DNA of 64,000 nt from Candidatus Binataceae bacterium (GTDB taxonomy: Bacteria > Desulfobacterota > Binatia > Binatales > Binataceae). The notes beneath the pieces are model-generated. The model ran no database searches. It was not told the DNA's origin and was given only the letters and a program-made list of their open reading frames with translations. Positions 1 to 64,000 of the stretch are shown here, in pieces (the stretch's first letter is position 1; every line of letters begins with the position of its first letter). The position numbers and the translations under genes were made by a program. The stretch covers positions 64,370 to 128,369 of the forward strand of contig DATJXN010000089.1 of the NCBI GenBank assembly GCA_035500095.1, in the 5' to 3' direction.

Positions 1-356
1 CCGGGCTGGGCTTCGGCAAGCGCACCGCCGCCGCCGAGTACCGCCTGACCCATCGCGGCGGCAAGGGCGTCATCACGATGAACGTCACGGACAAGACCGG
101 CAAGGTGATCAGCGTGCGCCAGGTCGGCAGCGACGACCAGGTGGTGCTGATAACCGACGGCGGCAAGGTGATCCGGCTCGACGTGAGCACCGTGCGAATC
201 ACCGGGCGCAACGCGCAAGGCGTGCGGCTGGTGAAACTCGAACCGGGCGAGCGCGTGCGCGCGGTCGCGGGATTGGCGGAACCCGAAGAGGACGAAACCG
301 GCGGAACGGCCAACGGCGCCAATGGCGCGGCGGCGGACGACGACGCCGAGGAGTAG
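1..356 (+). CDS. gyrA: DNA gyrase subunit A, C-terminal end (partial)
   Basis: Only the last ~117 residues are present; the reading frame starts at base 3 and enters from outside the window. GyrA is the cleavage/religation and DNA-wrapping subunit of DNA gyrase. The visible part matches the last blades of the GyrA C-terminal beta-pinwheel: GFGKRT at the start, EYRLTHRGGKGV, then an ITDGGKVIRLD strand and a GRNAQGVRLVKLEPGERV blade. It ends in an acidic, Gly/Ala-rich tail (DDDAEE), as in many GyrA proteins. The next gene on this strand begins 59 bases after the stop. The family assignment is secure; the rest of the protein cannot be assessed. Confidence 0.92.
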   Translation, partial: GLGFGKRTAAAEYRLTHRGGKGVITMNVTDKTGKVISVRQVGSDDQVVLITDGGKVIRLDVSTVRITGRNAQGVRLVKLEPGERVRAVAGLAEPEEDETGGTANGANGAAADDDAEE

Positions 357-415
357 GCGCAAACCGGTTCGCCGGCGGTGGACATCGGGCGCGGCGCAGG
401 CGTAAAGATCGCCTC

Positions 416-1303
416 ATGCCGCTCGATTCATCGCTGGTCGGAACCGCCTCCGAAGTGGTCGCGGCCGACGTTGACGTCGCGTGGACGATGGCCTACGCCG
501 CAGGCCTCGGCGACGCCCTGTCCTGCTATCTCGACACGACGCGCGAAGACGGCATCGTCGCCCACCCGATGTTTTCGGTCGCAATCGAGTGGCGCGCGAT
601 GATCCAGATAATCCAGGTGCTGAGCGAATCCGGATTTCCGCGCGCCGAGATGCTCCGCCGCGTGCATGCGACCGACGAAGTGATCGTCCATCGCCCGATT
701 CGTCCGCCCGAGCGGCTCTTCACGCGCGCGACGCTCGCCGGCATCGAACGGCGCAAGGCCGGCGCCTATCAACTCACCCGGTTCGACACGGTCGACGAAA
801 AAGGAGCGCCGGTCTGCACCACCTGGTACGGCAATCTCTACCGCGGGGTCGATGTCGCGGGGCCCGATCGGCCGCCGCCGGATGCGCCGGCGGCGCTTGC
901 GCCGTCGGGCAACGCAGCCGCCGCGCACGCGAGCTTCGCGATACCGATCTCGCCGCTCGCCGCGCACATTTACGGGGCCTGCGGGCGGCTCGGCAACCCG
1001 GTCAACATCCATACCGACATGGCAACTGCGAAGAAGGCCGGACTGCCGGGAACGATTCTGCACGGCACCGCCTCACTTGCGATGGCGGTGTCGCGCGCGA
1101 TCGCAGCCGAAGCAGATGGCGATCCGGCGCGCGTCGCGCGGATCCATGCCCGGTTCGGCGCGATGGTGCTGATGCCGTCGGCGATCGAAGTGCAGATTTT
1201 CGCGCGGGAGCCGAGCGCCGACGGCAAAACGGTCTTCTTCGAGGTGCTGAGCGCCGACGGCGGACGGGCGATTCGCGACGGCTTCGTCGCGCTGCGCGGC
1301 TGA
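416..1303 (+). CDS. MaoC-type double hot-dog enoyl-CoA hydratase/dehydratase-like protein, copy 1
   Basis: A 295-residue protein of the double hot-dog MaoC family (eukaryotic hydratase-2-like layout), expected to hydrate or dehydrate (R)-3-hydroxyacyl-CoA-type thioesters. The C-terminal hot-dog carries the hydratase signature in modified form: NPVNIHTD around residues 194-201, then AGLPGTILHG ending at ~217. The family usually reads NPxHxD directly, so two residues (NI) are inserted before the His-Thr-Asp. The N-terminal half (~1-155) is the degenerate hot-dog. The gene lies 56 bases upstream of a clear paralogue that starts almost identically (MPLxSSLVGT). The substrate cannot be told from sequence. 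Confidence 0.75.
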   Translation: MPLDSSLVGTASEVVAADVDVAWTMAYAAGLGDALSCYLDTTREDGIVAHPMFSVAIEWRAMIQIIQVLSESGFPRAEMLRRVHATDEVIVHRPIRPPERLFTRATLAGIERRKAGAYQLTRFDTVDEKGAPVCTTWYGNLYRGVDVAGPDRPPPDAPAALAPSGNAAAAHASFAIPISPLAAHIYGACGRLGNPVNIHTDMATAKKAGLPGTILHGTASLAMAVSRAIAAEADGDPARVARIHARFGAMVLMPSAIEVQIFAREPSADGKTVFFEVLSADGGRAIRDGFVALRG

Positions 1304-1359
1304 CGTGCGGGCGCGCGCCGCGATGGACATCCGGCGTCCAAGCTCTGTAGAAATATCCC

Positions 1360-2241
1360 ATGCCACTTGAATCATCGCTGGTTGGAACCAGAGTCGGTCC
1401 CGCGACGACCGAAGTCGACGCGCGCTGGACGATGGCTTATGCGGCGGCGCTCGAAGATTACCTCCCCTGCTACCTCGACACGCGACACGCCGACGGCATC
1501 GTCACCCATCCGGTCTTCCCGGTCTGCATCGAGTGGCCGGCCGCGATCGCGCTCCACGACAAGATGCGCAGCTCGAAGCTCGCCCACAGCGAGGCGGCGC
1601 GCGGCGTTCATGCAACCTACGACGTCACGCTCCATCGCGCGATCCGCCCGCCCGAGCGGCTGACTACGACGCTTACGCTCGCGGCCGTGCAGCGGCTTAA
1701 GCCCGGGGCGTACGAGTTGATGCGCTTCGAAACGGTGGACACGCAGGGCCGGCCGGTCTGCACGACCTGGTACGGCACGATCTATCGCGGCGTCGAGGTT
1801 GACGGCCCCGACCGTCCTGCCGCCGACGCGCCGGCGCCGCTTAAGGCTCCCGGCGCGGGCGACACGGCCCGCGCGGAAATTCCGCTCGCGATTTCCCCGG
1901 GCGCCGCGCACGTTTACACCGAGTGCGCTCGCATCTGGAACCCGGTGCATACCGACAGCTCCGTCGCCGCCGCCGCGGGCCTGCCCGCGATCATTCTGCA
2001 CGGCACGGCCACGATGGCGATGGCGGTGTCGAAGATCGTCGCCGCCGAAGCCGGTTACAACCCCGAGCGCGTGCGGCGTATCCATGGGCGGTTTGCCGCG
2101 ATGGTGCTGATGCCGTCGATGGCGACGGTGCGTATCAACTCGCGCACGCCCGCAAGCGGTGGCGAAGCGGTCTCGTTCGATGTTCTGAATGCCGACGGGA
2201 GCCGGGCGATTCGCGACGGAATGGTCCTGCTGGGCGAGTAG
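1360..2241 (+). CDS. MaoC-type double hot-dog enoyl-CoA hydratase/dehydratase-like protein, copy 2
   Basis: A 293-residue tandem paralogue of the preceding gene. The two align along their whole length and share MPLxSSLVGT, WTMAYAA, RPPERL, VCTTWYG and FxAMVLMPS. This copy keeps the uninterrupted hydratase motif NPVHTD at residues 194-199 followed by AGLPAIILHG (His at ~214), so it is the better candidate for an active (R)-specific hydratase. Gene order and spacing suggest co-transcription with copy 1. The next gene, frmA, starts 123 bases later. Function beyond an acyl-CoA hydratase/dehydratase fold is inference; the family also includes dehydratases of secondary lipid pathways. Confidence 0.77.
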   Translation: MPLESSLVGTRVGPATTEVDARWTMAYAAALEDYLPCYLDTRHADGIVTHPVFPVCIEWPAAIALHDKMRSSKLAHSEAARGVHATYDVTLHRAIRPPERLTTTLTLAAVQRLKPGAYELMRFETVDTQGRPVCTTWYGTIYRGVEVDGPDRPAADAPAPLKAPGAGDTARAEIPLAISPGAAHVYTECARIWNPVHTDSSVAAAAGLPAIILHGTATMAMAVSKIVAAEAGYNPERVRRIHGRFAAMVLMPSMATVRINSRTPASGGEAVSFDVLNADGSRAIRDGMVLLGE

Positions 2242-2364
2242 GACGGCAAGCGCGCGGGGCGCGTTGGCGTTTTGAGATCGCAAGCTCCGCTTGCAGGAGT
2301 TCTTCCGAAGATCGCAAACTTCGCCGAGGCCCTCCAGCCGCGTCTCCGGGAAAATGGTGAAAGA

Positions 2365-3474
2365 ATGAAGGTTAAGGCAGCTGTCGCACATAAAGCCGGC
2401 GCTCCGCTCGAGATCGAAACTGTCGATCTCGAGGGGCCGAAGCAGGGCGAAGTGCTGGTCGAAATCAAGGCGACCGGCGTATGCCATACCGACGCCTATA
2501 CGCTATCGGGCAAAGATCCCGAGGGGTTGTTTCCTGCGATTCTCGGCCACGAGGGCGCGGGCGTGGTCGTCGAAGCCGGCGCGGGCGTGACCACGCTGCA
2601 CCCCGGCGACCATGTCATTCCGCTCTACATCCCGGAGTGCCGGCAATGCCCGTCGTGCCTTTCGGGCAAGACCAATCTCTGCACCGCGATCCGCGAAACC
2701 CAGGGGCGCGGCGTGATGCCTGACGGCAAGAGCCGCTTCTCGCTCGGCGGCCGGACGCTTCATCACTACATGGGGACATCCACGTTTGCGAATTTCACGG
2801 TCGTGCCCGAGATCGCGCTCGCCAAAGTGCGCGAGGACGCTCCCTTCGATCGCATCTGTTATATCGGATGCGGCGTTACGACCGGCGTCGGCGCCGTGAT
2901 CAACACCGCCAAGGTTCAGGTCGGCGACACGGTGGTGGTTTTCGGTCTCGGCGGAATCGGGCTCAACGTGGTGCAGGGCGCGCGGATCTCGGGAGCGCGC
3001 ATGATCGTGGGAGTGGACCTCAATCCGGCGCGGCGCGCGATCGCCGAGAAGTTCGGCCTCACGCACTTCGTCAACCCGGCCGAGGTGCGCGGCGAACTCG
3101 TGCCGTACCTGGTCGATCTGACCGGCGGGGGCGCCGACTTCGCCTTCGAGTGCGTCGGCAACGTCAAGCTGATGCGCCAGGCGCTGGAGTGCTGCCATCG
3201 CGGATGGGGCACCTGCGTCATAATCGGTGTGGCCGGCGCGGGCGAGGAAATTTCGACCCGTCCCTTTCAGCTCGTTACCGGACGCTCCTGGAAAGGCACC
3301 GCGTTCGGCGGCGCCAGAGGGCGGCGCGACGTGCCAAAAATTGTCGACTGGTATATGGAAGGCAAAATCAACATCGACGACCTCATCACGCACACGATGA
3401 CGCCCGACCGGATCAACGAGGCCTTCGACCTGATGCATCGCGGCGAGTCGATTCGCACGGTGGTAAGGTTCTGA
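2365..3474 (+). CDS. frmA: S-(hydroxymethyl)glutathione dehydrogenase / class III alcohol dehydrogenase
   Basis: Zinc-dependent medium-chain dehydrogenase of 369 residues, oxidising S-(hydroxymethyl)glutathione (the formaldehyde-glutathione adduct) with NAD+. I chose the ATG at 2365 because it gives the canonical N-terminus [12 protein letters not shown]; an in-frame upstream extension has no homology-like content. Visible motifs: catalytic zinc ligands in GVCHTDAY and LGHEGAG; the four-Cys structural zinc lobe ([15 protein letters not shown], ~95-110); the NAD-binding Rossmann motif [13 protein letters not shown]; and [13 protein letters not shown], typical of class III enzymes. No separate S-formylglutathione hydrolase is adjacent. 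It implies formaldehyde detoxification or C1 metabolism with glutathione or a similar thiol. An alcohol-dehydrogenase side activity is normal for the family. Confidence 0.93.
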
Positions 3475-3537
3475 CGCTTATCGGGTCGGCGCGCCGGCAT
3501 GCCTGCGATGCGGCCGCGCATCTATGCGTCGTGCGGT

Positions 3538-4263
3538 TCAGGTGCGGCTGAGAGTCATCCGCTCCGCGATCGCAGAGGCCAGCGAGGCGGTGGCCCATGC
3601 GGCGGCCGGCGCCGCCGCCGCTCCGACGGCGGTCCCGATAAAGACCAACCAATTCACTTCCATCCGTTGCCGCGCGATGCTCAGCGTAAGACCGACCGCG
3701 CCCGCGCACGCCGGAATTCCCCACCACGCTATTTCGGCGATCACGATCGATCCCATGACACGGCGCGTCCCCGGCCGCAGCATCGTTCCGGCCACCGCCG
3801 CGACCATCACGGCCAGCATGAAGTCGGCGGCGAAAGTGCCGAGCCATAGATGGGGCGGCGGCCACAAGAACATCGGCAGCCCCCTGGAGGCGGTGAATTG
3901 CAGCAGGGCGCCTATTCCGAGCGCCGCCAGCGCGGCGATTCCAGCGGCGGCGGCGCCGCGATGCCGAAGAACAAGCGCGACGACGATGGCGAGAAACAAA
4001 ATCGCCGCGGAGATCGCGAAGGCGCCCGCGTATTCATGCCGGCGCTGCGCTATGTCCCGGTCCGAAGGCGGCGTGTCGTCGCTGGAATTGTCCTGTGCCG
4101 CCGACGCATCCACAGAGCTGAGAATGACGCCCGACCCGGTGGAGTGAAGTAACTCTGCCGGCGCGGCGGTTAGACTGTGTGCCAGCGCTGGTGCGCGCCC
4201 CAGCACCAGCATCCCCACCGCCATCGCTATTGCTCCAGCTATCGCCGCAAGGCCGCGCATCAT
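3538..4263 (-). CDS. multi-pass membrane protein, family not recognised
   Basis: A 241-residue protein starting at an ATG (4263); a GTG at 4284 would add seven residues. It has a signal-like N-terminus (hydrophobic stretch ending LVLGRAPALAHS) and a polar, Asp-rich linker with no membrane segment (~35-80). About five hydrophobic helices follow, e.g. FAISAAILFLAIVVALVL and AAAAGIAALAALGIGALL. A WPPPHLWLGTFAADFM segment sits between helices. The layout (signal peptide, extracytoplasmic loop, membrane bundle) supports this strand over a competing open frame on the plus strand, which encodes Arg/Ala-rich low-complexity sequence. It faces frmA convergently. No function is proposed. Confidence 0.6.
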   Translation of the reverse strand: MMRGLAAIAGAIAMAVGMLVLGRAPALAHSLTAAPAELLHSTGSGVILSSVDASAAQDNSSDDTPPSDRDIAQRRHEYAGAFAISAAILFLAIVVALVLRHRGAAAAGIAALAALGIGALLQFTASRGLPMFLWPPPHLWLGTFAADFMLAVMVAAVAGTMLRPGTRRVMGSIVIAEIAWWGIPACAGAVGLTLSIARQRMEVNWLVFIGTAVGAAAAPAAAWATASLASAIAERMTLSRT

Positions 4264-4396
4264 ACGCCAAATATCCACTAGCACAGAGGCCGTGGCAATC
4301 CCTTCCGGGAGGCTCTTGCCAGACCGTTAATGGACTTGCGGGCGGGCCGGGGTATAGTTTTTAGACGCGCCCTTTTGCGGCTGGTGGGAGGCGATC

Positions 4397-4549
4397 ATGG
4401 CCTGGATTCGCACGATCTCCGAGCAGGATTTCATGGATCGGGTGACTGACGCCCTTGGCGTCGAACTCGACCCGATGCTCCTGCAACTCGCGCGGCCGGC
4501 GCCCGCGGGCGAGGTGCTGACCGAGGTCGTGGCGCCGAGGCGAAGCTGA
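4397..4549 (+). CDS. small hypothetical protein (50 aa)
   Basis: A 50-residue open frame beginning MAWIRTISEQDFMDRVTD, preceded by a strong ribosome-binding site (GGGAGG at 4386-4391, five bases before the ATG). It stops six bases before the next gene, a lipoprotein, so the two look co-transcribed. The N-terminus superficially resembles the start of carboxymuconolactone-decarboxylase-like proteins, but there is no CxxC and the protein is far too short, so I do not assign that function. The strong RBS and the operon position are the evidence that it is real. Confidence 0.5.
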   Translation: MAWIRTISEQDFMDRVTDALGVELDPMLLQLARPAPAGEVLTEVVAPRRS

Positions 4550-4555
4550 GGCGCG

Positions 4556-4954
4556 ATGCAACGCAAGCCGCGGCTCGCATATAACGAGATGATCGCAATC
4601 GCACTCGCCGCTTGCGCGATTTTTCTCGCCGGATGCTGGAACCGCACGCCGGCGCAACAGGAGTATTTCGACGCGCTCAAGCGCGGCAACTCGGCTCAGG
4701 CGAGCCAGCTCTGGCTGCAGATGACGCCCGACCAACGCGCGCAGTTCGAACGCGGCGAGGGCATCCGGCCGAGCGTATCGCACGGCGACGTGCAGCAGGC
4801 GATCGATGAGCACTACTCCGAGCAGGACGACGACGGCTCGACGCCCAAGCAGGTCGAACTGGCGCCGCCCGGCGGAGGTCTGCAGGATCTGCCCGCTTAT
4901 CTCAAGAGTAACGGCGCTGACGGAGCAGAACCGCCCGCGCCGCTCGGACAATAG
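4556..4954 (+). CDS. putative lipoprotein
   Basis: A 132-residue secreted lipoprotein. The N-terminus is a type II signal peptide: hydrophobic core IAIALAACAIFLAG followed by a lipobox LAGC with the acylated Cys near residue 27. The mature part is short, polar and rich in Gln/Asp (QQEYFDALKRGNSAQASQLW, then an acidic HYSEQDDDGS stretch) and ends in a proline-rich tail. It directly follows the 50-aa small gene and precedes an acyl-CoA dehydrogenase by 50 bases. No family was recognised; envelope localisation is the only supportable statement. Confidence 0.7.
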   Translation: MQRKPRLAYNEMIAIALAACAIFLAGCWNRTPAQQEYFDALKRGNSAQASQLWLQMTPDQRAQFERGEGIRPSVSHGDVQQAIDEHYSEQDDDGSTPKQVELAPPGGGLQDLPAYLKSNGADGAEPPAPLGQ

Positions 4955-5004
4955 CCGCCTGCTCGTGGCCGAATCGAATCAGCAACATTGAGGACAGGCT
5001 TACG

Positions 5005-6159
5005 ATGGAGTTCGCGTTCAACCCGGACCAGGAGATGCTTCGCCGCACGCTCGCGGACTTTGCCGCGCGCGAGCTTACCCCAGCCTACGCCAGCCGTGAC
5101 AAGGATGAAGACCTGCCGCGAGCGCTCGTGCGCAAGCTCGGCGAACTGGGACTGCTCGCGCCGATGGCCGAGCAACGCCACGGCGGCCAGGAACTGGATT
5201 ACGTCTCGCTGGGTATCGCGCACGAGGAGGTCGGCCGCGCGGATTTCAACGCGGCCTACGTGCTGCTGCTCTCGGGGCTGGTCGGCGCGATCGTCGCCGC
5301 GCGCGGCGACGATCGCCAGCGCGCCGAGTACCTTCCGCCGATTTGCCGCGGCGACGTGGTAACCGCGCTCGCCGTGAGCGAGCCGAGCGGCGGCTCGGAT
5401 GCCGCGCATATCCGCCTGCAGGCGCGGCGCGACGGCGACAGCTACGTGCTGAACGGCGAAAAAACTTCGATCTCGCTAGGTTCATGGGCGGACACCGCCC
5501 TAGTGATGGCGCGCACTGGGACGCTCGAACAGGGCGCGCACGGCGTGAGCGCGTTTTACGTCGATCTGCGTGCCCCCGGAGTCAGCCGCGCGCGCTTTCG
5601 CGATCTTGGGACGCGCGCGATCGGCCGCGGCCAGCTTTTCTTCGACGAGGTGCGGGTGCCGGCGGCCGCGCTTATCGGCGCCGAGGGCGCGGGCTTCGTC
5701 CAGGTGATGCAGGGTTTCGACTTCAGCCGCTCGCTCATCGGCCTGATGTGCATCGGGGCCGCCCAGCAAAGCGTTGACGAAACCGTCAGGTACGTAGCCG
5801 AGCGCCAGGCCTTCGGCACCGCGCTCGCGCGCTTCGAGGGTGTGTCGTTTCCGTTGGCCGAGGCCGCGGTCAAGTTGCGCGCCGCGCGCCTGCTCTGTTA
5901 CGAGGCGCTATGGATGCGCGACCTCGGCCAACCGCACGGATGGCTTGCGGCGGGATGCAAATGGTGGGCGCCGGAACTCGCGGTCCAGGTCATCCATCAA
6001 TGCCTGCTCCTGCACGGCCATCTCGGCTTCAGCCTCGACCTACCGCATCAGCAGCGTTTGCGCGACGTTATCGGGCTCGAAATCGGCGACGGCACCGCGC
6101 AGATCATGAAGAGCCTCGTGGCGCGCGAAATCATCGGCAAGACGGCGCGCCCGTACTAG
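5005..6159 (+). CDS. acyl-CoA dehydrogenase
   Basis: FAD-dependent acyl-CoA dehydrogenase of 384 residues with the three family domains: N-terminal helical (~1-115), central beta (SEPSGGSDAAHI at ~130, where FAD and substrate sit) and C-terminal helical. The C-terminal signature reads IGDGTAQIMKSLVAREIIG, so Asp stands where many members carry the catalytic Glu of the YEGT motif. The N-terminus (FNPDQEMLRRTLADFAARELTP) and overall form resemble cyclohexane-carboxyl-CoA and related dehydrogenases, but the substrate is uncertain. It would pass electrons to an electron-transfer flavoprotein, which is not encoded here. It follows two small genes on the same strand and faces a methyltransferase convergently. 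Confidence 0.88.
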   Translation: MEFAFNPDQEMLRRTLADFAARELTPAYASRDKDEDLPRALVRKLGELGLLAPMAEQRHGGQELDYVSLGIAHEEVGRADFNAAYVLLLSGLVGAIVAARGDDRQRAEYLPPICRGDVVTALAVSEPSGGSDAAHIRLQARRDGDSYVLNGEKTSISLGSWADTALVMARTGTLEQGAHGVSAFYVDLRAPGVSRARFRDLGTRAIGRGQLFFDEVRVPAAALIGAEGAGFVQVMQGFDFSRSLIGLMCIGAAQQSVDETVRYVAERQAFGTALARFEGVSFPLAEAAVKLRAARLLCYEALWMRDLGQPHGWLAAGCKWWAPELAVQVIHQCLLLHGHLGFSLDLPHQQRLRDVIGLEIGDGTAQIMKSLVAREIIGKTARPY

Positions 6160-6174
6160 GCGCGTGCCGCGCTG

Positions 6175-6960
6175 CTAGCGCGGGAGCCGCGCGAGGAAAC
6201 GCAGCCGCATGTAGTCGGCCGTCCAGCGTCCATTTTCGTCGCACAGCACCGGCCTGAGCATCGCGATAACCTCGTCGCGTGCGGGCGCACGCTCGGGCGC
6301 GGGCAGCCAGCCCAGGAACGGCGCCGCGAACGTGTCGAGCCATCCCGCCATGTCGGTCGGCAACGGCGTCGGCCGCGGAATCAATTCAATATATTCGACG
6401 GTGAAACCGCCGCGCTCGAGCCGCGCGCGATAGTCGTTGACGGTCGGAAAATACCAGGGGCTCGTGGCCATGCGGTCCACGCCGCGGCGCTGGAGCACCG
6501 CGATCAACGCAACCGTAATCGCGGCCACGCATCCGTGACCGCCCATCTCGCCCGCGAAGCGGCCGTCCGGCTTGAGCGCGCGCGCGACGCCCGCGATCAC
6601 TGCGTCGGGATCGTCCCTCATCCAATGCAGCGCCGCATTGGAAAAGGCCGCATCAAACTCGCGCGCGAAGGTAAGCCGCGCGCCGTCGGCAACGCGCGCG
6701 TCGAGTCCCCGCCTTTGCGCCGCCGCGACCATCTCCGCTGAGGCATCGACGCCCACCACGACCGCACCCGCGGCGGCAATTTTCTCGGTCAGCACGCCGT
6801 CGCCGCATCCGAGGTCCAGAATGCGCTCGCCGGCAAGCGGCTTGAGCAGATCGAGCACGGGCTGCCCGAGCGCCGGAACGAAATGAGCGTGCTCGGCGTA
6901 GCGCTCCGCCTTCCAGCGCTGCGCGGACGGCGAACCTTCGGCTGATTGTGGAATTGCCAT
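6175..6960 (-). CDS. class I SAM-dependent methyltransferase
   Basis: A 261-residue Rossmann-fold methyltransferase. Motif I is ILDLGCGDGVLTEKI (~48-62), with the acidic residue of motif II in VVGVDASAEMV. FDAAFSNAALHWMRD matches the trans-aconitate/UbiE-like subgroup, and the post-motif segment VARALKPDGRFAGEMGG is clear. The C-terminal part (TDMAGWLDTFAAPFLG) resembles trans-aconitate 2-methyltransferase-like proteins, but the acceptor is unknown. It is divergent from the next gene with only 30 bases between their start codons, so promoters must overlap. Confidence 0.8.
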   Translation of the reverse strand: MAIPQSAEGSPSAQRWKAERYAEHAHFVPALGQPVLDLLKPLAGERILDLGCGDGVLTEKIAAAGAVVVGVDASAEMVAAAQRRGLDARVADGARLTFAREFDAAFSNAALHWMRDDPDAVIAGVARALKPDGRFAGEMGGHGCVAAITVALIAVLQRRGVDRMATSPWYFPTVNDYRARLERGGFTVEYIELIPRPTPLPTDMAGWLDTFAAPFLGWLPAPERAPARDEVIAMLRPVLCDENGRWTADYMRLRFLARLPR

Positions 6961-6990
6961 GATCTAAACATATACTGGGAGAGTGCCAAA

Positions 6991-7617
6991 GTGGACACGC
7001 CCGAAAACATAGTGCCCGCCGCATCGCCGGCGCGCGGGGTATCTCCGGTATGGCGCGGACTGGCCTTCCTGACCCTCGCAGCCGCGGCGGTGCTGGCGCT
7101 GCTGGCGACTAAATACGCGGCGGCGCTGCGCTACGACTCCATCACCGACTCCGCAGAGCGCGCCGCGCTCGACGACCGCATCACCAGCCTCGAGCACGAC
7201 GTAGTCGCGGCGCACAGCCAGATCGCCTCGCTGCGCCAGCAATTGGAGACGAGCGGCAAGAGCGTGCAGGCGGCGCTTATGCCCGACTCGCGGATCATTC
7301 ATCTTGCGCCGCTAGGCGCGGTGCCTAACGCCAGCGCCGCGATCGCCGAGACTCCGCTGAAGAGCGAGGCCGTGCTGCTGGTCAGCGGGCTTCCCGCGCC
7401 CCCTGCGGGCGAAAGTTATGAGCTTTGGTGGATCGGTGTGCACGGCGAAGCGATCAAGGCCGCGACCTTTCATCCCGATCAGAATGGGGCGGCGATCGCC
7501 GACGCGACCCTGCCGCCGGCGTCCGCACACGTAGTAGCGGACGAAATCACGCTCCAGCGGTCGCAGAGCGCCGACAAGCCGGACGGCACGATCTATTTCA
7601 GAGGCGCCACCCAATAG
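6991..7617 (+). CDS. membrane-anchored anti-sigma-K (RskA) C-terminal domain protein
   Basis: A 208-residue protein; I chose the GTG at 6991 because GGGAGAG lies seven bases upstream. One N-terminal membrane segment (LAFLTLAAAAVLALLATKYA) is followed by a short coiled coil (~50-80, DRITSLEHDVVAAHSQIASL). The C-terminal extracytoplasmic domain (LLVSGLPAPPAGESYELWWI ... HVVADEITLQRS) matches the anti-sigma-K factor family. It lacks the cytoplasmic zinc anti-sigma domain, so it may not bind a sigma factor, and no ECF sigma gene is adjacent. Role unknown; membrane location is well supported. Confidence 0.7.
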   Translation: MDTPENIVPAASPARGVSPVWRGLAFLTLAAAAVLALLATKYAAALRYDSITDSAERAALDDRITSLEHDVVAAHSQIASLRQQLETSGKSVQAALMPDSRIIHLAPLGAVPNASAAIAETPLKSEAVLLVSGLPAPPAGESYELWWIGVHGEAIKAATFHPDQNGAAIADATLPPASAHVVADEITLQRSQSADKPDGTIYFRGATQ

Positions 7618-7645
7618 CGCTTTTGCGGCGCATCCTCCGAATCCC

Positions 7646-7801
7646 ATGATCGGTGGAGTTGATCACGTCGTGATCGCGGTGCCTGACCTCGCGGAGCATC
7701 GCACCGAGCCCACCCTTCACGGCTACGGCGCGGCGCCCACACTGCTTGACGCCGCGCGCACGCGCGCGCGTGCATTCTGCTATAAGCGGCCCGCTCCATG
7801 A
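7646..7801 (+). pseudogene. remnant of a VOC (glyoxalase-fold) family gene
   Basis: A 51-codon open frame whose first ~16 residues, MIGGVDHVVIAVPDLA, are the classic start of vicinal-oxygen-chelate proteins. The rest (HGYGAAPTLLDAARTRARAF) does not continue the fold. The simplest reading is that a deletion fused the first codons of a VOC gene to the leader of cobB. Its TGA overlaps the cobB start in an ATGA, so if translated it could couple to cobB. It could also be a chance leader peptide. Confidence 0.4.
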
Positions 7802-9210
7802 ACTCCCAATCCATACCGCGCCTGCTGATTGCCGCGACCGGCAGCGGCGCGGGCAAGACCACTGCGACGATCGCGCTGATCGGCGCATTGCGGGCGCGCG
7901 GAATGCGCGTGGGCGCGTTCAAATGCGGCTCGGACTATCTCGACCCGACGTACCATCGACGCGCCGCTGGCGCCCCCTCGCACAATCTCGACGGCTGGAT
8001 GATGGATCGCGCCTCGGTGCTCGCGACCTTTGCGCGCGCCGCCGCGGGCGCCGACGTCGCGGTGATCGAAGGGATGATGGGGCTGTTCGACGGCGCGACA
8101 CCGACCAGCGATGAAGGCTCGTCGGCGGAGATCGCGAAGTGGCTGGCGGCACCCGTGCTGCTCGTGGTTGACGCTTCTGGGATGGCCCGCACGGTGGCGG
8201 CGGTAGCGCACGGCTTCGCTCGCTTCGACCCGCATCTGAAACTCGCCGGCCTCATCTGCAATCGTGTCGGCGGCCGCGGCCATCTCGATTTGCTGCGCGC
8301 GGCATCGGCCGAAGTTCCGGTGCTCGGCGGATTTTCGAGCGAAGGGCGCTTCGCCTTTCCGGAGCGTCATCTTGGACTGCTCAGCGCTGACGAGAAAACT
8401 GTTGCGCAGCAATCGTTCGACGCGTGGGCTGAATTGGCGGAGCGATGGCTCGACCTCGACGCGATCGTGGCGATCGCGAAAAGCGCGCCGCTGCTGAGTG
8501 TCCCCCAGATAGCCGAGCTATGGCCGCGAAGCGGCGCGCCGGGGCCGCGATGCCGTATCGCCGTGGCGTGGGACGACGCGTTCCATTTCTACTACGAAGA
8601 CAATTTGCGCCGCCTTGAAGCGGCAGGTGCGGATCTGGTGCATTTCGCGCCAACGCGCGAGGCCCGGCTGCCGGAAGTTGACGGGCTTTACTTCGGCGGC
8701 GGCTATCCCGAGGCGCTCGCCGCCGACCTTTCGGGCAATGAAGCGATGATCGACGCGGTGCGCAGCTTCGCACGGAAGGGCGGGCCGATCTACGCCGAGT
8801 GCGGCGGCCTGATGTATCTGAGCGAGAGCATTCGGACGCTGGACGGGCGCTCGTGGCCGATGGTCGGGCTGGTAGCGGGCGAGGCGGTGATGTCCGAGCG
8901 CCTGCAAGCGCTCGGCTATGTCGAGGTCGAGACGCGCGTGGAATCGGTCCTCGGACCCGGCGGGCTGCAGATGCGAGGCCATCAGTTCCGCTACTCGACG
9001 CTCACACCGATTCCAGAGCGGATGGAATGCGTGTACGCGGTGCGTCCGCGATGGGGCGAGGCGTTCGTCGAAGGCTACCGGACGGGCAACGTGCTCGCTT
9101 CCTACGTGCACATCCACTGGGCGTCGAACCCGAAAGCAGCGGAGGGGTTCGTTAACTCCTGCGCCGCCTGGCGCGCGCAAAATCGCAGGCCGCCGCCGGG
9201 AGAAAGATAG
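7798..9210 (+). CDS. cobB: cobyrinate a,c-diamide synthase
   Basis: A 470-residue ATP-dependent amidotransferase that converts cobyrinate (or hydrogenobyrinate) to its a,c-diamide, using glutamine, in cobalamin synthesis. The N-terminal dethiobiotin-synthetase-like domain has the P-loop GSGAGKTTATIALIGAL (~15-30) and KCGSDYLDPTYH. The C-terminal class I glutamine amidotransferase domain has YFGGGYPEALA, the nucleophile Cys in YAECGGLMYLSE, and the late His in SYVHIHWASNP. No other cob/cbi gene is in the window, so it is an isolated pathway gene. It fits the B12-dependent mutase encoded nearby. cobB and cbiA enzymes differ in substrate and cannot be separated here. Confidence 0.9.
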   Translation: MNSQSIPRLLIAATGSGAGKTTATIALIGALRARGMRVGAFKCGSDYLDPTYHRRAAGAPSHNLDGWMMDRASVLATFARAAAGADVAVIEGMMGLFDGATPTSDEGSSAEIAKWLAAPVLLVVDASGMARTVAAVAHGFARFDPHLKLAGLICNRVGGRGHLDLLRAASAEVPVLGGFSSEGRFAFPERHLGLLSADEKTVAQQSFDAWAELAERWLDLDAIVAIAKSAPLLSVPQIAELWPRSGAPGPRCRIAVAWDDAFHFYYEDNLRRLEAAGADLVHFAPTREARLPEVDGLYFGGGYPEALAADLSGNEAMIDAVRSFARKGGPIYAECGGLMYLSESIRTLDGRSWPMVGLVAGEAVMSERLQALGYVEVETRVESVLGPGGLQMRGHQFRYSTLTPIPERMECVYAVRPRWGEAFVEGYRTGNVLASYVHIHWASNPKAAEGFVNSCAAWRAQNRRPPPGER

Positions 9211-9280
9211 TCCTGTACCGGCCGATCCGGTGTTTGCGCCCCGCAAGACATCCGGGCCGCGACATTCTAGAATCGCTCTC

Positions 9281-10135
9281 ATGGCTGACGACCGTTCACA
9301 TGGATCATTGACGCTCGAACACGAGGCGCCCAACACGCTCGAGGGCTGGAGCGTGCTGCATCAGGTGTTCCGCCTGCGGCGCGGCGCGCTCGGCGCGCTC
9401 GACGCCGGACGGCGCGAACGAATTCTGCGCCAGGCGGCCGCCGCGATCTCCGCGATGGAGCGGCGCGAAGATGGCGAAAGCGCAGTCTTTTCGGTCCTGG
9501 GACATAAGGGCGATCTGCTCGCGATCCATTTCCGCCGGACGTTCGACGACCTGGAGCGCGCGCAGGCGACGCTTGCGGCGCTGGAGCTCAGCGCGTTTCT
9601 CGAACAATCCGGATCCTATGTCTCGATGGTTGAGATCGGGCTCTACGAGGCCACAGTCGCCTTGAACGCGCGGCTCGCCGGCGAAGGCCTGCGTCCGCAT
9701 TCGCCGGAATGGAAGCGGGCGGTCGACGAAGAGATGGCCGCACAGCGCGCGAAGATGGCCTCGCGCCTATGGCCTAAAATTCCCGAACGCCGCTATCTCT
9801 GTTTTTATCCGATGAACAAGCGGCGCGCCGGAGCCGACAACTGGTACCAGTTGCCGATCGACGAGCGCCGCCGCCTGATGCATGAGCACGGAATGATCGG
9901 CAGACGCTATGCAGGCCAAGTCACGCAGATAATCTCCGGGTCGGTCGGCTTCGACGACTGGGAATGGGGAGTCGATCTCTTCGCGGACGATCCACTGGTG
10001 TTCAAGAAACTGGTCTACGAGATGCGCTTCGATGAATCGAGCGCGCGCTATGCCGAGTTCGGCCCGTTCATCGTCTCGATCCGGCTGGACGCCGACGATC
10101 TGCAGCGTGCAACTTTCGGCCATACCTCAGCCTGA
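9281..10135 (+). CDS. hemQ: coproheme decarboxylase (HemQ/ChdC), chlorite-dismutase family
   Basis: A 284-residue protein of the chlorite-dismutase-like haem family. HemQ decarboxylates iron-coproporphyrin III to haem b with peroxide in the coproporphyrin-dependent pathway. Diagnostic stretches: YPMNKRR at ~176-182, containing the Tyr that becomes the decarboxylation radical in the family; YQLPIDERRRLMHEHG with the proximal His around 201-203; GRRYAGQVTQIISGS; and DDWEWGVDLFADDP. The ATG at 9281 gives the expected N-terminus, and the longer open frame upstream overlaps cobB. It sits 70 bases after cobB. True chlorite dismutases have a different active-site neighbourhood, so HemQ is preferred. 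Confidence 0.88.
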   Translation: MADDRSHGSLTLEHEAPNTLEGWSVLHQVFRLRRGALGALDAGRRERILRQAAAAISAMERREDGESAVFSVLGHKGDLLAIHFRRTFDDLERAQATLAALELSAFLEQSGSYVSMVEIGLYEATVALNARLAGEGLRPHSPEWKRAVDEEMAAQRAKMASRLWPKIPERRYLCFYPMNKRRAGADNWYQLPIDERRRLMHEHGMIGRRYAGQVTQIISGSVGFDDWEWGVDLFADDPLVFKKLVYEMRFDESSARYAEFGPFIVSIRLDADDLQRATFGHTSA

Positions 10136-10209
10136 GGGGCGCCGCGTCGCCGGTTTCAACCTTTCAACGCTTTCACGCACGCCGCCTCGCCGGTGTTATA
10201 TCGACACGC

Positions 10210-10238
10210 GCGGCGCGGCCGCATCTTGTTCGGCCGCG
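10210..10238 (+). terminator. strong hairpin after hemQ (probable intrinsic terminator)
   Basis: A perfect 10-bp GC stem, GGCGCGGCCG (10210-10219) pairing with CGGCCGCGCC (10229-10238), with a 9-nt loop, followed by AATTTTAG. It lies 75 bases after the hemQ stop and 30 bases before the thioesterase start. It most likely ends the cobB-hemQ transcript. The T run is short, so it could also act as an attenuator or RNA-stability element for the downstream gene. Confidence 0.55.
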
Positions 10239-10268
10239 CCAATTTTAGCCGCACAAAAGGAGAAGCCC

Positions 10269-10700
10269 GTGACACCCCAGGAGTTCGCGCAGCATCTGAA
10301 CCGTCTGTACGCCGGCACGATGATGCAGGACATCGAGATGCTCCATGCGGGAGAGGGGTGCGCGCGCGGACGACTCGAGTTCAAGCCTGATCTGCGGCAA
10401 CTCACCGGGCTGTTCCATGCCGGAGCGATCATGGCGCTCGCCGATACGACGGCGACGGCGGCGGCGATGTGGGAGGTAAATCCGGGCGGCGAATTTCGTC
10501 CCGAGCTTTTCCCGCTCTCGATCCAGGTTTCGAGCAACCTCATCCGCAACACGGATCGCGGCGCTCTCACTGCGGAGGCCGAACTGGTTCATCGCGGCCG
10601 GAGCACGATCGTCGCCGACGTCCGCGTGCTCGACGATCAATCGCGGCTGATTGCAAAGGCAACCGTCACGCTGCTCGTGCCGAAGCAGCCTGCGCGCTGA
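10269..10700 (+). CDS. PaaI-family hot-dog thioesterase
   Basis: A 143-residue acyl-CoA thioesterase of the PaaI/YbgC hot-dog class. The GTG start at 10269 is preceded by AAAAGGAGAAG, an excellent ribosome-binding site. The central helix motif LTGLFHAGAIMALADTTATA (~48-67) holds the family's HxG-type active-site region, with the acidic residue as Asp in ALADT. IQVSSNLIRNT and RSTIVADVRVLDD are the expected later strands. It hydrolyses thioesters in the cytoplasm; substrate unknown. It follows the strong hairpin after hemQ, so it may be transcribed separately, and it is convergent with the selenoprotein gene. Confidence 0.82.
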   Translation: MTPQEFAQHLNRLYAGTMMQDIEMLHAGEGCARGRLEFKPDLRQLTGLFHAGAIMALADTTATAAAMWEVNPGGEFRPELFPLSIQVSSNLIRNTDRGALTAEAELVHRGRSTIVADVRVLDDQSRLIAKATVTLLVPKQPAR

Positions 10701-10745
10701 GGTACGACGGAAGGGGCTGCTGACCCAAGGCACCTCCCGAGGCCG

Positions 10746-11081
10746 TCAGTTGCGGAATCTGTCGGCCATGCGCCGCAGGATCCCGGACCGTCCGCCATCG
10801 CCAGGTTCATCGGCGGCGGCGCCCGCCGATGCGCTCCCGGCCGATGCTTCGGCGCCCGGTTTCAAGCGGGCGAAAATCTCTTCGACCTCGCCATCGGTCG
10901 GAAAACGGCCGGCCTCCGCCTTGGAAAAAATCACCTGGCCATCCATCACGACGTCGAACTGGCCGGTTTTGCCGGGCCTGACTTCGGCCTCTTCGCCGAA
11001 GCGCTTATGGAGCGATGCGGCCAGACTGACCGCGCGTGGCTTGTAGCCTCAAGCCGAACAATAGAGAATCACTGTCGCCAT
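10746..11081 (-). CDS. SelW/Rdx-family selenoprotein with in-frame TGA (selenocysteine)
   Basis: A 111-residue thioredoxin-like redox protein, provided the TGA at 11051-11049 is read as selenocysteine. Reading from ATG 11081 gives MATVILYCSA-U-GYKPRA, the SelW CxxU redox motif with Cys8 and Sec11. It continues seamlessly into family sequence: ASLHKRFGEEAEVRPGKTGQ, FDVVMDGQVIFSKAEAGRFP, then GEVEEIFARLKP. Homology-like sequence on both sides of the TGA and a good ribosome-binding site (AGGAG, spacing ~9) argue that the stop is read through. Without Sec decoding only the last ~67 residues would be called. A Gly/Ala-rich tail ends the protein. It lies 32 bases downstream of arginine decarboxylase, probably in one operon. 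The sel genes are not in this window. Confidence 0.82.
11017..11033 (-). promoter_or_regulatory. candidate bacterial SECIS hairpin downstream of the Sec TGA
   Basis: Within the coding sequence, 15 nt after the TGA, the mRNA can fold GCGGUCA-GUC-UGGCCGC: seven base pairs including one U-G wobble, closed by a GUC loop. Size, distance from the UGA and a GU in the apical loop match what is known of the E. coli fdhF SECIS mini-helix bound by SelB, whose core also contains CAG-GUCUG-like sequence. This is a by-eye fold, not a calculated one. Confidence 0.6.
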
Positions 11082-11113
11082 TCGAAAGTCTCCTGCCTCA
11101 GTTCACCATCGAC

Positions 11114-11677
11114 TCACTTGCTCTCGGGAAAATCGACGAACACTGCCGCCGCCACCACCGAGGTCCACAAGCCGTCGCGGTCGCCGATCGCCGATTGCGT
11201 GGCGTTGCGCGTGGTCACGATTTTGTCCGAGACGCGCCAGACGTCCTTGCGCTCGTCGTAGCTCGAGTTGGGATCGAATTCGACACCCAGGATCGTCGCC
11301 AGCATCATCGCCGCCAGATCTTCGGCGTAGTCGCCGGCCTTCTGGTCGGTCTCGCCGAAGCTGTGATGCTCCGAGAGATAGCCGTACTGGCCGGGATTGG
11401 CCGGAATTGCCACGCCCACCGAGGCGGCGATGAGGCGATGGGGCTCGTCGGTTGCGTTGTCGCTCATCACGGCAAAAACGATCTGGCCGGGCTTGAGATA
11501 CTTGAGTCCCTCCTGCGGCGTGATCAGTTTGCAGTAGGGCGGAAAGATCGATTGGACGCGGACCAGGTTGTACTCGGCGATGTTGGCCGCGCGCAGGGCC
11601 ATCTCGAACGAGTTGAGCTTCTCGCGATGCTTGCCGACCCCTTTGGTCAGGAAAACTCCCTTGGGAAAAGGCCCCAT
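11114..11677 (-). CDS. pdaD: pyruvoyl-dependent arginine decarboxylase
   Basis: A 187-residue proenzyme of the pyruvoyl-dependent arginine decarboxylase family, which makes agmatine for polyamine synthesis. Family features: FLTKGVGKHREKLNSFEMAL at the N-terminus, then NLVRVQSIFPPYCKLI, where self-cleavage before Ser43 would create the pyruvoyl group (here Gln-Ser rather than Ser-Ser). Later come GQIVFAVMSDNATDEP and HHSFGETDQKAGDYAEDLAA. Length is normal. It lies 93 bases downstream of methylmalonyl-CoA mutase on the same strand and 32 bases upstream of the SelW-like gene. Known forms act as a trimer of alpha-beta dimers in the cytoplasm. Confidence 0.88.
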   Translation of the reverse strand: MGPFPKGVFLTKGVGKHREKLNSFEMALRAANIAEYNLVRVQSIFPPYCKLITPQEGLKYLKPGQIVFAVMSDNATDEPHRLIAASVGVAIPANPGQYGYLSEHHSFGETDQKAGDYAEDLAAMMLATILGVEFDPNSSYDERKDVWRVSDKIVTTRNATQSAIGDRDGLWTSVVAAAVFVDFPESK

Positions 11678-11770
11678 CTACGCGCTCCCTTTAAGCCGCC
11701 CCGTTCTGGCTCACTCAATAAGCGTAGCAGCAAGCTTTCGCGCGATACACAAGGGGGGAAGGATAGCGGC

Positions 11771-13438
<1,668 letters not shown>

Positions 13439-13459
13439 GACTGTGGCCTCCGGTCCCGG

Positions 13460-13960
13460 CTATTCGATGATCGCCAGGACCTCGCCCTTCTCGACCGTCT
13501 GCCCCGCCGCGACCCGCACTTCGATCACCTTGCCGGCCTTGGGCGTTCTGATTTCGTTCTCCATTTTCATCGCTTCGACGGTCAGCACGCCGTGCTCGGC
13601 CTCGACCTCGTCGCCCGGGTTCACCAGCACGCTGACCACTCGCCCGGGCATCATAGCCTTGAGCTCGACGCGCCCGCTCAAAGCGCGGCCGGTTCTGGCA
13701 CGCGTGGCGCGCCGCTTCTCGTCGATCAGGTTGATGCGCCATGCGCCGGCGCGCGAGCTTACGATCAGCTCTTCGCCCTCGGGCGTAACGTCGAAGTCGA
13801 ACGAACGGCTCCCGATCAAGACTGAAAACGAGCCCGCGCCGACGCGCCGCAGATCGAGTTCGAAGCGTTGATCGCCCAGCCGCACCGCGCAGGAATTGGC
13901 GTCGATCTCCTCAAAGTCGAATTCGTGTTCGATGTCCTGCAGCGTGGCCAGGTAGCGCAT
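13460..13960 (-). CDS. biotinyl carrier subunit of an acyl-CoA carboxylase
   Basis: A 166-residue biotin carboxyl carrier protein. The C-terminal ~70 residues form a lipoyl/biotinyl domain with the biotin-accepting Lys132 in VEAMKMENEI, followed by AAGQTVEKGEVLAIIE. The N-terminal ~90 residues resemble the BT linker region found in propionyl-CoA carboxylase alpha chains. So the usual fused alpha chain is split here into this gene and accC upstream (10 bases between them). It would carry CO2 from the biotin carboxylase to the carboxyltransferase encoded by pccB. Confidence 0.88.
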   Translation of the reverse strand: MRYLATLQDIEHEFDFEEIDANSCAVRLGDQRFELDLRRVGAGSFSVLIGSRSFDFDVTPEGEELIVSSRAGAWRINLIDEKRRATRARTGRALSGRVELKAMMPGRVVSVLVNPGDEVEAEHGVLTVEAMKMENEIRTPKAGKVIEVRVAAGQTVEKGEVLAIIE

Positions 13961-13970
13961 GGTCGTTCTC

Positions 13971-15515
13971 TTAGCGTCTCAAAACGTCGAGGCGGCCGAG
14001 CGTCTTCCATGCCGAGCCGCCGCGAGCCAATCCGCGTGCCGCACCGGCTGCGGCCTCGGAAGCGCGGCCGTTGCCCAGCTTCTGCGCGGCAGCCGCCGCC
14101 GCCAGCGCTGCCGCGATGAATTCCGGATCGCCGGCCTGCTCGCCGGCCGGACCCTCCGCCGACAGCTCTGCCGGATGGTATTCCTGGCCGATGAAGTTGG
14201 TATCGTATTCGCCGCCGAGGAACACCGGATGGCTCATCAGCCAACGATGGAAATCCAGGTTGGTGGTAAGTTCGCCGGCGATCACGAACTCGCTCAGCGC
14301 GCGGCGCGTCCGCGCGATCGCCTCGGCGCGGTCGCGGCCCCATACCACGAGCTTCGAGATCATCGGATCGTAAAACACGGGCACTTCGGCGCCCGCGTAA
14401 ACGCCCGCGTCGTTGCGCACGCCGGGACCGCTGGGCCATCGCAGCGTGTCGATCCTACCGGGCGCCGGGACGAATCCGGCCGCGGAATCTTCGGCATAGA
14501 TGCGGCATTCGATCGCCCAACCGCGCTGGCTCAAATCCTCCTGTCTGAAGGGCAGCGGAGCACCGGCGGCGACCTCGATCTGCGCCTTCACCAGGTCCAC
14601 GCCGGTGACCATTTCGGTGATCGCGTGCTCGACCTGGATGCGCGTGTTCATTTCGAGAAAGTAAAAATTGCGATCGGCGTCGGCCAGGAATTCGATCGTG
14701 CCGGCGCCGACATAGCCAACCGCCTGCGCCGCCTTGACCGCGACCTTGCCCATCGTACGGCGCATCGCCGGCGTGATAAACGGCGACGGCGACTCCTCGA
14801 CGACCTTCTGATGGCGCCGCTGAATCGAACATTCGCGCTCGAACACATGCACGGTGTTGCCCGCGCGATCGGCGAATACCTGGAACTCGATGTGACGCGG
14901 GCGGCTCAGATATTTCTCGACGTAGAGGCGGGCGTCGCCGAACGACGACTTCGCTTCGCCGCCCACGGAGCGGATCGCGGAGACCAGCTCGGATTCCTTC
15001 TCGACGAAGCGCAGGCCCTTGCCACCGCCGCCGGCCGCTGCCTTGAGCATGACCGGATAGCCGATCCCGGCCGCGGCCGCGCGCACCTCGTCCTCTCCGG
15101 CGAGCGTTCCCGGCGAGCCCGGCACGACCGGCACGCCCGCCGCCGCCATCGCCTTGCGCGCCTCGACTTTGTCTCCCATCGCCTTGATCGCCTCGGGCGA
15201 CGGACCGATGAAAACGAGCCCGGCTTGCGCCACCGCGCTCGCGAAGCCGGCATTTTCGGAGAAGAAGCCATACCCAGGATGGATAGCCTCGGCGCCGGTC
15301 TTTTTGGCGGCGTCGAGAATTCGCTCGGTTTTGAGATAGCTTTCGGAGGCTGGCGACGGACCGACGGCGACCGCGTAGTCGGCCTCGCGCACGTGCAGTG
15401 CGGCGCGGTCGGCCTCCGAATAGACGGCGACAGTTTCGATTCCCAGGTCGCGGCAGGCGCGGATCACGCGGACGGCTATCTCGCCGCGGTTCGCAATCAG
15501 GATTCGCTTGAACAT
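13971..15515 (-). CDS. accC: biotin carboxylase subunit of acyl-CoA (propionyl-CoA) carboxylase
   Basis: A 514-residue ATP-grasp biotin carboxylase that carboxylates protein-bound biotin. It starts with the canonical MFKRILIANRGEIAVRVIRA. Visible motifs include GYGFFSENAGFA, the glycine-rich ATP lid KAAAGGGGKGL (~158-168), ERECSIQRRHQKVVEE, FLEMNTRIQVEHAITEMVTG with catalytic Glu and Arg, and RIYAEDSAAGF. It is ~60 residues longer than simple AccC because of an Ala-rich C-terminal tail (~440-514), which may stand in for a linker toward the separate biotinyl subunit. It lies in an operon between pccB (46 bases upstream) and the biotinyl gene (10 bases downstream). Confidence 0.9.
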   Translation of the reverse strand: MFKRILIANRGEIAVRVIRACRDLGIETVAVYSEADRAALHVREADYAVAVGPSPASESYLKTERILDAAKKTGAEAIHPGYGFFSENAGFASAVAQAGLVFIGPSPEAIKAMGDKVEARKAMAAAGVPVVPGSPGTLAGEDEVRAAAAGIGYPVMLKAAAGGGGKGLRFVEKESELVSAIRSVGGEAKSSFGDARLYVEKYLSRPRHIEFQVFADRAGNTVHVFERECSIQRRHQKVVEESPSPFITPAMRRTMGKVAVKAAQAVGYVGAGTIEFLADADRNFYFLEMNTRIQVEHAITEMVTGVDLVKAQIEVAAGAPLPFRQEDLSQRGWAIECRIYAEDSAAGFVPAPGRIDTLRWPSGPGVRNDAGVYAGAEVPVFYDPMISKLVVWGRDRAEAIARTRRALSEFVIAGELTTNLDFHRWLMSHPVFLGGEYDTNFIGQEYHPAELSAEGPAGEQAGDPEFIAAALAAAAAAQKLGNGRASEAAAGAARGLARGGSAWKTLGRLDVLRR

Positions 15516-15561
15516 CGTCCAGTAAAGTTTATCGCGTTCGCCGCCCGGCAGGCGAGCGCGT

Positions 15562-17112
15562 TCACAGCGGGATATTGCCGTGCTTGCGCGGCGGATTGCG
15601 GTCGCGCTTGTTCTCGAGCGCTTTGAGCGCGGCGATCAGTCGCGGCCGGGTATCGCGCGGGATCAGCACCTCGTCGATATAGCCCAGTTCGGCGGCCTTG
15701 AAAGGATTGGCGAAGGTTTTGCGATATTCCTCGACCAGCCGTGCCTTCTCGGTCACCGGATCCTTGGCTTTTTCGATCTGATTGCGAAAGACGATATTGA
15801 CCGCGCCGTCCGGGCCCATCACCGCGATCTCGGCGGTCGGATAAGCAAAGTTGAAGTCGCCCCGGATGTGCTTGGACGACATCACGTCGTAGGCGCCGCC
15901 GTAGGCCTTGCGCGTGATCACCGTGACCTTGGGCACCGTGGCCTCGCAATAGGCGTAGAGGAGCTTCGCGCCGTGCCGGATAATTCCGCCGAACTCCTGC
16001 GCGGTGCCGGGCAGGAAGCCCGGAACGTCGACGAAAGTCACCAGCGGGATGTTGAACGCATCGCAAAAGCGCACGAAACGCGCGGCCTTGACCGACGCAT
16101 CGATATCGAGGCATCCGGCGAGATAGGCCGGCTGATTCGCGACCACCCCGACCGAGTAGCCGCCAAGGCGCGCGAAACCGATCACCATGTTTTGCGCGAA
16201 ATCCTTCTGCAGCTCCATCAGGCGGCCGCCGTCGACTACGCGATGGATTATGTCGCGGATGTCGTAAGGCCTGTTCGGGTTCTCGGGGACGATCGCATCG
16301 AGCGTCTCGTCGCGCCGATCCGCAGGATCGCTCGAGGCCGCAAAGGGCGCGTCCTCGGCGTTGTTGAGCGGCATGTACGCAAGCAGCTCGCGCACCGCGA
16401 GCAGCGCGCTCTGATCGTCGGCCGCCTCCAGATGGCACACACCCGAGCGGATCGAATGCGTGTCCGCGCCGCCCAGGTCCTGCATCGAGACTTCCTCGTG
16501 CGTGGTCGCCTTGATCACGTCGGGTCCGGTGATGAACATGTACGAGGTGTCGCGCACCATCACGACGAAGTCGGTCATCGCGGGCGAATACACCGCGCCA
16601 CCCGCGCAGGGTCCCATGATGCAAGAGATCTGCGGCACCACGCCCGAGGACATCACGTTGCGCAGGAAGATGTCGGCATAGCCGGCGAGCGACACCACAC
16701 CCTCCTGGATCCGCGCGCCGCCCGAGTCGTTAAGCCCGATCACGGGGCATCCGGTCTTCATCGCGAGATCCATCACCTTGCAGACTTTTTCGGCGAAGGC
16801 GCCCGACAGGCTGCCGCCAAAAACGGTGAAGTCCTGCGAAAAGACGCAGACCTGCCGCCCCTCGATAGTGCCGTAACCGGTGACCACGCCGTCGCCGGGG
16901 ATGCGGCGATCGCCCATCCCGAAGTCGTCGCAGCGATGAGTTTTGAATTTGTCCAGTTCGATGAAGGAGCCGCGGTCGAGCAGGAATTCGGCCCGCTCGC
17001 GCGCCGTTAAGCGGCCCGATTCGCGCTGGCGGCGCAGGCGGTCCTCGCCGCCGGCGAGCTCCGCCTGGCGCGAAAGCTCGTGCATCCGTTCGATATTCTC
17101 TTTAACGCTCAT
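15562..17112 (-). CDS. pccB: propionyl-CoA carboxylase carboxyltransferase (beta) subunit
   Basis: A 516-residue carboxyltransferase that moves CO2 from biotin to propionyl-CoA, giving (S)-methylmalonyl-CoA. I chose ATG 17112 ([19 protein letters not shown]), the usual family start; the open frame continues upstream into non-homologous sequence. Crotonase-fold motifs: [44 protein letters not shown] with the oxyanion-hole glycines, [12 protein letters not shown] and [14 protein letters not shown]. It ends KHGNIPL, as PCC/methylmalonyl-CoA decarboxylase beta chains do. It heads the minus-strand operon pccB-accC-biotinyl-mcmA, a propionyl-CoA to succinyl-CoA route. Methylmalonyl-CoA epimerase is not in the window. 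Confidence 0.92.
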
Positions 17113-17297
17113 CTCAAAATCTCGCGCAGCGAGCATGATATGGTGCGCTTGAGGCGGCGCGCAAGCGGATTTGCGCGTCTTCGGACGAGTCCGACACCCG
17201 GAGACCGCCTCGCGCAAGGCGGGGCGAACCGCGTCTTTGCGGGCCGTCGCGCGCGTACCATAATGAAGCGAATATAAGCGTGAAAAGGGGCGCACCT

Positions 17298-17654
17298 GTG
17301 ATTGACGACACGATGGCGGAGCGGATGGTGGCATGCGGATGGCTCGCCGCGAGCGCCGCCGGCTTCCTCATGATCGCGATGGCGTTTTATGCCCCAGCCG
17401 GCGCGTTAAGACTGGTGTACTTCCTGGGAGCCGCCGTGCTCTTTGCGCTCGCTTACGGGATTTACCGGCGAAGCCGCGTTTGCGCGATAGTCGTACTGGC
17501 CAACCATTTTCTCGGCGTCGTGGGGCTTGTTTTTCAGCCACACGCCGTACCGCCTGTCCAGATCGCAATTGCGCTCGTGCTCGGCGTGCTCTACGTGCTC
17601 GGCGTGATCGGCACGTTCGTCCATCAGGCGCGTCTCAGCCCGGCGGCGGCTTAA
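17298..17654 (+). CDS. small membrane protein (about four helices)
   Basis: A 118-residue hydrophobic protein; the GTG at 17298 is favoured because AAAAGGGG lies seven bases upstream (another GTG at 17280 would add six residues). Four hydrophobic stretches are visible: [54 protein letters not shown] and [20 protein letters not shown], with short basic loops such as YRRSRV. No family was recognised. It is divergent from pccB (186 bases between starts) and convergent with the DUF192 gene. Confidence 0.6.
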
Positions 17655-17682
17655 CCGCCTACCGGCCCGGCAGCTTGACCGC

Positions 17683-18234
17683 CTACTGGCTGGTGTGTGG
17701 ATCGAATCCGATGAAACTCATCCCGTCGCCCGCGCGCACGCCGTGTCGCGCGCAAAATCCGCCGTTGACCTCGAGCACGTAGAGCGCCAGCGCGTCGGGG
17801 CCCACCGGCCGCTCCGAGTACGGCGTGGCGTTCGCGACGATACCGACTACGGCGCCCGCCGGGTCGGCGAAAATCATGTCGAGCGGGATTTCCGTGTGCT
17901 TCATCCAGAATTTCAACCGATCGGGGGCGGGAAAGATGAAAAGCATGCCGGCGTCTGCGTCCAGATGCTGACGATACATCAGGCCGAACTGGCGCTGCCC
18001 CGGCGTCACCGCCAGTTCCACGCTCACGGCGGCTTTTCTGGTCCCGTCGGACGCGCTGATTACGACTTTGGGAGCGTCGGCCGCGTCCAGGGCGGCCGTC
18101 AAACCAAGCATGAGGAAAGCGAGCGCCAGGATCGCGCCGGGCAAAGCCGGCCACGGCCGGTCAGGCGCGCGGCGTACCGCCGAATCGCCCGACTTCGCTC
18201 GCCGGCTCGATTCGCCCATGATGACCCGCATCAC
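17683..18234 (-). CDS. DUF192 (UPF0127) family exported protein
   Basis: A 183-residue protein with an N-terminal signal or anchor (LPGAILALAFLMLGLTAALD, ~30-50) and a DUF192 domain: VELAVTPGQRQFGLMYRQHL, then GMLFIFPAPDRLKFWMKHTE and IPLDMIFADPAGAVVGI. It ends LYVLEVNGGFCARHGVRAGD. DUF192 proteins are small beta-rich domains of unknown function, usually periplasmic. The GTG start overlaps the TGA of the upstream P450 gene (GTGA), implying translational coupling; internal ATGs at 18231 and 18219 are alternatives. Confidence 0.85.
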   Translation of the reverse strand: MMRVIMGESSRRAKSGDSAVRRAPDRPWPALPGAILALAFLMLGLTAALDAADAPKVVISASDGTRKAAVSVELAVTPGQRQFGLMYRQHLDADAGMLFIFPAPDRLKFWMKHTEIPLDMIFADPAGAVVGIVANATPYSERPVGPDALALYVLEVNGGFCARHGVRAGDGMSFIGFDPHTSQ

Positions 18235-19439
18235 AGGCTTATTTCGAGCGGCAGCGAGGCGAGCCCGCGCAAAAAGAACGACCCCTTGTAGGCGAGCGGC
18301 GCCTCGGGCGCGGCCGGCCGCATTCGCCTGTAGCGCGCGAGCAGAGCGCCGATCGCGATCGCCCCTTCCATCCGGGCGAGCGGCGCGCCGAGGCAGAAAT
18401 GGATCCCCTCGCCGAAAGCCAGATGGTCGTTCGGGGAGCGCGCGATATCGAATTTTTCGGGCTCGCTGAATTGCGCCGGGTCGCGGTTCGCGGCCGCGAG
18501 CAGGACGAAAATCAGCGAGCCGGCCGTAACCGTGGTGCCCGCGATTTCGGTGTCCTGGCGGATGTATCTCATCGTCGATTGCACCGGACCGTCGTAACGC
18601 AGCATCTCTTCGATCGCCGACGGCATCAGTTCAGGCGAGCGGTAAAGGCGCTCGAGTTGGTCCGGATTGCGCGTCAGCGCCAGCATCCCATTGCCAATCA
18701 GATTGGTGGTGGTCTCATTGCCGGCGAGGAGCAGGATGACCACGAACGCGATCAGTTCGGCTTCGCTCAGCGCCTCGTCGGAGCCTTCGTGCGCGGCCAC
18801 GAGCACGCTTACGAGGTCGTCGCCCGGATTGCGGCGGCGCTTTTCGATCTCGGCGATGAAGTACTCGCGCAGCGCCGCGAACGCATCGCGCACCTTCTGC
18901 GGCAATGGCATCCCGGGCGGCGTGTTGTCTGACTCGATCACCGTGTCCGACCAGTGCTTGAACATCGGGTAGTGCTCGTGCGGCACGCCCAGCATGTGCG
19001 AGATGACCATCACGGGCAGCGGGTTGGCGAGGTCGGCCATCACGTCGAACACGTCCTTGCCGGCGGCGCGGTCGAGCAACAGGTCGGTGAACTCGCGGAT
19101 TTTGGGCTCCAGTTCCCGGATGCGCCGGGGTGTGAAGGCGCGGCTCACGAGGCGGCGCAGCCGCGTATGGACCGGCGGATCGGAAAACACCACCCGCGGA
19201 GCGTCGCCGAAGACGCTGATGCGCTCTTCCAGAAAGGGCGAGCGGGGCGGCACGCTCGAGAAGCGTTGATGGTCGCGCAGCACTGCGACGCAATCGGCAT
19301 AGCGCGCTAGCAATGCCATCGGCAAAAAAACATTCAGCTGCCGCGGCGGCCCCGTCATCAGCGGCTTGTAGTACGGGTAGGGATTGGCGCGGAACGCCTC
19401 GTCCCACGGGTTGAAGTAGATCTGCTCGGCTTCGCTCAT
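18231..19439 (-). CDS. cytochrome P450
   Basis: A 402-residue soluble bacterial P450, starting at ATG 19439 (MSEAEQIYFNPWDEAFRANP). I-helix oxygen-activation motif: LLLAGNETTTNLIGNG. K-helix ExxR: EEMLRYDGPV. Haem-ligand loop: LAFGEGIHFCLGAPLARMEG, with the Cys thiolate. PPVHTRLRRLVSRAFTPRRI is the typical C-helix region. It resembles class I bacterial P450s that need a ferredoxin and reductase; no redox partner is adjacent, though a mono-cluster ferredoxin is at 43622. It overlaps the DUF192 gene by four bases. Substrate unknown. Confidence 0.92.
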   Translation of the reverse strand: MSEAEQIYFNPWDEAFRANPYPYYKPLMTGPPRQLNVFLPMALLARYADCVAVLRDHQRFSSVPPRSPFLEERISVFGDAPRVVFSDPPVHTRLRRLVSRAFTPRRIRELEPKIREFTDLLLDRAAGKDVFDVMADLANPLPVMVISHMLGVPHEHYPMFKHWSDTVIESDNTPPGMPLPQKVRDAFAALREYFIAEIEKRRRNPGDDLVSVLVAAHEGSDEALSEAELIAFVVILLLAGNETTTNLIGNGMLALTRNPDQLERLYRSPELMPSAIEEMLRYDGPVQSTMRYIRQDTEIAGTTVTAGSLIFVLLAAANRDPAQFSEPEKFDIARSPNDHLAFGEGIHFCLGAPLARMEGAIAIGALLARYRRMRPAAPEAPLAYKGSFFLRGLASLPLEISL

Positions 19440-19531
19440 GCGGCGGCACACCCTCTGCGCCCGCGACGGACGTGCCGCTCATTGTAGCCTGCGGGCGGAC
19501 GACGCGAACAGCAGCTTGCCGCAAACGTATC

Positions 19532-20350
19532 TCAGCGGCCGGCGAAGCGCGGCTGGCGCTTTTCCATGAACGCCCGCACGCCTTCGCGATAGTCCTCGCT
19601 ATCGAAGCATCGCGAGACCATCTCGGCGATCGTCTTGAGGTCGCGGTCAGCGCCATCCTTGAGCCCTTCCCGGATCGCCGCCTTCGCGGCCGCCATCGTG
19701 AGCGGCGCGTTGGCGGCCAACCGTGTCGCATACTGGCGGACCTGGTCCTCCAGTTCCGCCGGCTCGACCAGCTTGTTGAGCAGGCCCATGGCGTAAGCCT
19801 CGTCGGCGTCGAAGATACGCGCCGACATCAGGATGTCGCGCGCGTTGGCCGCGCCACACACACTCACCAGCGACATCACGCCGTCGAGCGGATAGGCCAA
19901 TCCCAGGCGCGCCGCCGGAATCCCCAGGCGCGTGCCGCGCGCTCCGATACGGATGTCGCAGGCAAGCGCGACCTGCAGGCCGCCGCCGATGCAGATGCCG
20001 GCAATCATCGCGATAACCGGCTTGGGAGAGTTGGCGATCGCGCTGGTCGCATTGCCCGGCGCTTCGCGATAGATCCGCGCCTGCTCGGCATTGGCGCGCA
20101 GGCTCGGAAACTCGGAGATGTCGGCGCCGGAGATGAAGGCCTCGGGCGTGGCGCCGCGCATGATGATCACGCGCACGTCGGGGTCGTCGCTCAGTTCGGC
20201 CACGCCCTTGACGATCAGCTGCCAGGTGCGCAGGTTGAGCGCGTTACGCACTTGCGGGCGGTTGAGGATGAGCCATCCGAGCGGCGGCTCGTGGCGCACC
20301 AGGAGCGGCTCGGGTTCCGCGGCGACCGTTTTTGCTACCTGCTCGCTCAT
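19532..20350 (-). CDS. enoyl-CoA hydratase/isomerase (crotonase) family protein
   Basis: A 272-residue crotonase-fold protein. It has LILNRPQVRNALN near the N-terminus, the oxyanion-hole segment FISGADISEFPSL, and AGICIGGGLQVALACDIRIG, with LGIPAARLGLAYPLDGVMSL after it. In classical hydratases two Glu residues follow the GGG and start the GxPE segment. Here they are Gln (GGGLQV) and Ala (GIPAA), so standard hydratase chemistry is doubtful, and isomerase, decarboxylase or thioester-hydrolase activity is possible. It ends in the usual FMEKRQPRF tail. It sits 22 bases upstream of nothing coding on this strand but 22 bases after the start of the LLM gene product's stop, consistent with an LLM-crotonase transcript. 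Confidence 0.85.
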   Translation of the reverse strand: MSEQVAKTVAAEPEPLLVRHEPPLGWLILNRPQVRNALNLRTWQLIVKGVAELSDDPDVRVIIMRGATPEAFISGADISEFPSLRANAEQARIYREAPGNATSAIANSPKPVIAMIAGICIGGGLQVALACDIRIGARGTRLGIPAARLGLAYPLDGVMSLVSVCGAANARDILMSARIFDADEAYAMGLLNKLVEPAELEDQVRQYATRLAANAPLTMAAAKAAIREGLKDGADRDLKTIAEMVSRCFDSEDYREGVRAFMEKRQPRFAGR

Positions 20351-20372
20351 GTCTCCTACCTTGTGCGGCCGC

Positions 20373-21236
20373 CTAGAGTCTGGCCAGGACTTCGTTCGCG
20401 ATCTTGTCGAGTTCGCGCGTGAGACCGTCGGCGTCGAAGGCCGGCGGCGAGATCACGACGCGCGAAACTCCGATGTCCCTGAGCGGCTTGATCGCTTCGA
20501 GGTTCGCGCGCGCCGCGCACGAAAGTTCGATCGCCGCCGGGTCGCGGCCGGCATTGCGCGCGGCTTCGCGCATGATCTCGAACAGGGGCGTGAGCTTGTC
20601 GGCCTCGCCGAGCGCCGGAAAAAATCCGTCGCCCATCCTGCCCGCGCGTCGCGCCGCGGCGGGCGAATGGCCGCCGACGTGGATCGGCACGCCGCCCGAT
20701 TGCACCGGCTTGGGGAAACTCTTGAGCTCGTGAAAATGAAAGTGCTTGCCGTGAAAACTGGCGGTATTTTCACGCCACAACTCGCGCATCGCCGCGATCG
20801 CCTCGTCGGTGCGCGCGCCGCGCTGATGGAAATCCAGGCCGAGCGCGTCGAACTCCTCCTTGAGCCAGCCGCTGCCGATCCCCAGGATAACGCGGCCGCG
20901 CGAGAGAACGTCGAGCGTAGCAGTCTCCTTGGCCACGTAGAGCGGATGGCGCTGCGGAAGAATCAGGATGCCCGTGGCGAGCCGGATGCGGCTCGTGATC
21001 GCGGCCGCGTAGGCGAGCGGGAGCAGCGGATCTTGAATCGCGACGTCCTCGCCGCCGGGAAGTTTGCCGCTGCGCGCGTAGGGGTACGGCGTCTTGTAGT
21101 CGTGCGGGATAACCACGTGTTCGACCGTCCAGATGGACTCGAAGCCGCGCTCCTCTGCAGTTTTAGCGAGATGCGCCAGCAGTTCAGGCTGGGCGAACGG
21201 TCCGGAATTGACGAACATCAGCCCGAGCTTGATCAT
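20373..21236 (-). CDS. LLM-class (probably F420-dependent) oxidoreductase
   Basis: A 287-residue luciferase-like TIM-barrel oxidoreductase. Typical features are MIKLGLMFVNSGPFAQPELL, ERGFESIWTVEHVVIPHDYK, ILILPQRHPLYVAKETATLD, VILGIGSGWLKEEFDALGLD and VPIHVGGHSPAAARRAGRMG. The pattern matches the LLM families annotated as F420-dependent (TIGR03619-like), but FMN cannot be excluded and no F420 biosynthesis gene is in the window. It is divergent from another LLM gene (173 bases between starts) and lies 22 bases upstream of the crotonase gene on the same strand. Confidence 0.83.
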   Translation of the reverse strand: MIKLGLMFVNSGPFAQPELLAHLAKTAEERGFESIWTVEHVVIPHDYKTPYPYARSGKLPGGEDVAIQDPLLPLAYAAAITSRIRLATGILILPQRHPLYVAKETATLDVLSRGRVILGIGSGWLKEEFDALGLDFHQRGARTDEAIAAMRELWRENTASFHGKHFHFHELKSFPKPVQSGGVPIHVGGHSPAAARRAGRMGDGFFPALGEADKLTPLFEIMREAARNAGRDPAAIELSCAARANLEAIKPLRDIGVSRVVISPPAFDADGLTRELDKIANEVLARL

Positions 21237-21408
21237 CGTGATAAACGCCTCACCTTTTCGATGCTTCGATGCATGTCCGGCGAACTTCCGGGCCGTCCAG
21301 CTATCCCCATCCTTCTAACCCAGCTTGCGCGTCGAGGTAAACCGCGTGCCAGGCCGAGCGGCGCGTGCGGCTTGTCCGGCGCGTGCGACCGGGTTAAGTA
21401 GATTGGTC

Positions 21409-22284
21409 ATGGACATCACCAAATACGGCATCTGGTTTTTTTACGACGGGATGACCGCGGCGCAGAGCGCGGACTTCGCGCGCACGGTCGAAAAACACGG
21501 CTATGGCGCGCTCTGGATTCCAGAGGCGGTCGGACGTGAGCCCTTCGCGCACGCCACGTACATGGCGGCGCGCACGGAGCGGCTGGTCTTCGCGACCGGC
21601 ATCGCCAACATCTATGCGCGAGACGCACAGACCATGGCCGCGGCGGCCAAGACCGTGGGCGAGCTTTCCAACGGCCGTTTTATGCTCGGGATCGGAGTCA
21701 GCCACAAGCCGCTCGTCGCTAACCTGCGCGGCCATAGCTACGACAAGCCGTACAGCTACATGCGCGAGTACCTGCCCAAGATGAAGAGCGCGCTATATCG
21801 TGCGCCCGAGCCCAAGGAGCGGGTGCCCGTGGTGATCGCCGCGCTGCATCCCAAGATGCTCGCGCTATGCGCCGCCGAGGCGGACGGCACTCATACCTAT
21901 TTCGTACCGCCCGAGCACACCGCTAAGGCGCGCGCCGCAATCGGTCCCAAGCCGCTCATCTGCGTCGAGCAGGCGGTAGTGCTCGACACCGACGCGGCCA
22001 AGGCCCGCGCGACCGCTCGCGAGTATATGAAGACCTACGTGCCGCGCCTGCCCAACTACACCAACGCGCTCAAGGCCCTGGGCTGGGCGGACAAGGATTT
22101 CGAGGGCGGATGCAGCGACCGGCTGGTCGACACGATCGTCGCCTGGGGCACGGAGACGCAGATTCGCGACCGCGTCGAGGCGCATCTCAAGGCCGGCGCC
22201 AATCACGTGTGCATCCAGCCGCTCAGCACGGCGAATCCTCTGATGCCTGACGAACGGGCGGTCCAGGCGCTGGCCCCGCGCTAG
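21409..22284 (+). CDS. LLM-class oxidoreductase
   Basis: A 291-residue luciferase-like oxidoreductase, starting at ATG 21409 (MDITKYGIWFFYDGMTAAQS); the open frame upstream encodes low-complexity Arg/Ala sequence. Motifs: GYGALWIPEAVGREPFAH, RLVFATGIANIYARDAQTMA, GRFMLGIGVSHKPLVANLRG, PVVIAALHPKMLALCAAEAD and AGANHVCIQPLS near the end. The form agrees with the TIGR03620-type subgroup, often listed as F420-dependent. The lipoprotein gene follows after five bases, suggesting a shared transcript. Substrate unknown. Confidence 0.83.
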   Translation: MDITKYGIWFFYDGMTAAQSADFARTVEKHGYGALWIPEAVGREPFAHATYMAARTERLVFATGIANIYARDAQTMAAAAKTVGELSNGRFMLGIGVSHKPLVANLRGHSYDKPYSYMREYLPKMKSALYRAPEPKERVPVVIAALHPKMLALCAAEADGTHTYFVPPEHTAKARAAIGPKPLICVEQAVVLDTDAAKARATAREYMKTYVPRLPNYTNALKALGWADKDFEGGCSDRLVDTIVAWGTETQIRDRVEAHLKAGANHVCIQPLSTANPLMPDERAVQALAPR

Positions 22285-22289
22285 GCGCA

Positions 22290-22604
22290 ATGCGCGCGCT
22301 AAGCGGCAGGCGCGCTGCGGGTGCGGCCGCAGCGTTGGTGCTCGCGGCACTCGTCGCGAGCGGATGCGGCCCGTCGGCCGAAGAAAGCGCGCAACAGGCC
22401 GAGGCGGCGGCGGCACAGGCCCGGGCCGCGTCGGAACGCGCGCAGGCCCAGGCCGCGCTCGCGCAGCAGGAGGCGGCCGACGCGCAGCGGCGCGCCGACC
22501 ATGCAGCTCAACTCTTCCAGGCGGCGACAGCCGAGTTCAACGATGCGGCGCGGCGGCTCGATAAGTACCAGCGCGACCAGGAGCAAGAGGGCAACGACCG
22601 CTAG
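22290..22604 (+). CDS. small alanine-rich coiled-coil lipoprotein
   Basis: A 104-residue lipoprotein: signal peptide with core AAAALVLAALVASGC, where the lipobox ASGC marks the acylated Cys at ~26. The mature part is almost entirely Ala/Gln/Glu heptad-like sequence (EESAQQAEAAAAQARAASER and so on), predicting one long coiled coil ending RRLDKYQRDQEQEGNDR. This is the general layout of Lpp-like or alanine-zipper lipoproteins that tether or space the envelope, but no peptidoglycan-linking C-terminal Lys is present. It starts five bases after an LLM oxidoreductase. Confidence 0.72.
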   Translation: MRALSGRRAAGAAAALVLAALVASGCGPSAEESAQQAEAAAAQARAASERAQAQAALAQQEAADAQRRADHAAQLFQAATAEFNDAARRLDKYQRDQEQEGNDR

Positions 22605-22702
22605 ATACGACGATGCGGGCGGCAGCCCGGGTCGGCTTGCCCAAGCGGCCGCGCTCTGGGATAAGCGGAGAGGGTCGTAAACAGGACAAGGTGATTGAGA
22701 AA

Positions 22703-23347
22703 ATGAAGCTCTACAACATGAATCTCTCGAATTTCGCCTCGAAGTGCCGCATCGCGATCTACGACAAGGGGCTGAATATCGAGATTGCGCCGATCCCGGG
22801 CAACAACCTCAAATCGCCCGAATACCTCAAGCTCAATCCGCTCGGCAAAACCCCGGCGCTCGACGCGGACGGGATGATCGTGAATGAATCGGAAGTTATC
22901 AACGAATACCTCGAGGAGAAATTTCCCAATCCGCCGCTGCTGCCCAAGACGCCCGAGGGCCGCGCGCGCGTACGGATGCTCACGCGCTTTCACGACCTCT
23001 ACCTGGAACCGCCGCTGCGCGCGCTATTCGGCCATCTCAACCCCAAAAACCGCGACGAAAAAATCGTCAATGAGCGTCTAACCGAGTTCAATCAGCGACT
23101 GGACCAGCTCGAGGCGATACTCCCCGCGAGCGGATTCGCCGCCGGACAGGAATTCACTCTGGCCGACTGCGCGATCGCGCCGACGATGTTCTTCGCAACC
23201 AACATGCTGCCGGGGTTCGGCGCCAAGCCGGCGCTCGAGGGACGTCCCAAGTTGGAGGCATGGTGGACCCACGTGCAGACCCGGCCGTCGGTCAAAAAGG
23301 TTCTGGCCGAGATGGGCGAGGCGCTTGCCGCAATGATGAAGCGCTAG
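22703..23347 (+). CDS. glutathione S-transferase family protein
   Basis: A 214-residue GST. ATG 22703 gives the family N-terminus MKLYNMNLSNFASKCRIAIY; the longer upstream frame is not homologous-looking. The thioredoxin-like N-terminal domain has LNPLGKTPALDADGMIVNES, with cis-Pro and the Glu/Ser that bind glutathione, followed by INEYLEEKFPNPPLLP. The all-alpha C-terminal domain has QEFTLADCAIAPTMFF. Whether it conjugates or isomerises is unknown. With frmA it implies a glutathione-using cell. It follows the coiled-coil lipoprotein by 98 bases. Confidence 0.88.
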   Translation: MKLYNMNLSNFASKCRIAIYDKGLNIEIAPIPGNNLKSPEYLKLNPLGKTPALDADGMIVNESEVINEYLEEKFPNPPLLPKTPEGRARVRMLTRFHDLYLEPPLRALFGHLNPKNRDEKIVNERLTEFNQRLDQLEAILPASGFAAGQEFTLADCAIAPTMFFATNMLPGFGAKPALEGRPKLEAWWTHVQTRPSVKKVLAEMGEALAAMMKR

Positions 23348-23394
23348 CGCTTCCCTCGCCGGGTCATCCCCGCGCGAAGGCTGGAAAATCACGC

Positions 23395-24414
23395 TTGAAG
23401 CTGTCGGTTCTCGATCAATCGCCGGTGCCCGCCGGATCGACTCCGGCCGACGCGCTTCGCAATTCTCTCGAACTCGCGCGTCTTACGGACCGCCTCGGTT
23501 ACGAGCGCTACTGGATCGCCGAGCATCACGCGATCAGCGCGCTTGCAAGTCCGGCGCCGGAAATCCTCATCACGCGCGTCGCGGCTGAAACGTCAGGCAT
23601 CCGGGTCGGCTCGGGCGGCGTGATGCTGCCGCATTACAGCCCGCTCAAGGTCGCGGAAACTTTCCGCATGCTCCATGCGCTTTACCCGGGCCGCGTCGAC
23701 CTGGGCGTCGGGCGCGCGCCCGGCGGCACCCCGCTCGACACCTTCGCGCTCCAGCGCTATCGCGGCCAGCAGCTATCGAGCGACGATTTCCCGCAGCAAT
23801 TGCTCGAGCTGCTCGCCTTCCTGAACCGCGATTTTCCCGCCAAGCATCCGTTCAGCCGGCTGACCGTCTCGCCCGACATGCCGGGATGCCCGGAGGTCTG
23901 GCTGCTCGGCTCCAGCCTGTGGAGTGCAGCGGCGGCGGCGCGATTCGGGTTGCGCTACGCGTTCGCGCATTTTATCGATTCCAACCCGACCCGCGCCGCG
24001 CTGGAGCACTATTTCGCACATTTTACCCCGTCTAAGGACTTGGCGGCGCCGTATGGGATGGTTTCGCCGGGCGTCGTTTGCGCCGAAACCGACGCGGAAG
24101 CGGAGCGTTTGCTCACCAGCGCGCGTCTTTTCCGCCGCCGCATCCGCCAGGGCGACGTGCGTCCGATTCCGACCCCCGAAGAGGCGATCGCAGAGCTGGG
24201 AGCGTCGCCCGGACCGCCTTCGGCCGACCTTGGCGACTGGCCGCGCTACTTCGCCGGCACACCAGAGCGGGTCCGCGACCAGCTGATCGACATGGCTGGC
24301 GTGCTCCACGTCGAGGAACTCATTATTGTCACCGTCGTGCATGACCATCGCGCCCGTATGCGCTCGTACGAGTTGCTTGCCGAAGCTTTCAATCTCGCTC
24401 CGCGCGCGGCATAG
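23395..24414 (+). CDS. LLM-class flavin-dependent oxidoreductase (alkanal-monooxygenase-like)
   Basis: A 339-residue luciferase-family protein. No ATG fits; the TTG at 23395 gives the canonical start (M)KLSVLDQSPVPAGSTPADAL. Motifs: RYWIAEHHAISALASPAPEI, VGSGGVMLPHYSPLKVAETF, PGRVDLGVGRAPGGTPLDTF and VWLLGSSLWSAAAAARFGLR, characteristic of the MsnO8/TIGR03558 group. HVEELIIVTVVHDHRARMRS and SYELLAEAF close it. FMNH2 or a similar reduced flavin is likely. It lies 47 bases after the GST gene, so the two may be co-transcribed. Confidence 0.82.
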   Translation: MKLSVLDQSPVPAGSTPADALRNSLELARLTDRLGYERYWIAEHHAISALASPAPEILITRVAAETSGIRVGSGGVMLPHYSPLKVAETFRMLHALYPGRVDLGVGRAPGGTPLDTFALQRYRGQQLSSDDFPQQLLELLAFLNRDFPAKHPFSRLTVSPDMPGCPEVWLLGSSLWSAAAAARFGLRYAFAHFIDSNPTRAALEHYFAHFTPSKDLAAPYGMVSPGVVCAETDAEAERLLTSARLFRRRIRQGDVRPIPTPEEAIAELGASPGPPSADLGDWPRYFAGTPERVRDQLIDMAGVLHVEELIIVTVVHDHRARMRSYELLAEAFNLAPRAA

Positions 24415-24482
24415 GGGCTGAAACGGCTGTCGCGCGAACTCTTCGGGAGTGAGCCGACTTCCAGCGGGGAGAAATCGAATAT

Positions 24483-25241
24483 ATGAGCTCAGCCGGCAAA
24501 ATCGCTATCGTAACCGGCGCGGGAACCGGGATAGGCAAGCAGGCTGCGCTCGCCCTCCTTAGGGAAGGCTACTCGGTAGTGCTCGCGGGGCGGCGCCGCG
24601 AGAAGCTCGAGGCGACGGCAGCGGAAAATACGGTTGCCGGCTCGCGAGCCCTCATCGTGCCTGCCGACGTGGGCGATCCCGCTTCGGTTAAAGCCCTGTT
24701 CGCGAAAACCAAAGAAACCTTCGGACGCCTCGATTTGCTGTTCAACAACGCAGGCGTCGGCGCGCCCGGCATTCCGCTCGAAGACCTCACCTACGAGCAA
24801 TGGAAGTCGGTAGTGGATATCAACCTGACCGGCGCCTTCCTTTGCACGCAGGAAGCGTTTCGAATCATGAAGAGCCAGGAGCCCCGCGGCGGACGAATCA
24901 TCAACAACGGCTCCATTTCAGCCCACGCGCCGCGGCCTAATTCCGCACCTTACACCGCCACCAAACACGGGATGACGGGGCTGACCAAGACAACTTCGCT
25001 CGACGGCCGCAAATACGACATCGCCTGTGGTCAGATCGATATCGGCAACGCCGCGACCGAGATGACCGCGCGGATGAAACACGGCGTACCGCAGGCCAAC
25101 GGAGCGCTCGAGATCGAGCCGACCTTCGATGCCGGGCAGGTCGCGCGCGCGGTGGTCTACATGGCGAGCCTGCCGCTCGACGCCAACGTGCTGTTCATGA
25201 CTGTGATGGCGACCAAGATGCCCTTGGTCGGCCGCGGCTAG
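24483..25241 (+). CDS. SDR-family NAD(P)-dependent oxidoreductase
   Basis: A 252-residue short-chain dehydrogenase. Cofactor motif: [16 protein letters not shown] (TGxxxGxG), with AGRRREKL after beta-2 suggesting NADP(H) preference. [20 protein letters not shown] is the NNAG motif. The catalytic Ser/Tyr/Lys lie in [21 protein letters not shown], spread over ~20 residues. The C-terminus ([16 protein letters not shown]-like) matches the subgroup whose members act on sugars or small ketones. It is convergent with the SpoIID operon, with only 14 bases between stops. Substrate unknown. Confidence 0.88.
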
Positions 25242-25255
25242 CGTCGCTGCGGAAA

Positions 25256-26488
25256 TCATAGGCTGACGGTGGTCCCGCGATAGTAGTGCGCCAGGATTTC
25301 TGTGTAAGTGATGCCCTTGTTCGCCATCACCGCGGCGCCGATCTGACAGAGTCCGACGCCGTGGCCCCATCCCGCTCCGCTCAGGATGATGCGCCCGGGC
25401 TCGTTGTCCACCACGAAGGCGGAGCTGTAAAGATGCGTGCGCGAGAGGGCGCGGCGGATTTCAAGCTCCTTGCCGATGATGACGTGATCGCGCTCGCCGG
25501 CGACCTTCAGCTTATATATCCTGCCTGACGGCCCGCGCGCGAGCGCCTGAAGATCGCGAATCGGGCCGAGGTCCACGCCGAGCCTGGATTCGATCAGCGC
25601 CGCCAGTTCTTCGGGACTGTATGTGACGCGCCAGCGATAGAAATCGCGGGTCTCCTGATCGAATCCGGGCAACACGCGGGCGAGGAGCGCCGAATCGTCC
25701 GTGTTACAGTAGGCCGACGGGCTGGAACGTATCCATGCCTCGGAGCTCATCGAGCGGGATTGCGCCGGGCCGTCGTAAACGGATTCGAGATAAGGAACAT
25801 CTTCGTCTTCCCATGCGGTCGCATAACGTTCGGTCATTCCGCCGCAGGACTTGGAAAATCGCGCGTCGCAAATAGCCCCGTTGTAGCGCAGAAACTGGCC
25901 GGCGGTCGCTTGAACCGCCGCGGTCGCGGCAGGCGCGAACGCCTTGGTGATGCCCTGGTAGCGCTGGCAGTGGTCGTCCGCGCATACGTCGAAATCCGGA
26001 TGGGCTTCGCGGCCGTACCAGCGAAGAATTTCGTGAGAATCGGGACGGCGGCCCGGCCTGGTCCCGGCTTTAGTCCGGGGGCGAGAGGGATTTGCTTTCG
26101 GAAACCACAGCCAACTGCGCGAAATCACGGCATGCGCTTTCAGCAGCTCGAGCGGACAGGACGCGCTCATCTCGGACGAGATCACGCTCGTCACATACTC
26201 TTCGAGCGGAACCTCGTTAATCACCGTGAGTCCGCCCGCCCGCCGCGCGAGCCGAAAGGCTCCGCGAAACACCTGGCGCTCCCTGCGTTCCCAATGAAAG
26301 CCGATCCCGATTGCGACGTCGTCCAGCGCAAACGCGCACGACGATGGATCGGACGGGATCAGCGTAACTTCGGAAGTGAATAGATGACGTCCGGGACTGT
26401 ATGGCCTACCGGAAGTGTCGGTGAAATTTCCACTCAGATCGATTTCGACCGCGGAGCGCCCCTCGATCAGCCCTACCGATACTTTCAA
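25256..26488 (-). CDS. SpoIID/LytB-domain protein
   Basis: A 410-residue SpoIID/LytB protein. SpoIID of Bacillus is a lytic transglycosylase that cuts peptidoglycan stripped of stem peptides; LytB-type relatives enhance amidases. Family stretches: GGLTVINEVPLEEYVTSVIS, SEMSASCPLELLKAHAVISR (carrying the EM-S and LKAHA of the family), FSKSCGGMTERYATAWEDED and ILSGAGWGHGVGLCQIGAAV near the end. No signal peptide is visible, which is odd for a wall enzyme. The start is a TTG overlapping the upstream TGA (TTGA). It is the last gene of a four-gene overlapping operon. Confidence 0.88.
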   Translation of the reverse strand: MKVSVGLIEGRSAVEIDLSGNFTDTSGRPYSPGRHLFTSEVTLIPSDPSSCAFALDDVAIGIGFHWERRERQVFRGAFRLARRAGGLTVINEVPLEEYVTSVISSEMSASCPLELLKAHAVISRSWLWFPKANPSRPRTKAGTRPGRRPDSHEILRWYGREAHPDFDVCADDHCQRYQGITKAFAPAATAAVQATAGQFLRYNGAICDARFSKSCGGMTERYATAWEDEDVPYLESVYDGPAQSRSMSSEAWIRSSPSAYCNTDDSALLARVLPGFDQETRDFYRWRVTYSPEELAALIESRLGVDLGPIRDLQALARGPSGRIYKLKVAGERDHVIIGKELEIRRALSRTHLYSSAFVVDNEPGRIILSGAGWGHGVGLCQIGAAVMANKGITYTEILAHYYRGTTVSL

Positions 26489-27378
26489 CGACCGCTCTCC
26501 AGCATGGCTGCGACCTCGCGAAACTGGCTGTCACGCAAGGTGACCTCGCGAAAGATTGCGGCAATCGCACGCCCGGTGATTTTTTCGAAATCGCGCTTGA
26601 GCGGCACGACAAATATCCCGCACAAATCGATCGTCGCCGGACTTACCGTCAGCTCGCCGGTGTAAAAGACCTCGGGCCGATGCTTTCCGCGCGGGAACAG
26701 GTACGCAATCCATTCGCCGCGCTCGTGAAAGACCGCGAGGTTGACCAGCGGCTCGCCGGGTTTGCGCGTCACTTCGATAAGCAGCTCGAGCGCGCGATCC
26801 ATCCGGTCGGTTAGCGCCGATCGCTCCCGTCCACGAAACACCAGCACATTGCGGCCGTAGTTCGGCACCGTTGCACCCGTCAAGCCGGCGGTATCGCTCG
26901 CGATGGGAAATAATACGCGCGAGCCCGCCTGAAAATGCATATGGTCGGGCGCGGACGCTCCGCATTCCGGACCATTGTAGACCACGAAATATCCGGGCAG
27001 GGCCGCCGCAAGGTCGAGCATATTGCCGAAGCGGTTCGCGAGGCGCTGTGCGCCGTGCTCGCGATGAGCGATCGTCAGATGGCGATCCACGATCGGAAAA
27101 GGATTGCAGTAGATCGTGAAGTCCTCGCCGAAACGCAGGCCCTCCTCCTCCGGCGGCAGATTTCGCTGGCATAGAAAGCAGGGGCGCTTGGCGATCGATT
27201 CCCGGTCCACGGGCGCAGTCGTGCTGGTAACACGATGCGGGATGTGGCGGATGAAGACGTCGAACCAGTCGATCCGCACCGGCCGGGTCTCAGCCCGCGC
27301 GAGACCCTCCATACCCTGCGCGAGCTGCGGCCACGCCCGCTCCTGCCGCCTGAACAGGTCTTCCAGTGCGTCGATCAT
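26485..27378 (-). CDS. DUF4922 protein, histidine-triad/GalT-like phosphorylase fold
   Basis: A 297-residue protein starting at ATG 27378 (MIDALEDLFRRQERAWPQLA), which overlaps the TGA of the upstream glycosyltransferase as ATGA. It carries RPCFLCQRNLPPEEEGLRFG (~80-100), with a CxxC-type segment, and the nucleotidyl-transferase triad-like motif PDHMHFQAG (HxHxQ), as in Ap4A phosphorylase and GDP-L-galactose phosphorylase relatives. I read it as the DUF4922 family. A plausible activity is phosphorolysis or transfer of a nucleotide-activated compound, but no substrate is known to me. Position between a GT2 enzyme and SpoIID suggests a glycan role. Confidence 0.72.
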   Translation of the reverse strand: MIDALEDLFRRQERAWPQLAQGMEGLARAETRPVRIDWFDVFIRHIPHRVTSTTAPVDRESIAKRPCFLCQRNLPPEEEGLRFGEDFTIYCNPFPIVDRHLTIAHREHGAQRLANRFGNMLDLAAALPGYFVVYNGPECGASAPDHMHFQAGSRVLFPIASDTAGLTGATVPNYGRNVLVFRGRERSALTDRMDRALELLIEVTRKPGEPLVNLAVFHERGEWIAYLFPRGKHRPEVFYTGELTVSPATIDLCGIFVVPLKRDFEKITGRAIAAIFREVTLRDSQFREVAAMLESGR

Positions 27379-28658
27379 CTGCGCATCCGAGCCTGGATCT
27401 CGACAGTCCGGAGCCAGTCCTTGTAAAAATCGTAACGGTTCGCGACCTCGAGCGGCAGCGCGCTGTCGCTGTTGCCTTCCCAACGCCGGCAGAGATAGAC
27501 GGAGTCGTAGATCCTGCCGATCTCGTAGTCGCGGCTGATGCGCAGCGCTACCGCGTAGTCCTCTCCGTAGCTGACGTTGGGAAATCCGATTCTCCGCAGG
27601 ACCGACGTATCGAACGCGCGCGGCGCGCCGAGACCGTTGATGCGAAGCGCGTTGTTTCTGCCGTTCTCGCGGCTCCATTCGCGATGGTCGACAAGGCCGG
27701 GCGGAATCTCCTTCAAGGAAAAATCGACCAGCGTGTAGGCGCCGACGACCATCGCATACGGTCCCGCCTCGAGCTCCGCGACGATCCGCCGCAGGACCCC
27801 GTCATCGGCGTAGAGATCGTCGGAGTCAAGCTGAACCGCGTATTGCCCGCAGGCTTCCGAGTAGATCGCCTCGTTCCAGCATCCGCCGATTCCGAGGTCG
27901 CGGCGCGCGGGAACAATGTGCGTGACTCGCGAATCGCCGACGGTGCGGAGAATTTCGGTTGTCCGGTCCGTCGAATGATTGTCGACGACGATCAGGTTGA
28001 ATTCGAAATCCGCGCTTTGAGCGAGCGCGCTTCGTACGGCGTCGAGAATGGTGCGCTCGCGATTGCGGACTGGGATGACGACGCTGGCCTTTACCGGAAA
28101 TGCCCGCGCCGGAGCCGGAGCCTTCTCGAAACGCGGACTGAGCCATGCACCGATGCGTTTAAGATGCGCGGTCGCGATTTGCTCCATTTCAACCTGGTAG
28201 TCGCGGTTTCGCGGATCGACGTAGTCGAATTGCGCATGACCCGCCGCCGGCGCATCGGCCACGCTGCAGAGCGGCTCGGGAATCCGCATGACGGCGCGCC
28301 TCTCCGAGATCCTGAGCCGCAGGTCGTATAGCCCTCCCCACCTCCAATCCGGCTGGATTCCCGACTCGCGCGCGGCCTCGACCGACACGCCAACCACCGG
28401 GCCGAAGTCGAAGCCGTCTCGGATACTCCCGCGCTGATAGTCGATGCGAGGACGGCCCACGGCGTCGCCGTAAACCCACCCGGCGCCGGTCGCGCGGATG
28501 ACCTGCGCCATGCGGTCGAACATGCGCGGTCCGGGCTCGATCTTAATCCGCGGATTGCCGATAAAAAGGACATCGGATTCGGCGGCATCGACGAGCCTCT
28601 GGATACTTGCCGACGAGTAGTCGTCGGGATACGCGATCCCCGGATATGCGATTTTCAC
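27375..28658 (-). CDS. family 2 glycosyltransferase with N-terminal extension
   Basis: A 427-residue protein. The C-terminal ~230 residues are a GT-A family 2 transferase: KASVVIPVRNRERTILDAVR, LIVVDNHSTDRTTEILR, VQLDSDDLYADDGVLRRI (the metal-binding DSDD) and PNVSYGEDYAVALRISRDYE. The N-terminal ~190 residues look like a second, degenerate half (ESDVLFIGNPRIKIEPGPRM, ... GFDFGPVVGVSVEAAR) that may act as an acceptor or dimer module. The GTG start overlaps the stop of the DUF1460 gene (GTGA) and its own TGA overlaps the DUF4922 start (ATGA). No membrane helix is seen, so it works in the cytoplasm or at its membrane face. Confidence 0.82.
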   Translation of the reverse strand: MKIAYPGIAYPDDYSSASIQRLVDAAESDVLFIGNPRIKIEPGPRMFDRMAQVIRATGAGWVYGDAVGRPRIDYQRGSIRDGFDFGPVVGVSVEAARESGIQPDWRWGGLYDLRLRISERRAVMRIPEPLCSVADAPAAGHAQFDYVDPRNRDYQVEMEQIATAHLKRIGAWLSPRFEKAPAPARAFPVKASVVIPVRNRERTILDAVRSALAQSADFEFNLIVVDNHSTDRTTEILRTVGDSRVTHIVPARRDLGIGGCWNEAIYSEACGQYAVQLDSDDLYADDGVLRRIVAELEAGPYAMVVGAYTLVDFSLKEIPPGLVDHREWSRENGRNNALRINGLGAPRAFDTSVLRRIGFPNVSYGEDYAVALRISRDYEIGRIYDSVYLCRRWEGNSDSALPLEVANRYDFYKDWLRTVEIQARMRR

Positions 28659-29443
28659 CTTGCACCCCGGTTCTTCGCGCCGCGTCTTTTTAGCGAGGAA
28701 GGATTTCGCGCACCTGAGTTACCAACCGCAGCGCGCCGCCCCATCCCTTGCGGCCGCATCACGATGACGCCGGCCATCCGATTCGCCTTTAGAAACTCGG
28801 CCAATTCCTGCTCTACCACGCCGCCCTGGCTGCGCGACGCGTGACGCATGCGGGGCCGCGCGCCGTCGCGCACGATGATTCCGGCATGAAAGACGTCGAG
28901 ATTCCTGCGCGTGGACGCGAAAAACATCAGATCGCCGCTCTGCAGATATTTTGCGGCGCGCGCCAATGACCCCTTCGGCATACATTTTACCCGCATCCGC
29001 CGCGCGGCAAGTCCAGGCAACACGTTCAGCACCCGTTCGCGGTCGATAACTGGCACGGCCGGCATTGCGATCGGCCTGATTACTCCTTCGCGTACGTTGT
29101 TGCGAATCCAGTCAGTCACATAATGGTTTCGCCGTTCCCACTCGATGCGTCCCCGATCGTACCTCATCCTTCGCAGCCATCTGCTGAAGTCGCCGACGCA
29201 GGAAGCCAGCGCGAGGGCCAGGACCGTTTCGATGAAGGTGACACAGTCGAATGCGTCCAGCGATGCCGTGAACACTTCGGCCTGCTCGGCCGAGCCAATC
29301 AGCGGGTTCGATTTGTACGGATAACCAAGGAACAGGCGGGAGAGAATATCGATTCGTCCGCTGATGGAGGGGTCGTCCTTTCCCTTCGATAGAAGCTGCT
29401 GCGCGCGCCGGCGGTTAAGACCTCGTGGATGCGCCTGCTTCAT
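28655..29443 (-). CDS. DUF1460 (N-acetylmuramoyl-L-alanine amidase-like, NlpC/P60-related) protein
   Basis: A 262-residue protein with the DUF1460 signature SLDAFDCVTFIETVLALAL, in which Cys is the likely nucleophile. The later segments SGDLMFFASTRRNLDVFHAG and RHASRSQGGVVEQELAEFLK contain the expected His. Structurally known DUF1460 proteins are cysteine amidases cleaving N-acetylmuramoyl-L-Ala in wall fragments. No clear signal peptide is present; the N-terminus is basic. The C-terminal ~30 residues are basic and low-complexity. It is the first gene of the overlapping operon with GT2, DUF4922 and SpoIID; a putative promoter lies in the short gap to the DOMON gene. Confidence 0.78.
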   Translation of the reverse strand: MKQAHPRGLNRRRAQQLLSKGKDDPSISGRIDILSRLFLGYPYKSNPLIGSAEQAEVFTASLDAFDCVTFIETVLALALASCVGDFSRWLRRMRYDRGRIEWERRNHYVTDWIRNNVREGVIRPIAMPAVPVIDRERVLNVLPGLAARRMRVKCMPKGSLARAAKYLQSGDLMFFASTRRNLDVFHAGIIVRDGARPRMRHASRSQGGVVEQELAEFLKANRMAGVIVMRPQGMGRRAAVGNSGARNPSSLKRRGAKNRGAR

Positions 29444-29488
29444 CGAATCGCCATTGTAGCACGCGCTGTCGGTGCTTGAGACCTGGGG

Positions 29489-30058
29489 CTACGAATCGGG
29501 CGGCCCGAGCAGCAGCGCGAAGCCGCCGGCGTCGTGAAAGTCCGGTTTGTCGCCCTGATGGAGCAGCGCCCAGTACGAGAGCCGCCCGTCGTCAGCCTCG
29601 ATAACCGCCGCGAGGCCGATACGCAGGGGCGCGCTTGGATGAATGGCCGACAGAGGATTGAGCCGCACGCGCGCATCCAGCTCGAGCCGGCTGCCGTCGG
29701 AGCGCACGTCAATCCGCGGGCGCATCGTCCCGTCCGCGAGCGGTCCGCCCGCTCGGTAGCCGGAGAAGGCATAGACGGTCCATTCGCCCGACGGGGCGAA
29801 ATTGAACTCGTGGTATGCCGGTTGCCCTTCGATGGCTATGAAGACTTCGAAGCAGGTGTGACGCCAGAGATCGGTCGCGATGCGCGGGGCGTGCGCCGCG
29901 GGAACGCGGATTCGGCCGAGGTCGCCGTCCAGGCGAAAGTCTGTTCGGAGTTCAGCGTCGGCGCCGGCAGATCGGCTCACGCGTACGCTCAGGGCGCGCA
30001 CGGGATCAGGGCGTGCCGAGGGATGACACAGGAGGTCGATCCGGTGTTCGACGGCCAT
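29489..30058 (-). CDS. DOMON-like domain protein
   Basis: A 189-residue beta-rich protein recognisable by LWRHTCFEVFIAIEGQPAYH, EFNFAPSGEWTVYAFSGYR and IGLAAVIEADDGRLSYWALL. These match the DOMON-like/CBM9-like family found in soluble bacterial proteins. Related domains bind haem or sugars, but this subgroup has no established function. No signal peptide. It ends HQGDKPDFHDAGGFALLLG. It is divergent from the gene at 30169 (110 bases between starts) and sits 45 bases upstream of the DUF1460 start on the same strand, so it might be the first gene of that operon. Confidence 0.7.
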   Translation of the reverse strand: MAVEHRIDLLCHPSARPDPVRALSVRVSRSAGADAELRTDFRLDGDLGRIRVPAAHAPRIATDLWRHTCFEVFIAIEGQPAYHEFNFAPSGEWTVYAFSGYRAGGPLADGTMRPRIDVRSDGSRLELDARVRLNPLSAIHPSAPLRIGLAAVIEADDGRLSYWALLHQGDKPDFHDAGGFALLLGPPDS

Positions 30059-30168
30059 AAATTACTATGAGAACTTTACACCAATGCGCTGGAATTGGAG
30101 TAGTGTTTGCATGGACGTTGAAGGAGAGCGGAGAGCGGCCTGACGGCTGCGACTCCGGCGAGAACTCA

Positions 30169-30618
30169 ATGAGCAGAAATTTCAAATTTGAAAGCCACCT
30201 CAACGCGGACCTCTCATGCCCTCCGGTCGCGGCGCGGCAAAAACTGGACGCCCTCGGGATCAAGGTCAGCCGCGACCAATGGCTCGCGCTCGAGATGGGC
30301 GAGCGGCGCAAAATCAACGACCTGCCCGCAGAAAGCGACTCCGAGAAGCGGGAGTTTGCCGAATTCGTGAACGAAACTGTGAAACGGCGCTCCGGCACGC
30401 CGCCATCCCGACTCACCCTCGAACAACAAACGGCCGCAGTACCGACGAAGGCCATCCCACAAGCGATCGCCGACAAGGCGCGCGAACATGGCTTCCAGCT
30501 CGACTCGGCGTCGTGGGCCAGGCTCGATTACGACCAGCGCTACGTGCTGCTCAAGTTTGGCGGCGACGAGCGGCGCCGCAGAAAATTCGCCGCCGCGCTC
30601 AAGGAATTTCTCGAATAG
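30169..30618 (+). CDS. nitrate reductase-associated-like protein
   Basis: A 149-residue soluble protein; ATG 30169 (MSRNFKFESHLNADLSCPPV) is chosen over an upstream start in non-homologous sequence. KFESHLNADLSCPPVAARQK followed by LDALGIKVSRDQWLALEMGE and LDYDQRYVLLKFGGDERRRR matches, from memory, the small family called nitrate reductase-associated protein, first noted near cyanobacterial nitrate-assimilation genes. No nitrate reductase is in this window, so the name is positional and uninformative. It is divergent from the DOMON gene. Confidence 0.55.
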   Translation: MSRNFKFESHLNADLSCPPVAARQKLDALGIKVSRDQWLALEMGERRKINDLPAESDSEKREFAEFVNETVKRRSGTPPSRLTLEQQTAAVPTKAIPQAIADKAREHGFQLDSASWARLDYDQRYVLLKFGGDERRRRKFAAALKEFLE

Positions 30619-30716
30619 CTTTGGCGCCCGCGATCGACCGGATAGCGAATTCGGTCTCGCAATACGACTCGGCCCGCATCTGTGCGATCTGCGAAGCGGC
30701 CCCAAGGGACCCGCGC

Positions 30717-31622
30717 TTACGTGTAATACTGGATGTTGGCCCCTTCCGACTGAAGACGCTTGCCCGCCTTTCGCGCGGCCACGTGCTTGTACACGTTGCT
30801 CACGTTCCACTTGTTCAGCCGATCGCTCATCTCGAACAGCCGCTGGCCGATCGGATATGGGTCCAGCCGGGTAACGTCGAATTCCTGCTCGAGGGCTTCC
30901 TTTTCACTCATCCCCTTGTGGACGAAGCCTTCGGCCAATTCGATCCAGTTCTCGATGATCTCCGCCTGGCGTTTGAGATAACTCTTATCGCACGGCTCCC
31001 CATGCCCCGGAACGATCGTTTCCACGTCGAGCGCTTCGATGCGTTTGAGCGCCCCGAGCCATTCCCACGGATCGGCTTCCTGGATGAAGGTCTTGCACTT
31101 CTGGAACACGTTGTCGCCGGTAAAGACGACGCCCTCTTCCGGCAAATAGATTGAAGTTTGTGGCGCCGTGTGACCAGGCATGTGAATGATCTTCACCGTG
31201 TGATTTCCGACATGCAGCGTAAGCTCATCGTTGAAAATACGCTTCGGTGGATTGGACGGCGGGAAATCGGGATGGCCCATCAGGAAGACGCTGTCAGGGT
31301 CTTCTTTTTTCATCCGTTCGAGGCGCAGCTCGGGTGTGAACATCTGGTTGAGATACTGATCGAAGCAGGCCTGCAGCTTGACGTGGCCGATAACCTCAAC
31401 GTCCGGAAAGTAGGCGTTGCCCAGCGTGTGGTCGGCATGGGGTTCGGTGTTGACCAGATGGCGGATTGGTCCTCTTTCCTGCAGCATTTCGCGCCATCGC
31501 ATCGCGTCGATCGGCTGCTGCGGAGAGTCGATCATGACCACGCCGTCGCTGGTATGCAGGAATCCCGGGTTGCAGCCCCAAAAATAAACCTCGGTGAAGA
31601 CATTCTTGCCGACTCGTCTCAT
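30717..31622 (-). CDS. MBL-fold metallo-hydrolase
   Basis: A 301-residue metallo-beta-lactamase-fold hydrolase. The metal site reads NTEPHADHTLGNAYF: Glu occupies the position of the first His in the usual HxHxDH. The remaining ligands are present in IIHMPGHTAPQTSIYLPEEG, VVFTGDNVFQ and ETIVPGHGEPCDKSYL. The C-terminal helical part includes GMSEKEALEQEFDVTRLDPY. The family includes glyoxalase II-like enzymes, lactonases and sulfatase-like hydrolases; no substrate can be inferred. It is separated by 98 bases from the preceding convergent gene. Confidence 0.83.
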   Translation of the reverse strand: MRRVGKNVFTEVYFWGCNPGFLHTSDGVVMIDSPQQPIDAMRWREMLQERGPIRHLVNTEPHADHTLGNAYFPDVEVIGHVKLQACFDQYLNQMFTPELRLERMKKEDPDSVFLMGHPDFPPSNPPKRIFNDELTLHVGNHTVKIIHMPGHTAPQTSIYLPEEGVVFTGDNVFQKCKTFIQEADPWEWLGALKRIEALDVETIVPGHGEPCDKSYLKRQAEIIENWIELAEGFVHKGMSEKEALEQEFDVTRLDPYPIGQRLFEMSDRLNKWNVSNVYKHVAARKAGKRLQSEGANIQYYT

Positions 31623-31769
31623 CGTGATCTCCTTGGGCGTCTCTGCGGCTGAAAGCCTTGCCGCGTACTATTGCGCAGCTATGGCATCCGGCGCCAGCGC
31701 CACGAACGGTCTCGATGCGTCCGCAACGGCGCTCGCGTCAGGGAGGGAGGGCCAAATCTGGTCGCATCA

Positions 31770-34465
31770 TTACGATGCTGCGGCGCAAGCGCGAGCGGCG
31801 GCGCGGGGCTCGGCACTATCAAGGAATGTTGCACGCGCCGTCTGCAGACGTTCGCGCAGTTTCTCGGCCACGATGCCCACGTGAGGCTCGATCAGCATTT
31901 CGCGATGAGCTCCGGGAAACGGGAGCGCCAAATCCAGATCGATCACTTCGAGCCCTTCAACCGACTCGTCATCCCAACCGCGCAACGGTTCGAAATGGTA
32001 TAGCGCCTCGGACGGCTGGCTCTTCAGCCGTAAAAGGGCTACCGGCCCGCGATAGGGTTGAAGGCGATGGCGGCGGCGCGCGGCGCCGGCGACATCGAGC
32101 CAATGGGAGTAGCGGATGCGCTGCTGAGCGACTCGACCGCTCAGGCGGTGCGATAGAAACCGCAACCGCAGCGCCCACAAACGAGATAATTCGCGAACGA
32201 CCTTTGACCAGCCGAAATCCGGCGCCTTGGGATAACGGTTGCCGAAAAGGCGGAACAGACGAAAACGCAAAGGAGCGTCCCATCGTAGCCGCGGATACCC
32301 TGGCCCGAAGGTATCCAGCAGCGCGACCAAAGCGACCTTCTCGCCCTCAAGCCTCAACTGCTGTGCGATGGCCAGGGCTACCACTCCGCCAAACGAGGCG
32401 CCGCCGAGGAAATAAGGTCCGCGCCCCTGTACTTCCCGTATTGCACGGACGAAATAATCGGCCAACTTGTCAACGCTGCGAAGCGGCGGTTCTGCGGTGT
32501 CGAGAACGGGCGGCTGCAGGCCGAAGAAGGGATGCTCGCCGCCAAGGCGACGAGCGAGCGGCATCAACGCAAGCACGCCCGTGCCGGGGGCCGGCACGCA
32601 GAAAAAGCCGGGCCCGTCGCCGTGGGGCTGCAGGGTAGCGACCGTCGGCCATGACGGCGACCAATCGGCGTCGCGCAGGATTGCCGCCTGGCGCTCGACG
32701 GTGGCCGCGCCGAGCAGGAGCGGCAAGGGCAAGGATTTCCTCGACAGGCCTTCGAGCCGCGTGATCAGCTCCAGAGCGAGCAGCGAATCGCCGCCCAGCT
32801 CGAAAAATTCGTTGCGGACACCCATCGGCCAGACACCAAGCACCTCTGACCAGATACGCGCGATCAGCAGCTCGTCGGGGTTGCGCGGTAGCACGAGGTC
32901 GTCACCGATGAGTTTCGGTTCGGGAAGGGCGCGACGATCGAGTTTGCCGTTGTCCATCGCCGGCAGCGCGTCGAGCCGCACGAAGGCCGCAGGGACCATC
33001 TGCGCCGGAAGCCTCTGCGCAAGACGCCGCCGCAGCTCCGCCGGAGCCGCGTCGCCTACTACGTAGGCGACGAGCCGCGTTTCTCCTGACTGATCGTCGC
33101 GGCCCACCACCACCGCCTGGCGCACCGACGGATCAGCCATCAGCTCCGCTTCAACCTCGGCCGTCTCGACGGTGAAGCCGCGAATCTTCAACCTGGATTC
33201 GCTCCGTCCCAGATGGACGAGGCATCCGTCGGGCAACATGACGCCGTGGTCGCCGGTGCGGAACTGATGGCGCCCGTCGGCGCATCGCAAGACCACCGCG
33301 GCGGTCAGTTCGCGCTTTCTCCAGTATCCGCGAAAAAGATAGGCGCTGCGGATCGCGATTTCACCGGCGTCGCTTCGCGGCCCTTCTCGTCCAGCAGGAC
33401 TATCTCCGTAGCGGGCAATTCGTAGCCGACCGGAACCACAGGTCCGTCGCAGGACGTGCGGTGATCGGCGAAGAACATCCGCACGATGTTCATCTCGGTC
33501 GTACCCAAACTGTTGAGCAGCAGGGTCCGCTCCGAACAACACTGACGGTAAATCTCCAGGTCGGATTGCGCGAGCGTCTCGCCGGCGAGCCTCAGCAAAC
33601 GCAGGGTGTCCGCGCCTCTGCTCACGGACAGCGCCCCGGCGAATCGCCGGAAGACCTGCGGAGTCGCATGACAAACCGTAATTCTCTCGTCCGCCATCCA
33701 GGCAGGCAGATTTGTGAACCCGTGCAGGGTCAAATCGTAAGAGTGCAGCGAAGCCCCGTTCAACAGCGCGCCGAAGATGTTCGACGCCGAAGCCCCAACA
33801 TCATACGAGCCAAGCAGCGAGAACCGGTCATCCTCGGCGATATGCACACCGTTCGTGTACTTCATGACGTTGTGCAGCACACAGCGATGATTCTGCACGA
33901 CGCCCTTGGGAACGCCCGTCGATCCGGAAGTATAGAGAATGTAGGCAAGCGCGTCGGGAGCAATCGCCAGTTCCAGGTCATGTTCCGACAAGTGCCCGCC
34001 AAGACTATCGACCAGCAAGGGCGTGGCCGCGGCGCCCGCGGCCTCGCGCGCCAACGGAGCATTGAGCCGATTGGTCAAGATCAGGTTTGCCTGGGAATCC
34101 TCCAGGAGTGTCTCGAGCCTCGCGACCGGCAGCCGTGGAGTCAAGGGGACCTAAAAACGTCCCGACTTGAGCACCCCGAGCATCGCCGCGATCGCCATCG
34201 CTCCCTGCTCGAACAACAACGCAACCGGCCGGCCGTCAGCCGGACCCGCCTCGGGTATCGCTCTCGCGATCCGGTTCGCCAGACGGTTCAGCTCGCTATA
34301 GCTCCAGCGCAGGCCTCCATCGGCCATCGCCAGCGCAGAAGTGCGTCGCGCCGCTTGCGCCTCGAAGCGTGCGGAGATCGACTGCTCAATTTCAGCGCGC
34401 TCAAACCGCCCGAAGGCATTGCACGGCCCGGGATGCCGCAGTGAGTTAGAAGGTGCGCGGTTCAA
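31770..34465 (-). pseudogene. NRPS-like adenylation - carrier - thioesterase protein, interrupted twice
   Basis: A single-module A-PCP-TE protein (~890 residues if intact) split into three parts. The N-terminal adenylation segment (34465 to 34154, TTG start) ends LGVLKSGRF, then an in-frame TAG at 34153-34151, where family sequence has Tyr (GKFYVPL). The same frame resumes with VPLTPRLPVARLETLLEDSQ and YILYTSGSTGVPKGVV (A3 core). Near 33368 the frame shifts: LLDEKGREATPVK continues in another frame as GEIAIRSAYLFRGYW. Then come the carrier (FFELGGDSLLALELITRLE) and a thioesterase (GGASFGGVVALAIA). The product would be a one-residue acyl or amino-acid derivative. Two independent lesions argue for decay unless the consensus is wrong. 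Confidence 0.78.
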
Positions 34466-34935
34466 TCAGGTTGCCGATGCGTTTTTCAAGCCAGGCCGAC
34501 GATCGAACCGAGCAAATCGATTCTCCTCCCGATATTGCTATGTTCAACCCGAGGCCGCTTCGTATTGCACGAGCGATATTCTCGCGCTTTCGACCAGGAG
34601 AATGGGTGAGAGGGCCAACTCCAGTTCGTCAAGCGGCCCGGGCGCACTGCGGGCCTATAGACGCTGCCGGCTTCACCGACTTGCGCCACCTTTTCGAGCA
34701 TTACCCGGTTCACCTGATCGATCACACTCCGGCATAGCCATAGTCGCGGTGCCACCCTACGCAAGACATTGGCGCACCATGGCGCGGTCATCTTCACGTC
34801 ATTCAAACCACCTGTAGCCTCGGCCGATTGCTCTCTGGCGGCATCTTCCACCGCGCCTCGCCACGCAACATGGAGGCTGGCACAGTATTCCCCATCGGCG
34901 ATTCCCTCGTCTGAATGCAGGAAGGACGAGACCGC
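34466..34935. other. 470-base gap without a recognisable gene
   Basis: Lies between two broken minus-strand genes. On the minus strand there are short open stretches in changing frames (e.g. VNRVMLEKVAQVGEAGSVY near 34710-34650, then LDELELALSPILLVESARIS near 34645-34585) that look protein-like but match nothing I recognise. They may be remnants of another decayed gene. A GGGAGGAG sequence (minus strand, ~34530) has no good start codon after it. No promoter, repeat or transposase trace was seen. Confidence 0.35.
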
Positions 34936-36310
34936 CTACTTTTCTGGCGCCCTCGCGTAGCGGGCGCCAGGATGCCGATCGGGCAGATGCGATCGTCCCG
35001 ATCCGAACAGCTTCTCCCGATACGTCCCCTCTCCGTATTCGGTTTGCATGAGCCCGCGCCGTTGCAGCACCGGTACCACGCCCTCGATAAAATCCTTGAA
35101 GGTTCCGGGCGTGATCATGTAAGCGAGGTTGAATCCGTCCGCGCCCGCCCGTACCCACTGCATCAGATCGTCGGCGACCTGCTCCGGTGCGCCGATAACT
35201 ACCGGGCCTCCCCCGCCGATCCCTACCGCCCTGGCCACGTCCCTCACCGTCCACTTCCGGGTCGAGCCGCCCTGGGTGAAACCTTGCAGCAGACTTCGAA
35301 TCGCATTGGTCTCGATGTACTCGACCGGCTGATCCGGCTCGAACCTGCTGAAGTCGACTCCGGTCCATCCGCCCAGCAGGGCCAGACCGCCTTCGTAGTC
35401 GACATATTCGAGGAAGTCGTCGTACTTGCGCCGAGCCTCGGCCTCGGTTGCGCCGGTGATTACTTTCAGGAACATGAAGAAGAGCAGATCCTGCGGGTCT
35501 CTGCCCTCTTTTCGCGCCCGCTCGCGCGTATCGCGGATACACTCGGCGACCACCTCCGGCGTCGGGCCGGTCACGAATACGCACTCCGCGTGGCGCGCCG
35601 CGAACTGCCGTCCTCGCGCCGACGCCCCGGCCTGGTACAGCACCGGTGTCCGCTGCGGGGACGGCTCCGATAGATGGCATCCGTGAACCTTGAAGTTCCT
35701 GCCCTCGTGATGGATGTCGTGAATCCTGGCTGGATCGGCGTAAATCTTTTGCCGCCGATCTTCCAGCACCGCCCCGTCTTCCCAAGCTTGACTCCCAGAG
35801 CTTGTAGCAGACTTCGAGGTATTCGTCGGCGAAGTCGTAGCGTTCGTCGTGATCGAGGAGTCCGGTGCGGCCGAAGTTGCGTCCGGAGCTTTCGAGATAG
35901 GAGGCGACGACGTTCCACGCCAATCTGCCCTTGGTCAGGTGATCGAGCGTTGAGATCTGCCGCGCGAAGGTGAACGGATGACTCTGCAACACCGAACTCG
36001 TGTACGCGAACCCGAGATGCTCCGTCGCCAGGGCCATCGCCGGGATTAGCAGGCTCGGATCGTTCACCGGGATCTGCACTCCGCCTTTGACAGCGACGTC
36101 GCGGCTGGCGCGAAAGACGTCGTAGACGCCGATAACGTCGGCGAGGAAGAGCCCGTCGAACTTGCCACGCTCCAGCATCTGCGCGAGATCCACCCACGCC
36201 CTGAGATCTCTGTAACGATCCATCTGATCTTCGGGATGCACCCACAGGCCGGGCGACTGATGCACCACGCAATTCATGTGAAACGCGTTGAAGTAGATTC
36301 GCTTGCTCAC
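34936..36310 (-). pseudogene. LLM flavin monooxygenase (NtaA/SnaA/DszA type), frameshifted
   Basis: About 457 residues if intact. The first part (36310 down) is a normal family N-terminus: MSKRIYFNAFHMNCVVHQSP, FDGLFLADVIGVYDV, ATEHLGFAYTSSVLQSHPFT and GRLAWNVVASYLESSGRNFG. At 35787-35786 an extra T in AGCTTGGG breaks YKLWESSWEDGAV; removing it joins the frame to VLEDRRQKIYADPARIHDIH, TPVLYQAGASARGRQFAARH and GFNLAYMITPGTFKDFIEGV. Such enzymes oxidise nitrilotriacetate, EDTA, sulfones and similar substrates with FMNH2. The single-base change may be a mutation or a consensus error. Confidence 0.8.
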
Positions 36311-36428
36311 GGTCCACGCGGCCTTTTTTGGCGCCGGCTTTTTGGTGCCGGCCTTGCGCGTTCATTTTGCGGATGGCCATTCCAACCCTGCTTTGCTGAT
36401 GGAATGGCCGGGAGCTATTCTCGACCGC

Positions 36429-36641
36429 ATGCGCGCAGCTTCCAAAAACTCGCGGCCGCAGGGGACGCGCCGCCCGAAATGTCCTCAATGCGGGTCAACC
36501 GCGGCGCGTCCGATCGTTTACGGCTTGCCGGGCAAAGACCTGCTGCAGGCAGCAAACCGTGGCGACGTCGAGCTTGGAGGCTGCTGCATCATTCACAACG
36601 CTCCCGCGTGGGAATGCCCCGACTGCAGTCACAGATGGTAG
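36429..36641 (+). CDS. small zinc-ribbon protein
   Basis: A 70-residue protein from ATG 36429. Two CxxC knuckles, PKCPQCGS and WECPDCSHRW, bracket the conserved-looking core ARPIVYGLPGKDLLQAANRG and VELGGCCIIHNAPA, which resembles a widespread uncharacterised zinc-ribbon family. The open frame extends further upstream, but that part overlaps the start region of the divergent LLM pseudogene and looks non-coding. It ends 34 bases before the convergent alpha/beta hydrolase. Confidence 0.65.
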   Translation: MRAASKNSRPQGTRRPKCPQCGSTAARPIVYGLPGKDLLQAANRGDVELGGCCIIHNAPAWECPDCSHRW

Positions 36642-36675
36642 GCCCGGCCCCACTCGACAGCCTCGGCACCGCTGA

Positions 36676-37563
36676 TCATTCACGGAGGTGTCGGCCGAGG
36701 AAATCGCTAATGACTCCGCCGATCTGCTCGACGTGAGTCTCAAGCGCGAAGTGGCCGGTATCATAAAGATGCACTTCGGCATTTGGGTTGTCGCGCTTGA
36801 ATGCTTCGGCGCCGGGAGGGAGAAAGAACGGGTCGTTCTTCCCCCATACCGCCAGCAGCGGGGGCCGTCGGAATCGGAAATACTCCTGGAACTTCGGGTA
36901 TAGCGCCACGTTGCTCGCATAGTCGAGGAACAGGTCGAGCTGAATCTCGTCGTTCCCGGGCCGCGCGAGCAGCGCCGAGTCGAGCGTGTAGGATTCCGGC
37001 GCGACCAGGGCCTCCTCGCTCACGCCGTGAATGTATTGGAACTTGGTCGTCTCGGGTTTGAGGAACTCCCGTAGCGCCGCGCGATTGGTTTCGGTCGGCT
37101 CCTTCCAGTACTTCTGGATTGGATTCCAGCCGTCGCTCAATCCTTCCTCATAGGCGTTGCCGTTCTGCGAGACGATCGCCCTCACGCGTTCCGGATGCCT
37201 CAGGGCGAGGCGAAGCCCGACCGGCGCGCCGTAGTCGAATATGTAGAGCGCGTAACGCCGCAAGCCGATGGCTTCGGTAAAGCGATCTATCACATCGGTG
37301 AGATGTTCGAACGTATATTTGAATTGAGCCCGGTCCGGCGCGTCCGAAAAGCCGAAGCCCGGCAGATCGGGAGCTATGATGTGATAGCGATCGTTGAGCA
37401 TCGGAATGAGGTCCCTGAACATATGCGACGAAGTAGGGAAACCGTGCAGGAGCAAGAGCGCGGGAGCCTTGCGGTCGCCGGCCTCACGATAGAAAACCTT
37501 TACGGCGTCGGCGCTGGCGCTGCGGTAACGAACCTGATAGCTGCTTGTGTTGATCGTGGCCAT
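36676..37563 (-). CDS. alpha/beta-hydrolase (haloalkane dehalogenase/epoxide hydrolase type)
   Basis: A 295-residue alpha/beta-hydrolase. LLLHGFPTSSHMFRDLIPML holds the oxyanion HG-F motif. The nucleophile elbow YIFDYGAPVGLRLALRHPER has Asp, as in dehalogenases and epoxide hydrolases, rather than Ser. LLAVWGKNDPFFLPPGAEAF is the acid segment, and YDTGHFALETHVEQIGGVIS carries the catalytic His. The cap region (WNPIQKYWKEPTETNRAALR) matches a common subgroup. Likely hydrolysis of an epoxide or halide; not resolvable. A run-on inverted repeat, AAACGTCCGTT, lies just upstream of the start. Confidence 0.85.
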   Translation of the reverse strand: MATINTSSYQVRYRSASADAVKVFYREAGDRKAPALLLLHGFPTSSHMFRDLIPMLNDRYHIIAPDLPGFGFSDAPDRAQFKYTFEHLTDVIDRFTEAIGLRRYALYIFDYGAPVGLRLALRHPERVRAIVSQNGNAYEEGLSDGWNPIQKYWKEPTETNRAALREFLKPETTKFQYIHGVSEEALVAPESYTLDSALLARPGNDEIQLDLFLDYASNVALYPKFQEYFRFRRPPLLAVWGKNDPFFLPPGAEAFKRDNPNAEVHLYDTGHFALETHVEQIGGVISDFLGRHLRE

Positions 37564-37648
37564 CGGTGTTTCCTCCCTTGTTAACGGAGCCGGGTAACGA
37601 CAGACATCAAACGTCCGTTGGGACCACTTAGGGGCAGCGGAGATATGA

Positions 37649-38734
37649 TTACATACGATCCAGCGCCTCAGCGGCCAGCGCGCGGGTCAGCTCACGCGCC
37701 ACAAGGCCGCGCCGAGCGAGCCGCACGGCCTGACCGGACCAGAGATTCATAAAATCGCGCGAACCTGCCGGCTCGGATTTGGCCCTAAGCGGTGCGATCG
37801 CGCTGCTCGCCAGCGGGAACTCCGGCGCGGACGGCGCCATCGGACCGACTTCCAGCATCAGCCGGTTGGCGATGCCTCGCGCGGGGCGACCGGTGAACAC
37901 ATTGGTGACCATCGTGTCGTCATCGGCGGCGCTCATGAGCGCCTCGAGATGTAGCGCAGGAACTTTGGCCTCGGGACAGAACAGATATGCGGTGCCGATC
38001 TGAACGGCCGAGGCGCCCAGCGCAAACGCCGCGACGATCCCGCGACCGTCGGCGATTCCCCCGGCCGCGATGACCGGTATCCTGACCGCGTCCGCGATCT
38101 GCGGCACAAGCGCGAAGGTTCCGACCTGCCGCCCCATATCGTCCGAGAGAAAGTTCCCGCGATGGCCGCCGGCTTCGAGACCCATCGCGATGACCGCGTG
38201 GCAACCATGCGCCTCGAGCCATCGCGCTTCCCGCACCGTCGTCGCCGAACCGATCAGGCGGGCTTTCGTCGCCTTGATACGGCCGAGCAAATCGGGAGCA
38301 GGCAGGCCGAAATGAAAGCTGACAACCTCAGGCTTGAACTCCTCCAAGATGGCGCATGATTCGGCGTCGAAGGGTCTGCGGGAGGGAGGAGCAAGTGGAG
38401 CATCCGGATCCAATCCGAGCTCAAGATAGTAGGGTCTCAGCTGCTCGCGCCACGCCTCCTCGCGATTCGTATCGGAGGCTGGCATCCTGTGACAGAAGAA
38501 ATTCAGATTGATCGGCTGTGAGGTGCTGGAACGTATCGTTTCCATGGCCGCGCGGATCTCGGCGCTGCCCAGCTGCGCGCAGGGCAGAGAACCCAATCCG
38601 CCGGCCTCGCTTACCGCAATCGCCAGCGCGGCGGTTCCAGGGCCGGCCATCGGCGCCAGCATGATCGGCAATTCGATTCCGAACAGGTCCAGGATGCGCC
38701 GGTCAGGCCATGCTTTTCCTTTTGAAGTTCCCAT
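37649..38734 (-). CDS. nitronate monooxygenase (2-nitropropane dioxygenase) family protein
   Basis: A 361-residue FMN TIM-barrel enzyme. ATG 38734 is preceded by GGAGAAGGAGC, a very good ribosome-binding site; the upstream frame is not homologous. Family sequence: FGIELPIMLAPMAGPGTAAL, EAGGLGSLPCAQLGSAEIRA, PINLNFFCHRMPASD, VVSFHFGLPAPDLL, HAVIAMGLEAGGHRGNFLSD, IPVIAAGGIADGRGI and GASAVQIGTAYLFCPEA. It oxidises alkyl nitronates in characterised members. LWSGQAVRLARRG near the end is typical of the class with a C-terminal extension. It is divergent from the deacetylase at 38995, across a 260-base gap with no other gene. Confidence 0.88.
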   Translation of the reverse strand: MGTSKGKAWPDRRILDLFGIELPIMLAPMAGPGTAALAIAVSEAGGLGSLPCAQLGSAEIRAAMETIRSSTSQPINLNFFCHRMPASDTNREEAWREQLRPYYLELGLDPDAPLAPPSRRPFDAESCAILEEFKPEVVSFHFGLPAPDLLGRIKATKARLIGSATTVREARWLEAHGCHAVIAMGLEAGGHRGNFLSDDMGRQVGTFALVPQIADAVRIPVIAAGGIADGRGIVAAFALGASAVQIGTAYLFCPEAKVPALHLEALMSAADDDTMVTNVFTGRPARGIANRLMLEVGPMAPSAPEFPLASSAIAPLRAKSEPAGSRDFMNLWSGQAVRLARRGLVARELTRALAAEALDRM

Positions 38735-38994
38735 GCTCCTTCTCCGGGGTTCGCTTCGCAGGCGGGAACTTGAGCATCGACATCGAGAATGGATGATCCT
38801 ATGGACCGGATTTTCAAGGCAAGCACGCCGAAGAAAGACCTCCGTCGCAATCGGTGCTCTTCGCGATCCGTGCGGTTCGCCTGTGCCCGCCCGCGGAGGC
38901 CGACGCTGCTCCCAAACATCCTTGCAAATCAAAGCACTCTGCGCGTATGCGTCATGAGTGACAACAACTTCCAGCAACTTCAGGGGAGGATTTT

Positions 38995-39846
38995 ATGGCG
39001 CAGGTATGGGGCCGGGTTAAAATCCCCGCCGGAAAGAAGATAGCGGTCAATCTCGGTTGTGATTTCGATGCTCAATCGCTGTGGATTTGCCTCAACCGCA
39101 TCTCGCCTGCCTACATGTCGCGGGGCGAATTCGGCGCCGAGGTCGGGATGCCGCGCCTGATGCGTCTGTTCGAAAAACACAAGGTGCGCAGCACTTTCTG
39201 CATTCCGGGCCATACCATCGATACGTGGCCCGAGCTGTGCCGTGAAATCGCCGCGGCGGGGCACGAAATCGGGCATCACGGATACGCGCATGAGAACCCT
39301 CAGCCATTGAAACTGGAGGAGGAAATCAAGGTGATGGAGCTCGGGCTCGCGGCGCTCGCGCGCATCGGCGTCAAACCCCGCACCTACCGGGCGCCGTATT
39401 GGGACTTCAGCGAGAATACGCTCGGGCTTCTGGAGCGCTACGGTTTCGACATCGACAGCAGCCTGCTTGCCAACGATTTTCATCCCTATTGGATTCGCCC
39501 TGTGGAGGTACATACCGACCGCGGGAACGTGTTCGGTCCGCCAAGCCGCATCCTGGAGATTCCGGGACAATGGTTCCTTACCGATTTTTCGCAGGTCGAT
39601 TTCATCCCCGGATTCCAGGAGGGGATGCGTCCCGCACATGACCTGCTCGACCGCTGGAAGGCGATCTTCGACTATGCGGTCGCCAACGAGGAGGGCGCCT
39701 GCTACGCCTTCGTCGTCCATCCGCAGTCCATCGGACGGGCGCACATGATCACGCGGCTCGAAGAGCTAATCGTCCATATGAAGGAGAGAGGAGCCTGGTT
39801 CGCAACGCTGAGCGAAATTGCCGAGGCCACGGAACGCGCGGTCTAG
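38995..39846 (+). CDS. polysaccharide deacetylase-family protein
   Basis: A 283-residue NodB-homology protein of the PuuE/HpPgdA subgroup. KKIAVNLGCDFDAQSLWICL holds the first metal Asp (CDFDA) in place of the usual TFDDG. HKVRSTFCIPGHTIDTWPEL follows, then the metal ligands in GHEIGHHGYAHENP (HGxxH-like). RTYRAPYWDFSENTLGLLER contains the RxPY motif. CYAFVVHPQSIGRAHMITRL is the C-terminal His motif. No signal peptide, so it is cytoplasmic, unlike wall deacetylases; members act on small amides or imides as well as glycans. A short hairpin follows the stop. Confidence 0.85.
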   Translation: MAQVWGRVKIPAGKKIAVNLGCDFDAQSLWICLNRISPAYMSRGEFGAEVGMPRLMRLFEKHKVRSTFCIPGHTIDTWPELCREIAAAGHEIGHHGYAHENPQPLKLEEEIKVMELGLAALARIGVKPRTYRAPYWDFSENTLGLLERYGFDIDSSLLANDFHPYWIRPVEVHTDRGNVFGPPSRILEIPGQWFLTDFSQVDFIPGFQEGMRPAHDLLDRWKAIFDYAVANEEGACYAFVVHPQSIGRAHMITRLEELIVHMKERGAWFATLSEIAEATERAV

Positions 39847-39854
39847 GCTCGGCT

Positions 39855-39870
39855 CGACGGGAACCCGTCG
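39855..39870 (+). terminator. short hairpin after the deacetylase gene
   Basis: CGACGG (39855-39860) pairs perfectly with CCGTCG (39865-39870) around a GAAC loop, starting eight bases after the stop codon and before a convergent gene. There is no T run, so it is at best a weak or Rho-assisted terminator. Confidence 0.35.
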
Positions 39871-39916
39871 TACGCCGACGCGAGGAGTGGACGGTGCGAT
39901 GCCTTCGGGCCAACGC

Positions 39917-41218
39917 TCAATCGGTTGCCGCGATACTCCCGGTTTTCCCGGCCGCCCATGAAAGAAGCGATGGCGCGGTGCGTGTTCGAGAGAGCACGGC
40001 GACCGCGCGCAAACCGTCGGTAAAATATGGATCGCCGGTCAGATTGCGGCGCGGGGCGGTGGAAGGCGCGGCCTCGACGCCGGAGACGAACCCTAGGCGG
40101 GCGACACGGCCGGAGGCCCGCAACCCGTCCAGGACATAGTCGCGCGCCTCATCCACGTCGGGATCGATCAGATGGGTCGTGAGGTTCCAGGTTTTGGGCG
40201 TGAAGCGCACGCCGATGTCGCGGCTGACCTGGCCGATCCACACCGGTTCGCCGCCGAAGCGAACGTCAGTGGTCCAAAGCCGCAGGTGGAGGCGCTGGTT
40301 CAAACGCAGGCGCGCGCGTTGTAGCGCAAAATCCTGCTGGCGTCCGCCGATATAGAGCGGGCTCACCGGGGAATAGCGATAGCGTGACTCCATCAGGAAG
40401 GCCCTGGCGGTTTTCCAGGCGGTCGCGAAGGTCAGCGATTCCGTTTCGTCCCATGCGCTCAGGCATTCCTGGATCGACGCGCGGTCTCCGACGATCACGA
40501 GATTGAGCGGGTCGCCCTCCATCGTTCCCCGCGCGTTGCTTGTGCATCGCGGCTGCCGCTCGAGCCAAAGCTGCAGCGCCGCCTCGTCGAGTTCGCTGGT
40601 CTTGTCCACTCCCGCGGATGCCGGATGAGGAAGTTTTAGCCCGGGCACTTCGACCATGAAGGGGAAGTCGAACGAGTAACTGCGGCCGAGCAGCCGTACC
40701 TCGACGCGCTTCATCCCTTCGTCCAACGGAGTGAACAGGAAGCCGTTGACTTTCTTCCCTGGCGAGATCACTCCGGTAAGAAAGCCGACCGCGCGGAATA
40801 CCTCGTTCATGCGCCGGTTTGCGGCGCGTGCACCCAAGAGCTTGAGCGGCAAAAGTGGCAGGAGCGGCAGGACCAGCCATCCAAGCATTCCGAACGCCAT
40901 CAACCGCCTGCCCATCGCGAAGTGCGCGAGGTGTGCCGCCTCGAGTGGAGTGTAGTAGTCGGGATCGAGCTGGAGGCGGTCCAGCCACAGGGGTTCTTCC
41001 GTGCCATTCGCCACCTCCAGCCAGACCGCCTGGAGACCATAGCGCGCCAGGCGGACTCCGAATATCCGCTCGGTTTCCGGATCACTAGGCACCGCAACAG
41101 TCGCCTCGACCCCGCGCTCGCGAAGCGTGTTGGCCCGCTCCACGAACGATCGCTCCTCCGGATGCGGCTGGTAGTCGATGGTCAGCCAGCGAAGTGAAGC
41201 GAAGATACGATTTGACAT
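39917..41218 (-). CDS. LssY C-terminal domain protein
   Basis: A 433-residue protein. The C-terminal half matches the LssY_C domain: GDPLNLVIVGDRASIQECLS, SPVSPLYIGGRQQDFALQRA, HLRLWTTDVRFGGEPVWIGQ, ITHLIDPDVDEARDYVLDGL-like sequence. LssY was named from a Legionella secretion locus but the domain has no known activity. The N-terminal part has one hydrophobic stretch, LGWLVLPLLPLLPLKLLG (~108-125), so it is probably membrane-attached. It is divergent from katG, with 184 bases between starts. Confidence 0.75.
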   Translation of the reverse strand: MSNRIFASLRWLTIDYQPHPEERSFVERANTLRERGVEATVAVPSDPETERIFGVRLARYGLQAVWLEVANGTEEPLWLDRLQLDPDYYTPLEAAHLAHFAMGRRLMAFGMLGWLVLPLLPLLPLKLLGARAANRRMNEVFRAVGFLTGVISPGKKVNGFLFTPLDEGMKRVEVRLLGRSYSFDFPFMVEVPGLKLPHPASAGVDKTSELDEAALQLWLERQPRCTSNARGTMEGDPLNLVIVGDRASIQECLSAWDETESLTFATAWKTARAFLMESRYRYSPVSPLYIGGRQQDFALQRARLRLNQRLHLRLWTTDVRFGGEPVWIGQVSRDIGVRFTPKTWNLTTHLIDPDVDEARDYVLDGLRASGRVARLGFVSGVEAAPSTAPRRNLTGDPYFTDGLRAVAVLSRTRTAPSLLSWAAGKTGSIAATD

Positions 41219-41349
41219 CCCCCTCTCGTCCTTAACCGAGCGTCCAGACTATAGCGCAAATGACGGGCCTCAGACCTCACGCACCTGTCTGTCAGCCGCA
41301 ACATGCTCTGCCACAGACCCTTTTGAGTCCTATGCACCGCGAAAGCTGA

Positions 41350-43539
<2,190 letters not shown>

Positions 43540-43621
43540 GCCAGGGTGATGGACCTGGATCGCTTCGACCTCGCGTGACGACTGCGCAAGGGCCAAAAGC
43601 TAAATCAAGAGGTGAACCGTC

Positions 43622-43807
43622 ATGGCCTTGGAAGTGACTTGGGATAGCAAGATCTGTATTCACTCGGGCAATTGCGTGAAGTCTCTGCCGCAAGTCTTCA
43701 AGGTTGAAGGCGGCAAATTCGTAATCGACCCTGCGGCCACCGACGAAGCGCGGGTGCGCGCGACCGTCGCCGCCTGCCCGTCGCGCGCGCTCAAGATCAA
43801 GGAGTAA
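43622..43807 (+). CDS. mono-cluster 4Fe-4S-type ferredoxin-like protein
   Basis: A 61-residue protein of the divergent Fer4_19 (mono-cluster) family. WDSKICIHSGNCVKSLPQVF provides Cys at ~17 and ~23, and VRATVAACPSRALKIKE the ACPSxA ending. Three Cys are visible, consistent with a 3Fe-4S or 4Fe-4S cluster of the sort used by P450s. Its start is in a clear ribosome-binding context (AGAGGTGAACCGTC before ATG). It lies 82 bases after katG and ends 18 bases before a convergent crotonase gene. Confidence 0.8.
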   Translation: MALEVTWDSKICIHSGNCVKSLPQVFKVEGGKFVIDPAATDEARVRATVAACPSRALKIKE

Positions 43808-43825
43808 CTGCGCGGAGCAGGTTGC

Positions 43826-44638
43826 CTACTTCTTGATGCTGCCGGCTTCGCCCGGATACCAGGCGGGCTTGCGCTTCTCGAGGAAGCTTGCGAGTCCCTC
43901 CGCGCCTTCCGGCGTCATGCGCTTGAGCGCGTGCATGCGCGCAAGCCGCTCCGCCAGATCGTCGCCGAGCGCCGCCCGGCCAAGCTCGAGCGCACAGGCT
44001 TTGGTCTGGGCGATAGCGTCGGGACCGCACATCAATAAAGCGTCGATCATCGGCGCCGCCGCCTCGTCGAGTTTGCCCACTGCGGAGACTTCGTTCACCA
44101 GCCCGATTTCCTTCGCCTGCCGCGCGTCAAACCTCTCTGCGGTAAGCGCATAGCGGCGGACGTTGGCGAGCCCTATCCGGGCGTTCAGCTGGGGGATGAT
44201 CGGCGCCGCGATCAGTCCCCAGCGGACCTCGGTAATCGCAAAAATCGCGTCCTCGGCAGCGATGACGATGTCGCATGCCGCGACCAGGCCGACCCCTCCG
44301 CCGAAGCATCCACCGTGCACCAGCGCAATCGTCGGTTTCGGGAACTCGTTCAGGCCCCGCACGGCGTTGGTGGTATTGGCGGAGGCCTTAAGGTTCGCTT
44401 CCGGCGAGAGTTTGCTCGTCTCCCTGATCCATTTAAGGTCGGCGCCCGCCTGGAAGTGCCTGCCGTTGCCGCGGATCACGACGATTCGAGCCTGCGCGTC
44501 GGCGGCGAGCGCGCCGAAAGTTTCGATCAGGCCGAGTATCATCTCGCCGTTGTAGGCGTTGTTCACGTCGGGCCGATTAAGCGTAACCGTGGCCACGCCG
44601 CTGCGATCGACTTCAGCCAGTACCGTATCTGTGGTCAT
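43826..44638 (-). CDS. enoyl-CoA hydratase (methylglutaconyl/isohexenylglutaconyl-CoA hydratase-like)
   Basis: A 270-residue crotonase. VTLNRPDVNNAYNGEMILGL leads, with oxyanion segments HFQAGADLKWIRET and GGCFGGGVGLVAACDIVIAA. One catalytic Glu is kept in FAITEVRWGLIAAPIIPQLN, a segment typical of AtuE/LiuC-like hydratases of branched-chain or isoprenoid acyl-CoA breakdown. The other Glu position after GGG is Val/Gly. It ends GLASFLEKRKPAWYP. The upstream 271 bases separate it from the divergent Baeyer-Villiger-like gene and hold no other gene. Confidence 0.85.
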   Translation of the reverse strand: MTTDTVLAEVDRSGVATVTLNRPDVNNAYNGEMILGLIETFGALAADAQARIVVIRGNGRHFQAGADLKWIRETSKLSPEANLKASANTTNAVRGLNEFPKPTIALVHGGCFGGGVGLVAACDIVIAAEDAIFAITEVRWGLIAAPIIPQLNARIGLANVRRYALTAERFDARQAKEIGLVNEVSAVGKLDEAAAPMIDALLMCGPDAIAQTKACALELGRAALGDDLAERLARMHALKRMTPEGAEGLASFLEKRKPAWYPGEAGSIKK

Positions 44639-44909
44639 CGCTTTCTCTTGGTCAGCTTCGGACGGATTTGTCGTATCTCCGACTTTGGCGCTGAGTTAAT
44701 CAGGGAGAGGGCAGTGGAGGAAAGTCTCGGCGATGTGAGGATTCGCGCGATGCGCCCAAACGGACCAGCATTGTGGCCGCCGGATACATCCACGCAGGAT
44801 GGTTCTGGGAGCATGCGCTAGAACCTCGAGCATCTCTAACTCGTGCCGGGCTCGTTATTTGCTTGGGAATTAAAAACAGACCCATGCCTTCGAACGACGA
44901 TGGTGCTCT

Positions 44910-46442
44910 ATGATTAATTCCGACAACAGGCCGCGGCGTATCGCGATCATTGGGTCCGGCTTCGCCGGACTGTGCTTGGCGATCCAACTCAAAAAGCGCG
45001 GGGTGGAAACTTTCACGTTGTTTGAAAAGGCCGATCGCCTGGGTGGTACCTGGCGCGACAACACCTACCCCGGCGCATGCTGTGACGTGCCCGCGTTTTC
45101 CTACTGCTTCTCTTTCGAGCAAAAGACCGACTGGTCGCGGAAGTGGGCACCGCAATCCGAGATTCTGGAATACATGGAGAGCTGCGCGCGCAAGTACGAT
45201 CTCGGACGCCACATCCGCCTCAATACCGAGATCGCGGCTGCGCGCTGGGACGCAAACGAAGGTGTTTGGCGGCTGAAAACCGCACGCGGCGAGGAAATAG
45301 TCGCCGACGTGCTGGTGAGCGGAACGGGTCAGCTCAACCGGCCGTTCATCCCGAAAATCGAAGGCCTCGAGAATTTTAAGGGGCTGTCGTTCCACTCCGC
45401 GCGCTGGCGCCATGACGTCGATCTGACTGGCCTCAATGTCGCTGTGGTGGGCAACGCCGCAAGCGCAATCCAGTTCATCCCGGTGATCGCGCCCAAGGTC
45501 CACCGGCTGACCATCTTTCAACGCAGCGCCAACTGGATGGTGCCGCGAGGAGACCGCGCATACACCGAGGTCGAGAAGCAGCGTTTCGCCCGGCATCGCC
45601 CGCTCGCGCTGGCATACCGCTGGTTTATCTATTTTCGCCATGAGATCAACTGGCCGATCTTTCGCCGTGTCAGGTTTTTCGCGGATCGTGCGCAAAAGAT
45701 TGCCGAGCGCTACCTGCGCTCGACCGTCAAGGATCCACAGCTCCAGCAAACCCAGATTCCTGATTATCCTTTTGGCGGCAAGCGGATGCTGATTTCTGAT
45801 GACTACTTCCCCACGCTTAACCGCGAGAACGTCGAAGTGGTCTTGAGCCCGATCGACCACGTCACCCAGGACGCGGTCGTGACCAAAGACGGACGCAACG
45901 TTCCGGCCGACGTCATCGTTCTGGCGACCGGCTTTCAATCCACCTCGTTTTTGGCGCCGATGGAGATAGTGGGGGCCGAGGGGCGTTCACTTGACCAGGA
46001 ATGGCACGGCGTTCCAAGAGCCTACCTTGGAATCACGGTCGCGGGATTTCCGAATCTCTTCCTGATGTATGGGCCGAATACGAACCTCGGCCATAACTCG
46101 ATAATTTTCATGATCGAGTGCCAGACCAATTACATTCTTGGATGCCTGGATGAAATGGATTCGCGAGGTCTCGCCTCGATCGACCTGCGCCGCGACGTGA
46201 TGGAATCTTTCGACGCTCGCGTGCAGAAGGAGCTGCAAGACACGGCCTGGGCGGCAACCGGTAAGAGCTGGTACAAAAACGACGACGGCCGCATCACGAA
46301 TAACTGGTCCGGCAGCACCATCCGTTACTGGTGGAAAACCCGCCGGGTGGACCTCTCGCTCTATCGTCAGAAAGCTCGCATCGGCGAGGCCGAGCGGGCG
46401 GCCCAAACCTTTGCTAGCAGCGCGCACATGGCGGCAGACTGA
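44910..46442 (+). CDS. flavin-containing (Baeyer-Villiger-type) monooxygenase
   Basis: A 510-residue NAD(P)H- and FAD-dependent monooxygenase. FAD motif: IIGSGFAGLCLAIQLKKRGV, then EKADRLGGTWRDNTYPGACC (GGTW...YPG). NADPH motif: VAVVGNAASAIQFIPVIAPK. Fingerprint FKGLSFHSARWRHD (FxGxxxHxxxW) indicates a Baeyer-Villiger monooxygenase, converting ketones to esters or lactones. VIVLATGFQSTSFLAPMEIV is the ATG motif. The second glycine of the NAD motif (GNAAS) is somewhat unusual. It is divergent from the crotonase gene; a 412-codon open frame on the other strand is a shadow. Confidence 0.9.
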   Translation: MINSDNRPRRIAIIGSGFAGLCLAIQLKKRGVETFTLFEKADRLGGTWRDNTYPGACCDVPAFSYCFSFEQKTDWSRKWAPQSEILEYMESCARKYDLGRHIRLNTEIAAARWDANEGVWRLKTARGEEIVADVLVSGTGQLNRPFIPKIEGLENFKGLSFHSARWRHDVDLTGLNVAVVGNAASAIQFIPVIAPKVHRLTIFQRSANWMVPRGDRAYTEVEKQRFARHRPLALAYRWFIYFRHEINWPIFRRVRFFADRAQKIAERYLRSTVKDPQLQQTQIPDYPFGGKRMLISDDYFPTLNRENVEVVLSPIDHVTQDAVVTKDGRNVPADVIVLATGFQSTSFLAPMEIVGAEGRSLDQEWHGVPRAYLGITVAGFPNLFLMYGPNTNLGHNSIIFMIECQTNYILGCLDEMDSRGLASIDLRRDVMESFDARVQKELQDTAWAATGKSWYKNDDGRITNNWSGSTIRYWWKTRRVDLSLYRQKARIGEAERAAQTFASSAHMAAD

Positions 46443-46512
46443 AAGGGTATCGCTCGTTGAGAAAGCGCCACTGGCTCCCGGTACCGCTGCAACCCGCCCT
46501 CGGCGACGGCGT

Positions 46513-46541
46513 TTGACGCAGCCTGGTGCCGGGGGGATGCT
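46513..46541 (+). promoter_or_regulatory. possible sigma-70-type promoter of the hydrogenase operon
   Basis: TTGACG (46513-46518), five of six -35 consensus bases, lies 17 bases before GATGCT (46536-46541), a weak -10, 53 bases upstream of hydB. No sigma-54 (GG-N10-GC) site was found in this 150-base gap. Weak evidence, based on spacing and the good -35. Confidence 0.3.
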
Positions 46542-46594
46542 ATGTTTCGAGAATGAAGCAAAAGCCGTCGCTGACCTGAGCGCGAGCCCTGCCG

Positions 46595-47761
46595 ATGCCA
46601 GTTCAAAACGCGCCCGGACCGCTACTCGTCGAGCGCCATGCGCTTTCGGACTTGTTTCGCGGCATCCGCGCGCGCGGCTACGAGATCGTCGGGCCGACCA
46701 TCCGCGACGGCGCCATAGTTTATGACCATTTGAATGACACCGACGCGCTGCCGATCGGATGGACCGCGGTCCAGAACCCCGGTTCTTACCGGCTCGAGCG
46801 GCGCGCCGATGACGCCGTATTTGGATTCGCGCTCGGGCCGCAGTCGCCCAAGAAATATCTCTTGAAGCCTTCGCTCAGGCTCTGGCGCGCCACCCGGGAT
46901 GAACACGGCGCCGTCAGCGTCGCGGTGGATCGCGAGATGCCCCCGCGCCTTGCGCTGATCGGATTGCGCTCCTGCGAGCTTCACGCTATCGCGGTTCAGG
47001 ATCGCGTGATGACCGGCGGCAAGTACGTCGATCCCGATTACGCTGCCCAGAGGAACAACCTCCTGATAGTCGCCGTCAATTGTATGGAGGCCGGCGGGAC
47101 CTGCTTTTGCGTATCGATGGGCACGGGTCCGCGCGCCGAATCGGGTTACGATCTTGCGCTCACTGAACTTATCGACGGCGAGACGCATCAGTTTCTGGTC
47201 GAGATCGGCAGCGAGACCGGCGCCGCGCTGATGGAAAGCGTGCCGCATCGCCGTGCCGATGCGTCGCACGCTGCAGCCGGCGCGGAAGTCAGCCGCCGGA
47301 CCGCCGCGTCGATGGGCCGCGCGCTGGAGACCGAGGGAATCAAGGAGCTGTTCTACGCCAACCTCGAGAATTCGCGCTGGGACGAGGTCGCGTCGCGATG
47401 CCTCGCCTGCACCAACTGCACGATGGTCTGCCCCACCTGCTTTTGCACCACGGTCGAGGACCGAGTCGACCTCTCCGGTACCTCGGCCGAGCGGGTGCGG
47501 GTATGGGACTCCTGCTACACCATGGATTTTTCGCATCTTCACGGCGGCAGCACGCGCAGTTCGATCAAGGCGCGGTACCGCCAATGGCTCACGCACAAGC
47601 TCGCATCATGGATCGATCAGTTCGGAACCTCGGGATGCGTCGGATGCGGCCGCTGCATTACATGGTGCCCGGTGGGCATCGATCTCACCGAGGAGGCCGC
47701 TGCAATCCGCGCCGGCGACCTGCGCCGCGCGCTGCCCGGCCCGGTAAAGGGGGAAGACTGA
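46595..47761 (+). CDS. hydB: group 3b [NiFe] hydrogenase, iron-sulfur subunit (HydB)
   Basis: A 388-residue soluble electron-transfer subunit of the bidirectional, NADP(H)-linked group 3b hydrogenase (sulfhydrogenase beta). Two ferredoxin-type [4Fe-4S] motifs are visible near the C-terminus: CLACTNCTMVCPTCFC (~270-285) and CVGCGRCITWCPVGID (~348-363). The N-terminal ~250 residues include LIGLRSCELHAIAVQDRVM and NCMEAGGTCFCVSMGTGPRA. It is the first gene of the operon and passes electrons between HydG (flavin) and HydD. It is separated by two bases from the cyclic-nucleotide-binding protein. Confidence 0.9.
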   Translation: MPVQNAPGPLLVERHALSDLFRGIRARGYEIVGPTIRDGAIVYDHLNDTDALPIGWTAVQNPGSYRLERRADDAVFGFALGPQSPKKYLLKPSLRLWRATRDEHGAVSVAVDREMPPRLALIGLRSCELHAIAVQDRVMTGGKYVDPDYAAQRNNLLIVAVNCMEAGGTCFCVSMGTGPRAESGYDLALTELIDGETHQFLVEIGSETGAALMESVPHRRADASHAAAGAEVSRRTAASMGRALETEGIKELFYANLENSRWDEVASRCLACTNCTMVCPTCFCTTVEDRVDLSGTSAERVRVWDSCYTMDFSHLHGGSTRSSIKARYRQWLTHKLASWIDQFGTSGCVGCGRCITWCPVGIDLTEEAAAIRAGDLRRALPGPVKGED

Positions 47762-47763
47762 AC

Positions 47764-48225
47764 ATGGAAACGCTCGAGCGGCTGCTGCGCGAACATCCCT
47801 TCCTGAAAACCATGGAGGAGCGCCATCTGGCATTCATGACCGGATGCGCCGCCAACATGCGCTTCGCTGCCGGCCGGTTCCTGTTCAAAGAAGGCGACCC
47901 GGCCGACGCGGCGTATCTGGTGCGCGAGGGGCGTGTTGCGCTCGAGGTGCACGCACCGGAACGCGGCAACACGCTGATTGCCACTATCGAGGCGGGCCAT
48001 GTCTTCGGCTGGTCGTGGTTGTTTCCACCGTACAGGTGGAATTTCGACGCACGCGCGGTGGAACCTGTCCGCGCCTTTGCGTTCGATGGCAATTGCCTGC
48101 GCAGCAAATGCGAGGCCGACCACGATCTCGGCTACGAATTGCTCAAGCGCTTTTTGCAGGAGATCGATCGCAACCTCGAGCGCGCCCATCTCCAGTTGCT
48201 CGACGTCTATCGCGCCAATCCGTAG
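47764..48225 (+). CDS. cyclic nucleotide-binding domain protein in the hydrogenase operon
   Basis: A 153-residue stand-alone CRP-type cyclic-nucleotide-binding domain: FAAGRFLFKEGDPADAAYLV (~36-55), REGRVALEVHAPERGNTLIA and TIEAGHVFGWSWLFPPYRWN, then a helix. There is no DNA-binding helix-turn-helix; it ends shortly after the domain (LLKRFLQEIDRNLERAHLQL). The usual phosphate-binding Arg is not obvious (GHVFGWSWLF), so ligand binding is uncertain. It is wedged between hydB (two bases) and hydG (11 bases). I suggest a regulatory or structural partner of the hydrogenase; this is inference. Confidence 0.78.
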   Translation: METLERLLREHPFLKTMEERHLAFMTGCAANMRFAAGRFLFKEGDPADAAYLVREGRVALEVHAPERGNTLIATIEAGHVFGWSWLFPPYRWNFDARAVEPVRAFAFDGNCLRSKCEADHDLGYELLKRFLQEIDRNLERAHLQLLDVYRANP

Positions 48226-48236
48226 GCGCTCCGACC

Positions 48237-49106
48237 GTGTCGCCGCTAACCAGCGAAGATCCTCGATCAGGCGCGCCGGCCAACGACCCGATGGTGCCGC
48301 GGTTTCTCACGATTGAGCGGGTGGTCCGTGAATCGGCCGACACGGTGACGCTGATGCTCGCCGACCCGCACGCGCGAGAGGGTTTCGCTCCCGGACAGTT
48401 CAACATGCTCTACGTGTTTGGCGCCGGCGAGTCGGCGATTTCGATCAGCGGCGACCCGGCGCGGCCGGAGCATCTCGTACACACGGTGCGCGCGGTCGGC
48501 AGCGTGACGCATCCGATGGCGGTGATGAAGCGCGGCCAATCGATCGGGGTGCGCGGGCCCTTCGGCTCGGGCTGGCCGATAGGAGAGGCGGAGCGCCGCA
48601 AGGCCACTATTCTTCTGCTCGCCGGAGGGATCGGTCTGCCGCCGCTGCGCCCCGTGCTCTATCACTTCCTGCGCAAGCGCGGCCGCCGCAACCGGATTGC
48701 CTTGCTGTACGGAGCACGAACTCCCGGCGATTTGCTATTCACGCGCGAACTCGAGCGCTGGCGGCGCAGCGGCCTTGCCGAAGTGCAGGTCATCGTCGAT
48801 CGCGGGGAACCATCGTGGCAAGGACGCGTCGGCGTGATAACCGACCTTCTCGACTCACCCCAGTTCGATCCCGCCAGCACGATCGCGATGACCTGCGGGC
48901 CCGAGGTGATGATGCGCGCGGCCGCGCGCGCCCTGCTCGTGCGCGGAATCGCCGCACGCGACATTTACATCTCGATGGAACGCAACATGAAATGTGCCAT
49001 TGGCATATGCGGGCACTGCCAGTTTGGGCCGTCATTCATCTGCAAGGACGGCCCGGTGATGTCCTTCGACCACGCCGCTCCGCTGCTCGGGGTGAGGGAA
49101 ATCTGA
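48237..49106 (+). CDS. hydG: group 3b hydrogenase flavin/NAD(P)-binding subunit (HydG)
   Basis: A 289-residue ferredoxin-NADP reductase-like diaphorase subunit, starting at a GTG (48237); ATG 48291 ([15 protein letters not shown]) is an alternative. FAD-binding beta barrel: [23 protein letters not shown](P) domain: [20 protein letters not shown] and [21 protein letters not shown]-terminal [2Fe-2S] Cys set: [20 protein letters not shown]. It exchanges hydride with NAD(P)H and links it to HydB. It is followed by hydD after one base, so translation is coupled. Confidence 0.9.
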
Positions 49107-49107
49107 C

Positions 49108-49885
<778 letters not shown>

Positions 49886-49905
<20 letters not shown>

Positions 49906-51169
49906 CTACCTCGCGCGCGTCGAGGGCGAGGGCGCCCTCCGCATCCGTTTCAAAGGCGACCAGGTGCGCGACGTCGAACTGCGCATCTTCGAGCCGCCAC
50001 GTTTCTTCGAGGCGTTTCTGCGCGGGCGCTCATATCTCGAAGTGCCCGATATCACCGCGCGCATCTGCGGCATCTGCCCGGTCGCCTACCAGATGAGCAG
50101 CTGTGCCGCGATTGAGGATGCGGTCGGGGCTACAATCGCCGGAGCGCTCGCCGACCTGCGACGTCTCATCTACTGCGGCGAATGGATCGAGAGTCACGCG
50201 CTGCACATGTTCTTACTGCACGCGCCGGACTTTCTCGGCTATCCGGATGCGATGACGATGGCGCGTACGCATCGCGAGATGGTCCAGCGCGGATTACGCA
50301 TCAAGAAGACGGGCAACGCGCTGGTCCGTTCGGTCGGCGGGCGCGAGGTGCATCCGATCAACGTCCGCATCGGCGGATTTCATCGCGCCCCCGAGCGCGG
50401 CGAGCTCGAGGCGCTAATGCCTGAGTTGGCCGCAGCCCGCGAGGACGCGATCATCGCCGCCGACTGGGTCGCCGGCTTCGATTTTCCGGATTTGTCGCGC
50501 GATTACGAGCTGGTCGCGCTTCGCGGCGACCACACATATCCGTTCATCGGCACCCGCATCGTGTCCAACAAGGGCCTCGACATCGACGTACGCGACTTCG
50601 ACGATGCGTTCGAGGAAAGACAGGTGCCATACTCCAACGCGCTGCACGCGATGGTCAGGCAGCGCGGCGCCTACCTGTGCGGACCGCTGGCGCGCTTCAA
50701 TCTGAACTTCGAACTGCTGTCCGATACGGCAAAGGACGCGGCGCGGCGGGCGAAGCTCGAAGCGCCGTGCATCAATCCCTTCAAGAGCATCGTGGTCCGC
50801 GCGGTCGAGGTGGTTCATGCGCTCGATGAGGCGATTCGGATCATTCGCGGCTATCAACCTCCGGCGAACTCCTGCGTCGAGTGCGCGCCGCGTGCGGCAA
50901 TCGGCCATGGATGCAGCGAGGCGCCTCGCGGGCTCCTCTATCATCGCTATCAGATCGGTGATGATGGTCTCATCCACGACGCTAAGATCGTTCCGCCAAC
51001 TTCGCAAAACCAGAAATCCATCGAAGATGATCTGTTGGCCTTGGCGCCGCAAATGATCAAGCTCGAACATCGCGCCGCGACCGCGATGGCGGAGCATGCG
51101 ATCCGCAACCACGACCCCTGCATCTCGTGTGCGACGCACTTTCTCGATCTCACCCTGGAGCGCGAGTGA
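49886..51169 (+). CDS. hydA: group 3b [NiFe] hydrogenase large subunit (HydA)
   Basis: A 427-residue catalytic subunit binding the Ni-Fe(CN)2CO centre. The L1 Cys pair is [14 protein letters not shown] (Cys61, Cys64), the group 3b form with Tyr instead of the usual His. The L2 pair is DPCISCATH (Cys412, Cys415), followed by a short C-terminal extension FLDLTLERE that the maturation protease must remove after His418. No selenocysteine: both L2 Ni ligands are Cys. The start ATG 49886 gives [20 protein letters not shown], the family N-terminus. It is a reversible H2/NADP(H) enzyme. It overlaps hydD and precedes the protease gene by one base. Confidence 0.93.
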
Positions 51170-51170
51170 A

Positions 51171-51626
51171 TTGCCGGCGCGGATCATCGGGATAGGACAG
51201 CCCATGGCCGGCGACGATGGCGTCGGCGTCGCAATCGCGCGCCGGGTGCGCGAGATATGCGAGCGCACGGATGTCGAGATAATAGAACTTTCAGAACCGA
51301 GTGCGCTGGTACCGTTGCTCATCGATGGCGCAAACCCGGTGGTGCTGATCGACGCTCTTGTCGGGGGCGGCGAACCGGGCGATGTGCTTCACTTCGCGCC
51401 GAAAGCCGGGTGGCGGAGTGCGCGACTACTGTCATCGCACGGAGTCGGTGTGCGCGACGCGATCGAGCTCGCGAAAATCCTGGAACCGGCGGCCGCGTCG
51501 CACAACATTGATATCGTGGCGGTTACGATCGTGCGGCCAGACCATTACTGCGAGAGCCTGTCGCCCGCAGTCGCGGCCGCGATCGATAAGGCGGCCGCGC
51601 TTGCGCTCCGGCTTGCGGGTGGCTGA
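51171..51626 (+). CDS. hydrogenase maturation protease
   Basis: A 151-residue HybD/HycI-type endopeptidase that removes the large-subunit C-terminal extension after nickel insertion. Start codon is TTG (51171), one base after the hydA stop. GIGQPMAGDDGVGVAIARRV is the GxGNxLxxDEGxG motif with Asp for Glu as nickel ligand. VVLIDALVGGGEPGDVLHF has the second Asp, and LLSSHGVGVRDAIELAKIL the His. It abuts hypA (TGAATG). Its position right after hydA fits processing of that subunit. Confidence 0.87.
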   Translation: MPARIIGIGQPMAGDDGVGVAIARRVREICERTDVEIIELSEPSALVPLLIDGANPVVLIDALVGGGEPGDVLHFAPKAGWRSARLLSSHGVGVRDAIELAKILEPAAASHNIDIVAVTIVRPDHYCESLSPAVAAAIDKAAALALRLAGG

Positions 51627-51965
51627 ATGCACGAATCCTCGCTGGCAAAGAAGATCCTTGACGCGGCGCTGGAGCTTGCGCCCGACGGGATGATTGTCGC
51701 GGTGCGTGGCTGGATCGCAGATACTGAAGCGATGGACCGGGCGAGCCTGGCGCTTCACTTCGCCGCGCACGCTCGCGAGACTCGTGCGGAAACGGCGCGG
51801 CTCGAGATGCGAATCGCCCAGGTGGCAGCGCGCTGCGTGCAGTGCGGCGAGCGTTACGCGCCCGACCATCTTATGATGCTCTGTCCGCGATGCGGCAGCA
51901 CCGAGGCGCAACTGTTGGGCCGCATCGGCATCGGAATCGATGCGATCGACGTTGCGGCGGAGTGA
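51627..51965 (+). CDS. hypA: hydrogenase nickel-insertion protein HypA
   Basis: A 112-residue nickel chaperone. The N-terminal MHESSLAK keeps the nickel-binding His2 and Glu3. The zinc domain has two CxxC pairs: ARCVQCGERYAPDHLMMLCP and RCGSTEAQLLG. It normally works with the GTPase HypB to load nickel into the large subunit; HypB is absent from this cluster. It starts directly after the protease stop and is followed by hypF after five bases. Confidence 0.9.
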   Translation: MHESSLAKKILDAALELAPDGMIVAVRGWIADTEAMDRASLALHFAAHARETRAETARLEMRIAQVAARCVQCGERYAPDHLMMLCPRCGSTEAQLLGRIGIGIDAIDVAAE

Positions 51966-51970
51966 ACCTG

Positions 51971-54283
51971 ATGGAAACCGCCGAAGCCATCGTTCGCCGC
52001 GCAATCTTCTGCGAGGGCGTCGTGCAGGGTGTCGGCTTCCGTCCATTCGTGTATAGGCTCGCCGCCGAACTCGAACTTAGTGGTTGGGTCTCGAACAGCG
52101 GCCGCGGCGTGGAAATCGAGGCCGAGGGAACGCCGTGGCGTCTCGACGAATTTCTCCGCCGCATCCGGGAGGACTATCCAGCGGGCGCGGCGCTCAGGCG
52201 CGTCGAAGTCCGCGCGCAGGCGCCGCGCAACGAACGCGGGTTTGCGATCGTTCAAAGTTCGGCCGGCGTCGACCCGAGGCCTGCGCTGCCGGTCGACCTT
52301 GCGATGTGCGCCGCGTGTCTCGCGGATATCCGCAACCCGCATTCGCAGCGCTACCGGTATCCGTTCACCACTTGCAGCAGCTGCGGCCCACGCCACTCGC
52401 TGGTCGTCGGCCTGCCGTACGATCGCGCGCGCACCACGATGTGCCGTTTCACGATGTGCCCGGACTGCGCGCGCGAGTACCACGATGAGCGCGACCGGCG
52501 TTTTCACGCCGAGACCATCGCGTGCCCTGCGTGCGGACCAAAGCTGAGCCTGATCGGCGCCGCGGGACGGGCGCTCGCGAGAGAGGATGCGGCGCTGCGG
52601 CTTGCCGCCCAAATGGTGTGCGACGGTCAGATCGTCGCGCTCAAAGGCATCGGCGGTTTTCAGCTGATCGTCGATGCACTCGATCCCGCCGCAGTTGCGC
52701 GATTGCGCCAGCGCAAGCACCGACCCGACAAGCCGCTCGCAGTGATGTTTTCGTCGGTTGAAGCGATGCGCGCACACTGCGCGTTGTCTAATGAAGACAT
52801 GCGTGCTCTCGTGTCAGCGGCCGCACCGATAGTTCTGCTGCGGAAATCTGACCGTGAAATCGGCCCGAGGATCGCGGAGGGCGTGGCGCCGCGCAATCCG
52901 ATGCTCGGCGCGATGCTCCCGTACACGCCGCTGCATGCGCTGCTACTCGAGGCGGTCCGGCGACCGGTCGTGTGCACGAGCGGGAACCTCTCCGAGGAGC
53001 CGATATGCACGGATACCGCCGAAGCGCTCACGCGGCTCGGCAATGTAGCGGACGCGTTCCTGACTCACAACCGGCCCGTCGCGCGCCCTCTCGACGATTC
53101 CGTGGTTCGCGTTGGCGCGCGGAGCGCGCGCACGATTCGGCGCGCGCGCGGCTACACGCCGGTCACCATCGACATTGGCGTTGGTCCGGCGGTGCTGGCG
53201 CTCGGCGGCCACGTGAAAAATACGATCGCGCTCGCGTTGGACCGCGAGGCGATCCTCAGTCAGCATATCGGCGACCTCGACAGCGCCGCTGCGCGCAATT
53301 CTTTCCAGCGTGCGATCGATGACCTGACATCGTTCTTCCGATGCAAACCGGAGTTGCTCGCGTGCGATCTGCATCCCGATTACGCATCGACGATCGCCGC
53401 CGAGCGGCTGACCGAGCGACTCGGCACGCCGCTCATCCGCGTGCAGCATCATCACGCACACGTCGCGGCGTGCATAGCCGAGCATCGGCTCGAAGGGCCT
53501 GTCCTCGGCTTCGCTTGGGACGGCACGGGTTATGGAACTGACGGAACTGTCTGGGGCGGCGAGGCGCTGGTCGTTCGCAGCGGAGCGTTCGAGCGCGTCG
53601 CGACCCTGCGGCAGTTCGCGCTTCCCGGCGGCGAGCGTGCGATCCGCGAGCCACGCCGCCAGGCGCTCGCCCTTCTTCGTGCCGCGGGCATAGCGCCGCA
53701 TCGCTATCTCGGGCATTTGTTCGCGGGTGCCGAGATGGATCGGGTCGCAGGAATGGTTGACTCGCGCATCAACGCGCCGCTCACGTCGAGTATTGGCCGC
53801 CTTTTCGACGCAGTTGCAGCGCTCTGCGGATTTGGCGGCATCGCCAGCTTCGACGGGCAGGCCGCGATGGAACTCGAGCACGCGCTCGACAGTGATGCAG
53901 AGCAGTGCGGCGAATATTCGATCGGACTCGTCGGCGAAGGGCCGATAGTCGGGGACTGGACGCCCATGATCGACGCGCTGCTGGAAGATCTGCGCCAGGA
54001 TGTTCCGATCGCACGCATCGCCGCGCGCTTTCATAACTCGCTCGCTGCGTTTGCCGTCAACGTCGCCAAGCGCGTCCAAATCGAGCGCGTCGTGCTTGGC
54101 GGCGGATGCTTTCAGAACGAATATTTGCTGAGCCGCACTGCGGCGCGACTCGAAGGAGCTGGACTCGAAGTCCATTTTCCGCGAAACGTGCCGCCCAACG
54201 ACGGCGGAATCGCGCTCGGGCAGGCGTTCATCGCGCGGCAGATGGCAAGGGAGGCCGGACATGTGCCTGGGAATCCCCGGTAA
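51971..54283 (+). CDS. hypF: carbamoyltransferase HypF
   Basis: A 770-residue enzyme that makes the thiocarbamate on HypE for the hydrogenase cyanide ligands. Domains in order: acylphosphatase (~10-95, FCEGVVQGVGFRPFVYRLAA); two zinc-finger-like Cys sets (CAACLADIRNPHSQ, TCSSCGPRHS, CPDCAREYHDERD and CPACGPK); YrdC-like nucleotidyl transfer domain (~190-370, QIVALKGIGGFQLIVDALDP and KHRPDKPLAVMFSSVEAM); and Kae1-like domain (HHHAHVAACIAEH, FAWDGTGYGTDGTVWGGEAL and VVLGGGCFQNEYLLSRTAAR). ATG 51971 is chosen because upstream sequence overlaps hypA. It overlaps hypC by 23 bases. Confidence 0.94.
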   Translation: METAEAIVRRAIFCEGVVQGVGFRPFVYRLAAELELSGWVSNSGRGVEIEAEGTPWRLDEFLRRIREDYPAGAALRRVEVRAQAPRNERGFAIVQSSAGVDPRPALPVDLAMCAACLADIRNPHSQRYRYPFTTCSSCGPRHSLVVGLPYDRARTTMCRFTMCPDCAREYHDERDRRFHAETIACPACGPKLSLIGAAGRALAREDAALRLAAQMVCDGQIVALKGIGGFQLIVDALDPAAVARLRQRKHRPDKPLAVMFSSVEAMRAHCALSNEDMRALVSAAAPIVLLRKSDREIGPRIAEGVAPRNPMLGAMLPYTPLHALLLEAVRRPVVCTSGNLSEEPICTDTAEALTRLGNVADAFLTHNRPVARPLDDSVVRVGARSARTIRRARGYTPVTIDIGVGPAVLALGGHVKNTIALALDREAILSQHIGDLDSAAARNSFQRAIDDLTSFFRCKPELLACDLHPDYASTIAAERLTERLGTPLIRVQHHHAHVAACIAEHRLEGPVLGFAWDGTGYGTDGTVWGGEALVVRSGAFERVATLRQFALPGGERAIREPRRQALALLRAAGIAPHRYLGHLFAGAEMDRVAGMVDSRINAPLTSSIGRLFDAVAALCGFGGIASFDGQAAMELEHALDSDAEQCGEYSIGLVGEGPIVGDWTPMIDALLEDLRQDVPIARIAARFHNSLAAFAVNVAKRVQIERVVLGGGCFQNEYLLSRTAARLEGAGLEVHFPRNVPPNDGGIALGQAFIARQMAREAGHVPGNPR

Positions 54284-54509
54284 AGTGCTGAGCATCGAGC
54301 GCGGCGATCTTCCACGCGCGCGAATCGACTTTGGCGGTATCATCAAGGACGCCTGCCTCGCGTTCGTGCCGGAGGCCGCGCCCGGCGACTACGTGATCGT
54401 GCATGCCGGCTTCGCCATCAGCCGCATCGATGAGGCGGAGGCGCGCCGCGTTTTCGAAGAACTTGATCGGATGGAAGAAATCGCCGAATCCAAGGAGCCG
54501 CGCGGGTGA
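54261..54509 (+). CDS. hypC: hydrogenase maturation chaperone HypC
   Basis: An 82-residue HypC/HybG chaperone with the invariant start [16 protein letters not shown], where Cys2 binds the Fe(CN)2CO precursor with Hyp[21 protein letters not shown] is the expected beta-barrel closing motif. The ATG lies inside the end of hypF (23-base overlap), and its stop overlaps the hypD GTG start (GTGA), a clear sign of translational coupling. Confidence 0.93.
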
Positions 54510-55636
54510 AGTACGTTGACGAATATCGCGAGGCGCGCGCCGCGCGGCGTTTCGCGCGCGCCATCGCGCGCGTCACGACACGCCCGTGGCAAATCATGGA
54601 AGTGTGCGGCGGCCAGACCCATGCGATCGTAAGGTTCGGGATCGATCAGATGCTGCCGCGGGAAATTACGCTGATCCACGGTCCCGGATGCCCGGTATGT
54701 GTGACGCCGCTGGAAACCGTGGACAAAGCTATCGCAATCGCGGCGCGCGCCGGCGTGATCTTCTGCTCGTTCGGCGACATGCTGCGCGTGCCTGGGTCGG
54801 AACGCGATCTGCTCGGCGTCAAGGCCGGCGGCGGCGATGTGCGCGTGATCTATTCACCGCTCGACGCGCTCGCGCTGGCAGAGGCAAACCCGGATCGCGA
54901 AGTGGTGTTCTTCGCGGTCGGGTTCGAGACCACTGCGCCCGCGAATGCGATGGCCGTGTACGAGGCAAGGCGCCGCGGGCTCCGCAATTTCCTTGTCCTG
55001 GTCTCGCAGGTGATCGTGCCGCCGGCGATCGCGGCGATTTTGTCAGGACCGGACAGCAGAGTGAACGGACTCCTCGCCGCCGGCCACGTCTGTACCATCA
55101 TGGGGATGGACGAATACGTTCCGATCGCCGAGCGCTACGGCGTGCCGATCGTCGTCACCGGTTTTGAACCTGTGGACGTCCTGCAGGGCGTTTACATGTG
55201 CGTTCGGCAACTCGAACAAGGCTCAGCGCGCGTCGAGAACCAGTACAGCCGTTCGGCGCGGACGGACGGCAATCGGGAGGCGCGCAGGATCATTGGCGAA
55301 GTGTTCGAAGTGGTGCCGCGGAAATGGCGCGGCATCGGCGAAATCGACTCAAGCGGGCTCGGCCTTCGTGCCGAATATGCGGACTTCGATGCCGAACTGC
55401 GATTCGGCGTGGGCACGCTGAGCGCCGAGGAGTCGGCTGAATGCTTGAGCGGGCTCATCCTGCAGGGTTTGAAAAAGCCGCCGGAATGTCCGGCGTTCGG
55501 CACCCGATGCACGCCCGAACGGCCCCTCGGGGCGACCATGGTCTCCTCGGAAGGCGCGTGCGCTGCGTATTTCCGTTATCGGCGAACAGTGATGGCCAGC
55601 GGCCGCGCGGGCGCGCTTAAGACGAGCGTGGTGTGA
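54506..55636 (+). CDS. hypD: hydrogenase maturation protein HypD
   Basis: A 376-residue iron-sulfur scaffold that, with HypC, assembles the Fe(CN)2CO unit. Conserved Cys motifs: [40 protein letters not shown] and the C-terminal 4Fe-4S set [20 protein letters not shown] followed by [31 protein letters not shown] and [14 protein letters not shown] are further family segments. GTG start overlapping hypC. hypE follows after three bases. Confidence 0.94.
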
Positions 55637-55639
55637 ACT

Positions 55640-56686
55640 ATGTCGAGAGATTTCCGATTGAGCTGTCCGCTGCCAAACCAACTTCCAGAGACAATTCAAC
55701 TTGCGCATGGCGGCGGCGGACGCATGATGCGCTCGTTGCTCGAGCGGCTGTTCCTGCCCGCCTTCGCAAATCAGTGGCTCGACGCGCGTCACGACAGTGC
55801 GGTGATGCGGATCGGCGCGGAACGAATTGCATTCACCACCGACACCTATGTCGTAAGCCCGCTGTTTTTTCCCGGCGGCGACATCGGCAAGCTTGCGGTC
55901 TTCGGAACGGTCAACGACCTCGCGATGGCGGGAGCGCGTCCGCTCTATCTTAGCGCCGGCTTCATTCTCGAGGAGGGCCTGCCGCTAGCTATGCTCGAAA
56001 TTATCGTCGCGTCGATGCGCGAGGCGGCGGCGGCGGCAGGCGTCGAATTGGTAACGGGCGACACCAAGGTCGTCGATCGCGGCAAGGGCGACGCGGTCTT
56101 CATCAACACCGCCGGCATCGGCGCGGCCGCGGACGTCGAGATCTCGCCGCGCCGCGTGCAGCCCGGCGACGTAATCATCCTGAGCGGCGACGTCGGCCGG
56201 CACGGGATTGCGATCATGTCGGTGCGCAAGGGGCTGAGCTTCGAAACCGCGCTGGAAAGCGACTGCGCGCCCTTGTGGCAACCCGTCTCCGCCCTGCTGC
56301 AGAAAGGCGTCGACGTTCACTGCATGCGCGATCTGACGCGCGGCGGTCTCGCCTCTGCGCTCAACGAGATCGCGTTAGACGCGGGAGTCGCGATCGCGAT
56401 CGATGAAAGTGCGGTTGCGGTGTGCGAACCGGTGGCGGCAGCGTGCGAACTTCTCGGGCTCGACCCGCTGTACGTGGCGAACGAAGGGCGGTTCGTGGCT
56501 TTTGTCACGGCGGAGCATGCCGACCGCGCGCTCGACGTTCTGAGCGGATGCACCGTGAGCGCGCAGCCGCGCGTCATCGGCACAGTCGGCGCTCGCGGAG
56601 ACGCGATCGTCGAGGCGCTGGGCGCGCTCGGCAACCCCAGGATTCTCGACCTGCTTTCAGGCGAGCAACTGCCGCGAATTTGCTGA
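55640..56686 (+). CDS. hypE: hydrogenase maturation protein HypE
   Basis: A 348-residue PurM/ThiL-like ATPase that dehydrates the HypF-made thiocarbamate to thiocyanate for cyanide delivery. N-terminal ETIQLAHGGGGRMMRSLLER, ATP-binding FGTVNDLAMAGARPLYLSAG and VTGDTKVVDRGKGDAVFINT, and MRDLTRGGLASALNEIALDA are typical. It ends PRIC, the invariant C-terminal Cys that carries the modification. Last gene of the hyd-hyp operon; a short hairpin follows 24 bases after its stop. Confidence 0.94.
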   Translation: MSRDFRLSCPLPNQLPETIQLAHGGGGRMMRSLLERLFLPAFANQWLDARHDSAVMRIGAERIAFTTDTYVVSPLFFPGGDIGKLAVFGTVNDLAMAGARPLYLSAGFILEEGLPLAMLEIIVASMREAAAAAGVELVTGDTKVVDRGKGDAVFINTAGIGAAADVEISPRRVQPGDVIILSGDVGRHGIAIMSVRKGLSFETALESDCAPLWQPVSALLQKGVDVHCMRDLTRGGLASALNEIALDAGVAIAIDESAVAVCEPVAAACELLGLDPLYVANEGRFVAFVTAEHADRALDVLSGCTVSAQPRVIGTVGARGDAIVEALGALGNPRILDLLSGEQLPRIC

Positions 56687-56709
56687 CCGCGACGTTCTAG
56701 TTCAATCGC

Positions 56710-56724
56710 GCCCTTCGAAAGGGC
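56710..56724 (+). terminator. short hairpin after hypE
   Basis: GCCCTT (56710-56715) pairs with AAGGGC (56719-56724) around a CGA loop, 23 bases after hypE, the end of the hydrogenase operon. There is no T run, so termination strength is doubtful. Confidence 0.35.
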
Positions 56725-56940
56725 ATCACCGCCGGCACGTTTCACAAGGACGACGGGGACGCTTGACCAGGGGGCGAACCGATCGATAAGCGTTTCATCG
56801 AGCCTGCTGCCGCGCTTGCGACGTTATCGCGTGCATTCCTGGCCGCCGCGAAATCGCGACTTCCCTCGCAGATGGACGCGCCGCGAGGATAGACGCGCCG
56901 CGATAAGACCGATAAGCCAATATTCGAGGAACAAGCGGCC

Positions 56941-57117
56941 ATGAACCAACATCCACATGCGAAGACGCTCGCTCTTCTCCACGCCGCGCGCGATCAGGTC
57001 GCACGGCTTGAAAAGGAACGGTTGAATGACAACGAGCGAGCCGAACTCCTGGCCGTAGCGTTGTTGCGTCTCGACACTGCGATCGAGATCCTGCAGGCCG
57101 AATGGGGAGATCAATAG
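56941..57117 (+). CDS. small helical hypothetical protein (58 aa)
   Basis: A 58-residue open frame beginning MNQHPHAKTLALLHAARDQV and continuing with ARLEKERLNDNERAELLAVA, almost entirely amphipathic helix with Leu/Ala heptads. GAGGAAC lies ~10 bases before the ATG. It is not recognised. A GC-rich hairpin with a T-rich tail follows it. The 250 bases between hypE and this gene contain only the short hairpin noted separately. Confidence 0.5.
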   Translation: MNQHPHAKTLALLHAARDQVARLEKERLNDNERAELLAVALLRLDTAIEILQAEWGDQ

Positions 57118-57136
57118 CATCCTCGACTCGGCTTGT

Positions 57137-57155
57137 CGGCATCGTGAGAATGCCG
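57137..57155 (+). terminator. probable intrinsic terminator
   Basis: CGGCAT (57137-57142) pairs with ATGCCG (57150-57155) around a 7-nt loop, followed directly by TTTCGTTGT. It lies 19 bases after the 58-aa gene at 56941 and suits termination of that transcript. Confidence 0.45.
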
Positions 57156-57298
57156 TTTCGTTGTCCGGGTTGCGCGCAACGCAGGCCTGGTCGGTGATGT
57201 GGTTACGACGACCTCGATCGCGATTGCCCTATCCCATCAGGCGTCGATGATGACTCGGAGCGCGGTGGTGGAGAGCCTCCTTCGATCGAAGGTTCTTC

Positions 57299-57475
57299 TT
57301 AATTGGCGTCCGATCCCTTTGCCCATTCCTTGGCCTTGGCGATCGCGATGCGTATTGCCTTACCTTCGTCATAGCCCTCCTCGAGCAAGGCATTGGCGAT
57401 CTCAACCGCCTTAAGGCGCACTTCCGGCGGCAGGTTTCGCATCGATCGCGGGTAGTAAGTTTCGTCCCATGGCAT
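57299..57475 (-). CDS. small conserved-looking protein (58 aa)
   Basis: A 58-residue protein: MPWDETYYPRSMRNLPPEVR, then LKAVEIANALLEEGYDEGKA and IRIAIAKAKEWAKGSDAN. The MPW...YP.SM.NLP..VR.KA.EIANALL pattern recurs, as I remember it, in many proteobacterial genomes as a short uncharacterised stress-associated protein. Helical, soluble. It lies 63 bases downstream of the haem-oxygenase-fold gene's stop on the same strand... in transcription order it follows that gene, so the two may share a transcript. Confidence 0.65.
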   Translation of the reverse strand: MPWDETYYPRSMRNLPPEVRLKAVEIANALLEEGYDEGKAIRIAIAKAKEWAKGSDAN

Positions 57476-57538
57476 CGTGCTTCATTCCCTTCTAACTACT
57501 GCGCACCCGCGCATCGACATGCCGAGGGACGTACAGGG

Positions 57539-58264
57539 CTACCTCCTTGTGGTGCCGTTTGGCGCGCGGTCGTATTCGTCCCCGGCTGCGCAAATGCCCT
57601 GGTAGAAGAGCTTCGCCGCATTAAGCGTGGAAATCAGCCCGGCGAAGATTTCCTCGCGATCTGCCTCGCTTCTTACATATCTCAAAATCGGTTCCCAGAC
57701 CTCCTGACCCGCATGATCCTCGTCTGCTTTGAGATGATAGCTGAAGAAAAAGACCTCCTCGTCGTTGAGGCCAAAGGTCCGTTTCCAGACTTCCGGGTGA
57801 AAGTTGTTGTCGGGCATCGTGCTGAGGATAAATTCGTCGGCAGAGGTCGTTAGCCAGCCGACGATCCAGTGGCGCGCGCGGCACAAGTTCTCCCAAACAT
57901 TAAATGCGGCGTCGACCAGAGGTAGCGGCCTGACGGAGTTCATCTCGGCGTCATCGATGCCGATGTTGCGCCCCATTTGCCAGAGGATTGCAGTGTGTCC
58001 TGTGCCGATCTGATCGTCCATCACCAGCTCCTGACGAATCTGGCCGATGGTTTTCCTGATGACTTCGAGATCGGGGCAGCGGCTCATCCATGCGGGACGC
58101 AGAACCGAACTCAGAAGGCGGTTTCTTAAAATGTGCTGTAGCAGGTACAGGCGCCCTCGGCCGGGCGTCAGGGGATCGCAGAACCAGCCGATTTCTTTCC
58201 CCACCTTGAGCGCGTAATCGGCGATCTCGTCTATGAGCGTCTTTGCGTGTTGATGTTCACTCAT
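57539..58264 (-). CDS. TenA/PqqC-like (haem-oxygenase-fold) iron-containing redox enzyme family protein
   Basis: A 241-residue all-helical protein, starting at ATG 58264 with GCAGGAGATCACA before it. LYLLQHILRNRLLSSVLRPA, DDQIGTGHTAILWQMGRNIG and FSYHLKADEDHAGQEVWEPI are visible. The E...H and EDHAGQE residues are placed as in the metal-binding, haem-oxygenase-fold group that includes PqqC, TenA and the chlamydial CADD-like diiron enzymes. Pyrroloquinoline or thiamine genes are absent nearby, so the substrate is open. The small gene at 57299 follows on the same strand. Confidence 0.7.
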   Translation of the reverse strand: MSEHQHAKTLIDEIADYALKVGKEIGWFCDPLTPGRGRLYLLQHILRNRLLSSVLRPAWMSRCPDLEVIRKTIGQIRQELVMDDQIGTGHTAILWQMGRNIGIDDAEMNSVRPLPLVDAAFNVWENLCRARHWIVGWLTTSADEFILSTMPDNNFHPEVWKRTFGLNDEEVFFFSYHLKADEDHAGQEVWEPILRYVRSEADREEIFAGLISTLNAAKLFYQGICAAGDEYDRAPNGTTRR

Positions 58265-58369
58265 TGTGATCTCCTGCCTGGAATGTCCGCGCAGCGACTT
58301 GAAACTGGGCGGCCGCTGCGGAGCCGTCATCGTGAGCCGTCACGCCGCTTCATATGATCTTCCGCCTCC

Positions 58370-58445
58370 TCAGAAAACCGAGACACCCTCGGCGAGCAGT
58401 TCCGGCTTCTCCACCATGATCAGATGCCTGTGCGATTTTCGCAGT
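58370..58445 (-). pseudogene. C-terminal remnant of an alpha/beta-hydrolase
   Basis: On the minus strand, HRHLIMVEKPELLAEGVSVF followed by a TGA (58372-58370) is the typical end of an alpha/beta-hydrolase (catalytic-His region and last helix). Just upstream, AKIAQA continues it only in a different frame, so the remnant is itself decayed. The rest of the 58265-58740 stretch has open frames on both strands but nothing I recognise. Gene debris, not a functional gene. Confidence 0.42.
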
Positions 58446-58740
58446 CTAGGCCGAAGCCCGTTTCTCTGTACAGCACGTGCTCCAGACCCGCGCGACCGCA
58501 AGCTGGATGACGGTGCTTTAAGCGCAATGATCCGCATCGAGGACGCTGATCATCAGACGTATCTGGAGGTGGTACCGACCGCATTGATATGGGACCCTAC
58601 AGGAAGCAAACTCCTGGCCGGTCAGAAGATTGTCGGCCCTGAGGAAAGCGCGCACTTCCGCATCGCTCAGTGGTCGAGCGAAATAGCCGGCAACTCGATC
58701 AGCGTGAGGCCGCGCGGACAGCAATCGGCCATGCCTTGTG

Positions 58741-59412
58741 ATGAGGATAAGACCAGCATCGCAACAGGTCGTTTTACCGCTATTGGCCGCGGCCGTGATT
58801 GTCGGAATAGGGCATCCGGGGCGCACGTCGGCAGGCGATACCGCCGAGATTCTAAAGTCCCCGCGCTCTCAGACGGCAGATACTAACTCCGTCCAACCTT
58901 CATCGGATAGCCAGGCCCCGCCTTACCGATTTGAGCCGGAGACGGCCGACCCCGAACCTCAGGGACTCAAGGGCTATCTGGATGCGAACGAGCAGATCTC
59001 GGTCTTCGGCATTGACCTGCGAGTCGAGACGCGTAGCGCGGAAAAGGAAATCCAGGGGTTGCTGGTCGTTGATATTGAGCCGGGAAGTCCCGGGGCCGCG
59101 GCGGGACTGCATCCATACCGACAGCCGATCCGTGATGTATTGAATGCCGTGGCAATGCTCGGCGTGATGACGTTTCCACCGGCGATAATAGTCGCGCCAC
59201 TTACCGGATCGATCCCGCTTCACGAGAGCTATGATCTTGTAATCGGTATCGATGGGTTTCGCGTGGCTAGTTTCCTGGATTTTTATGAACGGGTTCGGGA
59301 CACGCGGCCTGGCGAAGTCGTCTACCTGAACATCTTGCGCAACGGACATCGCGTCCAGGTACCGCTGCAGATAACGTCGGCGGTGCCGCCGCCGGAATCC
59401 TGGGTGCGATGA
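58741..59412 (+). CDS. exported PDZ-like domain protein
   Basis: A 223-residue protein from ATG 58741 (GTG 58738 is an alternative). N-terminal signal peptide with core VVLPLLAAAVIVGIG. After a polar Pro/Ser-rich linker there is a PDZ-like fold: LLVVDIEPGSPGAAAGLHPY, a long hydrophobic insert (NAVAMLGVMTFPPAIIVAPL), then YDLVIGIDGFRVASFLDFYE, ERVRDTRPGEVVYLNILRNG and HRVQVPLQIT. The insertion inside the PDZ domain is unusual. No protease domain is attached, so it may be an adaptor. It faces the aldehyde dehydrogenase convergently, with 37 bases between stops. Confidence 0.7.
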   Translation: MRIRPASQQVVLPLLAAAVIVGIGHPGRTSAGDTAEILKSPRSQTADTNSVQPSSDSQAPPYRFEPETADPEPQGLKGYLDANEQISVFGIDLRVETRSAEKEIQGLLVVDIEPGSPGAAAGLHPYRQPIRDVLNAVAMLGVMTFPPAIIVAPLTGSIPLHESYDLVIGIDGFRVASFLDFYERVRDTRPGEVVYLNILRNGHRVQVPLQITSAVPPPESWVR

Positions 59413-59449
59413 CCCGGTCGAGCGACTGGCGTCGGATTCACGTATGCGT

Positions 59450-60922
59450 TTATGCGAAAGAGCCCTTCAAGATCGCGACGTTCTTGACGTCGCAGTAGAA
59501 ATCGAAGCTCCAGTTACCGCCCTCGCGGCCGATTCCGGAATTTCGGGCGCCACCGAACGGAGCAGCGAGGTCACGGACGAAGAAGCAATTAACCCACACC
59601 GTACCGGCGGTTACCTGCGAAGCCACCTGCCACGCGCGCCGCTCGTCGCGCGAGAATACCATTGCCGCCAAGCCGTAGGTCGTATCATTGGCGAGCTCGA
59701 TCGCTTCGTCCTCGTCCCTGAACGTGTTCCAGGTCAGAACCGGACCGAAGACCTCGCGTTGGAAAACTTCCATCTGGCGGCCGACGTTAGTCAGCAATGT
59801 CGGTTCATAGTAGAGTTCGCCGAAAGAGTCGCGTTCGCCGCCCCATAGGGGCTTGGCGCCGCTTTTCAAGGCCCGTTCGACGAAGCCCTGCACCTGGTTG
59901 AAATGCTCGCGGGTGATCAGCGGGCCCACCTTCGTCAACGGATCGCGCGGGTCGCCTACTTTAATCGTCGCCACTTCCTCGCTCACCCTGGCAAGAAATT
60001 CCTCCGCAATCGGCTCTTCGACGAGCACGCGAGTACCGGCCAGACAGACCTGGCCGGCATTGAAATACTGCCCCGCCACGGTTTGCGCCGCCGCCCGGAG
60101 ATCGGCGTCTTTCATCACGATAAACGGAGACTTTCCCCCCAGTTCAAAGCTCACTGGCGTAATCGATTTCGCCGCCGACTGTCCGATCAGGCGGGCGGTA
60201 TCCGTCGAACCTGTGAAACTGATGCGATCGACATCGGGGTGAGCCACCAGTGCGGCACCGGCCTCCTCGCCGATCCCCTGCACAACGTTGACGACGCCTG
60301 CCGGCACTCCCGCTTCGTCCGCGAGGTCGGCAAGCATTGAACAGGTTAGCGGCGCCCATTCCGGCGGCTTGACTACCAGCGTGTTACCGGCAGCCAGGGC
60401 CGGTCCAATCTTCCATGTCGTCAGCATCATGGGAGTGTTCCACGGGGTGATCAACGCCGCCACGCCGGCTGGATCGTAGCGAACGTGATTGTAAACATCC
60501 GGGGATTCGATCGTTTCGCGATTGAGCTTCAGCGCCCAATCCGCGAAAAAGGTGATGTTGAGCGCGGAGCGAGGCACCATCCGATGGACGTTGGCGGCAA
60601 GCAGCGAGCCGTTGTCCATCGTCTCTACCGCGGCGAGTTTCTTTCCGTGGCGCTGGATAGCTTCGCCGAAGCGATGCAGGATCGGATGGCGGCCCTCGGG
60701 CCCGAGCGCAGCCCACGCCGGAAACGCCCGCCGGGCAGCGGAGAGAGCAGCCTCTATCTCCTCCGCGCCGCCCGCCGATACGTCCGCGATGTGTGAGCAG
60801 TCGATCGGTGAAATTACCTCAAAGGTGCGTTCCGATTCTATTCGCTTGCCACCGATCCAATGCGCAGCGGATACCTCGACTCCGGCGACGCTGACGCGGG
60901 ACTTTGTCGTGGCTTGTCTCAT
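59450..60922 (-). CDS. NAD(P)-dependent aldehyde dehydrogenase
   Basis: A 490-residue ALDH; ATG 60922 has AGGAGGTGC seven bases upstream. ITPWNTPMMLTTWKIGPALA, AGNTLVVKPPEWAPLTCSML and SFTGSTDTARLIGQSAAKSI are cofactor-binding segments. Catalytic Glu lies in SFELGGKSPFIVM and the nucleophile Cys in YFNAGQVCLAGTRVL. GARNSGIGREGGNWSFDFYC closes it. The form resembles 5-carboxymethyl-2-hydroxymuconate semialdehyde dehydrogenase and similar aromatic-pathway ALDHs (HpaE type), fitting the FAD hydroxylase nearby. It is divergent from the broken acyl-CoA dehydrogenase at 61355. Confidence 0.9.
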   Translation of the reverse strand: MRQATTKSRVSVAGVEVSAAHWIGGKRIESERTFEVISPIDCSHIADVSAGGAEEIEAALSAARRAFPAWAALGPEGRHPILHRFGEAIQRHGKKLAAVETMDNGSLLAANVHRMVPRSALNITFFADWALKLNRETIESPDVYNHVRYDPAGVAALITPWNTPMMLTTWKIGPALAAGNTLVVKPPEWAPLTCSMLADLADEAGVPAGVVNVVQGIGEEAGAALVAHPDVDRISFTGSTDTARLIGQSAAKSITPVSFELGGKSPFIVMKDADLRAAAQTVAGQYFNAGQVCLAGTRVLVEEPIAEEFLARVSEEVATIKVGDPRDPLTKVGPLITREHFNQVQGFVERALKSGAKPLWGGERDSFGELYYEPTLLTNVGRQMEVFQREVFGPVLTWNTFRDEDEAIELANDTTYGLAAMVFSRDERRAWQVASQVTAGTVWVNCFFVRDLAAPFGGARNSGIGREGGNWSFDFYCDVKNVAILKGSFA

Positions 60923-61354
60923 AAAAGCACCTCCTGAAGAGACCGTCCAAGAGCCGGAGAACTCGATCCAGAATCGTAATCGGCCATATAGCACGATTTC
61001 TCGCCCGTGCTGAGCGCAAATGCCTGTCTTACAAGGGGGAGGCTTGCGCAGTAAGCCAAAATGCTCGAGGCGCAGCCGAGCATCGCAGAGATGCATCTCC
61101 GCCAGGCGCACCTGACGAGGCGCCTGCTGTCGGTCTTACATGTCCATGCCGGCAGAGAAGGATTTCTGAATCATGGCGAGGCAGTCGCGGGGGTGGGTTT
61201 CACTGGACATATCGAGATCAACGGCGCATATGTCGACCTGCATCGCCATCAGCGCGAGTGAGATGCCCGCACGCAGCCCGAGTGCGGCACGCCTCGGCCG
61301 TCGCGATCTGAGAAATCATAAGGTAAGCCTGCGCGATAACTCCAGGGTATAAAG
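60923..61354. other. 432-base divergent intergenic region with two palindromes
   Basis: Separates the divergently transcribed aldehyde dehydrogenase and broken acyl-CoA dehydrogenase. It holds an inverted repeat ATGCTCG (61061-61067)/CGAGCAT (61077-61083) and a perfect palindrome GAGATGCATCTC (61088-61099), five bases apart, a plausible regulator-binding region. A 37-codon open frame on the minus strand (61249-61136, MAMQVDICAVDLDM...) exists but has no clear ribosome-binding site. No larger gene was seen. Confidence 0.4.
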
Positions 61355-62561
61355 ATGGACTTCCAACTTGATGCAGATTTGGAGCGTATTCAGAGACTGG
61401 CGCGGGAACTCGCCACGGATTTCGCCAAGCGACCTGTTCAACACGATCAGGAGATAACATCTCCCGATGAGAACTGCGCCAAGCTCAAGGAAGCCGGCTT
61501 CTATGGACTGGTGGCACCCAAACAATACGGTGATCAGGAGCAGGTGTGCTCGGTTGGGTCGTCGCCGCAGAAGAGCTCGCTCAAGGATGCACTTCGACTG
61601 CGGTCTCTTTCAACATGCATGTTGCGACGCTCGCGACCTACCTGATGAAGGCCAATTTTGCCGAACGCTACAAACAACGCCTCGCGAACGAGATCGTGAG
61701 AGAAAATAAACTGCTCGCCGCGATTCTCTCTGAGCCAGGCACCACGGGCCTTTTGCCCTCAACTTTTGCATGTGCGACCCAAGCCCGCAGGGTGGACGGG
61801 GGATGGCGGCTGAATGGGCGAAAAGGGTTCGCACCATGGCGCAGTCGGCCGACGTCATTAACATTTTTGCCCATCCGGAGGAGTCGGCGGACCCCGAAAC
61901 CGCGCTCAGCTTTTTAATCTCTCCCAGACTGGACGGGATCCGCGTCGAGCGAAACTGGTATACCCTCGGAATGCGCGCAACCAGAAGCGACAATCTAGTG
62001 CTCGAGAACGTCTTCGTGCCTGAGGAGCCGCTCTATTGCTCGATTCCTAATGCGGGCGCTTTCGTTTCTGAAAGCGAACCGCTCTACAATCTTCCCTATA
62101 CGGCTGTGTATCTGGGCGTCGCCGTAGGAGCGCTGGAAGCCGCCAAACGGGCAGTGCGTCAGCGCCGGCCACGGGGTTACCGCCAGTCGCTCGCATACCA
62201 TCCCGATGTCCGAAGACGGATCGCCCAAGCCGCTGCCCAGATAGACGCCGCGCGTTTGATGACCCGCAACTGCGCCTGGCATCTTGATCGGGAAGGTCAG
62301 ACTCCGACGGTGACCGCGAGCTATTTCAAAACCAAATATTTTGTCGGCGAAACCGTCGCCTCAGTTACTCGATCATGCCTCGAGATGGGCGGCGCGCACG
62401 CATTGTTCAAGGGTAATACACTGGAGCTGCTATTTCGCGATGGCGCCACCGCAACAATTCATCACCCATCTTCTGACTACTGTCTGTCAGAAGCCAGCAT
62501 CTATGAACTCGGATTGGAGAAGGACGAGGTTCAAGCGGCGATTCCTAAGGGCTGGACCTGA
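61355..62561 (+). pseudogene. acyl-CoA dehydrogenase-like gene with two frameshifts
   Basis: About 400 residues if intact, split over three frames. Part 1: MDFQLDADLERIQRLARELA ... EAGFYGLVAPKQYG. Near 61540 the frame moves, and part 2 reads VLGWVVAAEELAQGCTSTAV, SFNMHVATLATYLMKANFAE and AILSEPGTTG to WRLNGRKGF. Near 61832 it moves again, to TMAQSADVINIFAHPEESAD, WYTLGMRATRSDNLVLENVF and TKYFVGETVASVTRSCLEMG, ending AIPKGWT. Each shift equals one missing base. The form recalls acyl-CoA dehydrogenase-related flavoproteins with substrate ranges such as aromatic side chains or DszC-like monooxygenases. Inactive as written. Confidence 0.78.
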
Positions 62562-62760
62562 TTTACTCTTCAACGATTTTTGGCTCCTTCGATCATACAA
62601 AACTACGACCACGAGCGTTCGATCCTGCAGCGCTTGCCTCTGGCGCGGCGTGCAGCCGAGAATTAGAACCCTTGGCTTGACGAATTCGGATCTCTCCGGC
62701 AGAAGACGACGGTTCGCCCATACAATGACATCCTGAAGGATTTGAACAAATGTAGTGCCG

Positions 62761-64000
62761 ATGGCCGAGGAAATTCACAGTGTGCTCGTGGTGGGCGGGG
62801 GCCCGGTCGGGCTCGCGATGGCCGCCATGTTGGGCAAGGCGCGCCACAAGGTCGCGCTGTTCGAGCGCTGGCCTACGCGGTACGGCTTGCCACGGGTCGG
62901 CGGTATCGATGCCGAGATGATGCGGATTTTTCACTCGCTCGGGATGGGTGGTCATTGGTTCGACGACATGATCTATCCGCGCAGTTATTCCTGGCACGGC
63001 ATCAACGGAGAAGAGCTCCAGGACTTGCGGCGCGGGCGGCCCGAAGTGGAAGTTTCGGGCTGGCCCGGGTTCGTCCTGCAGTATCAGCCGTATCTCGAGG
63101 ACGAGCTCGCCAAAGTCGTCGAGTCTTCTCCCACGGCCGAGCTCAATCGCGGCTGGGAAGTGATCGAAATCCGCCAGCACAGCGATCATCTTGAATTAAA
63201 AGCCCGCGAGATGAAGCTCACCGCCGCTGGCGAGATAGCGCCTACCGGCGCGACGCGCGTGGCGCGCGGACGTTTTCTGGTAGGGGCCGACGGCGCCAAC
63301 AGCTTCGTTCGGAGCATCGTGGGTCAGCCGATCGAGGATCTCGGGCTCACAACACGTTGGTTTCACGTCGATTCCCGGATCAACGCCGCGGGGCGCGGCA
63401 AAATCACGCGTGTCGCGCAATACTGCGAACCATCAAGACCCTACATGTGCATGCCGATGGGCAAGAGTCATTATCGCTTCGAGTTCATGGTAATGCCCGA
63501 AGATGACGAAGCCGAGTTGCTCAAGCCTGAGACCGCGTGGCACTTCATGGAGCCGTGGCTCCGACAAGGCGACGTTGAGATCGTGCGCCACATGATTTAC
63601 TCGGTCGCCTGCCGGCTGGCCGGGAACTGGCGGCACGGGAGAATCCTTCTGGCCGGCGACGCCGTGCATCAGATGCCACCCAAGCTTGGCCAGGGAATGT
63701 GTTCGGGGATTCGCGATGTCTTCAACCTCGCGTGGAAGTTCGACCGTATCCTGAATGGCAAGGCCGGTCTCTCGCTACTCGATACTTATACTGCTGAACG
63801 TTTGCCGCACGTGCGGGATTTGATCGAGCTTTCGGCCCATCACACGCGCCTCGTGTGCGAAATCGATCCCGAGCGGGCACGCGCGCGCGACGAAATGTAT
63901 CTGGCAGGAAGGGCTCCGGCGCTCAAGCCGTTGCCATGGCTGCGCGACGGCATCGTTTACGGCAGTTCTGGCTCGGCCGATCGCGTGGCCGGCCGGCTCG
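62761..64000 (+). CDS. FAD-dependent aromatic hydroxylase (MhpA/PheA type), truncated by the window edge
   Basis: The frame is open from ATG 62761 to the end of the window (413 codons), so the C-terminus is missing. Group A flavoprotein monooxygenase motifs: GxGxxG in VLVVGGGPVGLAMAAMLGKA (~8-27), DG in RFLVGADGANSFVRSIVGQP, and GD in ILLAGDAVHQMPPKLGQGMC. GIRDVFNLAWKFDRILNGKA and LLDTYTAERLPHVRDLIELS match 3-(3-hydroxyphenyl)propionate or resorcinol hydroxylases. NAD(P)H-dependent ring hydroxylation is expected. It lies 199 bases after the broken acyl-CoA dehydrogenase; the upstream aldehyde dehydrogenase makes a small aromatic-catabolism neighbourhood. Confidence 0.85.
   Translation, partial: MAEEIHSVLVVGGGPVGLAMAAMLGKARHKVALFERWPTRYGLPRVGGIDAEMMRIFHSLGMGGHWFDDMIYPRSYSWHGINGEELQDLRRGRPEVEVSGWPGFVLQYQPYLEDELAKVVESSPTAELNRGWEVIEIRQHSDHLELKAREMKLTAAGEIAPTGATRVARGRFLVGADGANSFVRSIVGQPIEDLGLTTRWFHVDSRINAAGRGKITRVAQYCEPSRPYMCMPMGKSHYRFEFMVMPEDDEAELLKPETAWHFMEPWLRQGDVEIVRHMIYSVACRLAGNWRHGRILLAGDAVHQMPPKLGQGMCSGIRDVFNLAWKFDRILNGKAGLSLLDTYTAERLPHVRDLIELSAHHTRLVCEIDPERARARDEMYLAGRAPALKPLPWLRDGIVYGSSGSADRVAGRL

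Follow-up and report, generated by a model that had tools for sequence, protein, structure and literature searches.

The selW locus and its neighborhood

In the window, by which we mean the whole 64,000-nt stretch of Binataceae DNA that was analyzed, a gene for a selenoprotein W-like (SelW-like) protein of the Rdx family follows a gene for pyruvoyl-dependent arginine decarboxylase (pdaD) on the same strand. The locus has the following features:

11114..11677, minus strand: pdaD, pyruvoyl-dependent arginine decarboxylase (Pfam PvlArgDC, 196 bits)
11090..11093, minus strand: Shine-Dalgarno-like GGAG ahead of the ATG (read from the sequence)
10746..11081, minus strand: predicted selW-like (Rdx) selenoprotein gene, 111 codons plus a TGA stop (TGA=U translation, Pfam Rdx, TIGR02174, relatives)
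11049..11051, minus strand: predicted Sec-encoding TGA, codon 11, the final position of CxxU (same codon in 30/30 Binataceae loci read)
11017..11033, minus strand: predicted bSECIS hairpin, 17 nt, with 7 bp and a GUC loop (fold, kept pairs, synonymous constraint)
10749..10787, minus strand: C-terminal tail of SelW, a short helix (GILRRMADRFRN) after a low-complexity linker (alignment; AlphaFold helix 99-107, low confidence)

Read from 11081 to 10746 with TGA translated as U, the gene yields 111 residues with U at position 11; the product begins MATVILYCSAUGYKPRAVSLAASLHKRFGEEAEVRPGKTGQFDVVMDGQVIFSKAEAGRFPTDGEVEEIFARLKPG, ends FRN, and carries the motif C8-S-A-U11, which is invariant among relatives. 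The preliminary description had proposed a good ribosome-binding site before the upstream ATG, and GGAG indeed sits about 8 nt 5' of the ATG at 11081. Its expectation that a standard caller would keep only a 67-aa fragment was also borne out, as translation table 11 leaves nothing at this locus except a 67-aa ORF with a GTG start. The truncation of selW by standard gene finders is now explained. Some Binataceae SelW proteins share the variable linker and short C-terminal helix (10749-10851), whereas others lack them and end near residue 75-80.

The gap between pdaD and selW is 32 nt. In 27 of 30 Binataceae loci, pdaD is the immediate upstream neighbor of selW, in the same orientation. This adjacency suggests an operon or a functional link. 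A more specific proposal, to which we give low odds, is that SelW works in a conserved unit with PdaD, for example by protecting or tuning agmatine/polyamine synthesis; if true, the pdaD unit would give bacterial SelW a defined physiological partner. On the other side of selW, a convergent chlorite dismutase-family gene (window 9302-10135) lies downstream, as it does in many Binataceae loci.

Homology and conservation across the in-frame TGA

The product scores above the cut-offs of both Pfam Rdx (PF10262; 62.7 bits against 22.6, residues 5-69) and NCBIfam TIGR02174 CXXU_selWTH (55.4 bits against 34.2). Because the profile alignments start at residue 5, Rdx homology crosses the TGA. The top-scoring NCBIfam match is NF041051 SelTWH_Campy at 78.1 bits, which is under the equivalog cut-off of 88 and thus places the product outside that subfamily. 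Among PDB sequences the best match is MIEN1 (1.4e-10), and other solved relatives include SAV_2001, mouse SelW and further SelW-related proteins.

In an AlphaFold model the core has pLDDT values of 84-89 and the tail is poorly modeled; a strand at residues 3-7 precedes CxxU. Foldseek searches with this model returned SelW-family structures as top matches (2obk, 2fa8 and 3dex, then MIEN1 and mouse SelW), with TM (target) scores of 0.78-0.86 and rmsd values of 1.1-1.6 for the bacterial SelW-family structures. The predicted structure is the thioredoxin-like SelW fold.

Across Binataceae, selW was detected in 37 of 41 genomes and has an in-frame TGA in all 37. In the 30 loci that were read, the TGA is always codon 11 and is flanked by invariant residues on either side. 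One might suppose that a Cys-type SelW has been broken here by a chance TGA, through pseudogenization or sequencing error, since TGA is one base away from TGC and TGT and the window is drawn from a fragmented assembly. However, the independent relatives, which have TGA at the same codon (30/30) and a strongly conserved protein sequence before and after it, refute this reading, and no Cys-form SelW was found within Binataceae (37 homologues, 30 loci read); we regard such an error as extremely improbable. Equally remote is the notion that only the short downstream ORF is translated and that the sequence before the TGA is non-coding. The table 11 ORF is what speaks for it, but the product of that ORF would have neither the active site nor the first strand, and conservation 5' of the TGA, comprising the start codon, the YC..U motif, I5, Y7 and C8, refutes it.

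The preliminary description had recognized a CxxU motif at the TGA with family-like sequence on both sides, and had proposed aligning the product to SelW/Rdx families and looking at relatives; the profile matches and the conserved UGA in Binataceae uphold that recognition. In other families of the class, SelW matches with a TGA (counted by presence) and matches free of stops both occur. Homology on both flanks of the TGA and conservation among relatives go far beyond chance.

A constrained hairpin downstream of the UGA

The hairpin GCGGUCA-GUC-UGGCCGC starts 15 nt past the TGA, with its loop 22 nt from the TGA. Its distance from the TGA, length and GU loop are those given in the preliminary description; it spans 11033-11017 and folds with 7 bp at -9.3 kcal/mol (z -3.4). 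The whole 55-nt stretch folds no better than shuffles (z -0.65), and Rfam at the gathering threshold gave no match in the window. Rules for bacterial SECIS elements have been published (PMC13188914), and the selW hairpin fits them, with a 3-nt loop starting with GU and the stem length, distance and folding energy given above. Within the window, a sequence that meets the same rules comes after 8.4% of TGA triplets, so the hairpin alone is weak evidence.

In an alignment of relatives, the hairpin pairs are retained in 98.9% of cells. There is one double change, equaled by 84 of 500 shuffles; compensatory change is minimal because the nearly invariant helix hardly varies. Since covariation was too sparse, synonymous constraint was used as the measure. 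Over 30 sequences, the excess of synonymous identity over expectation is 0.60 in the hairpin codons (+6 to +10), compared with 0.05 before the TGA, -0.002 in codons +1 to +5 and 0.07 in codons +13 to +58, and when five codons were drawn at random 20,000 times, no draw reached the hairpin value. The serine at +8 is encoded by AGT in 28 of 28 cases, whereas AGT accounts for 3 of 103 serine codons elsewhere in selW. This strong synonymous constraint supports the presence of a bacterial SECIS, that is, an RNA element that would be embedded in the coding sequence.

Selenocysteine machinery and comparison with known systems

Family searches located selA, selB, selC and selD in the genome. selA is on the same contig as selW, about 20 kb away, and selB includes the C-terminal winged-helix domains, which bind SECIS RNA. 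selC encodes a tRNA-Sec with anticodon UCA. selD adjoins selB and has one in-frame TGA (context KAAGUAGK) at what we take, by eye against Cys17 of the E. coli protein, to be the expected catalytic position. selB, selD and selC are on contigs other than that of selW in this 156-contig assembly; given the conservation in relatives, contig misassignment of the machinery is unimportant. The four genes, for which the preliminary description had proposed a search, and the UGA conserved in the family support its proposal that this organism inserts selenocysteine.

A scan of the window beyond its main ORFs for further genes read through a TGA gave no second selenoprotein that was convincing by eye. 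The match of a formate dehydrogenase alpha subunit (G000:C131:9403-11430) has no in-frame TGA, so this enzyme is probably not a selenoprotein here. Separately, possible hydrogenase maturation genes lie at window positions 54261-56686, where the ORF at 54261 looks like HypC; the ORF at 55640-56686 may be HypE, since a weak match to the SelD profile (C89:120147-120827) overlaps it.

Close relatives with the whole Sec trait and two genomes of one genus that lost it (G027 and G032, 97% and 96% complete) provide a natural experiment. Neither of the two has selA, and neither has selB above the cut-off. The tRNA-Sec, which scores 72-74 bits in four other searched genomes of their genus, was not found in either. 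Compared with G016, both have a single clean deletion of about 350 nt right after pdaD, which removes selW. The in-frame TGA of selD is present in 39 of 41 Binataceae genomes; G027 and G032 keep selD, with TGG (Trp) and TGC (Cys), respectively, as the Sec codon (loci L102, G027:C4:113500-114900, and L103, G032:C46:22400-23800). The SECIS-like GGTCCGGCGGACC hairpin 3' of that codon is still intact in both. The Trp form of SelD in G027 may be inactive. As the machinery, selW and the selD UGA have all been lost, in-frame UGAs disappear along with the machinery.

Within the family, the presence and absence of selA and selW are associated (Fisher p 0.02), a value that overstates independence because both trait-less genomes belong to one genus and probably reflect a single loss event. 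Two genomes have selA and no selW match (G004 and G013) and one has selW and no selA match (G012); these mismatches can be accounted for by gene loss or by gaps in the assemblies.

The Trp codon at the homologous position of selD in G027 could also be taken as a sign that UGA is read in some other way, by general recoding to Trp or Gly or by near-cognate readthrough. However, TGA serves as the normal stop of selW itself and of other genes in the window, the complete Sec machinery vanishes jointly with selW and the selD UGA, and homologues such as 2ljk and 3dex have Cys at the position equivalent to U11. Thus, we consider it highly implausible that UGA is read in any of these ways.

Taken together, computation establishes the gene, its family, the machinery, the conservation and the constrained hairpin. 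The locus is almost certainly a selW-like (Rdx) selenoprotein gene, in which the UGA at codon 11 would be read as selenocysteine by standard bacterial insertion. SelA would make Sec-tRNA-Sec from the selenophosphate supplied by SelD, SelB would bring it to the ribosome, and binding of SelB to the mRNA hairpin right after the UGA would lead to codon 11 being read as selenocysteine. We infer the actual insertion, the binding by SelB and the redox activity of the product. Most likely, SelW acts as a small selenol/thiol oxidoreductase whose active site is the C8-U11 pair, by way of either a selenenylsulfide between C8 and U11 or a mixed adduct formed with a low-molecular-weight thiol. The function of bacterial SelW-like proteins has been described as unclear, with a redox role suggested by CXXU (PMC1088965).

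SelW-like proteins are among the known bacterial selenoprotein families (PMC1088965, PMC1794560, PMC13188914), with members reported from the Sargasso Sea (PMC1088965) and from genera such as Geobacter, Desulfotalea and Symbiobacterium (PMC1794560). The Binataceae selW adds a member to this established family. More broadly, a family of the uncultured phylum Binatota very probably uses selenocysteine. No report of selenoproteins in Binatota was found in the literature searched (subscription journals and preprints were outside the search), and both the Sec trait in this phylum and the conserved pdaD-selW linkage may be unreported.

In selD of the same genomes, as in selW, a short GC-rich hairpin comes after the UGA, and its 3-nt loop begins with G (GGUCC-GGC-GGACC in selD); the protein and the stem sequence differ, and the selD loop is 17 rather than 22 nt from the UGA. 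With the known bacterial SelW-like selenoproteins (PF10262; TIGR02174), the Binataceae protein shares CxxU, the predicted thioredoxin-like fold, and a UGA with a putative bSECIS within the coding region; it differs in its host phylum, Binatota, and in the extra C-terminal linker and short helix of some members. The Rdx fold and a CxxU/CxxC redox motif are also common to mammalian selenoprotein W (2npb) and MIEN1/C17orf37 (2ljk). Unlike the bacterial element, the eukaryotic SECIS sits in the 3' UTR, and MIEN1 has Cys where the Binataceae SelW is predicted to have Sec.
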